Below are positions 1 to 64,000 of a stretch of DNA of 64,000 nucleotides, one piece after another. The DNA comes from Capsaspora owczarzaki ATCC 30864. Its lineage: Eukaryota; Opisthokonta; Filasterea. Where the stretch lies: the NCBI RefSeq assembly GCF_000151315.2, contig NW_011887295.1:1350884-1414883 (forward strand). Reading direction: 5' to 3'. Positions within the stretch are counted from its first letter, which is position 1. Every line of letters begins with the position of its first letter. The notes below the pieces were generated by a model that worked only from the letters and a program-made list of their open reading frames with translations, was not told where the DNA came from and ran no database searches. The position numbers and the translations under genes were made by a program.

Positions 1-39
1 TGACGTGATCCCCCAATTCCGTTTTGGTTGCTTTTCGAA

Positions 40-2826
40 ATGTGGGCGTTGGCTGCGATACAGGAGCCAGGACGACAGCACTCGACCTTTTCACTCGAGC
101 GGGCTCTCAAGGACGCGAGCTTTTGTGACATTTCGTTCCAAGCTAGCGACGGAGTTGTTTTGCAGGCGCATTCTGCGATTCTCCAACTTCGGTGTCCTGA
201 ACTGGTTGGCATGATGAAAGACCCGGCAAAGGACAGCATTCGGCTTGCAACCTTTGATGCTGGAGTGTTGCGCGCGCTCTTGTTCTTTTTGTACACGGAC
301 ACGGCGCCGCCAGAGCTCGTCAAGGTTGCAAGACCTCTTTCCCAACTTGCAAAGGCGCTGCACCTCCGTCGTCTTGAAGCCCAGTGCGTGCAGCTGTTTA
401 CGGATGATGCCGTTCTTGCAGGTACCGCGATTGCAGGGTTGGCGAAAAGGGGGTTTCTGTTTGATCGAAACCAAAAAAACAAAAAGAAAAAGAAAAAAGA
501 AAAAAAAAAAGTCTGACTGTTCTCATGCTCCACACAGAGGTCATGACATACACGCACGGAATCGAAGCCATCCTTCAGCAAATCTTGGTTACTGCGCGTC
601 GTCCTGAAGTGTCTCTGGATCGTCCAGAGATTGTGCTTGGCGTTGCAAAGCAGCATGGCGCGGATTTGTGCGTGGCTGGTTTGCTCTTCATTCGGGGCGC
701 GGACGTGCTTGGTCGTCGTCGAGCGTCGCTGAGCAGAGAGCAACAGAAGGTGCTGTATACGAATCTGCAAGAGTGGGCATTGCGATGCATGGCAATCTTG
801 AATCGCATCAACCTTGAAGTTGGGCATAAGCTCGCCACCGCCTTGCGACAGCAGAACGTCTCGTCGGTCGCGCTGCCCACGTCGCTGCAGCCGTACGTCG
901 TGCAAGCCTTGCAGAGCATCTCGTCCTTTGCCAAGGACCTGGGTGTCGGATTGCGCACACTGGCCTCGGTCATCAAGCAGTCTGAGGCTCAGAATCGAAA
1001 GCGAAAGCATGCTGAAGCGTCCTCAGCCGCGGGTCGTTCGGAGCGATCAGGCGTTCTGCGGAGCATGTCAGTCTTTGCCAAGTACCGCTCCTACGCCAAG
1101 CTCAAGTCCGCATTCAAAAGCCTTCGAAAGTACTTGAAAGCCATCCCAAAGGTGTGTGACAAAGTCTTGAAGGCAGATCCATCCAAGCAACGAGAGCGCA
1201 TTACGGGCGCCCTGTTATACATGCGCGATTCCGTGCTTCAGGATGACGAAGAGGAGTTTACCAGAAACCTTGAGCGGGTACGAGAGTGCTTTTGTGGTGT
1301 TTTCGACGACGACTTGCTGCTCACTTGCTGTCGCTCTCATGTTTTGTTAATTGGGGCTGTCATTCCAATGCCAGTCATTGCGCGGTTCTCGGCTGAAGAA
1401 GCTCATCTCGGCAACCACCCAAGGCGTTTCCATGGGTTTGAACCAGTTCATTGAGCACCCCGAGGCCGTTCAACCGCTTATCAAGCGCCTCCGCGATCAA
1501 GTGCAGTCCAAAGAGTTTGACATGCAACTGGTGGCCTTGAACTTGCTAAGTGCCAGCGAGGTCGACAGCATGGATGCGCTCGCTGCCTCCACCAGCGCGG
1601 ACAGCACTGGCCGAATGGTCGAGGAAGGTCAGTTTCTCTCGTCTGGTTGACAAGTCACCCAAAGTACAGTCGTTCTCACGCACTCATCCGCCATGAATGG
1701 CCTTTTTTTATTCCTCCAGAGCTGGTCGACGACGTGGGCATCTCCTTCCTTTCAAGCATGCAGCAGCTGTACACTGAAAGGGACGCCACTGGCGACATGT
1801 CTTTTGTGTTGTCCGACGGCTCCGCTGTTCCAGCCCATCGAGTCGTCGTTGCCTCAGCCAGCGAGTGGATTCATGCTGCTTTGACAAACGGCATGCAGGA
1901 AGCGCTGAATCGGTGAGCAGTCGCATCTGACATTATTGCGAACAAATGCGTTTGGTTTTTCCGCTGACTCTGCTTGCATTCTGCCCGCTGCTAGTCAAAT
2001 CTCGATGCCTGACATCCCTCCAGAAAGCTTCATGCTGTTTCTCAACTATCTCTACACTGGCGACCTCGACCTGTCCACGTCCGAGACGGCTGCCGTCGAT
2101 CTCCTAGAGTTGGCAGAGCGGCTCGCCATGCCACTTGTGCGCGAGACTTGCACTCAGTACTTGCTGAAAAGCATTGACGAGGACAATGCCATTGCTCTTG
2201 TGACGGTCGCAGACCGCTTTTCCATCCCCAAGCTACAGGTTTGCAACAACACCATCATCATCACAACAACAACAAAACAAGCAACAAACATCTCACTTGG
2301 ATCGTCTCTCATCTTGTAAACAGGCCGCCGCGATGGACTTTATCGTTTCTCATGGCGACGTTATCATGCAAGAGGACATTCAAGAACTCGATCCTCATTG
2401 CGCTGCCGAGTTGCAGCGCCGTGTTGTCCAGCATCAGCAACACCTGGAAGCTGCTTTGGTAAAGCCAAGTGGAGTGCTTGTTGCCGCGGTGCTATTTGAT
2501 TGAGCTGCTGACCTTTTTGCATTCGCTTTGCCGACGTCGTTCTGCGGCCAACCTGACTCCAGCAACGACAAAAGGAGCGAGATGAACAAATCAAGCAAGC
2601 GGAGCTTCTGGGCAACCTGGTCGTCCCTTCGTTCGGGACAGAGCCGCCTGAATTGGAATTTCCAGAAGAGACAATCTCAGTGGATGATGGCGTGGCCGTT
2701 TCCTCCCTTGTGGCTGAGATGCAAGCAATCGTTGGAGAAGATGTGCCCGCCGCTCGTCTTGAGCATCACCTTCGCGCGGCCAACTTTGATGTGAATCGTG
2801 CTGTAAACTTTTTCTTTTCAGAATAA
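40..2826 (+). CDS. Double BTB/POZ-domain protein with UBA-like C-terminus
   Basis: Seven exons fit in phase: 40-421, 538-1277, 1399-1627, 1720-1912, 1995-2238, 2324-2458 and 2563-2826, giving 728 residues. The start is the ATG at 40: an in-frame TGA lies at 1-3 and no AG acceptor lies between it and the ATG. The first BTB domain is at about residues 20-125 (CDISFQASDGVVLQAHSAIL). A helical, repeat-like middle (about 130-440) follows, then a second BTB (about 455-600; DMSFVLSDGSAVPAHRVVVA), a basic coiled stretch, and a last 45 residues that look like a UBA/CUE-type helical bundle (ARLEHHLRAANFDVNRAVNF). BTB proteins of this kind are often Cullin-3 substrate adaptors, and a ubiquitin-binding tail would suit that role; both are inference. 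I could not assign it to a named family. It converges on the PI3K gene, with 119 bases between the stop codons. Confidence 0.82.
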
Positions 2827-2945
2827 GGCAGAAGTGATGACGAGGTTGATGCGATTCCAAACTCAGAAACCATGCACTTGAATTATTTATCAACAATACA
2901 CGAGCAGCATCCAGCACTAAACGATGACACAACCACCTCCAGTGT

Positions 2946-5900
2946 TCAGTGCACCATGCCGTGGATGGTCCAGTTCAGACGGGTGCTCCAGCACTTGGCG
3001 AGCGCTTCGTCAATCTTCTTTCGGAACTCGATGGCCGCTGCCTCATCTGACGAGCCAAGCCGCAGAGCGTCTCGAAGGTAGTTGATATCCTGCAAGCCCA
3101 AAAAGTGAACAATCAATCAGTCAGATTTCACTCGCTGCTGCAAATCCCGCACCAACCTGCCCCTCCACCTCCCAAAAACAAACAAAAAACAACAACAAAA
3201 AAACCCCATGGAACATACATCCGAGCAGCTCAGTTGCGGAATGCCAGTCGACATCATCATGGCAAACAGATTGATAAACAAGTTGGCATGGCGACGCAGA
3301 ATGAGATACGACTTTTCGCAGAGATCGGTAAAGCGCAGGAAGCGCTCGCCCTTGGTGCCTTCCTTTTGAGACATGACATAGACAAAGTCTGGGGTGAGGA
3401 CGAACGGGACGCGCTCGCGCTTGACACCAAACTTGGACTTGAAGTTGCCGAGGAAGTGGCCGAAATCAATGTGGAAGAGCTGTCCGCTCTTGTTCATCAT
3501 GATGTTGTCGTTGTGGCGATCGCCAATGCCGAGCACGTAGGTGGCTACGCAATAGCCCGCGCACGAAAGCATGAACATTTCCACAGCACGCTCGGTGGCC
3601 TTTTCGTCCGGGTTTTTCTCAACCAGCCACTTGTAGAGCGGGTCGTCCTTGAAGGCTCCGTGCGCGCCACCTCCCTTGTCCTTCTGAATGTTGCAAACCG
3701 TGTTCGAGTTCATCACCACCTCGATCATGCCGGTATTGTCACCCGTGGACAGGCAGCCGTACGGGATCATGCGCAAATCGAGTCCTTCGCTCTGCCACAG
3801 GTTGTCCATGAGGGCAATCATCTGCAGCGTGAGCATGTCCTGTCGCAAGTCATCGCCGACCTTGAAGATAATGTAAACGTCCTCGCCGTCGGGATCGTCG
3901 TTCTCAAACACGAGCCACAGTGGCAACTTTTTGCTGTCCATGAACGAGCACTTTTCGGGAATCAGCTTGCGCACGACGACCGTTGGATTGAGCGGCGTCT
4001 GGAAAGTCGGGAGCGTGGTCGAGGTGATTTCGGCACGAAGCAGAGTCAACTTCTTTTCGCGTGTGTCCAGATCCTTGCGCTTGATCAGGTTGGCAATGCC
4101 CTCCAGCTTGTCCATCGCGTTGACTTGACGGGCGAGCATGCTCATGTGGCTGCCGCAGCCACGGCAGTACGCCTCGATCAGGAGCGCAAAGCGCGCAGCC
4201 ACGTCAGGCAGGTGCATCTCGGCGCGCAAGTACCAAAAGAAAAAGTGGCCGATGCGCTGGTTGCGGAGCGCCCGGCGCAGCAGGTAGCGTGCAAGCTCAC
4301 AGTCAAAGTAAGGCTCGTACTTGAGGACTTGAACGAGCTGGGAGAGGTAGGTCATGACCTTGTCATCGCTCAGCTTGTCCAGGCAAGCGACGCCGTAAGC
4401 TCGCACGCGCGCGTCGGCAAACTCAGAATCGAGCAGCTCAAGGGCATCCTCCGCGGTGGGTCGCTCCCACACTTCGAGCAGAGCATGTGCTTGGGCCACA
4501 AGCTCGTACTTGTTCCAGGGAACTGAGCGGATGAACTTGGGGAGAGCTTTCGCGTCCTTTCGGAGGTAAAGTCGATACTTCCAGACCAGCGCCTTGTCCT
4601 TCTTGGTCATGCGCGCGAGGGGATCACGCGTGACAATCTTCTGCAGGCGCTCTGCATCTTTGGCGATGGCGGGCTCGGGCACTGGCTTGTTTTGCTTGAT
4701 CTCGGCCAGCTCAGCAGCCAACTGCGGCGACACGGTGCTTGGAGGGACGGGTGTCGGCTTGTCGACGTTGGTGAATGCGCAGTTGATGAACGGAGCCGTG
4801 TTGCGGTCGGGATTCGGAAGGGTTGTGCCGATCGGGTTTCCGCTGTCTTGCGCCTTGTCGGGATCACACGGCCAGCACGACAGGGTCATCTCTCCGCCAC
4901 GCAAGTCGCCCTTGAAATCAAAGAGCGTGCAGTTGACCCACGCCATGGTCACGCGGTTTTCGCGCTTGGAGGCATACAGGGAAATGGTATCGTTGACAGT
5001 CGCCTTGGGTCGAAGCAGCTCGTGCACCGACACACTCGGGCGGCGGATGTCCTTCTCCGTCACTTGCGTGTTCCACATTCCGTGAATCGTGACGCAAACT
5101 CGGGTATCCTGGAAGAACGAGAGTGTGAGCGAGGTGAGCGAGCAGCAAAAAGGGGGGCCGAACAGCGAGAATGAACCATCTACAAGAACAACATCCCAGC
5201 CCTTACCCTGGGAACATCCTCAAGAGAGATATCAAAGACGAGCTCTTCATTCCAGGTCGGATCAGCGACTGGGGCGACCGCTGCCGTTCGCTGGGTTGGG
5301 CAAATTGGCTGACCGCCGTGATACAGGCCCGCTGGTCGTTTCAAAAAGCACGAGCCCAAACCAGATGAGACAACCGTGCTTGTGAAATAGCACGAGGACA
5401 ACGAATCGCAGACAGACTGCATACCTTTGATGTACAAGCCGTCCACATTTCCAGCATTAATGTTGCCAGAGCCAACAATCTTGATACGAACCTTGGAAGA
5501 CATGTCCAGATTGTCGTCTTGCCAAACGACGGGGGCGCGCACGGAAGCATGGGTGTACCAGGACGGCAGCTGGAAGGTGGTCTCAGGAATGGTGGCCAGC
5601 ACATCCTCGCGCTTGATCAGCGTCAGGTCAAGGGACAGGTCCTTGGCCAGGCACATGCGCACATGTGTGTAGTCAATCAGCCGATAGCTGCCAAAGAGGT
5701 ACTCTTGTCGGCCGCGGACTTTCATGGCATGCTCGGCAGGCTCGGACGACGGCAGGTTGAGCGACTTTTCAGCCTTGCGCAAGCCCATCACGACCAGCTT
5801 TTCCGGCGTGCTCTCCGCCTCAATCGGCAGCGTAAACTTTGTGTACGTGTTGTGGTTGGGGTTGAGCACCCACACGTTGACCAACAAAGTGCCGTTGCTC

Positions 5901-7147
5901 TTCAACTTGCTCTTGATGTGAGCGGGAATTTCAGTGAGGTCGACACTCGGGGCCAAGCTCAACAGTTCCTGTGTGTTAAGAAGAAGCAGAAGCACAACGG
6001 GACAGCACGACGACAAGAGGGAGGCAGGGAGGGAAAGAGGTGCCTGGTGGTGAGCGACATCGAAAAAAAAAAAAAAACTGGACGATACACAACGGCAAAA
6101 ATCTTCACTCTCTTCGAGGCCTTCAGCACCCTCGAGAGAACGAAAAGCAGAACACCTCGATCAAACTACACACCTTCGGAAGCATGGCGCGTTCATCGCT
6201 GGCTTGTTGACAGACGGAAATCATGTTCTTGCGGAAGGCAGGGATTTCCTCTGCGTCGAGAGCAGCATTGTCAAAGTGCTTGACGGTGGATCCAATAAGC
6301 TGGCAACGAACGAACGAACAGTGCAACGTGTTAGAAGCATGAGACTGAGCTTGATCATCGCAGAACGAAGGACGGGAGGAACGTACTGTCGCAATGTGAG
6401 CTTCCATGAGCTTGTCTTCCTTGTCGCGCCCGCCGCGTCGCTCTGCAATCTTGATGAACGACTTGAAAAGGCGCACATCCCGCAGTAGTTGCGAGTCCTC
6501 GACCAGGTCTTCGATGTCGCCCTCGTCATTGACGCTGAGGAAGGCGTACTGGTCGGGCTTCTTGAGCTGATGCGATGTGATGAAAATCCGGATTGCAAAA
6601 ACAACGACAGGCGACACGGTACGACACCGCATGCACAGCCCCACGAGGAGGTCGCATGTGAATCACAGGCAAAGTCAACAAAGTCAGACTCGTCAGTCAG
6701 TGGAGGAGTGAAGCATCATCAGCGAAAGCAAAGCCAAAGAAAAAAAAAACAAAAAAAAAAACCGCCGTTCGATTTTTGACCGCGAACTCCTCCTCTTCAT
6801 CCTCATCGTCACTGCCAGCCCACCCCTCCCTGCAATGGCAGACTGTACCCACTCCCAGAATCGCCCTCCGAGAGTGACGCGACACGACTCGCAAAGTCAC
6901 CCGAACACCCAGACCGACAATATTAGTAGTAAAATCGTAAAATACAATTTTTTTGCTTTTTCAATGTTGTCGATGGACTTGCCAGATTTGCGAGCGGTTG
7001 AGTCGCTGCCTTGCGCCACACAGTGTCCTTGAACTCGGCGAGGGACACGTCGTTCATGGTCTCGACGCTGAGCACAAGGCCATGGGGCATCAGGCAGTTC
7101 ACCGTCAACGGCTTGCGCTCGTGCACAACACCGCCGCTGCCGTCCAT
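2946..7147 (-). CDS. PIK3C: Class I phosphoinositide 3-kinase catalytic subunit (p110)
   Basis: Exons in transcript order: 7147-6983, 6566-6387, 6299-6174, 5968-5425, 5331-5207, 5108-3219 and 3089-2946, giving 1057 residues, close to the usual 1050-1070. The enzyme phosphorylates phosphatidylinositol lipids at the 3-position at the plasma membrane. Domain order follows p110: adaptor-binding domain (about 1-110), Ras-binding domain (about 160-270), C2 (about 300-440, with AGLYHGGQPIC and the following WNEELVFDI), helical domain (about 530-700) and kinase domain (about 765-1057). Catalytic-loop (GIGDRHNDNIMM) and activation-loop (HIDFGHFLG) motifs are intact. The adaptor-binding domain separates it from class II and III enzymes and implies a p85-type partner. 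The first intron begins with GC rather than GT; the resulting junction (PLANL/LKKPDQYAFL) keeps the spacing of the family. Confidence 0.95.
6567..6982 (-). other. GC-AG intron in the PI3K gene
   Basis: Intron 1 of the PI3K gene appears to use a GCAAGT donor (6982 downwards) and a CATCAG acceptor ending at 6567. No GT donor in the right phase lies near the exon end, and the frame stops about 50 bases further on. GCAAGT is the classic GC-donor consensus. At 416 bases it is longer than most introns here and contains two A-runs. Confidence 0.75.
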
Positions 7148-7359
7148 TGCAAACGGGCGGAGAAGAAATAGAATGACCCATCATCGTCTAAAACATTCAG
7201 AATCAACAGTATTGTGCGTGAATGGAATACGGAAGCGAAAATGGGTAACGGCAGTTCAAGTACAGTACAATAGAAAATTTGGTTTGGATTTGGAAGCTTC
7301 TGTGCACAGATGGAACACGCAAACTCATTTCGACATCAAAAGACTTGTAGTCAACTCGT

Positions 7360-8789
<1,430 letters not shown>

Positions 8790-9661
8790 CTCTGCGTTTC
8801 TTCTGCGCGCGGTTGAGGCAAATAAAAAGAAAGCATAAGAGGACAAGTGTTAGAGATTTGGTGTTTGGTGAGCGATGGCCAGTCAGGGCATAGTCGAAAG
8901 CGAAGGCAAAAACGGCGGAAGTTCGCGAAACAGGAACCAAAAAAAAAAAAAAAAAAAAAAAAAAAATAAAGCTGTCTGCGCCCGCGCTCCATCACAAAGC
9001 AGAGAGAGAGAGCATCAGACCGAAAGCAACCACAGCTCATGGAACGCAACGCAATATGGCTGCTGGGCTGAAGTGCGAGAACAGCACGACAACAAAAGGA
9101 ACAAATTGAACTGAATCACAATTTCGAGATCGCGAATATTTTTTTTTTTTTTTTTTGGCTGGAAGTTGCATTACCGTTGAAGAAAAAAAAAAAACAAAAA
9201 AAAAAGTGACTGCAAAACGATGACGCCAATCTCAGAAAGCACTTCTGATGATCAAAAGTCCATGGTCTCGGAGATGCTTTTGTTTAGTTGTAGAATGTCG
9301 AGCAGGATAATGAGTTTAATAGATGAATCGATGATCGCACAGGCACCTCACTGGATTTTTGGGTTTTTGGAGTTTCAGCGCAACTGTGATTCAATGCGGA
9401 GACGAGATCAACAATGCATGCAATAGAATGTCAATAATACACAGTTAAAATTGTTACAAGTCACAGTGGTTGAGCAGTGAATGGCACCCAATACGAGCAG
9501 CAAAGCCAAACAGCAACGAGAAAACACCAGCGACAGCGACCCACACAGCGCAGGTCAACCCAAACCGCTTGATTGAGCAAATGGTACTTGGCCCGATTTT
9601 GAGATTCAAAGTGGAAAAAAAAGCCACTGCGTGCTTGGACTTGGGTGGCCAAAGCATCGTC
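8790..9661. other. Intergenic: PSMC4 upstream region and COX14-like 3' flank
   Basis: There is no supported gene. The stretch holds a 28-base A run (8939-8966), an 18-base T run (9139-9156) and further A runs at 9182-9205. It should contain the PSMC4 promoter and the 3' untranslated region of the small gene to the right. I recognised no RNA gene. Confidence 0.6.
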
Positions 9662-9995
9662 TCATCGTGGTTGGCTCGTGGACTCTGTCACAAAGCCTTC
9701 CCCTGCCTTCGCAGCGGCCTCCCGCGCGGCTTCCTCGGCTTTTTGTTGTTGCTGGTATGATTTGCGAGCAATGCATGGTGTTGGTTTCCACGGTGATCGG
9801 CGCCAGTGAGCCCCACCAGACCAAACTCTCAAAACCAAACACCGAACGGGCTCGCTAACTCACCATGACGCCGTAGCTTCGGCGCAGACTCGTGTAGCCC
9901 TTGCCGCTGACCTCAGCCAGACTGACAATCGTCGTGAGCACAAGCGCCGACACGATGATTTTGTGGCCCAAGTCCAGCACCGACGATGAAATCAT
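9662..9995 (-). CDS. Small single-pass membrane protein, COX14-like
   Basis: Two exons, 9995-9864 and 9751-9662, join in phase 0 (GTGAGT donor, ACCAG acceptor) and encode 73 residues. One hydrophobic segment spans about residues 12-30, after a LDLGHK motif. It is followed by a short basic stretch (SLRRSYG) and a charged Q/A/E/K helix. Human COX14, a cytochrome c oxidase assembly factor of the inner mitochondrial membrane, has the same architecture: D-I/L-G-Y/H-K before a single helix, then a basic, QxAEE-rich tail. The resemblance is over a short, compositionally simple region, so the family call is tentative. The reading frame, splice signals and membrane segment are clear. It is divergent from the first alpha-galactosidase gene, with 303 bases between the starts. 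Confidence 0.6.
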
Positions 9996-10298
9996 GATGA
10001 CGAGCGTGTGAATGTGTGTGAAGAGTGGTCCTTCTCCTCATTGAGCGCCGACTGCCAGTACTGTATCAGAAATCAAAACATAACTCCTGTAGAGCATATC
10101 AAGCAGGTATTGTCGAACATTACCATCATTGGAGTTGTCTCAGAGCTGGAAAAAACCAACGCGGCTTCTGCACTTTCATTCTCTTTCATTCTCTTCAAAG
10201 TTGTGGAAACTTTCATGTTTGCCCACCTGCTGTGCATGTTTTGTACCATCCATGCTGTTATTATTCCACCACTCCTCCTTATTCAATCTTTCTTCACA
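9996..10298. other. Divergent upstream region between COX14-like and alpha-galactosidase genes
   Basis: These 303 bases separate two starts on opposite strands and must hold both promoters. No recognisable element stands out; the half next to the galactosidase ATG is pyrimidine-rich. Confidence 0.5.
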
Positions 10299-12302
10299 AT
10301 GAAGCTTGCATTGGCTGCCGTGTGCATTGCGGCGCTCGCTGCTTCGTCCGTCGCGATCGACAACGGTCTCGCGCGCACTCCGCAGATGGGTGAGTGTGGT
10401 TTCCTTTTTCCGTTCTTGAACAACCTAGCAATTGTTTTCGGGGGATTGGAGGGGTGACGGCGGAAGCGCCTTGCCAACGAGCCGAGATTTGGATTGAGAC
10501 CTGACTGCTTTGATTTCGTTGGGGTGTGTGTGCTAGGCTTCAACACTTGGAACAAGTTCCACTGCACGATCAACGAGACGCTCATCCGCAACACTGCCGA
10601 CTCGCTTCTCAAGACGGGTCTCGCTGGTGAGTTCGTTGGAGCGCAACCTCAATGCATAATCATTGCCGACGGGTGAAACAGAATGACGAGCGGCGAGCCC
10701 ATCAGCCAGCGCGGATCCACTCCCTCTCTCTCTCAATGATGCATTGGGAAACATGGCATGCTCAAGCAATAGTGGTTGCTTGGCGGTGATGGTCGAAGGG
10801 CGCTCTGCCCAGTGGAAGCAGAGCGAATTGGATTGGAGTTAAAACCGGGTTTTACAGCACCGCGAATGGACTTTAGTGTGTCCCGCCCAGTCAACCCTGC
10901 AGCTCGCGTAGCATGTCCTGTCAGAGCTGACATGTTCTGCTATTTGAGCGATTGGGTGCTGGATTGGAGCTGACATGTTTGGAAATGGTTCTCACGACGC
11001 TTTTTGTTTGTTTGTTTGCTTGCGCACATTTTCTCTTCGTTCGGCTTCTCGGATTTCAGCCGTTGGTTACAAGTACATTGTAAGTATTTTCTGCGACATG
11101 GTTATGCCGCGTGGCTGCAGTGGGTTGGAAGAGTGGGCTTTTTGCGGTGCTCGTCTTCTCTCCTGCTCAACGATGCTGCAACTCACGCTCCTGTCCTTTT
11201 CCCCCCTTTGCCGGGTAGAACCTCGACGATTGCTGGCAAGTCAGCCGTACGGCTCAGAACGTGATTGTGGCCGACCCGACCGCCTTCCCCAGCGGCATTG
11301 CTGCGCTGGCCAACTACATTCATTCCAAGGGCTTGCTGTTTGGCTTGTACTCGGACGCTGGCACCAACACGTGCGAGGGCCGCCCTGGCTCTCTTGGTTA
11401 TGAGACCATCGATGCCCAGACTTACGCCTCCTGGGGCGTTGACTACCTCAAGTACGACAACTGCAACGCTCCCTCCGACCAGACGCCCGAGGTTCGCTAC
11501 CCCGTGATGCGCGATGCCCTGAACGCGACTGGCCGTCCGATTTTCTTCTCCATGTGCGAGTGGGGTGTTGACAACCCGGCCAGCTGGGCTGGTAAGGTTG
11601 GCAACAGCTGGCGCACCACTGGCGACATTAGCGACTCGTGGACGAGCATGATTGGCATTGTCGACCAGAACGAGCCGCTGTGGCAAGCTGCTGGCCCCGG
11701 TGGCTGGAACGACCCTGACATGCTTGAGGTTGGCAACGGTGGCATGACCACTACCGAGTACCGCACCCATTTCACTCTCTGGTCGCTCATGAAAGCCCCG
11801 CTGATCATTGGCTGCGACATTACCAACATGTCGAACGACACTCTGGCCATCCTGACCAACACGGAGCTGATTGAGTGGAATCAAGGTAAGCTTGTGTGGT
11901 AATGCTCAACTCTTTTTTTTTTTTTTTGTTTTTTTTTTTCGTTTTCCCGCTTCTTCTTTCACCCTCCTTCGATCCAACCCCATTCAACTCTCACATCAAT
12001 CTGGTTTTGCCCGCTTTGTAGACTCGCTTGGCGTCCAGGGCCATCGCTTCACGTCGGTCGGCAACTCCCAAGTCTGGGCTGGCCCGCTCTCGAACAACCG
12101 CTATGCTCTTGTGCTCTTGAACGTCGACAACTCGGCGACCGCAAACATCACCACCACCTGGGCGGATATTGGTCTGAAGACTGGTGCCAAGTACATGGCT
12201 CGCGACGTCTGGCAGCACAAGAACGTTGGCCTCTACGCAGGCACTTTCTCCGCCGAGGTTCCTCCCCACGGTGTGGTTGCCGTCACTCTCAGTCCCTATT
12301 GA
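10299..12302 (+). CDS. Secreted alpha-galactosidase, GH27 (copy 1)
   Basis: Exons 10299-10389, 10537-10626, 11060-11079, 11219-11885 and 12022-12302 encode 382 residues. The enzyme should hydrolyse terminal alpha-1,6-galactosyl residues outside the cell or in lysosomes. A cleavable signal peptide is evident ([19 protein letters not shown]). Family landmarks follow in order: RTPQMGFNTWN, VGYKYINLDDCW, the nucleophile in YLKYDNCN (Asp147), SMCEWG, the acid/base region WRTTGDI (Asp203) and [12 protein letters not shown]. The third exon is only 20 bases, yet it encodes part of a conserved strand and its phases match. The second intron (433 bases) is unusually long for this window. A second copy with the same structure lies 647 bases downstream. 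Length is typical of plant and fungal GH27 enzymes. Confidence 0.96.
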
Positions 12303-12949
12303 GTTTGAGCGTGCTGTTACGAGTATGATGGGATTGTGTCCTGCTTCAACGCAAAGTGGACGAGACGGGTTTGGTTTGATGGTGATTTGGATGCCTGCAA
12401 CTGTGACTCTGTACCCTTCTCAATCCACGCATCTCATCATCATTCAGCATAGTTATGACTGGAGTTTGCGCTGGTGGGAGAGCGTGTTGCTATGGCGAGG
12501 ACAAGTCCCTTGGCCGATTCGAGCAACAAACGCCCGAGGCGGGACACTGGCAGGCAGGAGATGCGGGGCGTTTCGCGGGTCTCTGGGATTTGTTTTTGGA
12601 AAAGCCGGCACAATTCCAGTAGGAAAGTGTGCTTGGTTTGGCTCAGATAGGGGTTGTGTGCCAAATCATCGAACGAGGCGCGCTTTTTTGCGTGGATGTG
12701 GCTGCTTGAATAGTTGATCTGGTCCCCTTTTTTCAGCATCAACTTGTTCTCCGGGACGACGTTCTCGTTTCGCGAGCCTCAATAAAATGCTCTTCCTTCA
12801 CAGCTCGCAAGTTCACGTCGTACATTATTGCTTGTAGTGAGTCACAATTGTCACCAGCTCTGCCCGTTTTGTTCGTCAGTTCGTGCTCAGTCTGCTTTTG
12901 ATTCTTTTTTTTTTTTTTTTTTTCTTGTCCTCCTCTTCTTCTTTCAATC
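12303..12949. other. Spacer between tandem alpha-galactosidase genes
   Basis: These 647 bases hold the 3' flank of copy 1 and the promoter of copy 2. A 19-base T run (12906-12924) lies shortly before the copy 2 ATG. I saw no gene or remnant of a third copy. Confidence 0.55.
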
Positions 12950-14851
12950 ATGAAGCTCTTGCTGATCTCTGCTGTCGTTGCTGCGCTGTGTGTTGCATCC
13001 AGCGTTGGTCTGGACAATGGTCTTGGCAGGACGCCGCAAATGGGTGAGGGGGACATCTGTCAGCCACACGTCTCGTACTCACATGGGGGTTTCCCGTCGC
13101 TCTGGCTCCGTGACCGCGCGTGTGTCTGCACTCGATCGCTGTGTCTGAGCGGGGACTTTGTTCGGTGTCTCCTTTTTTGCGCGCTTGTCAGCGATCGTCC
13201 AAAACCGTATGGATGCGAAACGATCGGAGTGGGGCTGCGTTGGGCCGTGATTCCCAATTTCATCCCAGCCTGCCCCACTCCTCCACTCGGTGAACGTTGC
13301 GACGAATCACACGAGAGCACAGCAACATGCCATTGTCTGGTGCATGAGGTGGTGGTGGTGGTGGTGGTGGGGGGGTTGCTGCAAGTGGCTGGTTTGTCTG
13401 GTCGCTCACTTGTGCGCCTTTGTTGACTCAAGGATTCAATACTTGGAACCATTTCGGCTGCAACATTAACGAGACGATCATTCGCAGCACCGTGGACGCC
13501 ATGATCGACACTGGACTGACAGGTAGCGTCACGTGCTACATATGCTACATGTTGTGGCGGCTGCTTTTGTGGTGTGTGAGATCTCATGCCAATTGGACTG
13601 TTTGAAACTCTTGTTGTGATTTGGGAAATTCTTGTTGTGATTTTGGAAACGCTTGTTGACAGCGGTCGGCTACAATTACATTGTAAGCATGTGGACAATG
13701 CCTATCTTGGTCGAGCGAGGTGTCATGGGAACGTTAGTTGATTGTCATGCTTATCTTGGGCTTCTCCTTCTCCTTGCTTGGCAAAAACCAACAAAAAACA
13801 AAAACAGAACCTGGACGATTGCTGGGCGCTCAACCGCACGGCCGCAGGCGTGATTGTCGCCGATCCGGTCGCATTCCCGAGCGGCATTGCAGCACTGGCC
13901 AGCTATGTGCATTCCAAGGGCCTGCTTTTCGGTGTGTACTCGGATGCTGGCACCAAGACTTGCGCTGGTCGCCCCGGATCGCTCGGCTACGAGAAGATTG
14001 ACGCGCAAACGTACGCTTCGTGGGGCGTGGACTACCTCAAGTACGACAACTGCAACGCACCGGCGGATCAAACTCCGATGGTTCGCTATCCCGTCATGCG
14101 TGATGCTCTGAACGCGACTGGTCGCCCGATCTTCTTCTCCATGTGCGAGTGGGGCGACTACGACCCGGCAAAGTGGGCTGCCCCGGTTGGCAACAGCTGG
14201 CGCACCACCGGCGACGTGAGCGACAGCTGGAGCCGCATCATCACCATCCTCGAAGCCAACGAGCCCTTGTGGAAGGCTGCAGGTCCCGGTGGCTGGAACG
14301 ATCCCGACATGTTGGAAGTTGGCAACGGCGTGCTGTCGACCACCGAGTACACTTCCCACTTTACGCTCTGGGCGCTGATGAAGGCTCCGCTCATCATCGG
14401 CTGCGATGTTACCAAGATGACCAACGACACTCTGCGCATTCTGACCAACACTGAGGTGATTGAGTGGAACCAAGGTGAGCCCGCGAAAATTCCCATCGTC
14501 GTTTTGAACTGTTGACAGAGTTGCTCTTTGCTAACACCTTGTACTATATTCTTGTTGGTACATTCTCCAGATTCGTTGGGAATTCAGGGTCATCGTGTCA
14601 AGCGCGGCCTCCTCTCGGAAGTTTGGATGGCGCCCCTTGCCAATGGCCGCTTTGCCGTTGTGCTGTTCAACACTGATCCGCTGCTGAGTGCGCACATGAC
14701 CGTGACCTGGGCCGAGCTTGGTCTCACTGCCGGCAGCAAGTACACTGCTCGTGATGTCTGGCAGCACAAGAACGTTGGGTTGTACGCTGGCACTTTCGAC
14801 GCACAAGTCGCTCCGAAGGGCGTGGTGGCTGTCACCCTCGTCCCCGCCTAA
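12950..14851 (+). CDS. Secreted alpha-galactosidase, GH27 (copy 2)
   Basis: Exons 12950-13043, 13433-13522, 13662-13681, 13808-14474 and 14571-14851 encode 383 residues. Exons 2 to 5 have exactly the same lengths as in copy 1 (90, 20, 667 and 281 bases) and the same phases; exon 1 is one codon longer. It has its own signal peptide (MKLLLISAVVAALCVASSV), nucleophile motif YLKYDNCN (Asp148) and acid/base motif WRTTGDV (Asp204). Intron sequences are unrelated in detail, and coding differences are spread along the protein, so the duplication is not recent. Both copies look intact and functional. The gene converges on WDR37, with 169 bases between the stops. Confidence 0.96.
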
Positions 14852-15020
14852 AAAGACGCCTCATCAGCAGTTGGATGAATGTTAAAAAAATGAGTGCGAT
14901 TGCAACGTGCTTGAAGGCTTCGTTCCAACGTGTGTAATTGTGGATACCAAAAAAAAAAAAAATCATTGAAACAATGACATTGTTTGACACGATGAAGAAA
15001 TCTCTACGAGCAAGACAGCT

Positions 15021-17731
15021 CTAAATTGCAAGTGTTGGAGGTAGTTGCCATCGAATCGCTCTGCTATCAAAGCCGCACGTGAAGGGAACAGCTTCGACCA
15101 GCGACGTGTTGGCAGGCTGCCATGCTGTGCTCGCAACCATTCGTTCATGACCCTGTGTGTGAATGGGCGAATCGGTTAATGCACAATCTGTCCGTTTCAC
15201 GCCGCCATCCAAACAAACATGCTGTAGTTGCTTACCTGATGGTTGTGACGACCCATTCGTGCCACTTGATTCCCTTTAAAGTCATAAATGCGCACATGTC
15301 GATCGTCAAAGGGAGCCGCAATGAGAGACCGACTCGGGCAAATCGACAATCTAGAAAACCAAAGGTGGCAGAGAACGATGAGACGACACGCAACAACAAC
15401 TTTGGGATTTCTATGTTTTGAGACCGCACCGATTGCAGCCAGCACTGGTGCGGATCATGGTAACTGGGGCTCGCATGCTCTTCATATCCCAGATCTATCA
15501 GGACGACAATCGAAAAATAAAATAAATACACAGAAAAAGGCCAAAAGCAAAAGCAGGCGAGTTAGCGAACCACAAAATCACATCAATGACCTCGAGTCCT
15601 CTGCGCGCAAAAGACACCTTACTTGAATCGTCCTATCTTCGCCGGCGCTCACCAACATGTCGGGCTGGTGCGAAAAAACGGCAGTGGTCACCGGTCTGAA
15701 TTTTTTTTTTTTTTTTGGGGGACGGAGCCATCAGAGATTGTCAGCACACCAGACGACAAACATCGATACAGACTCTACCACCCTCAAAAATAGGCTAGAC
15801 ACTCACGCATTATGACCTTGGAAGACGTGGACGGATCGCTGCGATGGAGTTCGGAAGTCCCAGAGGCGGAAGGTGGTGTCAAGCGAAGAAGTCAGCGCGA
15901 GTTCTCGGGTCGGATCGGTAGACACGTTTGTCAGCTCGGCATCATGGCCTTGCAACAGCTGTGTCATCGTGCCCGTGTTGGCATCCCATAGTCGTGCAGT
16001 GCGGTCCCACGAGCCGCTCAAAATATAGTCGGACATGGCTCCGTTCATCCACGACGCAGCACAAACGACGCCGTCGTGATTGGCGAGTGTGAGCGACGGG
16101 CTCAGCGTGATGCGTGGAGCTGGTGACGCATCGCCAGTAGCGCTGGTGTCGGGAATGGAGGGCTCGGCTGCTGCGTTGGCATCGACCGCTGGCAGCGGAG
16201 CGGTGGTGGCGTTGCCTGGCGCAGGCGAGGAATCATCATTTGAAAACGACGACTGCGAGGGATGCTGTCGGCGAGGATTGAATCGGACATTGTGATCCAG
16301 ATAGTCGTTGCCTTCGTCGCCACTTAGTTCGTCGTCAACATCCCCAATGCTATCTTCTGTAACGAAATCGCGCTTCGCCGTCCGAGATGATGCTGACGCG
16401 GGAGGAACTGCCTGAGAGGGTTGCTGCTGTTTGGAATTGGTGGGCGCAGGAGGCTTGGACGGTTGCTGCGAGGCGAGCGTCCATTGCGCCACCACGCTCT
16501 CCCCAGCCCTTTCTTCGGCACCAATCGCTTCCAAAAGCACATTTTCGTGATCGATGACGCCACCAAAGTGCTGGGCGTCTTCTTCAACTGCCTGCTGCGC
16601 AAGCGCGGCGATCGACGCGGATTGAAACAGTGCCGGAGGCAGCCGCCAAATCTGGATTGTCTTGTCACCGGAGCCCGTCACCGCGAGCGGTTTGGTTGGG
16701 TGGAATCGAATGGAGTTGACTAGGCAAGATCAAGTTGTGCCCAAACAAACAAACAAACAAACAAACAAACAAAAACAAAGCATGAGCAACGCACAGAAAC
16801 GCACGATTCGGCAAACAAGATAATCAAAACACCGCTTACCAGAGCCAGCATGGCCAGTGTACAACCCAAGGCAAACTCCACGATCAGAATGCCAAAGCCT
16901 TGCGGTGCGATCTGCCGAGGCCGTGCCAATCAAGAACGAGCCGTCGTCCAGCAAGATTGGGCACGAATTGACCTCCCACAGTCCATCGCGATGTCCGCAC
17001 ATCTCGCGCACAAGCACGCATCGCGGCGTTCCGTACTTGCTCTGCGTCTGTCTCAGCGAGTTGGCCATCTTGCTGGTCGACCGCTTGTATGCCTCCTCGA
17101 GCTTGCGCGACACGAGCAGCGACTTTGAGAACGCCTTGCGAATCCCGGGCATGCCACCGGCGCCATCGTGCTCGCCTGCAGAGCCACCGATCGTGCTCCC
17201 AGTCGTGCTTCCACCGCCCGTCATCATCACTGCGGACTGGCTTGCTCCAGCGGTAGCTGCGACCGCGCCGACGGTGAGCGGCAATACGGCGGTCTTCCCA
17301 GCCGATCCCGCCGACGCCCCCATCAGCGCTGACGCTGTCGTACTGCCTTGTCCAGCGGCAGCAGTGGCAGAGGGTGAAGCAGAAGCAGCAGCAGCAGCGG
17401 CGGCGGCGGCGGCGGCGGTCGGGTGGCCTGCACCAGCACCAGCACCAGCACCAGCACCAGCACCAGCACCAGCAGCCGTCGTGCCGTTGCCTGCGACCCC
17501 CGCCGGCTGTGGTTGGCTGCTGCGCAAGAGCTGGAGTTGCTGCTGGTGGTGCGAACGCTCAGCCAGGAGCTGCTGCTCGAGCCGCTGGACCTGCATTCGC
17601 AGCGTGCGGTTCTCGTCCAGCACAACCTCAAACTGCGCCTCAATGCCAGTGAAGAGCTCGTACAGCCGACCAGGAACGCCGCCGCTCGATGATGCCGCCG
17701 CAGCAGCATGTTGCTCGACAAGAGAGCCCAT
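15021..17731 (-). CDS. WDR37: WD-repeat protein WDR37
   Basis: Exons 17731-16840, 16719-15807, 15695-15623, 15494-15430, 15350-15236 and 15152-15021 encode 729 residues. The WDR37 layout is clear: a short N-terminal coiled coil (LYELFTGIEAQFEVVLDENR), a basic linker with SKMANSLRQT, then WD repeats from about residue 245 with TASADRTARLWHSDRGVCL, SGSWDRTARLWDANTGTM, SSLDTTFRLWDFRTPS and the family-specific end FTCGFDSRAIRWQL. Animal WDR37 is about 495 residues. The extra length here is an Ala/Gly low-complexity linker and a Ser/Pro/Asp-rich insert between the second and third repeats. Animal WDR37 partners PACS proteins in ER calcium handling and the nucleus; conservation of that role is an inference. 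The gene is divergent from ELYS. Confidence 0.93.
16742..16775. repeat. (CAAA)n microsatellite
   Basis: About eight CAAA units lie inside the first WDR37 intron. Confidence 0.9.
17431..17475. repeat. (CACCAG)n coding hexanucleotide repeat
   Basis: Seven or so units lie in WDR37 exon 1 and encode an alternating Gly-Ala tract on the minus strand. A GGC/GCA run encoding poly-Ala adjoins it at about 17375-17420. Confidence 0.9.
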
Positions 17732-18148
17732 TTTGAATAGTGTTGGGGGTGTTGTTATTCTTGCGTTTGGATGAATGAATGAAGTGAATGAATGAAGCAA
17801 GAAACTAAACGACGCTCAGAAAACAAGAACGCAGTTCTGAGAAACCAGAAATCCAAATAGTAAGAATAACAATAATATGATAATAATAATAAAAACGAGG
17901 AGTGAGGCACCAAAAAAAACGCAAAAAAGCGATGCAGCAGCAGCAGCAGCAGTGAATGAAGGAAGGATCACAATACAAAGAACAGTGAGTGACGAACAGT
18001 CAAATGGAAAGCACAGCACAGTGAAGAGACGATCACAATCATCAGAGCAGTCTTTTTTTCATATTGGTTTCTCTTTGTTTTTCCAAACGCTGCTCAGATT
18101 CGAAATCCAGTTCTTAGAAAAACACACACACACACAAAGCGAGCCACA
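17732..18148. other. Divergent upstream region of WDR37 and ELYS
   Basis: These 417 bases lie between two starts. They contain a CAG-rich tract (17935-17953), an AT-rich patch (17870-17896) and a CA repeat just before the ELYS ATG. I recognised no promoter motif. Confidence 0.5.
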
Positions 18149-21100
18149 ATGAGCGTTGTGCCGTTGCAGCCGAGCGACGTGCGCTTCTCACTGCTTCCGA
18201 CTGGACAGCAGGACTTGCTCGCTCGACCATCCGGAGCAGGAGCAGGAGCAGGACTGAGTGCAAGTGGTCGCGGCCGATCTTCCCGCCATCGCACTCGTGG
18301 CGACAGCGACGACGACGACCGCTTCAACAACGACTCTGCCGCCGACCACGCGAGTCAGTTCAGCGACGACGATGACAATGACCGTGACCATGATGACAAT
18401 GCTCATAACGACGACGACGACGACGACGACGACGATGAGATGGACGACGAACAAAGCCGCGATCGCTCGTTTGCATTGGCGTCGCCCGCGCGCTCGTCCA
18501 ACGCGACCTCAGCCACGGTGGGCGCACAGACACAGACACCTCGCACAACGCATCAACAGAGACAGCAGAGACAGCAGCAGCAGAGACAGCAGCAGCAGAG
18601 GCAGGGACTGTTCAACAGAGCAGCCTCGTCGCTCTCGTTCCTGCTCGGCGGCAGCAGCAGCAATCCCAATAACGCAAGCCATGCGGGACGAAGGTCGCGC
18701 TCAGGAGACGACGACGCTTTTGTTTCATCATCAGCAGAGATCGAGGCCGACCTGGAGCAGACCGAGATCGCCCACGAGCAGCTGCTGGCCGGGTGGCCTG
18801 CCATGGGGCGCTTTGCCGAGGAGCGCGACCAGCCAAGCTTCACGAGCACCACCACTATGACCCAAGCTACTACTACTACTACTGTTGCTGCTGGTGGATC
18901 CGAGTCGGACCGCTTGCTGGCTTGGACGCTGAGCGGCGACTTGTCCGCCTTGACCGTAACGCAGATGCCAGAGGGAAGGATGGTCGCAACGCTCCACGCT
19001 TGGGCATTGCTGCCGGAGGCCATTCGCGCCGCTGCGCTGGACGGCTCGCTTGCCACGCGCGGCCATCGCTCTGTGCGAAGCTTGGTGAGCGAACGCCAGT
19101 CGAGCGCGAACGCATCGTCGGGGGTTGCTTCATCATCGTCGTCCAGTGTGTCGTCCTCGCTGCTGTCCGAGTCGCCGCTCCGTTGCGTTATCACTGCTGT
19201 GGAGATGGCCCCGTTCACGCTCAGCGTCACTGGCGATGACTCGACACCCCCGACAACGCTTTGCGCCGCCGTCACCGTGCTTGATCCGACACCCACCGCC
19301 CCGCACGCGGTGGTTGCGTCGTTTGTGAGCGTTTTGGATCCGTTTTCTTCACGCGTGCTCGTCTGTATCGAGCACGTCGAGCCCAACACACCTATCACTG
19401 CGCTTGCGGCCGTGCCGCTCGAGCGCGCCTGGTTGGCCGAGTCGCATCCTGCCATCCGCTTGCTGGCTGGTGGGCTGGAGTCCGAGTCGGGCTCGCCTGA
19501 CGCGTTCGCTCCCATGCAAATTGACGAAATTGCCCCCGTGGATCCAACGGCAGATCCGTGCCAAGTGGTGGCAACTTTCTTGGCCGTTGGTTCCAAGTCT
19601 GGTCGCATCATGATTTTGGACTTGTCGCCACCTTCGCCGGGTAGCGGCTCGCACAATGACGGCGACACGACACCAAGCACTGCCATCTGCGCCCCGCATG
19701 TCGTGCAGCCAGACAAGAACAAGTTTCCTCAAGATGCAAGCCAGGTCTTCCGCTCGCTGTCGAACGAAAATCGTATTGCCATTTTCATTCCGGGCTTCAG
19801 TCCGCAAAGTGGCGCCGTCACCTGCATCAAGTACATGCGCAACCTGCACGTCCTCGTCGCTGGCAACACTGCCGGCCAGTTCCAAGTGCGAGAGCTGGTC
19901 ACCGCTGCTCTGCAGGACGGGCTCACGTGGCTTGTGGAGCCCGACAAGGACGAGTCGCAGTCTCCCTTGGCTCGGATCGTGTCGCATCTCTGCATCCAAC
20001 TCCCCGCCAACGATGATGCGTTCGCGCAGCTCTGGGTGGGCCGCGGATTGCTGCCCCATCTGGGCATGTTGTCGCTTGTCGCGCTTCGCCAGCAACGCAA
20101 CCAGCAGCGACCGAACAGCGGCGGCGGCGGCGACGGCGACGCAGCGACGAATGTCCTGCTGAGCGACTTGCCGAACGGCTCCGTCTTGAACATGCTGTTC
20201 GGATTGGAGCTGGATGCCGAAGTCTCGCCATGCGTCTCCTCTGTCAGTCTGTTCCAGCTCGAATACAAGGCTGGTCATGTCGTTCAGGGTCGGCCCCGCT
20301 TCCGACAGCTCAAAAGCATCACCGAGCGGTTCCGTCACCCCCTGGGTGCCGAGACCATTTCTGCCAAAGGAAGCGACAGCGACGACGCGAGCGCATTGTG
20401 CAGCTCTCGCATCATTTCTGTGCGTTTTCTGGGCGAAAGTTTGCGGGCAAGATCGGAAGCAGAGCCCGAGGCGGATGCATCCGTCGCAGCCATGTTTGTC
20501 TGGGAGTCCGTGTCGCCCGCATCTGGCCGAACCGTGCTGGCAGCCCTGTTCGACTCGGTCGAATGGTACAAAAACCGGCAGCCACCAAGCGCACGGCTCA
20601 CCAAGCCCCGTTATCCCGTCATCTCTGACCTTGATCTCGTGTCCGCCGCTTCCGCTGACATGCCAGCGTCTGAGGTCGAAGCCCTGTCCGCGCAGTTCTG
20701 CTCATTTTTGAGCTTTTATCGGCTGCGCGAGTGCGAAGCGAACGCGGCGCTCGTTCTTGCCGAAACAAGCCACTCCGTTGCGGCGCGCACGCTCAATCGC
20801 CTGGCCAAGCTCGACTCTGTCATTTCCGGTGTGCCCGAGACATTGCAGACAGTCTTTTACGTCCCCACGCTCGATGTGCTTGTGGATGTTACCAGCGTCC
20901 ACAAGTTCGAGTCGGCTTCCATTGCGGGTGTGGATGTGTCGGCGACTTTTGATGCGGCGCAGACCCAGGCCGAGGGCTTTTCGTGGCCAATGCCCTTCTC
21001 GTTCAACGCTGCGTGCCTGCATCCGGGTGTCGCATCCACCGTTGACTGCGCCGGCTACCAACAATCCGTGCTCACAGCCATCGCGCGTCTCGGACCGGAG

Positions 21101-23530
21101 GTCATCTCTCGCCCCGATCTGGTCATGGGCGAATGTCTGACTGCAGGTCTTGTCGCGCATCCTCCGCGAAACACCATGTTGCTTCCCGACACCCACCGCA
21201 AGTTGCTGCTCGACACCATTTTCGACAATGGACTTTGTTCGCTCATCCGCGATTTTGTGACGCTCAAGGGGTCTGACGGCCAGTATCTCCTGTCGCCGCT
21301 GCCCGTCTTGGAGTGGGCCCGCAATGCGCTGCGTTCCCTGTGCCAAGCCATCTCCAGCGTGCACGAAAGCTTGGCCGAAGAGGACAAGGCCGTGTCTCCC
21401 GAGGCCCTGCGTAACAATTCCATTCGCTCGCTGCACCAGTACTTGGCCCAACTCCAGCGCCTCCGTGCCGTGTTTGGGGCGCTTTTGCACCGCAAGACGA
21501 CCGCCGAGGGTGAGAAAGACCTGCGTGCCAAGATGAACGAATCGGTTTACATTGCTCAGCATCTTGAGCTGCTTCTCTGGGCCGTCGAGAATGGTCTGCT
21601 TCCCGAAAACCGCGACTCTGTCGCCTCCAGCAGCGCGCCCATGGAAGTGGATGAAACGCCGGCGTCCAACCGCGTGTTTGTCTTCCCCGCACACACGCTG
21701 AAGAGCAAATTTGATCGATTGCGTGCTTCGTCCATCTCGCCCATCCTGTTCATCGACCGGATTGTTTCGGATGCTGCCACTTTTGACGACACTGCCGCCC
21801 GAGCCTACGCTTCCTCCTCCTCTTCCGCCTCCTCTTCGAATGGTGTTCCGTCGTCGGTCGTCCCGCAATCAAAGTCCGACGCCGAATCTCCTTCGTCCAT
21901 TCCTTACCCGCCGCAATCGCTGCTCATGCTGTTGAACAGCTTGCACAACACTGGAGTGGGCGCATCGGGCTTTGTCGGTACACGCGCTGGTGCACCCAGT
22001 TCTGCCGTGCACGAAAGCTTTACCGCGCGCGCGTGCTCGCGCCAGGCTGTCGTCTATTATCTTTTGCAAGATCTGCTGGCCCTTCATGCACCTGCATCGC
22101 CACAGTTGCGCCGCTTTGAGCTCGTGGTCGAGAACTTTGTTCGCACGTTTGCCTTCCCTGTGACGCAGCGCAAGTTGGTCCAGGGCTTGTGGCGGCTCGA
22201 CCACGGCGAGTCTGCCATCGTTCCTTTGCTGAGTGACCCGACCGTGCAACCCCTGGTCGCTGGCACTATGGCGGTGCACATTGCGCGTGCCCTGCAAATC
22301 CAAGGGCGCCATGTCGAGGCGTTGCAGTTCCTGCGCGCGTCACCTGTCGCGCCGTTCCTTGTCAACCTCCGCGCCAATGTGCTCTATCTGCAAGTCCTCC
22401 TTGCCAACAATCTTGTGGTCGAGGCTTTTGAGTTTCAGCAGCTTTGCCAGGGCCGCGCCAGCTTGCCGGCAGAGGCCAAAGAAATCATTTCGGCCTTCTT
22501 TGAGGGCTGCCATTCGGTGCGCGCGTTGGATTTGGTCTTGCGCCTGCCTCTCTCTGCGACCGAAGAGCAAGTGCTGGTCGACTCTTTGCCATCCATCTGC
22601 CCTGACAAGGCGCAGGCGTTCTTGAGCATGTTTTACCTGCAACGCGCGCGCTACGTTGAAGCGTACCAGTCTGCTCAGAAAATCTCCTCCTCTATCGACC
22701 GCGCGGCGGCGTCATCGTCCTCGGCTCCAGCATCGCAGCTGGCCATGGCCAAGAAAGTGGCTGTCAAACTGGCCGAGGATGCACTCCAACTCCTTCCGCA
22801 GTCCCAAGCGCACCTCGCCAAGCGTGCCGATCTCGCCGCCCAACAGCAGCAGTTTGAACGCCAGCAAAATCAGCTCATCCAGCAAGCACTGCAGCCGGCA
22901 AAGGCCCCAGGTCTTTTGCCCTCCAACACCCTGGCACCTGCGGCGGCAGCAGCAGCTCGCCCTCTGCACAAGATTGTGTCGGCCTTGAAGCCGGTGCCGC
23001 TGTCGGCCATTCGTGGCGGGCGCTCGGCTTCGCTGTCCCAACCAGAGTTGGTCGATGCGCTCATGGCTCGTGCTGCTGTTGCTACAACCGTCCTGAGCGA
23101 GTCTGCGGCCTCAGACTTGGCGCTCCAGCTGGGCAACGGCAACCCCAGCACTCCTCCGCCGGCGAACGCTGGCGCGAGTGGGTTTGGAACCCCTCAGGCA
23201 CTTGTGCGCGCACCATTCACCCCGAACCGGACGCCACTCATGAGCGTCGAGCGCCTGACGCGTGTTGGTGACTCTGGGCTGGATGTGACCATGGTATCAC
23301 CACCTCCGTTCGTGGCTGAGGCGGAGGCCTTCTTGCTGACCCCGTCGTCGGCGCGTTCCGTTCGTAAGGCTCTTCGCGTCGCCAGCCCTGCTGCGGGAAG
23401 TGCGGCACGAGGAACGCCGACCGCCGCTCGCCGCACTCCTTCATCGCAGCATCCTATGCAGCAGTTCTCACCTCGTTCTAGGATCAAGACGCTGATTCCG
23501 GTCAATCTCACTGATGTCTTCCAACAAGAT

Positions 23531-23583
<53 letters not shown>

Positions 23584-25228
23584 ACAGCAGCAACTGGCCC
23601 TCTCTCAACCGTCTGCACAGTCTTCGCCCGTTCGACCAAAGGCCGTGCTGCCCGAAAACCGCCTTGTCTTCCACTCGCCGTTGCCCAAGGAAGCTGTGCC
23701 GTCCGTGCCAAACAGTGCCAAGCGCGTGGCACAAAGCACACCGCAGTCGATTCTCAAGAAGAAATCCGCCTACTCGTCAGACGTTGTTGGATTGGGTCGC
23801 AGCAGCGGACTGCCCGAATTTGCGGCGAGTGTCGCTCAAGACGAGGCGCCAGAGTCAGAGTTCCAAGTGCCAGACATTTCGGCGGCAGCGCAACCCCGAG
23901 CGGTGCTGCCGCATAGCATGCACCTGAAAACCCCTCAGGGCGCTCGCAGGACGACGACACGCCAACTGCAGACAAAACAGGTCGAGCCGCAGATTCCCCA
24001 GACGCCCGCAACAATCCGCCGCAAGCGCCTGACCTTCAAGCATCCTCTGGTCCTCGACGATCCCAACGATCCCCATGCCGCCGAGTCGGCCCAGGATGCC
24101 GCCGATGACATTGATCACGAGCTGCCCGAGGCCATGGACGATGCTGCTGACGACGACGAGCCTCCAGCGAGCGAACCCTCGTTTGCAGACCATGTTGCCA
24201 ACTTGGAGGAGCACCACTCGACCGTTCCCATGGTGGAAGATGATGGAGCTGGCACCGAGCCCTCGCCACGCCAGCACATTTCTCCAGCAGCAGCAGCAGC
24301 ACATGCAGCTCCTGCTCAACAGCCCGCTGCAGCGGCGGCACCTGCATTTTCAGCGTTTGGCAGTTCGCCTTTTGCCCTCGCAAACCGTCCGTCCTCCACA
24401 CCTGCTGCTCGAACCGCGCTTGTAAACCCGTCCTTTGACGCGATGGATACGTCGGCGGCTCCTTCGCAACCCAGTGTGGAGAGTGTGGCGGAGGCCAAGG
24501 CCGGCCCTGCTCCCGCCAGCTCGGCGCGCGCCACCCGCAGCCACGCTGCAAGCGTCCCTTCATCCACCGCTACGACTCCTGTTGCGACCACCGAGCGCTC
24601 TCGCAAGACCCTTGTTGTGGACAACACGGCGGCAACGCCGGGCAGCGTGAGTCGCCGTCGCACAACGCGAAGTGCCGTTGTCGAAGCCGAGCCAGCAGCG
24701 ACAGCCGAGGTTGTTTCAACTCCGGCTGCTGCCACACCACGCACTTCCACCCGAGCTCGCGCTGGCAAGGACCGAACTGAGGCGCCTGCTCCAGTCACCC
24801 CCGCCAGCAGCTCGCGTGTGCGAACTCGCGCTGGTGTGCTGGCTGCCCCTGAAGAGGATGACGATCCACTCGTGCTTGTCGGCACGCCAGCTGCGACACG
24901 TAGCCTCCGCTCAACGGCCGCGCGAGGCACCCGATCGTCGAGCGACTCTGTTGGCAGCAGCGCCTCCACGAGCGCCAACAACAGTGACGATGATGCTGCA
25001 GCCGAAACTCGCCGTTCGCTTCGCTCGCGTGCAGTTGTTCCGTCAGCGACAACAACTGCAGCTGACGAGGAGCCGACGCTTCCGACTCCCAGGTCGCGAT
25101 CAGGGCGCGTGACTTCGGTGATGCACCAACTTCCAGCCACCGGGTTGTACATCGAGCCTGTGGGCTCGCGCAAAGTCAAGGCTGCCAATGCAAGGCTTTC
25201 CACCAAGGAGCGTCGAGGCAATCTGTGA
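18149..25228 (+). CDS. AHCTF1: ELYS/AHCTF1-like nucleoporin
   Basis: One uninterrupted exon of 2359 codons. In animals ELYS binds AT-rich chromatin and recruits the Nup107-160 complex to start nuclear pore assembly. An acidic/Q-rich N-terminus (long Asp run at about residues 88-100) precedes a propeller-like region (about 200-850). The ELYS-specific helical domain lies at about 1010-1500, recognisable by LVQGLWRLDHGESAIVPLL and ARALQIQGRHVEALQFLRAS. The C-terminal 800 residues are disordered, with a 21-residue Gln run, acidic patches and a basic Arg/Ser/Thr tail containing short RGR/RSGR motifs that could act as AT-hook-like DNA contacts. Total length matches animal ELYS (about 2270). A 7-kb intronless exon is unusual beside its intron-rich neighbours. 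Confidence 0.85.
23531..23593 (+). repeat. CAG/CAA repeat encoding poly-Gln in ELYS
   Basis: Twenty-one consecutive Gln codons; the first two thirds are pure CAG, the rest mixed CAA/CAG. The tract lies in the disordered C-terminal region. Confidence 0.95.
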
Positions 25229-25421
25229 TGCCGTTGTTGTTGTTGTTGTCGTTCCATTTCTCCAAATACAATCATTTTCAAAACTTCGATTCTGTGCATG
25301 TGCCAACTTCATTATTGCATCATTCACTATCATTGACTTCAGGAATGGAGAGCATAAAAATGTATTGGTGGCAGGATGAGAATTAGACTGAAACAAATCG
25401 GCATCGAAAAACAACAAAGCT

Positions 25422-28400
25422 TTAGTCGTCGGAAACCGATTTTTCAAGATCAGCATCTGTCAGACGGATTCGCTTGTTGGCATTGGTCATACCTAACAGG
25501 AGAGAGAGAGTGAGATTTCAGACAAGAGAAGCGTGAAACAAAATTAGTCATCCCCGACAAGCGTTTGGGACAAAGCAATCTGAAACTTACTCTTGAAGCG
25601 AGCGGCCGTCTTTTCGCGCATCTGCTCAACGCTAGCGTCTTCGGCGGCCCATTCGAGAACCAAATGACGCCCATAGAAGTGAGTGGCTTTGAGGGATTCG
25701 AACGCCTTCTTGGCTTCCTCCTTGGTGAGGAATTCGATAAAGGCAAAACCGCGATGTTGGCCACCCGGCTTTTGTGGCAAGCGCACACTCTTCAGCTGAC
25801 CGAACGGACTGTTGGAATGCGGAGGAGGGGGGGGGGAGACCCAAAAAAGTGTGGGGACAAGCAGTCAGAGATAATGACTCAACCACATCTCTCAATCTTC
25901 AACAAAACCCTCAGCAAAACCTCAGCAAAAACCACATACCTAAAGACGTCAAACAGTTCTTTGCGCGTGGCTTCGAACGGAACATTGCGAACAATCAGTT
26001 TGGTGCTTTCGGGAACTTCGGCTTCAGCTGCAGATGCGGCCGAGCGCTTGGAGCGTGTGACGGGTGCGGCACTGACGCGCTCGGACAACTTGAGCTCAAG
26101 AGCGTGGTCTTCCAACTCTTTGCCCTACGACGTCAACAAAAGGGGCAGCCATCGTGATGAGCAAAACGACTTTCAAAGACAAAATGCACATGATCATAAC
26201 ACTGACCTGCAGGCGCTTGAGGCACTCGAGGGCCTGTTCTCGCGATTGCAATTCGACAAATCCATAGCCCATTGACAAGTGCTCGCCGGGGCGGGCCATG
26301 TCTCGCTTGCGGGCAACGGTTGCCGTGACGACTGGCGCGACTTGCGCGAAAAAGTCCTTGAGGCTGGCGTCGGAGGTGTCAAAGTTGAGATTTTTCACAA
26401 ACAAGGTGCGCTGTTCACCTGGACCAGAGCTCGTGTGCGAGACCACGCGAGCAGCGGCGGCGGCAGCAGCAGCATCGGCCTTTGCCTTCGCTGCGGCCTT
26501 GAGCGCGGCTTTCGCAGAAGGGGCAGCCTCAACTTGCATCGGCGCTGTTGAGTCTGTGGTTGTTTGCGCAGCAGCCTTTGTTGGGGCGCTCAGCACTGTC
26601 GACACGGGCGCCCATTCGAGATAGATTGGCACCTGCTTGAACTTGGAGTAGGCCAGATTGCGGAAGGCCGAGCGCGCTTCGGAAGGTTGCGCAAACTCAA
26701 CGACAGCCAACGCGCGTGTCGATGGCAGGGCGAATCGCTTCAACTCGCCATGCTTGGCAAACAGAGGCCGCAGCTCGTCTTCAGTGGCAGAAAAGGGAAT
26801 GTTCTTGACGAGAATCACAGTTCGACTGCGTTCTTGCTCGAGTTTCTTTTGTGCAGATGTCAGGACGCCGCGGTTGCCTTCGCCAGCCGCGTCAACGCCA
26901 TTCACCTTGCCGTCGAGATGAATACCTTGCTCTTCGAGGAAGGTCTTGGTCTCGGAGAGGATTTGTGTTTCGGCGAGCGCCATACGAACGGGCAAGCTAG
27001 CCGCTTCGGGGTCGAGCAAATCAGACTTGGAAATGCCATACTTGGACGAGATGGCGTCCGCAACAGTGTTGTTGCCAATGAACAACGTGTTCCAGTTAAA
27101 GTCAGCCGAGATGGTGGATTTGAGTCGCTGCTGCTTGCGTTTTCGGTAATCTGACGCATCCTCGCCCTCGCGCGGCTTGCTTGCAGACATGTCTGCATCT
27201 TCGTCCTCAGACGCATTGGCCTTTGCAGGCAGCAGGTGCAACAGGCGGCCTTGGAAGGTGCTACCATCGAGTGCGCGGAATGCCGTCACGGCATGCTCGG
27301 GCATGAGGAAGAGCACAAAGGCAAAGCCTGTCGGTTTCTTTGTTTCCTTGTCGATGGGCATGTGCACCTCAGCCAGCTGACCGAACTTGGAAAAGAGAGC
27401 AATCAAATCGTCCTCGGTGCAGGTATACGGCAGATTGCGCACAAAGAGCCGACCCGACTCGGCGATCGACACACTACCCTCAGCGGCCGAGACCACAGGA
27501 TACTTGGATGCGCGTTTGTCGGCAGCGGGTTGTGTCGCTGTTGCGGTGGGGGCTGTGGGAGTTGTCGTTGTCGTTGTTGTCGGCTTGCTCTGCTGCTGCT
27601 GCTTGGGTCGCTGCTCCACATTCTCGTCGTCATCCTCAGCTTGCTCGTCATCGCCGTCATCGTCTTGCACCATTGCTTCGGAGGAGGGACCTGACTTGGC
27701 TTTCGACGCGGCAGGCAAATCCTGGTAGTCGTCATCGTCATCGTCGTTGCCGTTCTCGTCGTCGCTTTGATCGTCGCCGAACACCAAGTGGGTCTTTGTG
27801 TACAGCACGCCTTCGCCGCCAGGGCGCTTTGCCTGGACGGCAGCAATGGTGGACTTTGCGACGCGCGTTTTCTGATCAGCAGCAGCAGCAGCGTCCTCGC
27901 CTTGGGCCTGCTTGGCCTTGGCCTTGGCCTTGCTGCTGGCCTTTTTGGACGCGGCGCTGGTCGGTGCGGACGTGTCATCGTTGGCCCACGTCTTGGCCTG
28001 AGAACGCGGTGCCACAACCCCGAGAAACTCGTTGAGCTCTGGATCGTCGTCGACGTTGTACAGCTGTTGCAAGAGGGACGAAGTGTTGGCCGCCTCCTTG
28101 GACGCCTTGGCCTTTGCCTCCTGCAGCTTGCGCGCCTTCTCGTCCTCCGTCTTGCGGTCTGCCAGAATGACCTGGTGCTCCTGCTGCCTGCGCTCAAACG
28201 CGGACGAACCCGCCGAGTACCTCGACCACGGCCGTGGGATGTCTGCGTCGCCGATCGCCTTTGCCGGGTAGACTTCAATCCTGGACGTGTCGATGAACGT
28301 GCGATGGAAGTACGCTTCCGCAGCCTGCGCAGCCTGAGGTGTCTTGAATCCAATGAAGCCAAAGCGGCGGAACAGGCCGTCCTCGGTCTTTGCGAGCTTG

Positions 28401-29272
28401 ACGTCGGTGATTGCCTCGAGCACCGTTCCACCATTGCCATTGCCATTGCCATTGCCAGTGCCAGAGCCACCCGTGAGCCAGCTGTTGGTGGAATCGTCAT
28501 TGTCTTGGTGACTGCGTCCGCTGAGCAGATCGTCTTCGCCTGCACCTCCTGCACCTCCTGCACTGCCACTGTGACTGTGGCTGGCAGACACGCGGGACAG
28601 CGGCATCCGGCCAAAGTGCTCGCGAAGTCGCGCCTCGGTCAAGTGCTTTGGCAGATTCTTGATAATCAGACGACTGTAGTTGTTATTGTTGCTGTTGCTA
28701 TTGCTGTTGCTGCTGGGCGAGGCGGACGAGGCCGACGCGTTGGAACCAGATGCGTGGCCGTCGTCGTCGCCGTCGTCGTGGTCACCAGCGCCAGAGCCAC
28801 CGCTGCCGTGATTGCCGCTGTGACTGCTGCGCTGATGATGGCTGCGACCGGCCATCGAGTGCTGCTGCTGCTGCTGCGGCGGCGGCGGCGGTGGCGGCTG
28901 CTGACCTTGGCCGTCCCAGCGACCGCTGCTGCTTGCACCACGAGGAGCCGCCCCGCCACGGCCACGGCCACCAAAGCCACTGCCATTGCCGCCGCGTCCA
29001 CGCCCGCGACCCACACTGCTGCCACGATCGCCGTCATGGCCTCTGTCGTAGCTGTCGGAGCGGCTGCCGTACCCGCCGCGACCACTGCTGAAGCCACCGC
29101 CACGAGCACTGAAGCCACCCCGACCACCACCGCCGCGACCACCACTGCTGAAGCCGCCACGACCACCGCGAGGGCCGCTCTCATCGCTGCCGTTGCTAAA
29201 GCGTGGCGACCGACGAATGCCGTCGCTGCCACCACCGTCGTCGTTGCCGAAAAGCGAGCGACGCGATGCCAT
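25422..29272 (-). CDS. RBM19: Multi-RRM rRNA-processing protein MRD1/RBM19
   Basis: Exons 29272-26207, 26124-25940, 25808-25591 and 25492-25422 encode 1179 residues. The protein acts in the nucleolus on the 90S pre-ribosome, in 18S rRNA maturation. Five RRMs are visible, each with RNP2/RNP1 signatures: about 199 (SRLIIKNLPKHL), 606 (GRLFVRNLPYTC), 817 (RTVILVKNIPFSA), 952 (RTLFVKNLNFDT) and 1070 (TKLIVRNVPFEAT, with GFAFIEF). Five RRMs match yeast Mrd1; animal RBM19 has six. RRM1 is preceded by roughly 190 residues rich in RGG and GRG, unlike family members in which RRM1 is near the start. The ATG is at 29272; a TTCTCAG acceptor-like site just upstream suggests a spliced 5' untranslated region. 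Start codons of this gene and CFAP410 are 128 bases apart. Confidence 0.93.
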
Positions 29273-29400
29273 GATGATCTGAGAAAAACAGGAAAATGGA
29301 AAATAAGAAAAAAAACCAAGAATGATGAGCCGATCAGAAAATAGCAAAATCTAAATACTAGTAGTTGTCATTTCCACACTCTTGCTTTTTTGCATTCAAC
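29273..29400. promoter_or_regulatory. Compact bidirectional promoter, RBM19/CFAP410
   Basis: Only 128 bases separate two start codons on opposite strands, so both promoters and 5' leaders must lie here or overlap the genes. It is AT-rich, with short A runs; no named element is recognised. Confidence 0.5.
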
Positions 29401-30358
29401 ATGTCAAACAACTCACTCTCGGAAGCAGTCGTCCTCGCAAAGACCGGCGCGAAAACGCTGCTCGACGTGCGTCACTTGCACTGCTGGGGCGAAGAGTTTG
29501 GCGACATTTCCATCGTTGCACGCATGGCGAACGTCGAAGTGCTGAGTTTGAGGTGAGTGAGTGAGTGAAGGAGGTAACGATTTGGACCTGTCACTCAATG
29601 TCTGAGATGCTCGTTCTCTGCCAGCGCGAATAAAATCTCGCATTTGCAGCCAATGAGGGCGTGCTTGAAACTCAAGGAGCTCTACCTGAGACACAACCAG
29701 ATAGCCAGCGTCGCCGAGTTGCAATGGCTGCGCAAGCTCCCAGAACTCAGGTCGCTGTGGCTCTCCGACAACCCAGTCACCGCTCTGCCAAATTATCGCC
29801 TTCAAGTCATTGCATTGCTGCCTCAGCTTCAGATACTGGACAACTTGGGTATGTAGTTGGCTGAGCAGTGCCTCATTGTTGCTCCCTTCAGGGAAAGGCG
29901 TTCGGCGTTGATGATGATTTTGACAGGTTTTGGAACCACTCAACCAACCCTTCTTCTGATGTGTTGCAGTCGTTGGCGCAGCTGAACGCTCGGCCATTCC
30001 ACCATCATCTCGACCAGTTCAGAAGTCTCCTCCAACACAAACTGGCCTTCCAACAAACCCTGCGTGCCGCAATTGCCAGCATCACGACCCGCACGAGTCG
30101 CATCTGAAACAACACGTCGAGCAACAGCCTCCTCCTCGCTCGAGTGCATCGCCAGCAGCTCCCGCGACGCCGCCTGTGTCTCCAAAAGTCAGTGTCGTCG
30201 GGCCATCCGTGGAGCGGCCTTCTGCGAACAATGGTTCTCCGACCAAAACAGCGCCGTCCGCCCCATTGCAAGCCGTTCTGGTCCTGCTGCCCTTGCTGAG
30301 CAAGAACGAGCAGCTTCATGTGTTGCATGCGCTTCAAAGGCAACAGCCGCAACAGTAG
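29401..30358 (+). CDS. CFAP410: Leucine-rich-repeat protein CFAP410 (C21orf2)
   Basis: Exons 29401-29552, 29625-29848 and 29970-30358 encode 254 residues, matching human CFAP410 (256). In animals it acts at the ciliary base and in DNA-damage responses with NEK1. The N-terminal half carries the family's LRRs and cap: LHCWGEEFGDISIVARMANV, LKLKELYLRHNQIASVAELQ, LRSLWLSDNP and LLPQLQILDNL. After a Pro/Ser-rich linker, the end (QAVLVLLPLLSKNEQLHVLH) resembles the family's C-terminal oligomerisation helix. The third exon junction is chosen by phase; a weaker alternative would insert a 35-base exon around 29892-29926. Presence of this protein fits a flagellated organism, but it also persists in some species without flagella. 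It converges on the PEHE-domain gene. Confidence 0.88.
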
Positions 30359-30559
30359 CCGTGATTAAATCTGAAGCGCTGCGAGTTTTTTTTTTTTTTT
30401 TTTTTGTTTTATTTTGCACTGAAAAGGCGATGATGGAAACGCAAGTCGAAAAAATGAAAAATCTGATTATAATAATACAAAAAAATATCAAAACGCTCCA
30501 ACACAAAAACTGCTCGATGTGGGATGAAGTGGGTGAATGGGTGGGGTAGAAGACAGGTT

Positions 30560-30564
<5 letters not shown>

Positions 30565-30592
<28 letters not shown>
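30565..30592. repeat. (GA)n microsatellite
   Basis: About fourteen GA units lie between the convergent stops of CFAP410 and the PEHE-domain gene. Confidence 0.9.
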
Positions 30593-30615
30593 ACAAAAGT
30601 GTGAAGCCACGCGGG

Positions 30616-33600
30616 TTACTCGGTCATTGGCAACGCGTCTGAGGCGGCGGAGGCAGGCGTGTCGGAAAGATCCTTCCGGATGACCGACTTGCCCAGCTTG
30701 AGAATGAGCACAGTCTTGACGGGCGGACCAGAAGGCGGTGCGACATCAGCGGACGTAGCAGGAACAGGAGGAGCGGAAGCACGCGCGCGAGCCGGTCGAG
30801 GTCGGCGGTCGCGCTTGCGCGGAGTGCTGACACTATAGTCATCGTCAGAGTCTTCGCCGACAGCATGGCGGTGATTGGAAGATGCAGATGGCGCTTCATC
30901 GTCCTCGTCATCTTCATCGTCATCACTGTCATCACCATCGTCGTTCTCGGCGTCGCGGTTGTCCTCGTCCTGGTCGTCGTGACTATCGTTGGCATTCTCA
31001 ACCTCCAGCTCGTCATCCGCATGATTGGCTCGCTGAGGCTCGTCGTCCTCCTCCTCATCGTCTTCGTCTTCGTCGTCCGGGCTGTCGCTGTCATTGTCCT
31101 CGGTTTTCACGGCGTAGCCGTTCGAATGCGACAGACCTCCAGCCATGACATGTCCAGCCATGAAACCAGGGGCCGCGACAAACGGAAGTGGCTGCTGCCT
31201 GCCATGGATGGTTTGAATGTGATCATAGTAAAAGTAGTGCGGACGCTCGCTCCACTGCGGCGACGCGCGGTAGGCCTCCTCGTAGCGAAGCCGCTCATTC
31301 ATCAGCTGCGACTCGATGGCGTTGTTTTCAGTCAGAACTTGCTCAAACTGGGCGCGCGTCATCGGGAAGGAGCGTGGCTCAAACTGGCTCTGAGCTTGAA
31401 AGTCTGCAGCAGAAAAGTGCTGGACATAGTTGCGAGCAAGCGCCTCGACGTTGCCAAACAACTCGATCGCAGCTTCAACCTTTCGGTTGACTCCGCGGAG
31501 CTGATGCGATCCGGAAGGCGATGCAGCAGGCACATCGGAGCTGCTGTCGCCGGGGGACTCGCTGGCCGAGCTGACTGCAGTTTGCTGTTGCAGCTGCACT
31601 TGACGGAGCGAAATGGCAGCAAAGCCCATCGAGCCACCCGAAGGGCGGGGTGCGGCGGCGGCGGTGGTGGTGGTGCCAGACGAGCCAGCAGCGTCGCCCG
31701 GGCGCCCTGTCTGATCGCGCAGATTGACAAAGTTGAGGAAGCGACGACGTTCGGCGATTTCGAGAGCTTGGTGCATGCGAGCATAGGCCTCGTCCGACAA
31801 GTCCTCCTCGTGCTCTTCGTCTGCAGCACTAGCAGCAGCAGCAGCAGGAGCGACATTGGACGGCACGGCGTCACCGGGTGTTTTGTCACTGGGTGTCTCG
31901 CTGGCAGACACTGGCTCGTTGCCAGCAACTTCGGAAGACGCTCCATTCTTTGAGGGGACAACGGTGTCGGAGCGCCAACTGGGCGTCAAAATCTCCTTGT
32001 ACTGAATGCGCTCAATACGTGCCGTGCTCTGCGGCACAATCATGTTGTCAAAGTCCCAGTCGTCCATGTGACGCCTTTTGCGCGCTGCTGCAGGTGCGAC
32101 AAACGGCGAGTTGGGATCACTGGGAGCAGGCGACCCAAATGCCGACCCAGCTCCGAGCGGTGAGGATGGAAAAGACGAGGCGAGCGAAGATGGACGGGCT
32201 GAGCTGGAGGGACGTCGTGAGTTGCCGCCCAGGCGAGGTGGCGTTGCATACGACGCTGGTGGCAAGGAGGTGCTGCTGAACGAGTTGGTGCGCGCGCGGG
32301 ACACGCTGCCGGGCAGCGAGGTCGAGGTTGTGCGCTGGTTTTTGAGCGCAGCGGGTGCAGCAAAGCCGCCATCCTCCGTCATCATCGGGTCGTGCTCGCT
32401 GCTGCTGCTGCCGTTGTTGGCAAATTGCAACTGTTGCAATGACTGCTTGTATTGGGCGAGCTGCTGAGCAACGACCGCAGGGTCAAACTCGGACGATCGG
32501 CCACTGGCAAGGCTGGCTGTGGCTTGCACCAGCCGTTGCTGCAGGGCCTCAAGCTCTTGCTGCTGGTGCTCCAGTGACTGCACAACATGCTGCGAATCAG
32601 GGACGGAGGGGCCTGCCGATGAAGACCCCTGCATGCTGTTGACGAACGCGGCTGCTGCGGCAGCGTGATTGAGGGCGGAGGGACGTGTTGCGGCGGAAAA
32701 GGCGATGGCCTCTTGTGATTGCTGTTGCGAATAGAGCTGTTGCATGTGCGCACGTGTGATGGCCATGTTGAACGGCGCAAAGTTCATTTCAGGCGACATG
32801 TCGGTCGAAAACGACAGAACTGGATGGAAATCTTGGTCCAGCTGCGCAATTTTCTCACTGAACGGCCGTGCCATCACCTGCGGAGCACGGCAAAGCTCAG
32901 AGTTGACACCGCCAGCCTTCAACGGCGACGACGCTGGATGCGCTGGCTGCTGTTGCTGCTGCTTCGCTGGCGTCGACCCTGACGGGAGCATGGCCATACC
33001 GCGATGCCTGCGCACAAGCGTACTTCGGTGACCACCAAGGTTGGCAATGAGTTCGGTACGCATCGCATGGGCAGCACCAGCGTCCGTGTCTGTTGCTTCG
33101 GAAACCGCTGCTGCTGCTGCATTCTCGACCACCATTGCAGACTGGACAACGTCGCGACTTTGGTCGTCCGCAGCACCAATCGCCTCGTCGGCGGCGGCAA
33201 GCACGGCAGACACGTCATTGTTCGACTCGAGAGCAGCGAGCGCCGCGCGGTCCACCACCAGCATCTCGTCCAGCAATTGGACTTGGCGCTCAAGCCAGCG
33301 CCACCGCCAGAGTACCTTGTGGCTCTCTGTCAAGTGGGTGAGGGCGGCCGTACGGCGAGCGCCAATGTACTGGGCTGCTGCGTTTTGCAGCACACTCTCG
33401 GTGGCAATGCGATCCGTTTCCGAGTGCCTGGTGGTGAGCGGCACCGCTGGCAAATTCGCACGAGCTTTGTCGAGTGCACGTTGGAAGCTGCTCGTGTGAA
33501 CCAGCTCCAGCGGTGGATGCACAAACAGACGATCAACACGGACGGTTTGGTGGCGAGATTTGCCGGCAATGAGCGTCTCAACGTCCGTCTCATCGCCGCT

Positions 33601-35272
33601 CTCATCGGTGGCATCGGGGTCGTTTGCAGCATTCTCCATGGTGCGCACGCGCTTGTAAGAGCGACGAATCAGGCGACGCTCGACTGCTTTGCCACGCGCA
33701 GTCACAATCGAGGCAGGCCGCCGATTTTGCTTGAAGAGCATCGAAGGTACGTCGTGGTGGCTCTCAATGTCGCTGTCTTCGTCCGAAAAGTGCGACGGCG
33801 CAGCCGGATGGACATTGGGTCGCCTTCGTCGCGTTCCAGCCAGACGCAGGTTGCGGTCGTTGGCGAGCTTTTCCAGGTGCTCGCGCACGTGCCGCACGTG
33901 GTTTGAACGCGTGGTTGCAAGCAGATCTGCGTGGCGGCGCTCGAGTTCCTTTTGCTGCTCCACGAGCATTTGCATTCGGTCGTTGAGCGCTTCTTGGGTG
34001 GGCACCATGTCCAGCAGATCGTCGAGCGTCACGTCGTCGTCAGAGAGCTGCAAGTATTGGTCGTCAGACTGGTGTTGGAAGAGCCCAGTAGTAGTCGTAG
34101 CAGGGGCCTCCAAACATTGGCGGCGGCGCGCTGGCAGCTGTAACGGCGGCGTACTGGGCGGCAGCAGCCAAAAAGTCTGCGGTTGACGAGGCCAGGCTCC
34201 CCTCGACGCCAAGCATGGCAGCATCGAGAGCCGACGGTGGGCCTCCCACAGTCTCGTCCATAATTGAGAACATGATATCCTCCAAGGAGTCGGTTCCGGC
34301 ATTCGCCGAATTGGCCTCGAGCCCGGTCGCGGCAGCGGAAAGCAAGGCAGAGGACGTTGTGAGGCTGGCTGCATCATCGTCGGCGACACTCGTCGAAGCC
34401 GTGCCGAGAAACGATGCCAGGGGATCTGCCTCGTCGGCAGGAGCAGTTAACAAAGCGCCCAGCATGTCACCCGCTGCGAGTGGCAAGGCGGACGCGTCCA
34501 AGGGCGCGGAGTCATCAGCAAGCAAGGAGGACAGATTTAGAGGACCCTCACCAATTGGGGGCAACAAGTGGGCCGCATCGGCAGAGAGCGCCGCTGACAA
34601 TTCTGAAATGCTAGGTTCTGCGAGGGGGTTGACTCCCAATAGGCCGTCAAGCACGGACAAGGCTGATGCCGAAGCTTCCATGGGTGGCGACGAGTTGCTA
34701 CTGCTCGACGCGCTGCCTGCGGCGCTGTCCGAGCTGTTGCTGCTGCTGCTGCTGGAAGAGCTACTTGTGATACTGCCGTTCGGATTGCTCCCATTCTGAC
34801 CATTATTACTGTGACTACTACTACTACTATTGTTGCTGCTGCTGCTATTGCTGCTACTTTGGGACGGGTTGCTGAGAGCGTTGCCGTCTGTATTACTGCT
34901 GGTGCTGTCTAATAGGGAGGAAGCCGAGTCCTGGGGTGGAGTCAGCCAGGGCGACGTTGGCCCAGCCGCAGTTGCTGCGACCAGACTGTGATTGTCGCCC
35001 TCGGACGTTGCGAGAGCGGTGCTATCGAGAGAGGAGTTGGCCATCACAACCATATCAGACGTTGACAACATGTCCACTTGAGATGGCGGCGACGGCAAGG
35101 GCGGGGACTGCAGGCCAAGTTTGTCGGGCGCAGCGAGCAGCTGCTGCAGCGGCGACGGATTGGCGCTCGGGTTGGCGCTTTTTCGAGGTGACGGCGATGC
35201 TTGCAAGGATGGCTCGTGGTCGGGCAGTAATGGTGCAGACGAGAGGGAGCTTGCAGGCGTCGGAAGAGTCAT
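30616..35272 (-). CDS. PEHE-domain protein, KANSL1/NSL1-like scaffold
   Basis: Two open stretches, 35272-34145 and 34068-30616, are joined by a proposed 76-base intron (1526 residues). The PEHE domain at about residues 1043-1155 shows the KANSL1 pattern: DFDNMIVPQS, ERIQYKEILTPSWR and, after an insert, DLSDEAYARMHQALEIAERRR. In animals KANSL1 scaffolds the MOF histone acetyltransferase in the NSL complex through this domain, and MSL1 uses a related one. A coiled coil lies at about 395-445 (LVEQQKELERRHADLL). The N-terminus is Ser/Asn-rich, and an Asp/Glu-rich stretch precedes the basic C-terminus. The proposed donor GTTACA is weak, so a sequencing frameshift is possible at 34069-34144. The start is the ATG at 35272; the frame stays open upstream without another ATG. 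Confidence 0.82.
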
Positions 35273-35585
35273 GTGCACCACGGGACGAGTGGAGCGAACA
35301 GCAGCAGGTTCAAATGGAACGAACGAGCAGCAGACGCGTCAAAAAGATGTGATGCCTGTCGATAGCCTCGTTGGTTTTGTTTCGGCACCTATCGAAGCAG
35401 AGTGACAGCAGCAAAGAGGGATCAAAATGTGAGTGTGCACGAACGAACATTCGGTTGAGCTGGTTTGTTTGGTGACCATGCTGTGAGCGCTTTTTGGGGG
35501 GGATACAGGAGGGATCGAAATGGGGTGAAAGAAAAAGAGCAACGAGGAAGAGCGAGCGTGACATCCTTGTTGGGAGCAGAGTGAA

Positions 35586-35609
35586 TCATGGCATGGCATG
35601 GCATGACAT
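35586..35609. repeat. (GGCAT)n short tandem repeat
   Basis: Four to five ATGGC/ATGAC units upstream of the PEHE-domain gene; non-coding. Confidence 0.85.
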
Positions 35610-37789
35610 GACACGCGGTTGAGGCTGTGGGCGAAACAGCGAACGCCATCCATCCATCACAACGACTGACGCCCCTCTCACACGCCGCAGACCACAGCAT
35701 GGAGCGTGGTGAGAGCGAGCCAATACAGAGCAGCCCAAGCGAGTGCTGAAAGCCATTTCTCCACAACACCCCAAATCCCCCGAGGGCACGCTCCACAGAC
35801 ACGGACACGGGCTCCAGCAACGGGAGTGAGAAAGGCCAAGACAACGACGTCGTCCTAGCGAAAAAGCAAGGTCACAGCGCTCCTCACTTGCATCCCACTT
35901 CTACACCCCCAAGGCAGGGCAGGTTACTCCAGCCACATTCACTCCTTCATCGATGCTCCGCTGTCGTGCAATGCAAAGCCGCTGTCAGGCACAGCGAACT
36001 CGCAATCTTGCACTGTTTGCACTGCGCTCTCACACAAGGAAAAAATAATAAATAATAAAATAAATAATAAATATTTAAAATAAAAATAATAAAAAAATTC
36101 CGGTTTTTTTTTCTCCCTTGTTTATTTCTAAGTGATTGTTGTTTGTTTTTGGGGGGTTTGCGACGAAATCGGGGTTTGACTTTCCGATTTTGAAGTGGCA
36201 GGCATTGAAAACGCGGAATGGACTATCGATAGGTGGAGAGACCGAAAGGCTGCGCGTCACAGGCGTCGAGCTCGAGTGACGAGAGCGCACTCAAAAAAAA
36301 AAAAAAAAAAAAAACTTTGCCTGCATTTATTCAATTTTTTTTTTTTTGAGATGGGCCCGCCTCTGCCGAGTGAGGCTGCCTGGCCTTGCGTCAACGTAGG
36401 CCATTCGCACCAGCACTGCCGTGTGCCGACAGCAATGGCGCGTCGGTTTCCGAGAACGAGAAGTGGCTAGGTCGCACCCAGCGCCCGCACAGCCAGCTTC
36501 TCCGAAAAACGCATGCGATAGCCGAAATGACGAAAATGAAAAAAAAAAAAAAAAAGGTCAACAAAAAAAAAAATCCAAACTCCCTCGCGCCTTTAGCGTT
36601 CTGCGACGGCCACCGCGGTGCTGTGAAGGCGAGAAAGGACAGCACTGGTCGTTGTCAGAGTGCACTTGGCGGCTGGTTCAAACGGCTGGAAAGTAGTACC
36701 AAAATGCAGCCAAAAAACGAAAACCCCCCGCACAGCTGTGCAGCCCCAAAGGAAAAAAAAAAAAAAAAAAAAGCCTGAACGAAAAATAATCACCCGCGGT
36801 TTCCGCCTGTTCAGTCCCCAGCAGAGCAGAATCCAGCCCAATGTGGACGGTCGACGCGCACGCAATAGCAACAGGGGTTTGATATGAGAAAGCGAGCGAC
36901 AAGATGAGAGCAAATGAGAAGCGAAAATGCGCCTCAAGCATGATTTTTTTTTTTTTTTTTTTTCCCCTTTAACACGCGTTGGTGAGCTGGCATTGACAAA
37001 AAAAAAAAAAAAAAAAGCGAACAAAATAAATAAAAACGCGCAATTTTTTTTCGTTAGGGTGTTGTTGAGGATTCGATTCGAGCAGAGAGAGCGTTGGGAG
37101 AAGACAAAGTCAAATAAAAAGGAAATAGGACGGAGAGCGGTGGAGAGTAGGTGGCGAGAAGTTGGGGAGAAAGTTGGGAAAAGGAAAGCTCACCTCACAC
37201 ACACAACAAAAAAAAAAAAAAAAAAAAAAAAAAGGACTGCTGGCACCACCGTCATGTCGGTTTGATCTGACTCCGAAAGGCTCCGAAAGGTGCATCGACC
37301 AAGTGGCAGGCCTTTTGATGCGAAGGAGGACAAGCCGCAATAAGGGCAGCAGGTGAGATTCAGTCCCACCCGCGGAAAACAAACCAAAAGCAAAAAAAAA
37401 AACATTAGCAAGAAAAACGCCCTTCTGCGGTGCTCAGACGTCAAACTCTCTCAGATCCACCCCCCCCAAAAAAAAAAGCGCCAGAACAATCAACAGCGCA
37501 AGATAAGAACACCGCCACATGTTTGTCGTGAATGAGGCGAAAATCGCCACAGCACCTGCAATGAGACTTCAGCCACCAATGGATTCACTCACCCAAACAT
37601 CGATTGTAAGCGGTCGGGCAAGGCTCGCCGTTCACCCCCGCGTGCACAAGAAACCCTGCTGGAATTGTGCATTGCGGCTGGGGACGCTTGCACTCGTGTG
37701 GAGCGCTTGGTGCCTTACTGACAATATACCTGAGCATCGATTGAACATTTTTCAATTGTGCACTTGAAACGCTCGCTTTGCAGCGCTCG

Positions 37790-38170
37790 TTTGTCGACGG
37801 GGAGCCTGGGCCCGCGCGGGGCGCACATGCGCACTGATCCCATTAATGGTTGGCGAGCCCGCATTGAGCTGTCCGGCACCGCGCACATTGATCGACTTGT
37901 CCAGACGCGCGGCAGGACACGAAAGTGAAACTGCGCCTATTTTTCTGCTTGGTTTTGTGTATGAAGGCGACTGAACTCTCCAATACATGCATCTGAAATT
38001 GGTAATGTCTCTTGGGAGCGTAGCGGACCACAGGGGGGACGATCGCATACAAGCCCATGGGCACGGTGGTCCCTGGGAGGTCGGGGATGGAGGGGGCCAC
38101 GGGACACAGGCGAGAAGCACGGCGCCACAGACACGAGCTGAAGCAAGTACATGCATGGATTGTTATGGCT
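37790..38170. other. GC-rich island of unknown function
   Basis: About 380 bases of GC-rich, homopolymer-free sequence inside an AT-run-rich intergenic region. Contains GC-rich self-complementary patches (for example 37806-37836) and a CTATTTTTCT run at 37938-37947 that could end a polymerase III transcript. No tRNA, SRP, 7SK or RNase P signature was recognised, and no coding frame looks conserved. Confidence 0.3.
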
Positions 38171-38457
38171 CGAGATCCACACCAGCAATGTAACAAAAGC
38201 GAGATAAACATACCACGACATGCGCTATCCACTCTCGATGGACCGTTGCATGCTCGTATTGAAATGGGGGGGTGTTTTTGAGTTTATTTTCATTTCTGAA
38301 TTGGGCTCAGCGTTTGTCAAGCTTTTTCCCCCTCATTCTTTCACTCTAGTAGTACACAATACTTCCGCATCCATTCTAGCATGCTGCAGTCGTGATTCGG
38401 GTCAATGTTCCGGGCCAGGTCGTAACCCGTTTCCTCGGAACAAACTTATCCAGAAGT

Positions 38458-39609
38458 TTAAGCCGACTTGACGGGAATCATGCCTTGGAGCTCGCCAGAA
38501 GCAATCATTTCCTTGACAATGTCCAGTCCTCCGACCAGCTCGCCATCGACAATGACCATGGGGAAGGTGGGCCAGTCAAGCTTGACCTTCAGTCCTAAAA
38601 GCAACAAAACGACAACAAACAAACTGAGCATCAAGAAATCTCGCAAAAAACCGACCAGAAGCTGGGGACAGCCAGATACTACAACACACGCCCTCACCTT
38701 GGCGCACATCCTCGTCGCTGAGAATGTTGAAATAAGAGTAGTCAGCCTTGACGCCGTCCAGGAGAGTAAGGAGCTGGCGACTAAAGCCGCAGCGAGGTTC
38801 GGTGGGGGTGCCCTTGATAAAAATGACCATCTGCGATTGCTTAATCAGCGAGTCAATACGCGCTTCGAGGTTGCCACTCGTGGCGGGCTGCGCGGGAGCG
38901 ACAACAGCGGCCGATTTGGGAACGGCGAGCGCTGATTGCGCTGTGATCTTCTTGGACAGCTCGGGGATGTTGGCGCCGTTGATAGTATCGACAACCTTGG
39001 AGTTCTGCAATCCAAGCATTGGAATGAGCCACGAGTGGGAGTTGGAGAGCGACACGGAGGAAAAAAAAATCGAGAAACATTCAGGTCAGTTTGCGCAAAA
39101 CCCTCCACCCCGCCCAATCGCATAACTCAAAGTAGGCCGTGCGGGTACAAACAATCTGAGAAACCGGGTGGTCCAAAAGCCGAAACCCCGAAACCCTCAC
39201 CTGGATGAGAAGCAGCGTTGGCACCGCGGCGATTTCGTACTGTTCTGCGGCCTCGGGCACGTTCTCTGCCTCGACCTGCTCCAACCAAGCATTTGTTGCA
39301 GAATCAATCCATGACACATAGTAAGTCAGTCGAACGTGGCGCAGCGTTCGCCGGCGGGGGGAGGATTCATGCAAGCGCGAGAAAAGCCAGCAACGGCTCA
39401 CACACGAGGCGCTCAAGCACGCACGCACGGACCTTGAAGAAGCGGACGAGCGGGTGGAGCTTGGCCAGGTCGACGAGGGCATCGTTGACTTGCTGGCATG
39501 CGTTGGCCCACGAGGCCCAGAAGTGGACGACGCTCAGGCTGCCCGTCGAAGCAGCCGCGGCGAGCGATTCTGTGAGTTGGCTGTGAGATGTAATGTCAAC
39601 CAGTGCCAT
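38458..39609 (-). CDS. GLRX3: Monothiol glutaredoxin 3 (thioredoxin-glutaredoxin)
   Basis: Exons 39609-39433, 39275-39201, 39004-38698 and 38594-38458 encode 231 residues. The protein assembles and delivers iron-sulfur clusters in cytosol and nucleus, with BolA partners. The N-terminal thioredoxin-like domain (1-105) has the degenerate site WASWANAC (residues 31-38), with only one active-site Cys, as in Grx3/4. A variable linker leads to one glutaredoxin domain with the monothiol motif RCGFS (about residue 160), then [20 protein letters not shown] for glutathione binding. One Grx domain is the yeast Grx3/Grx4 layout; vertebrate GLRX3 has two. The 3' neighbour region is gene-poor, and the gene diverges from the ABC transporter. 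Confidence 0.95.
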
Positions 39610-40497
39610 TTTCCCCCCCTTTGTGTGTTAAGATTATCAGAGACTGAAGTGGGTGATTGATTCTAAATTCATGATACAATGGGATCCCAACATGCGCGTA
39701 CAGTACATCGGAAGGTGGCTGAAGTTTTCACCTTTGAATTTCCCATGGAATCGTCCAGCCCTCCCTGCGTTTTCTCTTTTTCCAGCATGGATCAAAAAGT
39801 CGAGCATTCAACCCTTTGATAGAGGTGTATTCACATGCAGTACAACGTCAAAGTGGATCGAGAACGGAGCAGCAGATGGACGATTGTGAAACGATCGATT
39901 TCACTGAATTCACGGCCCTTTGCTCGAGCTGATGCTCTCCGACACCCAGATGTCGCGAATTGGACTTCTGCTCGTTCTTTTACAACGTTCTTTGTACGCA
40001 AATCCGACACATGGCCGAGCCCAATTCGTACCACAGGCAGACGAGATTTTTTCGTCGCTTTCCCCACGAGCTCTGTTCTTGTTCCACGTCTACCGCGCAA
40101 ACATGCAATGCATTTTCGGGATTGATGTCATCCATATGTTTCCGCCACGTTTGCACATGCTTTGTCTTCTTTGCTCCGAGCACCTTTTTGCGCCGTATTT
40201 CCTCCAAAACAAAAAAACAGCCGCCAAGACAGATAGCCAAGACGCGAGCCGTGATTTTGAAACGTCGGATTCGCGCAACTTGTTTTTTTCCCCCTCCATA
40301 CAATTTTTTTTTACAAAAACGCTCAACTTAGCACAAACAGGACTCAATTGTCTTGGCCAACACAATTTTTCAAACAGCGCGCAATGGCTCAAAATGGCTC
40401 AAACGCATGCTTGCTTTTGCGGATTCACTCTTCATTTTTTTTTTTTTTTTTTCAATCGTCGCTCTTTCGTTCGTTTCGTTTGTTTGGTTGATCGACC
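39610..40497. other. Divergent upstream region of GLRX3 and the ABC transporter gene
   Basis: These 888 bases contain no supported gene. A 16-base T run (40437-40452) precedes the transporter ATG. An imperfect palindrome, TGAAA-CGATCGA-TTTCA, lies at 39887-39903. Confidence 0.5.
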
Positions 40498-42471
40498 ATG
40501 TCCAGCGACCACGATGACGACGACGACTATGTGAGTTTTTTGTGTTCCTTTGTTCTATTTGAGAGCCATGATGTTTGAGCCATTTTGAGGGGGAGTGCGA
40601 CAAGGGAAGAGGGGTGTGTATGGGAAATCGTGTATCAAAAGCAAGACAAGTGCGCACGATGATCGCAGTGCGGAAATTTTATGCCACCCGCAACACTTGC
40701 GAACAACAAGAAACAGAACAGGAGAGCGAGAGGACGGGGTGGCCAAAATTTCCGCACCCCTGCAATCCTGCAACTCGTGCACTCTGATGACTTTTGGTCT
40801 GAGGTGTATGTGATTTGACATGTTGACTCACTTTTTTTGATCTGGAATCTTGCAATGGTTGGCGTGCTTTGGCGTGCTTTTTCCAACAAATTTACAACAA
40901 ACTACTCGACAACATGCAGGTCGACGCTGACGCTCGCAAGCCGCTGATTGCCAACCGCGGCGCAAGTCCATCAGCCGACGCTGCCATCATTGACGTGCCA
41001 GAGAGCAAGGGCAAGGGCAAGGGCAAGGGCAAGGGCAAGGGCAAGGGCAAGGAGGCGAACGATGAAGCGAGCGCCACGAGCGACTCATCCCCACTCCTCA
41101 CGGCGTCCACCTCCGACACCAAGGACGACAAGGACACCAAGGACACCAAGGACAAGGACGACAAGGACAAGAAGGAAGACGAAAAGTCGGCCCCGTTCAG
41201 CCAGCTCTTCCGCTTTGCAGACGGGATTGACGGCCTGCTCATGTTCTTTGGCCTGCTGGGCAGCGTTGTCGGAGGCGCCGCGTTGCCCTTCTACTCTTAC
41301 TTTTTCGGCGACGTCGTCGACTACTTTGGCGAGTTTATGGCTGGCAAGATCACCTCCGACGAGCTCGAGTCCAAGATCCAGACCTACCTGTATTACTATC
41401 TGATTCTGGCGAGCGGCATCTTCTTTACGGGCTGGATGCAGATGGCGCTGTGGATGATCACCTCGGAGCGCCAGGCCCGCCGCATCCGCATCCGCTTCCT
41501 TGCCGCCGTCTTGCGCCAGGACATTGCCTGGTTTGATGGCCAGCAGTCGGGCGGCGTGGCCACCCGCATCTCGAGCGACTCGCAAATGATCCAGGACGGC
41601 ATTGGCGAGAAGGTCGGTGTCTTTGTCTACTCGGTGTGCGCCTTCATTGCCTCGTTTGCGGTCGGCTTTATTCGCGGCTGGAGGCTGACGCTCGTCCTGC
41701 TGTCGGTCGTGCCGCTGATTGTCATCACGGTGGGCATTCTCGGCAAGATGATGCAGACGCTCACCAACGAAGGGCAGACCGTGTACGCTGCCGCCGGCGT
41801 CGTCGCCGAAGAGGCCTTGTCTTCCGTGCGCACCGTGATTGCGTTCTCTGGCGAGCAGCGCGAGACCAATCGCTACGCCAAGAACCTGGTTGCTGCTGCC
41901 AAGATTGGCTACAAGAAGGCGCACTACACTGGTCTGAGCGTCGGTGCACTGTTCTTTATCATCTTTGCCGCATACGGCCTCGCATTCTGGTATGGCGGCA
42001 AGCTGATTCTCGACGGTGACATGTCTGCTGGTGACATTACCGCGACCTTCTTTGCGGTGCTGATGGGTAAGGATTTTTGAGCAAAGTGTTTTTTTTTTTT
42101 TGTTGTTGTTGTTTTGTTTTTTGCTTTGTTTTTTTTGCTTTTCGCTTCATCGTTGGGATTGTTCACCGTACTCACCACCGCGAGTCCAACACGTTGAACA
42201 CAACAGGCGCCTTCTCGCTCGGTGGTGCTGCGCCCGCTGCTGGCGCGTTCGCTTCGGCAAAGGGCGCTGCTTACAAGGTCTTTGCAATCATCGACCGCAA
42301 GTCGCCCATCGATTCCCTGTCGCCCGAGGGTCGTCGCATCACCCATGTGACCGGCGAGATTGAGTTCCGCAACATTTCCTTTGCCTATCCTTCTCGCCCC
42401 GATGTGCAAATCCTGAACAACATGAACTTGACCATTGCGCCCTCCAAGACGGTTGCTCTTGTTGGTAAGGT

Positions 42472-42505
<34 letters not shown>

Positions 42506-45500
42506 GATTCTTGGCTGACCCTCCATTCTTTTGGTCTGCGTGAAAACAAACAAACAAATTTTTTTTAAAAAAAAAAACACACACACACCAGGCTCGAGCG
42601 GCTGTGGCAAAAGCACAACGGTCGGCCTGCTGCAACGCTTTTACGATCCGTTGAATGGCCAGGTGCTGGTGGACGGCGTTGACGTTCGCGAGTGGCACCT
42701 TGGCACGCTGCGCTCGCACATTGGCACGGTTTCCCAAGAGCCCATCCTCTTCAACGACACCATTTTCAACAACATTGCTCAGGGCAAGCCAACCGCGTTT
42801 GAGGAGAGTGAGCTCGATCTCGATGTCGAGTCCTCGCGCCGTCTGTACTCGGCCTCGTTCGACGAGGTGCAGGCTGCGGCCAAGCTCGCCAACTGCCACG
42901 ATTTTATCATGTCCTTGCCAGAGCAGTACCAAACGATTGTCGGCGATCGCGGCATCCAGCTTTCTGGCGGCCAGAAGCAGCGCGTTGCCATTGCCCGCGC
43001 GCTGGTTCGCAACCCTCGCATCCTGTTGCTCGACGAAGCCACGAGGTGGGGTTGCGCTCCACACACCCCGTCATCTCTTTGTTTTTTGCAATCTTTTTTT
43101 TTTTGATTGCTGCTGACAGAGCCTTTTTTGTTGTTGATTCTCGCAATGTTTCTTCTTTCTTCACAGCGCCCTCGACGTGGAGAGCGAAAAGCTCGTGCAA
43201 GACGCCCTCGACCGTGCGAGCAAGGGCCGCACAACCATTGTCATTGCTCACCGTCTCTCGACCATCCGAAATGCGGACGTGATTGCCGTGGTCAACAAGG
43301 GCGCGGTGGTCGAGCAGGGCACGCACAACGAGCTGCTGGCCTTGCCTGACGGCTTTTACGCCAATCTTGTGGGCAAGCAGATGATGCGCCTCGCGACAGC
43401 TGGCAAGGTTTCTTCGTCGGGCGAAGTCGACATGAACCTGATTGACTTTGACTTGGATTCCGAGGGGTCTGCGGATGCGGCGGCTGAGAAGCCCGCCACC
43501 ACCACCGCCACCGCACATTCCTCCGACAAGTACCAGTCACAAAAGTCGTACCACTCGCAAAAGTCGCGAACCATCGAGCCCGGCCACCTTGAGCATCTGG
43601 TCGGCGACGACGCCGACTACGCTGGCATGAGTGACGACGTCGAGGACTCGGACGAAGACACGCGAAAGGCCAAGGAGCTCGCGGCCAAGGTTTCGTTTAC
43701 GCGTGTCTACCGCTACCACCGGCCCGAGATCTTGCTCGTCATTTTTGCCACGCTTGCCGCTTCCATCAACGGCGCCGTCTTCCCGGTCTTTGGTCTGGTT
43801 TTCAGCGAGATTATCAACGTCTTCAACCAGCCCGACAGGCACTCGCTCTCGTCCGACACGAGCACTTGGGCGATGGCCTTTGTGTTTATTGGTGTGGGCG
43901 CCTTCATTTTCAACTACTCTGACACCACGCTCTTTGGCATTGCCGAAGAAAAGCTGACCATGCGCCTGCGTCGCCTGTGCTTTGAGAACATTCTCAAGCA
44001 GAACGTCGGGTTCTTTGACCACGAGGACCACTCGACGGGTGTGCTGACCACTCGGCTCGCGACGGACGCCACGCTGGTCAAGGGCCTGTCTGGCAGCCGC
44101 GCCGCCCACTTTGTCCAAATGTGCGTCAGCCTGGCCACCGGCTTGGTGATTGCCTTCCTTTCCGGCTGGAAGCTGACGCTCGTTGTCCTGTCCTGCATGC
44201 CGCTGATGGTCGCCGCAGCCTTCTTGCAGATGCGTGCCATGACTGGGTTTTCGGCCGACAGCGCTCGCAGCTACCAAAAGTCTGGCCAGGTGGCCACCGA
44301 GGCCGTGCAGTCCATGCGAACGGTCGCCTCGCTGCACTCGGAACGCCGATTCCTGCGCAAGTACAAGGAGTTTCTCAGGAAGCCCTACCGCCTCGGTCTT
44401 CGTCGCGCGGTCGTGGCGGGCGTGGGCTATGGCGTCGCCCAGGCTGCACAGGTGCTCATTGACGGCATTTCGTTCTACTATGGATCCGTGCTGGTGGCGC
44501 GGGGCGAGCTGGATTTCCTGGCCATGATGCGCATCTACTCGGGCATCACCTTTGCCTTCCAGGCGATCGGACAGAGCGCCTCCATGCTCGGCGATGTCAC
44601 CAAGGCCAAGGCTGCTGCCGCCCGTGTGTTTGAGCTCATGGACGTCGACAGCGCCATTGACTATTCCAAGACCGACGGCCAAGTCGTTCACTCTGCCAAG
44701 GGCACCGTGCAGTTTGACAATGTTGGCTTCCACTACCCCAGCCGCACGGACGTCGAAGTGCTCAAGAACATGTCCTTTGATGCACCGCTCCAAAAGCGCA
44801 TTGCTGTTGTTGGCGGCAGTGGCTGTGGCAAGGTGAGAGAGAGAAAAAAAAAAGTTGCTTTGATTTTTTTTTTTTGTGTGTGTGTGTGTGTTTCTGACTT
44901 TGGGGTTTTTTCCTGCTCCTTTCTCTTTCTATTTGAATTGCAGAGCACCATCATTTCGTTGATTGAGCGCTTCTACGATCCCCAGACGGGCACTGTCAAC
45001 TTTGATCGCGTCAACAACAAGGACTTCCAAGTGCACTCGTACCGCCAGCAGATGGGCTATGTCGGCCAAGAGCCGATCCTATTCAGCGGCTCCATCAAGA
45101 GCAACATTGCGTATGGTCTTTTGGATACTGAGCTGTACAAGGACGGCAACTGCGACGAAATCGGCCAGAATGTCTCGCACGAAGCGATTGTCGAAGCCGC
45201 AAAGGCTGCCAACATTCACGACTTTATCATGACGCTCCCGGACAAGTACGACTCTGATGTCGGTGAGAAGGGCAGCAAGCTGTCAGGTAAGCAAGCCAGC
45301 CAAGTGTGGTGAAGGATTCAGCGGTTTGGATTTTTTTTTTCCATTTCGCTGACAAATTTGTGTGATTTGTTTTCCGAGTAGGTGGCCAAAAGCAGCGTAT
45401 TGCCATTGCTCGAGCTCTTTTGCGATCGCCGAAACTGTTGCTGCTTGACGAGGCGACGAGGTAACAAAACGCCTTGTTCGATCTCTCAAACTGAAACTTG

Positions 45501-45809
45501 AATCCTTGCGCCCACGTTGCCTCTAACTCTTGTTGTCGTTTCTCTCGATACCCCAAAAACAAACAAACACACAGCGCACTCGACGCAGAGAGTGAAAAGG
45601 TTGTCCAGGCTGCGCTTGACAAGGCCGCGGAAGGGCGCACGACGATCGTGATCGCGCACCGGTTGTCCACCATCCAGAACGCGGATGCTATCGTGGCCCT
45701 CAAGAATGGCCAGGTGGCTGAGCGTGGTACTCACGAAGAGCTGATGGCCATTCGCGGCGGTGTCTATCAGACGCTCGTCAGCAAGCAGTTGTCTCAAGTC
45801 ACGCATTAA
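40498..45809 (+). CDS. Full-length ABCB (P-glycoprotein-type) multidrug transporter
   Basis: Exons 40498-40530, 40920-42066, 42207-42464, 42592-43045, 43167-44832, 44944-45286, 45382-45460 and 45575-45809 encode 1404 residues. ABCB proteins export hydrophobic substrates across membranes using ATP. Two TMD-NBD halves are present. NBD1 (about 440-700) has Walker [10 protein letters not shown], signature LSGGQKQR and Walker [13 protein letters not shown]2 (about 1140-1404) has [17 protein letters not shown] and LLLLDEATS. All catalytic residues are intact. A charged cytosolic N-terminus carries an acidic 11-codon first exon, then a Lys-Gly repeat and KDxKD runs. In both halves an intron interrupts the Ser codon of DEATS in the same phase. 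Substrate and membrane cannot be inferred. Confidence 0.96.
41004..41053 (+). repeat. (GGCAAG)n repeat encoding Lys-Gly
   Basis: About eight units encode an alternating Lys-Gly tract in the cytosolic N-terminus of the ABC transporter. Confidence 0.92.
42475..42506 (+). repeat. (GTT)n intronic microsatellite
   Basis: About ten GTT units lie just after the donor of the third ABC transporter intron. Confidence 0.9.
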
Positions 45810-46069
45810 GAGTTGTTTTGTTGTTTTTGTTGTTTTTCTTGTCTCTGTTTCTGTTTCTGTTTTTTTCTTTTCAGTCACGCATGCTCTTGACTCGTTCTGA
45901 TCATGTTGTGTTTTTATGTGTTTTTGTAAACTTTGAGTGTTCCAAAGGAGCCTTGTCAAATTCATTTTCCTTTTTTTTTTTTTTTTTTTTTTTTGTTTTT
46001 CTCAGCGGTTTCACTCGGTTCTTCCTTTCACCTCTTCCCGCTTTATTTCGCGCCTCCTCCTCCTCAACC

Positions 46070-48990
46070 ATGCCGCTGCCAAACAAAATCCCAGTGTTCA
46101 CAGGTCTGACGGCGACAATGGCGGTGGGTGTGCAACCGCGCTCGACCATCTTGACGTCGGGCTTGCTGAATGGCCAAAAGGCGAAAACTGAAACCGTTTC
46201 AAACGCGGCAAGATTGAGCGCGAGTCGGCCCGGCACAACCGCTGGTGCAACCACTGCTGCTCCGACTCCTACGAATGCTACTGCGCAAACAAGCAATGGC
46301 AAGTCTGGCTCGGTGGGATCCGCAGTGCAGGTGATTGTGCGTCTGCGACCGTTGCTGCCAAGCGAGAGCAAGGAGCTGGTTTGCGCGCGGATTTCAAACG
46401 GAAACACGGTCGAAATGGACGACCACCGCAACGGCCCAAAGTCAGCCCTCAGCTTTGCATTTGACACTTGCTTGGACGATGCTGTTACCCAGGAGCAGGT
46501 GTTTGGGCACGTGACGCCCATTGTGGACAAGGCGCTCCATTCCGGGATGAACGCGTCCATTTTTGCCTACGGTCCGACCTCGTCCGGCAAGTCGTTCAGC
46601 ATGATGGGTGGATCGCAACCCGAGGCACGCGGTATCATTCCGCGCGCAGCACAGCGCATCCTGGATCAAATCGCCACAATGGAGCACTGCAGTGTCCAGA
46701 TGGCCTTTTTCGAAATTTACATGGAGAAAATCATCGACCTGCTCTCAGGCAACCGCAACGAGCTGGAGCTCCGAGAAGACGTGCATCACAACATTGTCAT
46801 TGCAAAGCTGCAAGAAACCACCGTGTCAACCTACGCTGAATTTGAGGCACTGTTTGCAAAGGCTTTGACCGGCCGATCTGTGGGCGAGACGAAACTGAAC
46901 GAAGCCTCCAGTCGCAGTCACAGCGTCCTGCGATTCAAGGTAAAGTCGGGAGTTGGAAGCGAGTGTTGCGCTTGAGACGGTGAAGCTGGCGATGGGTGTG
47001 TGTTGACTTTGAGTGTTCGAAACTCACCTTGAAAAACCTCCTTTGCCACAGATCATCAAAAGGGTCAACGACAAGACCACTGAAGCCAAACTTTACTTGA
47101 TTGATCTTGCAGGCTCGGAAGACAATCGCAAGACTGACAATTCGGGAGAGCGGTACGCGCGATGTTTTGGTTGCCGTGTATTTTGTTGTTGATGTACCAA
47201 CTGTCGCTCACGGTGCCTCCATCGACTTTGCTTCGATTGCTCACCTAGAATGAAAGAAAGTGGAGCCATCAACAAGTCTCTTTTTGTCTTGGGGAAGGTC
47301 ATCGACGCCCTCAACAAGAACGACGCGCGAATTCCCTACCGCGATAGCAAACTCACGCGACTACTTCAGGACAGTCTTGGAGGCAACAGTGCCGCGTGCA
47401 TGCTCACAAACATTGCACCCTGTGGAGCATTGTACATGGACACTTTGATGTGTCTGAACTATGCGTCCAAATCCCGCAGCATTGTCAACAAACCGGTGGT
47501 GAATCCGCCTGTCGTGGACGCGGTGCCGCCAGCAGCAGCAGCAGCCCTCAAACGTCCGATGTTTGCCTTTAAGCGGTCGGCGGAGAACGACGACACGGCA
47601 CAGCAGCAGCTTCGCAAGAAAACTGCCACGGACGACAACGCGGTCGCGGCAACCACAAAGCGTGCCGAGAACGCTTCAGCGGCCGGTCGAGTTGTGAAGG
47701 GCGGGTCAATTGTTGCTCCATTTGGCCAGTCCGCAAGTGTGAACGGCATTGCCCGACCGGTCGTGGGCACTGGCCTGAAAGCACCTGCAGTATTAGTGCA
47801 GGAGCGGCTCCCAGCCAAACCCCAGGACTGCAGTTTGGCTGCCGAGCATGTGATCAAAGCGCGCAGCTTCCATGCTGACGGCAATAAGCATGGTGCGCTT
47901 CTCCATTATCGCAAAGGTACGAGGCGCAAAAACAAACAATCACTGAAAGTAATTTTATGTCGTTGTTCCCCGCCTCACTGGATTCACGCTACTTTTGTAT
48001 GCGCAATTTCTTTTCAGCTCTGACGTTGAATCCAAACCAGCCCGACATTGAGATTATTGCGAATGCGCTTGAGCACGAGCTGGAGCGCGAGGATGGGGTT
48101 GCATCCTCGCCCGTTATGGCATCCGCGCCTGTTACAGTTCTCCTCAGCTCAATCGCGACAGAGTCTCCTATTATGCAAAGTGCGGTTGCGCGGCCTTCAT
48201 TGATGCCGCCAACTGCAATGAACTCGAGCACAGGGCAAGGTGCGTCGGAAATGTCTGCTCCAAGCGTGCCCGAGACACCTGCGACAAGCAGCATGGACAC
48301 CAACGACGTCACAGCTATGGGCGAGCCCGATGAGGATTATGAAGATGCTGGCGTGACAATTGATGAGAACGATGACGAAGCTTTCTCGCCAAGAAGCCGC
48401 GTTCGGAGCAAACGCGGTGCGCCGTCAAAGCCAAGCAAGCGCGGCCGCCGCTCGATTGAAGGAGGTGATGATGAAGTAGGTAGCAAAGAAAGAGTTTTGG
48501 GAAAGAGGCAGAAATCGTGGCAGAGACTCACATTGTTGTCGCCTCCGTTGCAGAACTCGGCCATTGCTCGACTGCCCGAAAGCGAAGTGGTGCACAGGCT
48601 CAATACTGGTGACTTGAAAGTATTGATGCAGTTGAGTGGAATCGGCAAGCGTCGCGCGCAAACGATCGCTCTATGGAGGAATGAAAGATCGCAAATGTTC
48701 CAACAAGTACGAAAGTTGCAAAGGTGATCCTATGATGACAGCCTCAGATCAAAGCTGACTTGCGAGGTTTATTTGTTTCGTTCTGCAGATTGACGATCTT
48801 AAGCATGTGCCCGGGTTTGGCGATCGGTTTTTGGAAACCTTCCGTCGTGTAAGCGTTTTTGTTTTCTTTAGAAACCATGGTTTGTGTTTGCAGCTTGCGG
48901 CTTTCGCTTTGTGCCTTTCTCACCAAAATACTGCAATACTGCTATTGGATGTGCAGACAAATTGCCAAGATCCGCCAGCAACGCCAATGA
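46070..48990 (+). CDS. KIF22: Kinesin-10 family chromokinesin (KIF22-like)
   Basis: Exons 46070-46939, 47052-47152, 47249-47916, 48018-48475, 48554-48706, 48789-48848 and 48970-48990 encode about 776 residues. KIF22 moves chromosome arms in mitosis. The motor (about 85-480) has [15 protein letters not shown], switch I NEASSRSH, switch [11 protein letters not shown] and [17 protein letters not shown]. The P-loop reads GPTSSGKS instead of the usual GQTGSGKT. The C-terminal helix-hairpin-helix DNA-binding module ([18 protein letters not shown], then [16 protein letters not shown]) is the diagnostic kinesin-10 feature. Exon 4 could read straight through 48476-48553 without a stop, but that stretch has strong splice signals. 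The last exon is uncertain: other acceptors between 48870 and 48970 give different short tails. It lies 260 bases after the ABC gene. Confidence 0.88.
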
Positions 48991-49156
48991 TTGAGTGCTG
49001 ACGCAGGGACATCGGAACATGGGGTTGATGTGAATCGAAATGTTGATTAGGTTGAACGAGAATGTTGAAACAAAAAAAACTTCGACAAATACAAATACAG
49101 TACTTTAATGGGTGTTTTCCTTGGATCACAAAAGCCAAATGTCAACCGAGAGAAAG

Positions 49157-50988
49157 CTAAGAAGTCTTGGACTTGTCCGTAGCCTGCCGCCTTCGGGTTG
49201 AGCGACGCTCTCCCGTCGACTCGGACTCTGGAGCAGTTGCACTCTCCGCATCCGAACCATCACTTGGGGTGCTTGAAGCCGAGCTTGCGGCCTCTGCTGG
49301 CTGCGCGGACTTGGGATCAGCGGGACCAGCGGGCGCTGCCGAGGATGCTTCGCTGCTGCTGGTGCTCGCTGCTTCTGCTGCTTGCTCGGCGGCGGCACGG
49401 GCTGCCGCGGCCTTGACTGCATTGACAAGATGCGCGGGCACGGGCATGCCGTGAGCTCCCGGCATGGGCTCGGGCGATTTCGCGGCGTGCGCCGGCTCCG
49501 ACTCTGGCTGCCGTCCTTGCAAGTACTGTGGAATAGTTCCGTGCACCTCTCGCTTTTTCCGAGCGGGATTCTGAGCATTGCAGTAGACGCAGTAGAACTC
49601 TATGGGAGCGGAAGACAAAGTATTGAGAAATACCGTTCAAAATGGGTTTTGTCTCAAAGCCCTCTTTTTGGTGTTTTTGTTCCAAGCAACCCGTTGGCCC
49701 GCCCCCAGCCGCATGCTTACCAATGTACTCAAACTCTTCTGGAAGAGCCATGCCGTTGTGATTCTTGCAGTTGCGGCAAATCAGCGCAAATCGCTGGTTC
49801 GGGCCGTCTCCGACGATAAAGTCAATCACGCGGTCGAACGATGTACGATTGGGCGGTGGCACGGGTCGCACGGGGCGAGGACCAACGAGACCGACGCCAG
49901 GAGCAGCCACTGTGCCTGCAAGCGGAGCCCGTTGCTGCTGGTTTTGCTGCTGCTGCGGACCAGCCCGCGCCTGTGCCTGTTGCAGCTTTTCGAACTCCTT
50001 GCGGTACTTTTCAAACTCTGCGCGCTGTCTTTCCGCTTGAGCCTGTGTAGTGAGTGTTGAGGGAAGTCAGTTTTTGTTAAGTAGTGGTGCACACAATCAA
50101 AGAAGCTGGACCTCCGCTCACCCCAACCCCTCTTTTTCCCCCCCCCCCCACCCCCGCCTGCCTTCCTAGCTGTACGAACGCACCTGGATGTGGCCTTCGT
50201 CGTACGCTTCGAGCACTTGTTGCACCCTGTCAAAGTTGATGGACGCCTTGAACTCGTCCAACGCCTGCTTTTTGCGTTTCAGCAGAGTGTTCGTGTGCGC
50301 CTCTGCGTTGGTCGCCCGCCGACGCACGAACGCCTTCACTGCAAACCTCAGGATGTAGAACAGTCTGTTGTCATCGAGTGGCAGTCATCGTCGTCCGTGT
50401 TAAACGTGGTGAGTGTGTTTTGCGCCATCCCCAATGCAAGTTCTCTTTTGCACCCCCTTCGTTCTTACAGCAGCGGCGAGACGAGCAGCGGCAGCGCAAA
50501 CAGGATGGACTCGTGCAGCGCGTCTGGTGAAAAGTAGCGAAAGTAGAAGACGAGGCCCGCGACTGCGTAGACCATCACAAAGCCAATGGTGAGGGTGCCC
50601 AGAATGGACTTTGCAGCCCTGCGCGATTCCGTGAGCTTGGCTTTGGACTCTTGCAGCTGCTCGTGCAGGAACTTGATCTCGTCCGGCAGCGACCGCGGCT
50701 TCTGTCTCGTGAAGAGTTTTTCAATTCATGAATGTAGTCATGCAACATATGGAATGGTGATTTGTGGTTTGTTGTTGAACAGTGAGTGGCTAAGCGGGCC
50801 ATAAAAAAACCGTTTGAAACCGTTTCACTTTGCTTTCTCATTCAAAACGCATGTGTGCACAATGCTCAGCTCGACAGGAGTGCTCGGCGTTGTGCATTGA
50901 TATCGGATGTGAACGATCATTGGGATGATTGGAAAAAAGGGGAATCTGGAGAGCTTACGCGTCGAAAGAAGGACAGGACAGCACCCAT
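49157..50988 (-). CDS. LNPK: Lunapark, ER three-way-junction protein
   Basis: Exons 50988-50959, 50701-50469, 50364-50184, 50042-49721 and 49599-49157 encode 402 residues (human 428). Lunapark stabilises three-way junctions of tubular ER. The first exon is only ten codons (MGAVLSFFRR), giving an N-terminal Gly for myristoylation as in animal Lunapark. Then come a coiled segment, two membrane segments (ILGTLTIGFVMVYAVAGLVF and the region of LFALPLLVSPLLLFYILRF), a second coiled coil, the conserved RVIDFIVGDGPNQRFALIC segment, and a C4 zinc ribbon (ICRNC...FYCVYCNAQNPARK). The tail is Ala/Ser/Glu-rich. Exon 1 was found by its start context and phase-0 junction; the 257-base intron after it contains one copy of a palindrome discussed in the findings. 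Confidence 0.94.
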
Positions 50989-51191
50989 TGAAAATGTGAA
51001 CAAGAAAGAGACTGAGCGCGCACTTTATGTGTACTTAATACAGCCATCCCTGGCTGATGGTCAAGGCAACAAATAAGCAAAATAACACAACATCATTAAC
51101 AATGAATTCAATAACGAAAAAAGCGGAATACAAAACAAGACGAGAAAAGAAAACCGAGAAAAGAGAAGCGAAAACTTTTTTTGCAACTTCT

Positions 51192-52235
51192 TCAAGTCGA
51201 CTTGGGAAGCTCCAGCAAGCTGCGGGCACAGTCGACAATGGTCGTGCGGGCGGGGCGGGGCGTAAAGCCAATGCGCTTTTGGGCATTCGCCGCGCTCCAG
51301 CAAGCCTTGCGGCCAATCATCGGCACGATCATGGCAATTTCGCCGCTAAACCAGCCCATGATGCGCAGAATCCAGTCGGGCATGTTGCGGACGGGCACGT
51401 TGGCGGCCTCCTCGGCAGTCAGCTCTTCGCGCAGAATGGTGGCCACGTCGAGCAGGAGCTTCATCTCTGAGGTAATAATCAGTCGCTGGCCAGCAGCGTC
51501 GGGACTCGTGAGCGCAGCGACATGGGCGTCGGCAAGATCGCGCACATCCGTAATCATCATGGAGATGCGCGGGCAGAGACTGGGCGAGCCATTCAGCAAG
51601 CGATGAATCATTTTGGTGGAGCCCTCGAGATGCGCGGGCGAGAGGAGGGGACCGAGAACCATGCCCGGCAGAATGGTCGTCAGGGTCGTCGTGGTGCTCG
51701 GCTCGTTCTGGAAGAACTCCCACGCCGCCCGCTCTGCAAGTGTCTTTGAACGACGGTACGTCGACAGAGCGGGATCGGACGTGTCGGTCCAGATCTGCTC
51801 GTCAAAGATCTTGTCCTCGTCGACGTTGGGCGGAACGACCGCCGCGAGACTCGACGTCACAACCACGCGCTTGACGCCCGCGCGCGTGGCAGCTCGCAGC
51901 ACACGCAGGGTGCCCTCGCGAGCCGGACGGATGACCTCCTCGGGGTCGCTCGCCTTCAGGGCGGCAAAAACGGGTGAGGCGACATGGAGCACGTACTCGC
52001 ACCCGGCAACGGCCTCGTCCCAGCCGGCGTCTGCAGTGAGGTCTGCCACGACGCATGTGAGGTTGTCCTTGACGTGCACGGCAGCGGCCGGCGTGACTGC
52101 GGCGCGCACAGAGGCCTCCTTGGCTGTCGACCGCACCGTGGCGCGCACTTTAAATCCGCGCTCGAGGAGAACGCTGATGCACCAGCTTGCAATAAAGCCG
52201 GATCCGCCCGTCACAAGCACTGTCTGCTGCGCCAT
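51192..52235 (-). CDS. Extended short-chain reductase, dihydroflavonol-4-reductase-like
   Basis: Single exon, 347 residues. NAD(P)H-dependent reductases of this family reduce ketones or aldehydes of varied small molecules. The dinucleotide-binding Rossmann motif is at the start (LVTGGSGFIASW), then VRATVRS for NADP preference, HVASPV, VVVTSSLAAV, the catalytic YRRSK (Tyr-x-x-x-Lys) and ILPGMVLGPLL. These are the landmarks of the dihydroflavonol reductase, cinnamoyl-CoA reductase and yeast GRE2 group; the substrate cannot be told from sequence. The ATG at 52235 was chosen because the Rossmann fold begins four residues later; the frame continues upstream only through a CAAA-type simple repeat. 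It lies 203 bases upstream of Lunapark's start on the same strand. Confidence 0.93.
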   Translation of the reverse strand: MAQQTVLVTGGSGFIASWCISVLLERGFKVRATVRSTAKEASVRAAVTPAAAVHVKDNLTCVVADLTADAGWDEAVAGCEYVLHVASPVFAALKASDPEEVIRPAREGTLRVLRAATRAGVKRVVVTSSLAAVVPPNVDEDKIFDEQIWTDTSDPALSTYRRSKTLAERAAWEFFQNEPSTTTTLTTILPGMVLGPLLSPAHLEGSTKMIHRLLNGSPSLCPRISMMITDVRDLADAHVAALTSPDAAGQRLIITSEMKLLLDVATILREELTAEEAANVPVRNMPDWILRIMGWFSGEIAMIVPMIGRKACWSAANAQKRIGFTPRPARTTIVDCARSLLELPKST

Positions 52236-52965
52236 TTCGTCGTTCTTGTTTGCTTGTTTGCTTGTTTGCTTGTTTGTGTTTGTTTGGTTTTTTTCTTTCA
52301 ATCTGTTGAAAACAGGAGTGATTTTGCAAAATCTGAACAAAACGCGCGAATTTGAAATCAGCTGCGGAACAATTGGAGCTTTTTTGATAGTTGATTTTGA
52401 GTGCGTAATTTTGGAAAAACCGCCAAGAAAATCAATTGCACGAGGGGTTTTGGTGCGGGAATTTCAGATTAGGGTTGATTTTTTGTTTAAATCTGCGCCG
52501 GATATATGAGCGGGATATTCGCACGAGGAGGAGGGGGAGGGGGAAAAGGTGGCAGATCTTTGTATTCGCACGAGGGGAGAGGGAGTGTCATCAATGCGAA
52601 AACACAGAAACCCCAAATGACCACGAGTAGATCTACGGCAGATGCTGTGACACCAGGACAATCAGGTGCTGACTCGTTTATTGGAGCTCGCATGGGGAGC
52701 TTGGGGGGAACAAAGAGATTTGACTGCGGACGATTTTTGGATTTGGTCGATCTTTTGCTGGATTCAGCTGGATTCAGCATGGCTGCAAAGTCTCTATCTC
52801 TCGATCTAGAACGACGTCAAAAAGAGAGCAACCACGAGACGTCAAAAAGAGAGCAACCACGAGACTTCAAGAACATGTACACTTTGTATTGTAACTAATG
52901 GGAGTTCGCTTCACATAAACACACTCACGCTCAGTGATTGGTCGCTTCAAACTGCACACTCACGC
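52236..52965. other. Intergenic region with short direct repeats
   Basis: No supported gene. It includes a CAAA/CAAG simple repeat next to the reductase ATG, purine-rich GGAGG runs (52525-52580), the 25-base tandem repeat listed separately, and an 18-of-19-base direct repeat at 52920-52938 and 52955-52973. The second copy of that direct repeat overlaps the stop codon of the next gene. Confidence 0.55.
52813..52862. repeat. 25-base tandem duplication
   Basis: Two exact, adjacent copies of a 25-base unit beginning GACGTCAAAAAGAGAG, at 52813-52837 and 52838-52862, in the intergenic space between the reductase and the VP39-like gene. Confidence 0.92.
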
Positions 52966-54459
52966 TCACTGATGCTCGTGGCTATTTTCGCTGCGACTGT
53001 GACTGGTATTGCGGTTGCTATCTTGGTTGTTGGAACGATTTCGAGACCGACCATTCTGAGTGGAACGGTGCTGATTGTCCCCTGGCAAAACCCTGCTTCG
53101 ATCGCGAGCCGAGTACTGCACAGGATTGGCAGCCTCGTAGGCAGGTCGGCCACCAATCCACTGACGGCTTTGTATTCCTCGCTTGCGCACGCCAGGATCA
53201 ATATTGTCGTCCAGTAAGGTTCGGCCGCCAGCAATCTTGCGAGAGATGCGGCGCGACATGTTTGCCACTTCTGTCGCGCAGTCGGCTTCCGACACTCGCT
53301 TGACCTTGAGGAGGTAGTCGGCGAGAATGAACACCTCGGCGCGACAGTCGTAACAGCAATCGAGGCCCTCGCCGCGCACGGGATGGTCGTAGAGCCAGAC
53401 GCGCTGCTCTGTGTTGAAAAAGAACATTTGTCGCTCGTACTTTGTGTGGTCGTAGTCGCGCTTGGCGTTCGGATCTTCTGCGGTAATCAACCGCGCCTCA
53501 GTGGTGGTGATTGGGCCCCAGACGGGCAGATAAAGGTCGCCGTCGAGGTACTCGGTGGTTCCGGGCGCCCACGGCAGACGGAACTTGAGCATACTGCGCA
53601 CTGGCTGCATGAGCAAGTGCCACCGCATTTGCGCGTCCATGTCCCACTTGACGCTCGCTTCGACTTCCTGGTCGGACTGGCGCTGCCAGTCGGCCGAACG
53701 GATGTCGCTGATAAAGAGCGCGCGCTGGCCGCAGTAGCTGCTCGCCATCTCGTCAGTAAAGAGCCCCTGGATGAGCTTGATGTGATCGGTCTCCTTGGCA
53801 GTAAATGGGGCTGGGTCGACGGCGTGAAAGTACAGCTCGGGAAACAGACTGCTCAGGTACTCGAGATGCGTGCCGGGCGCCGCACCCGCGTACACGACGA
53901 GCTGGCCGGGCACGCCGTGCAATGTGAGGAACTCAATCTCGCTCAGGAGCAGCTTGCGCTGACCCCAGTGAATCACGGTCTTGATCTCGTTGTTTCTGCG
54001 GCGGTACTCGAGCTCGAGCGCGTCACTGGTCAAGACCCGCGTAAACGCTGCGTCCGACCGCGTCGTGTACCCAGTCCCCTGGTTGAGCCAGCACTGTGCA
54101 ATGTGCCTGTTGTCCCTGGGTCGCAAGTGCAGGTTGTCCGACGACGAGTTGTCCGGGTTGTGCAGGTCGTTGTATTGGTTGCTGTCTGGTTGTTGGCTCA
54201 ATTCGTGCTCCTCCCGCTGCTCTGCTCCTGCTGCAGCGCTTGGTCGCAGCTGCTCTTGTGGGTCGCTCTGTATGTGTGTCGCCATGGCATCGGTCACCAC
54301 AGGCGCGGTTCCTGGGTCTTGGTCTTGGTCTTGGTCTTGGTCTTCGTCGGTTTCGACGCGCTCTCGCTTGCTAACTGGGTCCTGGTCGTTGTTGTCTTCT
54401 CCTTTGTCGCCGTGGCCTCGTTTGTATGTTTGAATCAGCTTGGATGAATCCGTTCTCAT
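52966..54459 (-). CDS. VP39-fold RNA cap 2'-O-methyltransferase-like protein
   Basis: Single exon, 497 residues. Residues about 155-400 match the fold family named after the poxvirus VP39 protein (poly(A) polymerase regulatory subunit/cap-1 methyltransferase), which also occurs in large DNA viruses and trypanosomatids. The S-adenosylmethionine loop reads VVYAGAAPGTHLEYL (residues 188-202), preceded by WGQRKLLLSEIEFL. The Lys-Asp-Lys-Glu tetrad typical of 2'-O-methyltransferases can be placed at Lys169, Asp252 (FISDIRS), Lys292 (MLKFRLPW) and Glu321 (TTTEARLI), so the enzyme looks active. The expected reaction is methylation of the first transcribed nucleotides next to the mRNA cap. The first 120 residues are disordered (DQ repeat, Q/S/N-rich) and the tail is Arg/Asn/Ser-rich. 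Origin, viral or ancient eukaryotic, is unresolved. Confidence 0.82.
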   Translation of the reverse strand: MRTDSSKLIQTYKRGHGDKGEDNNDQDPVSKRERVETDEDQDQDQDQDPGTAPVVTDAMATHIQSDPQEQLRPSAAAGAEQREEHELSQQPDSNQYNDLHNPDNSSSDNLHLRPRDNRHIAQCWLNQGTGYTTRSDAAFTRVLTSDALELEYRRRNNEIKTVIHWGQRKLLLSEIEFLTLHGVPGQLVVYAGAAPGTHLEYLSSLFPELYFHAVDPAPFTAKETDHIKLIQGLFTDEMASSYCGQRALFISDIRSADWQRQSDQEVEASVKWDMDAQMRWHLLMQPVRSMLKFRLPWAPGTTEYLDGDLYLPVWGPITTTEARLITAEDPNAKRDYDHTKYERQMFFFNTEQRVWLYDHPVRGEGLDCCYDCRAEVFILADYLLKVKRVSEADCATEVANMSRRISRKIAGGRTLLDDNIDPGVRKRGIQSRQWIGGRPAYEAANPVQYSARDRSRVLPGDNQHRSTQNGRSRNRSNNQDSNRNTSHSRSENSHEHQ

Positions 54460-54874
54460 CGATGTGAGATTGGTCTAACGAACGCGGCGCACTACGATCG
54501 AGTGATTGTTGGTTGTTGCGGTGTTCGATGCAAAGTAGATTGTGCAATGAGCTGACAGACATATATGGGTTGGGGGCTGTAACATGGAGCTCTTAAGGCA
54601 ACTTTGAAATGAAATCAATGGCAATCGCGTGGGAGCACAGCGACTAGAACGCGCAAATCATCACAACTGGTTTGAAATTTTGGGTGAAGAAGGGTATTGC
54701 GCCCGTACCCCCATGAACACAAATAATGTGGCCTGGCATATGTTTGGAGCGCATCTCTTCATGTTGTACTCGAGGCCGGGGGGTTGGGGTGGTTGGGGGT
54801 GGGGGAAACGTGTGGAAAACCCCAAAAAATGAACTGCCAAGACCTAGAAGTCTGAGCTTTCCAGTCCACTTGTG
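54460..54874. other. Divergent upstream region
   Basis: These 415 bases separate the VP39-like start from the next plus-strand gene. A G-rich run (54775-54808, GGGGGGTTGGGG-like) is the only notable feature. No gene is seen. Confidence 0.5.
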
Positions 54875-55588
54875 ATGCAATTGAAAGAAGTGATGGCAAC
54901 TTCTCCAATGTCAGCTTCTGAATCCTCTTCTCTCGCGAGCGAGATCGAGCAGACGGCGCATGACGGTGCAAACTTCCGGGTCGACGTAAAAGCGTTGCCA
55001 ACTTCCGTCGCACTGCTTGACGAAGAGCACGCAAAGCTCACAAAGACACAAGTTAGTACGGCGATGTCGTCAGAGCTGGCAACGATGCGTTCAACGCTGG
55101 CAAACTGGAAGGAAAGATTGGACGAGCTCGAAGCTACAGCCCAGTATCGGCAGGAGTGTCAGCTGATCAGCGAAGTCGCCTTCCGCGTGGACAGGCGCTT
55201 GGTCCAGTTTGTGATTTGCAACAGTTCGGAACGCGAGGAAGAGCTGGGCATCGTCTACAGTCTCAAAATGCTTTTGCGCCAATCATCCTGCTGGGAGGAT
55301 CTGCAACCAGCCGAAAGAGCGCGCAGCCTTGCCATCAATGAGTATCTGGTTGAGAAAACGTTCAGCAAATTCAATCTCTTGACTCCCTTCAAGCTGTTGA
55401 AGGGCATGCGTTTGGACTATACGCAGGCTGTGCCTCCCAAGGACCCGGACTATCTCAATTCGCTCATCCAGAAGCACCGGGCCGAGGACCCTCAGTGGCT
55501 GCTCGATCAGTTCTCGGTCATTGTTGACTTGTACTGCTGCAGCGATGAAGCGTTGAGCTCCTTGCTCCAAGCCTACGTGAAGGATTGA
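54875..55588 (+). CDS. Unrecognised helical protein
   Basis: Intronless frame of 237 residues from the ATG at 54875. I do not recognise the family. The first 50 residues are Ser/Glu-rich; about 60-100 form a likely coiled coil (ATMRSTLANWKERLDELEAT); the rest is mixed helical with conserved-looking hydrophobic spacing (LISEVAFRVDRRLVQFVIC, KLLKGMRLDYTQ, WLLDQFSVIVDLYCC). There are no membrane segments, signal peptide or low-complexity runs, and codon use resembles neighbouring genes, which supports real coding. The HEXIM-like gene starts 426 bases downstream on the same strand. Confidence 0.68.
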   Translation: MQLKEVMATSPMSASESSSLASEIEQTAHDGANFRVDVKALPTSVALLDEEHAKLTKTQVSTAMSSELATMRSTLANWKERLDELEATAQYRQECQLISEVAFRVDRRLVQFVICNSSEREEELGIVYSLKMLLRQSSCWEDLQPAERARSLAINEYLVEKTFSKFNLLTPFKLLKGMRLDYTQAVPPKDPDYLNSLIQKHRAEDPQWLLDQFSVIVDLYCCSDEALSSLLQAYVKD

Positions 55589-56014
55589 AATCGCTGTTTG
55601 ATCCTTTTTTTTTCCACGCTGAACGCTCATCTCCGACCTGAGTGCTTTGACTCAAAGGCTACTCTGTGTGTTCTGCTAGCTCTGCGCATTCTATTCATTC
55701 TGTGCCTAGAAGCCATTCTGACGACGACGACTCGGACATCGACCATTCGACGTTGTTGTTTGACATTGGTTTTTGTTCCCGACACGCTCTCTTTGCATAG
55801 AGTTTGGATATTCGCTCCAAGCACACTGAATTTCAATGCTTTGTATCGAATCAAGCAGAAGCGAATTACAACTCAAATCCCAGTTCAAATTCAAACAACA
55901 CCCAAATTCGGATTCTTGGAAAATCAGTCATTTCAGTCTTCTTTTTTTGATTGTTCCAAGAACTTTTTTTCTTTTGGTCATTGTTTCATGCTCAACTTGA
56001 CTCGCACTTTAGCG
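55589..56014. other. Upstream region and possible leader of the HEXIM-like gene
   Basis: The reading frame of the HEXIM-like gene stays open back to about 55598, but the sequence is low-complexity, has no good start codon before 55988, and is better read as promoter and 5' untranslated leader. Confidence 0.5.
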
Positions 56015-57874
56015 ATGCAGGGAACGAGCTCAAGTAGTAACGCGTCAGGGTCGTCGTCGTCGTCGTCGTCGAGGCCAACCACTGTGGCCGTCGTCGTCGC
56101 ACCATCATCGTCGACGCACCCATCGGGCTTACTTCCGCCGCCATATACGAATGAGCAGTACGAGATGCAACAGGCGCGTCGTCGAGAGAGCGAAGGCGCA
56201 TTCGGCCCAACCGGCTCTCAAGCAGCAGGAGGAGGAGGAGGAGGACCAGTCACACCGGCCAAGTCCAGCCATCCGCCCATCATCATCACTCACTCGCCTC
56301 ACATGCCTCAGAGCGCATCATCGTCATCGACGTCATTATCATTACCAGGAAGCATCAACAGTAATAGTAATAGCATGAACAGTATTAGCAATGCTGCTGG
56401 TACTGCTGGGCGAAACTTCCAATCCGCTGCGAATAACAGCAACAACGCCAACCCGCCAACCCCTCAAAACAACCAACAGCAAAAGTCTCAGCAGCAACAG
56501 CAACAGCAACAGCAACAACAGCAGCAACAAGGAGGAGGATTGCAAAAGAAGCGATCGTGGAAGAATCGTCGGAGCTCCAAGGATTCAAGCTACTCGAGCA
56601 ACACAAACACGGCGGGTGCCCAAGCTGCCCCGACTCCAACCAGCAGCGGCGGCGGTGGAGGTGCCTCCATCATGGCTGATGGGCTTCATCGGGATCAACG
56701 GCACCGAGGCCGCCGTGCCAATTACTCATCCCAGGCCGATGGTGCAGATACTGCTGCTGCTGCGACGGATGCCGATTTCCACACAAACGTTGCCAGTTCG
56801 TCGCCCCCAATGCTGGATGCCATCTCGCCGCTAGCTACTCATCATTCAGCTCCTGCTGTTGCCGCTGATAGCCCTCAGTCGGCCAGTGGCGGAGGACGGA
56901 CGCAGTCCCGACGAGGCACCGCGTCAGGCCGGGCCACGCCTACAACCGAGCTGCACCAGCAGCAACTGCACTACGCGACTCGCCTTCGTGATGCAATGCT
57001 CAGTGCCCAGACGAGCCCCGTGGCTGCCGATGCGTTCCACCTGGCCGTCCCTGTCGAGGCGAGTCAGAATGGCAACTATGGCGGCCATTCTCTGCGCACT
57101 CGCCCGTCACGACCTGCCTCCACCGCGGTTTCGCCAGCATACGCCACTCGCTCGGCCTCACCAATGCCAGATAGCCACAGGGCCACAACCCCGGGCAGCA
57201 CTGTTCCCCTTGTGACGGACGCTTCCGTCGCCGGCGCCCGCGGAGGAGACCGAAAGAACCAGAAGCGGCAGGCAGTAAGTGCAAGCTCTTGGAACTCGAT
57301 CGCAGACGTGGCAACGTCCGGGCAATTCCTCGGACAAGTCTCGCCTTCGCTGGATCATAGCTTTACGGGTGACGAGTCAAACAACGCGCAATCGACTCCT
57401 CGCTCCAGACGGCGTGGGCGACGAGGCGGCCGTGATGAGGGGCAGCGGCATGCATCTGCCGATCCCTCTGTGATTGTCGAGAGGCGTTCGCGGCATGGAA
57501 ACCGCGTGGTCAAGCACTTACGTGCCGTTGCACCCAGGAATACAAGCCAGTTTCTGATCGGCGCGCACGAGGCCCAGCTCGGCGACGCAAAGTCACCGCT
57601 CCCTGAAATCATCACCATTCCGGCCGAAGAGCTGCAACATCCAGTTCCAACGGGAGACATTGGCAACAAGCTTCATCTCAACCAGAGCCAGGTGCCGTAC
57701 GGTTTCGCCGAGGACGAGTATGCTGAGGAGATGCAACGAGAGCTCCGCGCCATGACCAAGGCCCAGCTCATCGAACGAGTATTAGAGATGGACAACGAGC
57801 TCGAACAGCTTCAGGATGAAAATGAGGAGCTTCGGCGGCAACTGCGAGGGATTGATGAGATGACACGATATTGA
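56015..57874 (+). CDS. HEXIM-like P-TEFb inhibitor candidate
   Basis: Single exon, 619 residues from the ATG at 56015; an alternative in-frame ATG at 55988 has a poorer context. Residues 1-460 are low-complexity (Ser, poly-Gln, Gly). The last 160 residues resemble animal HEXIM in order: an Arg-rich segment (RSRRRGRRGG, then RRSRHGNRVVKH), then APRNTSQFLIG (from Ala506) in place of the PYNT motif region, an acidic linker, and a C-terminal coiled coil with EEMQRELRAMTKAQLIERVL followed by EMDNELEQLQDENEELRR. HEXIM binds 7SK RNA through its Arg-rich motif, inhibits CDK9-cyclin T through PYNT, and dimerises through the coiled coil. Here the motif's Tyr is Arg, so CDK9 inhibition may differ. The call rests on motif order and about 40 aligned residues. 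Confidence 0.62.
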   Translation: MQGTSSSSNASGSSSSSSSRPTTVAVVVAPSSSTHPSGLLPPPYTNEQYEMQQARRRESEGAFGPTGSQAAGGGGGGPVTPAKSSHPPIIITHSPHMPQSASSSSTSLSLPGSINSNSNSMNSISNAAGTAGRNFQSAANNSNNANPPTPQNNQQQKSQQQQQQQQQQQQQQGGGLQKKRSWKNRRSSKDSSYSSNTNTAGAQAAPTPTSSGGGGGASIMADGLHRDQRHRGRRANYSSQADGADTAAAATDADFHTNVASSSPPMLDAISPLATHHSAPAVAADSPQSASGGGRTQSRRGTASGRATPTTELHQQQLHYATRLRDAMLSAQTSPVAADAFHLAVPVEASQNGNYGGHSLRTRPSRPASTAVSPAYATRSASPMPDSHRATTPGSTVPLVTDASVAGARGGDRKNQKRQAVSASSWNSIADVATSGQFLGQVSPSLDHSFTGDESNNAQSTPRSRRRGRRGGRDEGQRHASADPSVIVERRSRHGNRVVKHLRAVAPRNTSQFLIGAHEAQLGDAKSPLPEIITIPAEELQHPVPTGDIGNKLHLNQSQVPYGFAEDEYAEEMQRELRAMTKAQLIERVLEMDNELEQLQDENEELRRQLRGIDEMTRY

Positions 57875-58054
57875 TGGGATGTGAAGTTTGATGTGATGTG
57901 AAGTTTGATGTGATGTTCAAACAAAAATGGAGAAACAAAAGAAATTTGATTGATCTTTTGATTTTTTTTTTCAATCCAGTACTGTTGCGTGATTTTCCGC
58001 TCTTGTTGTCGAGCTTCACATTGGGGAGAGAGGCACATCACAACGTTCCACACG

Positions 58055-61000
58055 CTACTTGCTGCGCTCGGCGCGAATCTTCTTCTGGCGCACAACAACG
58101 GCGTTCTTGTGACCGTCAAGGCCCTCACAGGCAGCAAGGGTCGCGACAGCATCGCCAATGTACAACAATCCGTCTTGCGAGAGCTGCTGCGAGGTGATGT
58201 GCTTCAGGAAAGTGGACGTGGACACGCCAGAGTACATTTTGGCATAACCATAGGTCGGGAGGGTGTGGTTGGTGCCAGAGGCATAGTCGCCGCAGCTAGC
58301 AAGAAAGAGAGATAGAGAGCAACAAGTCAGAGTGAGAGCAGTGTTGTGGAGAACGCTGCGTCCGAGTTGGATCGATACGAAAATTCCATACCTTTCGGGC
58401 GAGTAGGCGCCAACAAACACCGAGCCGGCATTCTCAACCAGGGGAAGAACAGACTCGGCGTTCTCAGTGTTGACAATCAGGTGCTCTGGGGCGTACTTGT
58501 TGCTGAACTCGATGGCACTGGCAAGCGTGGGAACGCTGACGACGAACGACTTTGAGAGAGCGCCGCGTGCAATCTGTTCTCGAGGCAGTGCCGAGACCTG
58601 CAAGTTGTTTGACGAATTACGGGTTATTTAGCGAGGAATTGCGGTGGCGAAAAACAAAGCCAGGCTGCCAAGAATCCAACAACGTTACCTGAGCCTCGAC
58701 CTCGTCCTGCAGAGCTTGGAGCTGGCCGTCCGTAAGGTCGACAGCAACGAGAACAACCTGGCTATCGGTTCCATGCTCTGCTTGCGAGAGAAGATCGGAA
58801 GCCACGAACGCTGGGTCGGCAGACTTGTCGCAAACGACCTGTTTGGGCAAAGCCGAAGGGGAAATAAATGAATGAGCTATACCACCATACACACCCTGCG
58901 CTGCGACAAGGGCATCAACATTAATACTTTACCAGAACTTCAGAAGGACCGGCGGGCATGTCGATGCTGACCATGGCAGTGTTGTCGTTCTTGGGAAACG
59001 ACGAGCAAAAAAAAGTCAGCACTCTTCCTCCTTCCTTCCCCCCCCCCTTTTTTGTCTTTACACCACAAAATCACCAAACCTACCTGCACGAGCATCTTGG
59101 CGGCGGTAACAAACTGGTTGCCAGGACCACAAATCTTGTCGCACTTGGGAACAGACTCTGTGCCGTATGCCATGGCGGCGATGGCCTGGGCGCCACCAGC
59201 AAGGAGCAGCTTGGACGCGCCAACCTTCATGGCGACGTACAGGACCTCCTGAACAATGGTGCCGTCGGCGCGGGGCGGAGTGGCCAAAATAATCTCCTTG
59301 CATCCGGCAACGAGGGCGGGGATGCCGAGCATGAGCGCGGTGCTGGGAAGAACGGCGCTTCCGCCAGGAATGTACAGGCCAACTCGCTCGATGGGCTTGA
59401 CAAAGCGGGTGCAAACAACGCCGGGGCAGGTTTCGACCACAAGGGGCTCGGTCGTCAGCTGCGCGGCGTGGAAGCGATGAATGTTGTTGAAGGCAAGATC
59501 GATGGCGTTGCGCACTTCCTGCGACAACGTGAGCACTGGCGGATTGTTGATCAGATCGATGACGGGGGAGGAAAGTTGCGCCTTGTCGAACTTGGCCGTC
59601 AGCTCCAACAACGCCGCGTCGCCACGAGTGCGCACCGCCTGAAGAATCGGCTTGACACGCTCGACAATGCTGGATGCATCCACTTGCGCAGGTCGACGGC
59701 AGATTTGGGTGACTTCGGCGGGCGAGAGATCCTTGAGGGCGTATCGTTTGAGAATTTGCTCGGGCTTGGGCTCTGCTTGTTGTTGCTGTTGCTGTTGTTG
59801 TTGTTGTTGTTGCTGCTGCTGTTGCTGCTGCTTGCGCTGCTCTTGGTCGGCAATCTCACGTTCCTTGGCGACAAACTCGGCCTTGGCGTTGCCCGGGCGG
59901 CGCGTCACCTTCTTGGAGCGCGCATCGAGGATGCGCTCGACGTCTGCCAGCGTGACGCCTGCAGCAACGCACTTGGTCAAGGCAAAGTAGAGCACATCGG
60001 CAGCCTCGGCAGCAATGTGGTCGGGGGTAACGGCGCGCGTGAGCTCGCTGGCTTCTTCGAGAATCTTGGCGTTCAGCATGGCCGGGTCTTCAAACAGCCG
60101 CTTGGTGTACGAGCCCGCTGGAGCACTCGCCTTCCGCGCCTCGAGAGTGCGAACCAGCGCAGGCAGACCGCGGTCGGCATCCCCTCCAAAGCACGAGCGC
60201 GTGTTCAGGTGGCAAAATCCAGTGCCGTTCTGGTGAACGACAAATTGCAAGCAGTCGCGATCGCAATCGACCGCCACCGACAGCAAGTCTTGCGTGGCGC
60301 CAGAGGTCAGGCCTTTGACCCAAAGGCCGTGCTTGCGCGACTGGTACACGCCTCGGCGCTCGACCAGCGCCTGGCGGACGCTCTCTCGGCTCGAGTACAC
60401 CAGGCCCAGCGCGACGCCGTGCTCGTCCACAACGCTCGTGGCAAACAGGCCATCTGGGCGGTCGGTGACCAGCACCGCAGCGATGGCATCGCCCAGCAGC
60501 GCAGGTGTGACATGCTCCGAGTCGACCAGCACGTCAATGTTGGCCTGGTCGAGCTGCGCGACGAGCTCAGCCGACACGGCAGAAGGCGCACGCACAGTGA
60601 GGCGGCGAGCCTTGGCGATCGGAGCCAACTGAGCAACGACCGCGGGGGTAATCTCCTTGACTGGAATCACCACCGAAGCGAGCTCCTTGGGCAGTGCAGC
60701 GACGGTCTTGTCGAGGTTTGCGGCATCGGCTCCGAGCACGATTGCAACGCGATCCAACGGCAGCTGCGATGCGACCAGCGCGTCCGCCGTCGCCGCAATG
60801 TAGACCTGCGATTTCGCGGATGTGTGTTTGATGCAATGACAATCCGAGTGAGTCAGAGTCAGAGTTCAGAGTCAGAGTCACTGTGAGCAGAGGTACGGTG
60901 GTAGAGTCAGAAATCATTCGGGGGATCCTTACGATAGCAGCGCCTGCGTCGAACAGCGCGATGACTGCGTCTGCATCGACCTTGTCATCACTGTGGTGGT

Positions 61001-61277
61001 CGGAAGTCGATGGGTGGAAGGCGGCGAACGAAGCGGCTGGGGCTGCAGCGGCAATCGCGTCGCGCACGCGCTTGAGCTCGGTGGCTGGAGCGGCAACAGC
61101 GACGCGGCCGACGATCGCAAACCGAGCGGCAGCAGCGGCAGCGTTGCCTGAAGACAAGATGGAGAGCAAAATTTCGATGAGTCGTTGGTGGAAGCATGGG
61201 AGATCGGAGGACGGGGGAGAGGTCTGACCTTCAGCAGCAGCAGCGGCAGTGGTGGATGATATCAGCGGCACAAGCAT
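58055..61277 (-). CDS. HIS4: Trifunctional histidine biosynthesis enzyme HIS4 (HisI-HisE-HisD)
   Basis: Exons 61277-61229, 61147-60933, 60805-59084, 58989-58933, 58838-58689, 58597-58392 and 58295-58055 encode 879 residues. It catalyses PR-ATP pyrophosphohydrolysis, PR-AMP cyclohydrolysis and the final two oxidations of histidinol to histidine. Order: an N-terminal region (1-215), the cyclohydrolase ([33 protein letters not shown]), the pyrophosphohydrolase ([25 protein letters not shown]), an 18-residue Gln linker, then histidinol dehydrogenase ([50 protein letters not shown]). This fused order is that of fungal HIS4 (about 800 residues). The poly-Gln linker between the second and third activities is an expansion. 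The start ATG in a 49-base first exon is followed by an Ala-rich stretch. Confidence 0.95.
59777..59830 (-). repeat. CAA/CAG repeat encoding the HIS4 poly-Gln linker
   Basis: Eighteen consecutive Gln codons (mixed CAA and CAG on the minus strand) separate the pyrophosphohydrolase and dehydrogenase parts. Confidence 0.94.
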
Positions 61278-62290
61278 TTGGCGGGTAGGGGGAAAGTGCT
61301 GGACGCAAAACAGAATAGGAGAAAGAACAAAAATGAAAGAGTGAAGAAACGAAAGGAGTAAAGCGAGCTCAAAAGTGGAAGTGAGAGAGAGAGAGAGAGA
61401 GAGAGAGAGGTCAATGGAGATGGTTGGTTGACTCTCCCGATGATCAACAGTTGATCGTACCGGTGGATGGATTTTGGTAGTCAACAGTTGATCGTACCGG
61501 TGGATGGATTTTGGTAGTGGGTTGAATATCTAACAGAATCAAAGTGCAGTGAATGAATGCATGGAGGGAGGCTCAGTCAGATTTATCATTACAGTGAGGC
61601 ATTGAGATTGAACGACAGCCAAAAACCGTTGCATTGCATTGGAGATTGTCTTCTTCATAGACTTGGAGAACCGTCGCCATTTCCAATAGGAGGCGACTGT
61701 GAAGCGACGTAGTGCATTTGATCGTGTTGTGTGGGGGCTCAGGGGGGGTGGATAGGAGTTGGAGACACGAAAACAGGAGTCGAAAGCGGATTTCGTTTGA
61801 AGGCAAAACGCAACAAAGCGAGCGCGTCTCCTCATCTCTGCCCTCCTCCAGCAATCCAGTGCAGCAGAGTGCAAACCCCAACCAAGCACTGCAACAGATG
61901 CATGGATGAGTGCACGAGCGGCAGAACGGCAGATGAACAGGCAACGAGAGAGAGAGAAAAAATCAAGCAATGTTTCAAAGAGTCGGTTTTTGTTTGAAAC
62001 GGTTTCAGACTTTGAGACTTTGGGCTGGATTTTTTTTTTTTTTTTTTGTTAACGTACTTGCTGCGAAATCCTTCAGTCGCGAGTCAGAGTGAGAGATGCG
62101 TGTTTTGAGATGCACTTCATGGTTCATCATTGGCATATTGAGCTATTAGTCTCCCCTGAAAAGAGAGAGCGAGGAAATCGCGTCCATCTTGAACACTCAT
62201 CTTACTCCAATGCATTCGAGACAGATTACTCAGAGACACGCGAGTTTGACACATTAAAATTCACAACTCGGTTGCTATTCGTGCAGTACG
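61278..62290. other. Divergent upstream region of HIS4 and the last gene
   Basis: About 1 kb with no supported gene. It contains a GA microsatellite (61382-61410), a 37-base tandem duplication (61444-61517), a 13-base palindrome (61995-62007) and an 18-base T run (62031-62048). It should carry both promoters. Confidence 0.55.
61444..61517. repeat. 37-base tandem duplication with palindromic core, upstream of HIS4
   Basis: Two exact adjacent copies (61444-61480 and 61481-61517) of a unit beginning TCAACAGTTGATCGTACC. The left copy sits in a perfect inverted repeat GATCAAC-A-GTTGATC (61442-61456); the right copy keeps the inner TCAACAGTTGA. They lie 165-240 bases upstream of the HIS4 ATG, where a transcription-factor site would be expected. 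Function is inferred only from position and symmetry. Confidence 0.6.
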
Positions 62291-64000
62291 ATGGTCGGAA
62301 CAGCCGTGAGCAAGCGAGCTCAGGAAAACTCATCCGTGGCAAATGTTGTACCGACGACAACCAAGCAGACCAAGAGCCAAACAACTGGCGGGAAGACAAG
62401 CAAGTCCACCGCTTCGATTGTGAATATTGCCGATGCAACCACTGGAGATAATCCAGCAGAGTTGGAAACTGCGTGGACAAACTGTGCAAGCAGTCGGACT
62501 GTCACTCGTGCTGAACTGACGGATCTCATTCAGCGCACTCGACCCTTCCTTCCTCAGCAGCAGCAGCAAGAGCAGCAGCAGCAGCAGCAGCAAGAAAAGC
62601 AGTCCAACCTGCCTTTGACGCTGCTCAAATACATCGTTGATGCTACCACAGCCTGCAAGACGCCGCATCTCCACCAAAGTGCCACGGCAGCCTTCCAAGC
62701 GAAGCGCTCGCTGGTCTTGACGCCGCCACCAAGGACACCATCAAATCACTCACACAGCTCGCAGTCTCGGCCTTGCAACGGCAGCCAGCAACGACAAAGA
62801 CACTCCCCGTGAGCGCATACAATTTGTCATTGCAACTGCAGCGATTACGAGAGAGCACCTTGGGGCTGGAACTGATTGCCGCGCTTCCGTTAGACCAGTT
62901 TGCAGCAAGCATGCACATGCGCTTTCTAGTCATCAAGATCACCTGTATTGGCGTCATGAATGACGACGGTGCGGCTCTGAGCAATGTCATGCAACTGACG
63001 GAGCTCAGCAGCGTCGTGCACGACACTCAAGTCTTCCTCCAACTTCGACAACAAACACCGGCCGATCCTGCGCTCGACAAGTTGGTCTATGCCATGACGA
63101 AATGTGCCCTTCGACATTGCTCAGACCGCGCCGTTCGATTGAGCCAACCCGGCATCAGCTGTCTTCTTCAGGCAGCCAGCCTGCCCCTCGTTGAGCCCGC
63201 AGCAGCTCTCCAGCTGGTTGAAGAGCGTGTGACGGCATTTGCGCGAGTTGCAGCCAATGTGCACCTCCTGGCAAAAACAATCGGCGGCTTTGAGGCGCTG
63301 GTTCAGAGTTGGTCAGAGTATCCCGCGGTTCGCATGAAATTGGAACCGCGACCCGTGCAAGTCGCGGCTCTAAAGCCAGCTCACGTCGCGCCGTTGGTTC
63401 GTGTCGCAGAGAAACTGGCGCTGGAAGGGCAAAAGCAACTGCAAGTCAGAGTGCTGAAGATTGCATTATCGCTTTCTCCTTCAGTTGATCTCCAGTTGCG
63501 TCTTGCTGCTGCCTATGCGTCCTTCGGTTTGTACGGTGCAGCGGCTTTGGCACTGCCTGTTCAAGAGATCCTCGTTGCATCTGCCCAGCCACCAAGCATC
63601 CTCGCACTCCTGCTGATGTCGCACGCGGCCACCTCCATTCGCACCACACTTTGCACGAAAGGTGCAAACGCGGCGGCTCTCATCCTCTGCGACTTAATTC
63701 CTTCGGCACGGGATGCTTTGGCAGAGGCAGTCCAGCTGTCACCAACTTCTGCGGCTCCTGTGGACGACCTCGTCCTGCTATTACGAGACGCGCCCAGCGC
63801 GCTTCGCGAACTTGGTGCCCAGCTGTTGCTGGTCTGTGCCGAGGTCCTATGCGTGAGCAAGCAATCAACTCTCTCCAATGTATCGCGCTTTCCAGGACAA
63901 GTGTACGCCGAGATGGCCTTGCGGATGGTGCAACAGTCGCCGGCCGCTGGGAGCAACAGCTGCAACAGTGCTGCTCAACCAGAGCCTTGCCTCTCCTTGA
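62291..64000 (+). CDS. Large helical protein, partial at the window edge, frame change unresolved
   Basis: The gene starts at the ATG at 62291 (MVGTAVSKRAQENSS) and runs past the end of the window. The first frame stays open to 62812 and includes a Gln/Glu tract at about 62558-62600. From about 62652 to the end a different frame (codons offset by minus one) is open without a stop and reads as convincing helical protein (for example LTQLAVSALQRQ, VQVAALKPAHVAPLVRVAEK, LGAQLLLVCAEVLCV). Either an intron ends at the CCACAG at 62651, with a phase-2 donor at 62461, 62473 or 62602, or a base is missing near 62700. The downstream part looks like a repeat-type alpha-helical scaffold with no membrane segment or catalytic motif; I do not recognise the family. 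Confidence 0.6.

What the first reader, a model, noticed from the sequence alone, without database searches (positions are those of the whole stretch)
52966..54459. Intronless VP39-fold cap methyltransferase gene in an intron-rich eukaryotic genome
The protein keeps the SAM loop (AGAAPGTHLEYL) and a plausible Lys169-Asp252-Lys292-Glu321 tetrad. The VP39 family is best known from poxviruses and other large DNA viruses, plus trypanosomatid cap methyltransferases; animals use the unrelated-length CMTR1/2 proteins for cap-1 and cap-2. Lack of introns suggests either capture from a large DNA virus or a retained ancient eukaryotic enzyme. The long disordered N- and C-termini look like host-style domestication.
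Basis: partly seen in the sequence, partly recalled or inferred. Interest (0 to 1): 0.75.

Follow-up and report, generated by a model that had tools for sequence, protein, structure and literature searches.

The report
Host VP39-type mRNA cap methyltransferase gene
A single-celled relative of animals carries a gene for an mRNA-cap methylating enzyme of the type best known from poxviruses; it appears to belong to an old family found in many microbial eukaryotes rather than to be a recent viral capture.

Summary

"Intronless" is unsafe: the public gene model has a 286-nt intron near the 3' end that removes the last 41 residues.

Recent viral capture is not supported, nor formally excluded. The genome has three such genes in two separate clades. 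The window gene and CAOG_01438 sit in a clade with Monosiga, Nuclearia and Calcidiscus, outside the labelled viruses. The AU test does not reject a Medusavirus link (p 0.08-0.10), and viral rows lie between the eukaryotic clades. Codon composition is host-like.

Capsaspora also has CMTR1, so the enzyme probably adds ribose methyls beyond CMTR1's; that step is inferred. New member of a known, little-studied family.

The parts
52966..54459 (-). ORF of 497 codons, VP39-type cap 2'-O-methyltransferase, CAOG_03223
   Evidence: public protein P0002 identical over residues 59-456
53095..54144 (-). ordered part of the AlphaFold2 model, residues 106-455
   Evidence: pLDDT under 50 only in 1-105 and 456-497 (stretches of 3 or more); 22 of 27 ten-residue blocks from 141 to 410 average over 90
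53386..54015 (-). PF01358 match, residues 149-358
   Evidence: 61.9 bits, cut-off 25.4
53866..53889 (-). SAM-binding loop AGAAPGTH, residues 191-198
   Evidence: aligned to VP39 GSAPGTH
53953..53955 (-). catalytic Lys169 (VP39 K41)
   Evidence: K in 119 of 120, 107 of 107, 113 of 114 relatives
53704..53706 (-). catalytic Asp252 (VP39 D138)
   Evidence: D in 341 of 341 counted
53584..53586 (-). catalytic Lys292 (VP39 K175)
   Evidence: K in 118 of 120, 107 of 107, 114 of 114
53497..53499 (-). catalytic Glu321 (VP39 E207)
   Evidence: E in 119 of 120, 107 of 107, 112 of 114
54004..54006 (-). Tyr152, possible equivalent of the cap-stacking VP39 Y22
   Evidence: Y in 118 of 120; the pairwise VP39 alignment is two residues off, so the match is unsure
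53569..53571 (-). Trp297, equivalent of the cap-stacking VP39 F180
   Evidence: W or Y in 120 of 120
53434..53436 (-). Glu342, equivalent of the cap-binding VP39 E233
   Evidence: E in 118 of 120
53344..53361 (-). DCCYDC motif, residues 367-372, near-invariant Cys pair among the nearer relatives
   Evidence: absent from the two IMG/VR virus proteins
53137..53223 (-). conserved C-terminal block RTLLDDNIDP..RQWIGGRPAY, residues 413-441, beyond the Pfam match
54145..54459 (-). disordered N-terminal extension, residues 1-105; the public model starts inside it, at M59 (54285)
52806..53091 (-). intron of the public gene model (GTTTTG..TTCTAG, 286 nt) covering ORF residues 457-497
52794..52805 (-). 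second exon of the public gene model (IER and stop)

Best explanation
CAOG_03223 is a Capsaspora nuclear gene for a SAM-dependent, m7G-cap-dependent mRNA ribose 2'-O-methyltransferase of the VP39 type. Shown by comparison: the fold, the SAM loop, the K-D-K-E tetrad, an aromatic residue at the F180 place and Glu342 at the E233 place. Inferred from VP39 biochemistry: the m7G cap is clamped, the nearby ribose is laid over the tetrad, Lys292 helps deprotonate the 2'-OH, and SAM gives the methyl. Inferred from gene content: Capsaspora's FtsJ-type CMTR1 makes cap 1, and the VP39-type enzymes methylate further cap-adjacent riboses (cap 2 and beyond), the division of labour reported for TbMTr1 against TbMTr2/TbMTr3. 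By origin it belongs to an old family shared by many microbial eukaryotes and giant viruses, not to a recent capture.
Against: No activity or cap structure for Capsaspora appears in anything I read. VP39 D182 has no clear counterpart. VP39 itself prefers the first nucleotide (PMC9479742, passages), so the division with CMTR1 is a guess. Mg18 also methylates poly(A), so the cap need not be the only substrate. The three Capsaspora proteins lack the G-patch of Monosiga and other relatives. 21 of the 38 rows of the clade are unlabelled environmental proteins, some of which may be viral. The labelled eukaryotes are not one clade: Palpitomonas and Polarella lie outside it, and the Medusavirus group lies between it and Palpitomonas, so old exchange with viruses, in either direction, is likely. 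The AU test does not reject the window pair grouping with the Medusavirus group (p 0.0986; 0.0825) or with the ankyrin-bearing group (p 0.244).
Confidence: 0.72

Rival explanations
1. The gene was captured from a giant DNA virus by an ancestor of Capsaspora and kept.
For: Giant viruses carry the family: IMG/VR contigs L019 and L020, Medusavirus stheno (56% identity over 54% of the query), pithoviruses and mimiviruses by fold. Grouping with the Medusavirus group is not rejected. Viral rows lie between eukaryotic clades, and the row with the highest identity to the query in both trees is an unlabelled ankyrin-bearing protein that could be viral.
Against: The labelled viruses (three, one) fall outside the well-supported clade with Monosiga, Nuclearia, Calcidiscus and Tiarina. 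Three paralogues in two clades would need more than one capture (three together rejected, p 0.011; 0.033; groups were chosen after the tree was seen). GC3 0.767 lies in the 0.63-0.80 range of nine Pfam-supported segments of the window. Flanks are ordinary host genes.
Confidence: 0.12
2. An active VP39-type 2'-O-methyltransferase whose main target is not the mRNA cap but internal or poly(A) ribose, or a non-coding RNA cap.
For: Mg18 of Megavirus methylates poly(A) internally (PMC4402537, passages). VP39 D182 is not clearly conserved, and CAOG_02492 has Ser at the E233 place.
Against: In this protein the E233 place and an aromatic at the F180 place are kept and nearly invariant in relatives. G-patch and WW fusions in relatives suggest nascent transcripts.
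Confidence: 0.12
3. A catalytically idle structural subunit, for example a poly(A) polymerase partner as VP39 is of VP55.
For: The Pfam name, and VP39's second role (PMC7736282 and PMC4402537, passages).
Against: The full tetrad is kept in all three Capsaspora proteins and in nearly all relatives counted. Mg18 does not stimulate its polymerase (PMC4402537, passages).
Confidence: 0.04

Closest known systems
Poxvirus VP39 (J3), PF01358
   Same: Fold over residues 132-414, tetrad, aromatic at F180, Glu at E233
   Different: 23-24% identity; the profile match ends near residue 355, and the DxCxDC and C-terminal RTL..DP..PAY blocks conserved among the nearer relatives lie beyond it; long disordered ends; a VP55-type partner was not looked for
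Trypanosome TbMTr2 / TbMTr3
   Same: Eukaryotic VP39-type enzymes that work beside a CMTR1-type TbMTr1 (PMC9479742, PMC3399392, passages)
   Different: They act on a spliced-leader cap 4; their sequences could not be obtained here, so orthology is untested
Megavirus Mg18 and other giant-virus PF01358 proteins
   Same: Same family; Mg18 is an active 2'-O-methyltransferase (PMC4402537, passages)
   Different: The two IMG/VR relatives are 31-33% identical and lack the DxCxDC motif; Medusavirus stheno has it
CMTR1 / FtsJ-type cap methyltransferases
   Same: Reaction class and Rossmann-type fold; Monosiga and other VP39-type relatives share the G-patch found in CMTR1, and two rows of unlabelled species (P0064, P0066) have both G-patch and WW
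Automatic UniRef/NCBI entries CAOG_03223, CAOG_01438, CAOG_02492 and Monosiga MONBRDRAFT_26377
   Same: The same genes; the UniRef names of CAOG_01438, CAOG_02492 and Monosiga begin 'Cap-specific mRNA (n'
   Different: Automatic names only; the NCBI names are hypothetical or uncharacterized protein

Membership tests
VP39-type cap 2'-O-methyltransferases (PF01358) | profile match over the curated cut-off | tested here: met
   61.9 bits, cut-off 25.4
VP39-type cap 2'-O-methyltransferases (PF01358) | K-D-K-E tetrad | tested here: met
   K169, D252, K292, E321
VP39-type cap 2'-O-methyltransferases (PF01358) | VP39 fold | tested here: met
VP39-type cap 2'-O-methyltransferases (PF01358) | m7G clamp (Y22, F180, D182, E233) | tested here: inconclusive
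   F180->W297 and E233->E342 aligned; Y22->Y152 likely but off by two; D182 not matched
VP39-type cap 2'-O-methyltransferases (PF01358) | 2'-O-methyl transfer to capped RNA | not testable with these tools
   needs an assay
CMTR/FtsJ (PF01728) | profile match over the curated cut-off | tested here: not met
   no PF01728 hit for this protein at E<=1; the paralogue P0022 scores 20.6, under the 24.1 cut-off
CMTR1 | closest solved structure is CMTR1 | tested here: not met
gene captured from a giant virus | placed among labelled viral sequences | tested here: inconclusive
   best trees place it among labelled eukaryotes; AU does not reject grouping with the Medusavirus group
TbMTr2/TbMTr3 orthologue | same clade as the trypanosome proteins | not tested
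   no trypanosome sequence was obtained

The most novel reading that the evidence does not exclude
Early eukaryotes had a second, VP39-type cap-methylation system of at least two enzymes (clade A: CAOG_03223/CAOG_01438; clade B: CAOG_02492) beside CMTR1. It still hypermethylates cap-adjacent riboses in relatives of animals that are not known to use spliced leaders (recalled, not tested). Trypanosome cap 4 is then a surviving form of it rather than an oddity, animals lost it, and giant viruses and poxviruses took their enzyme from it.
Probability: 0.25. Interest if true: 0.68.

Novelty: new member of a known kind. Interest (0 to 1): 0.38.

Why it matters
Cap ribose methylation is mostly discussed for animals (CMTR1/2), trypanosomes and viruses. 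Three VP39-type genes beside CMTR1 in a close unicellular relative of animals, with relatives in several eukaryotic groups, make it directly testable whether caps beyond cap 1 are an old eukaryotic trait. They also bear on where the poxvirus and giant-virus enzyme came from. Capsaspora can be grown in the laboratory (recalled), so its cap structure can be measured.

Tried and rejected
Displacement of CMTR1: I first thought the VP39-type enzymes might replace CMTR1, since Monosiga and other relatives carry a G-patch and some a WW, domains of CMTR1. Rejected for Capsaspora: a CMTR1 is present. A second CMTR (CMTR2) was not seen with a CMTR1 query (next best hit E 0.001), which does not show absence. 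No G-patch lies at any of the three loci (0 of 7 genome matches).

Prokaryote source: no relative in genome contigs among 15 pattern matches, none in phage records.

More viral sequences: five IMG/VR scans gave only two distinct contigs. Structures not listed are not excluded.

Most EukProt rows bear no species name. A guess that GGOE01 is Euglena is recalled; a paper search did not confirm it.

Literature: no held paper contains both VP39 and Capsaspora (0 papers; open-licence PMC papers only). By titles and abstract starts, searches listed nothing on VP39-type enzymes of Capsaspora or choanoflagellates, but searches show only 15-20 of 81-1,068 papers. PMC7736282 already notes eukaryotic PF01358 members in a network of 106 sequences (passages).

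Full report
WHERE IT IS. The window lies at 1,350,884-1,414,883 of a 2.14-Mb contig in a 27.5-Mb genome. The closest protein is CAOG_03223 of Capsaspora owczarzaki ATCC 30864, 100% identical over 80% of the ORF. Neighbours are ordinary nuclear genes: a PI3-kinase, an ELYS-like protein (2359-codon ORF), an RRM protein, ABC-transporter and kinesin ORFs, a proteasomal ATPase and an NAD-dependent epimerase. Nothing around it suggests a viral insertion.

THE OBSERVATION. The ORF and the tetrad are as described. The ordered part of the model is residues 106-455. The public model starts at M59 and splices out residues 457-497 through a 286-nt GT..AG intron; joining the two exons reproduces the 401-residue protein exactly. 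The exon ends where predicted order ends (pLDDT under 50 from residue 456). I cannot tell whether the intron is supported by RNA; its donor GTTTTG looks weak. Other genes of the window also show long single ORFs, while the kinesin and ABC matches are split over two ORFs each, so the absence of introns in the domain says little about origin.

RELATIVES. One search found 1484 proteins at E<=0.001 among 7999 scored candidates and listed 120. Named eukaryotes in the listings are Capsaspora, Monosiga brevicollis, a Nuclearia, Calcidiscus leptoporus and Tiarina, and Polarella glacialis and Palpitomonas bilix. A 'm51a1' protein is probably Mastigamoeba (recalled). Named viruses are Medusavirus stheno and, by fold, pithoviruses, mimiviruses, Tupanvirus, Orpheovirus, cedratvirus and sheeppox virus among others. 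Of the 120 rows, 19 carry a G-patch, 3 a WW, 2 an RRM and 3 ankyrin repeats (counted by eye from the precomputed domains). A DxC[FYW]DC motif is found in 113 of 120, 88 of 107 and 19 of 115 of the three sets, and in 0 of 2 IMG/VR virus proteins; Medusavirus has it, Palpitomonas and Polarella do not.

ORIGIN. The genome has three PF01358 genes: C3 (CAOG_02492), C4 (this one) and C2 (CAOG_01438). In an 82-row tree and a 54-row tree without long branches, the window gene and CAOG_01438 are sisters (99/90; 100/90). In one search they lie in a clade of 38 rows (99/93): 2 Capsaspora, 5 named eukaryotes (the 'm51a1' protein counted), 10 other EukProt and 21 unlabelled environmental rows; Medusavirus sits outside. 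In one search the three labelled viruses are outside the corresponding 40-row clade (94/96). CAOG_02492 lies in another clade of seven rows (99/94), five of them EukProt proteins. Holding the three Capsaspora genes together is rejected (p 0.0333; 0.0108), so the family seems to have split before the Capsaspora lineage. Against this reading: the labelled eukaryotes are not one clade, because Palpitomonas and Polarella lie outside the 38-40-row clade and the Medusavirus group lies between; holding the window pair with the Medusavirus group is not rejected (p 0.0986 and 0.0825), nor with the ankyrin-bearing group (p 0.244). Bootstraps had not settled, and groups for the AU tests were chosen after seeing the tree. 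Codon third-position GC is 0.767, within 0.63-0.80 for nine Pfam-supported segments of the window. The simplest account is an old eukaryotic family, with exchange with giant viruses at unknown times and directions.

HOW IT PROBABLY WORKS. Capsaspora has one FtsJ-type CMTR1 (best PDB match human CMTR1, 2e-77) and a cap guanine-N7 methyltransferase. In trypanosomes the CMTR1-like TbMTr1 methylates position 1, and the VP39-like TbMTr2 and TbMTr3 positions 2 and 3-4 (PMC9479742 and PMC3399392, passages). By analogy the Capsaspora VP39-type enzymes would methylate riboses after the first. Shown: family, fold, active site, gene content. Inferred: cap dependence, position, nuclear co-transcriptional action. 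In relatives the G-patch and WW fusions hint at the last, since in human CMTR1 the G-patch binds DHX15 and the WW mediates binding to the phosphorylated RNA polymerase II tail (PMC6071836, passages). No G-patch or WW was found in the three Capsaspora proteins.

NOVELTY. The family is known, eukaryotic members have been noted (PMC7736282, passages), and these genes already bear automatic names. What seems not to be discussed, within the searches named under Tried and rejected (no held paper contains both VP39 and Capsaspora), is the co-occurrence of several VP39-type enzymes with CMTR1 in a holozoan and the two deep clades. That is a useful lead rather than a new kind of system.

Noticed in passing
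window 55598-57874 (+), residues 628-738: HEXIM-like protein (PF15313; 24.8 bits, 33.6 bits with its neighbours in the frame, cut-off 29) with an NTSQFLI stretch resembling the P-TEFb-binding motif (motif recalled) and a coiled coil weakly matching HEXIM1 (E 0.09). HEXIM is usually thought of as animal (recalled).
   Followed up: partly
L001 (CAOG_02492): Third paralogue keeps the tetrad but has Ser where VP39 has the cap-binding E233, so its substrate may differ.
   Followed up: partly
window 53344-53361 and relatives: Near-invariant DxCxDC motif with an upstream His (H359) in the nearer relatives (113 of 120's set), found in only 19 of 115 of the L019-query set; a possible metal site.
   Followed up: partly
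proteins P0299, P0305-P0307, P0313, P0317, P0319, P0321, P0322, P0324, P0327, P0334, P0337: 13 of 120 rows fuse another methyltransferase domain (PF13847/UbiE-like) to the VP39-type domain; possibly a two-step cap methylation enzyme of environmental, perhaps viral, origin.
   Followed up: no
protein P0032: A protein of an archaeal (Nitrososphaerota) metagenome bin is 54% identical to the window protein and groups with EukProt and unlabelled rows; probably a mis-binned contig.
   Followed up: no
L019: Giant-virus-like contig with photolyase-, TFIIB-, uracil-DNA-glycosylase- and Lon-like ORFs around its VP39-type gene (by eye).
   Followed up: no
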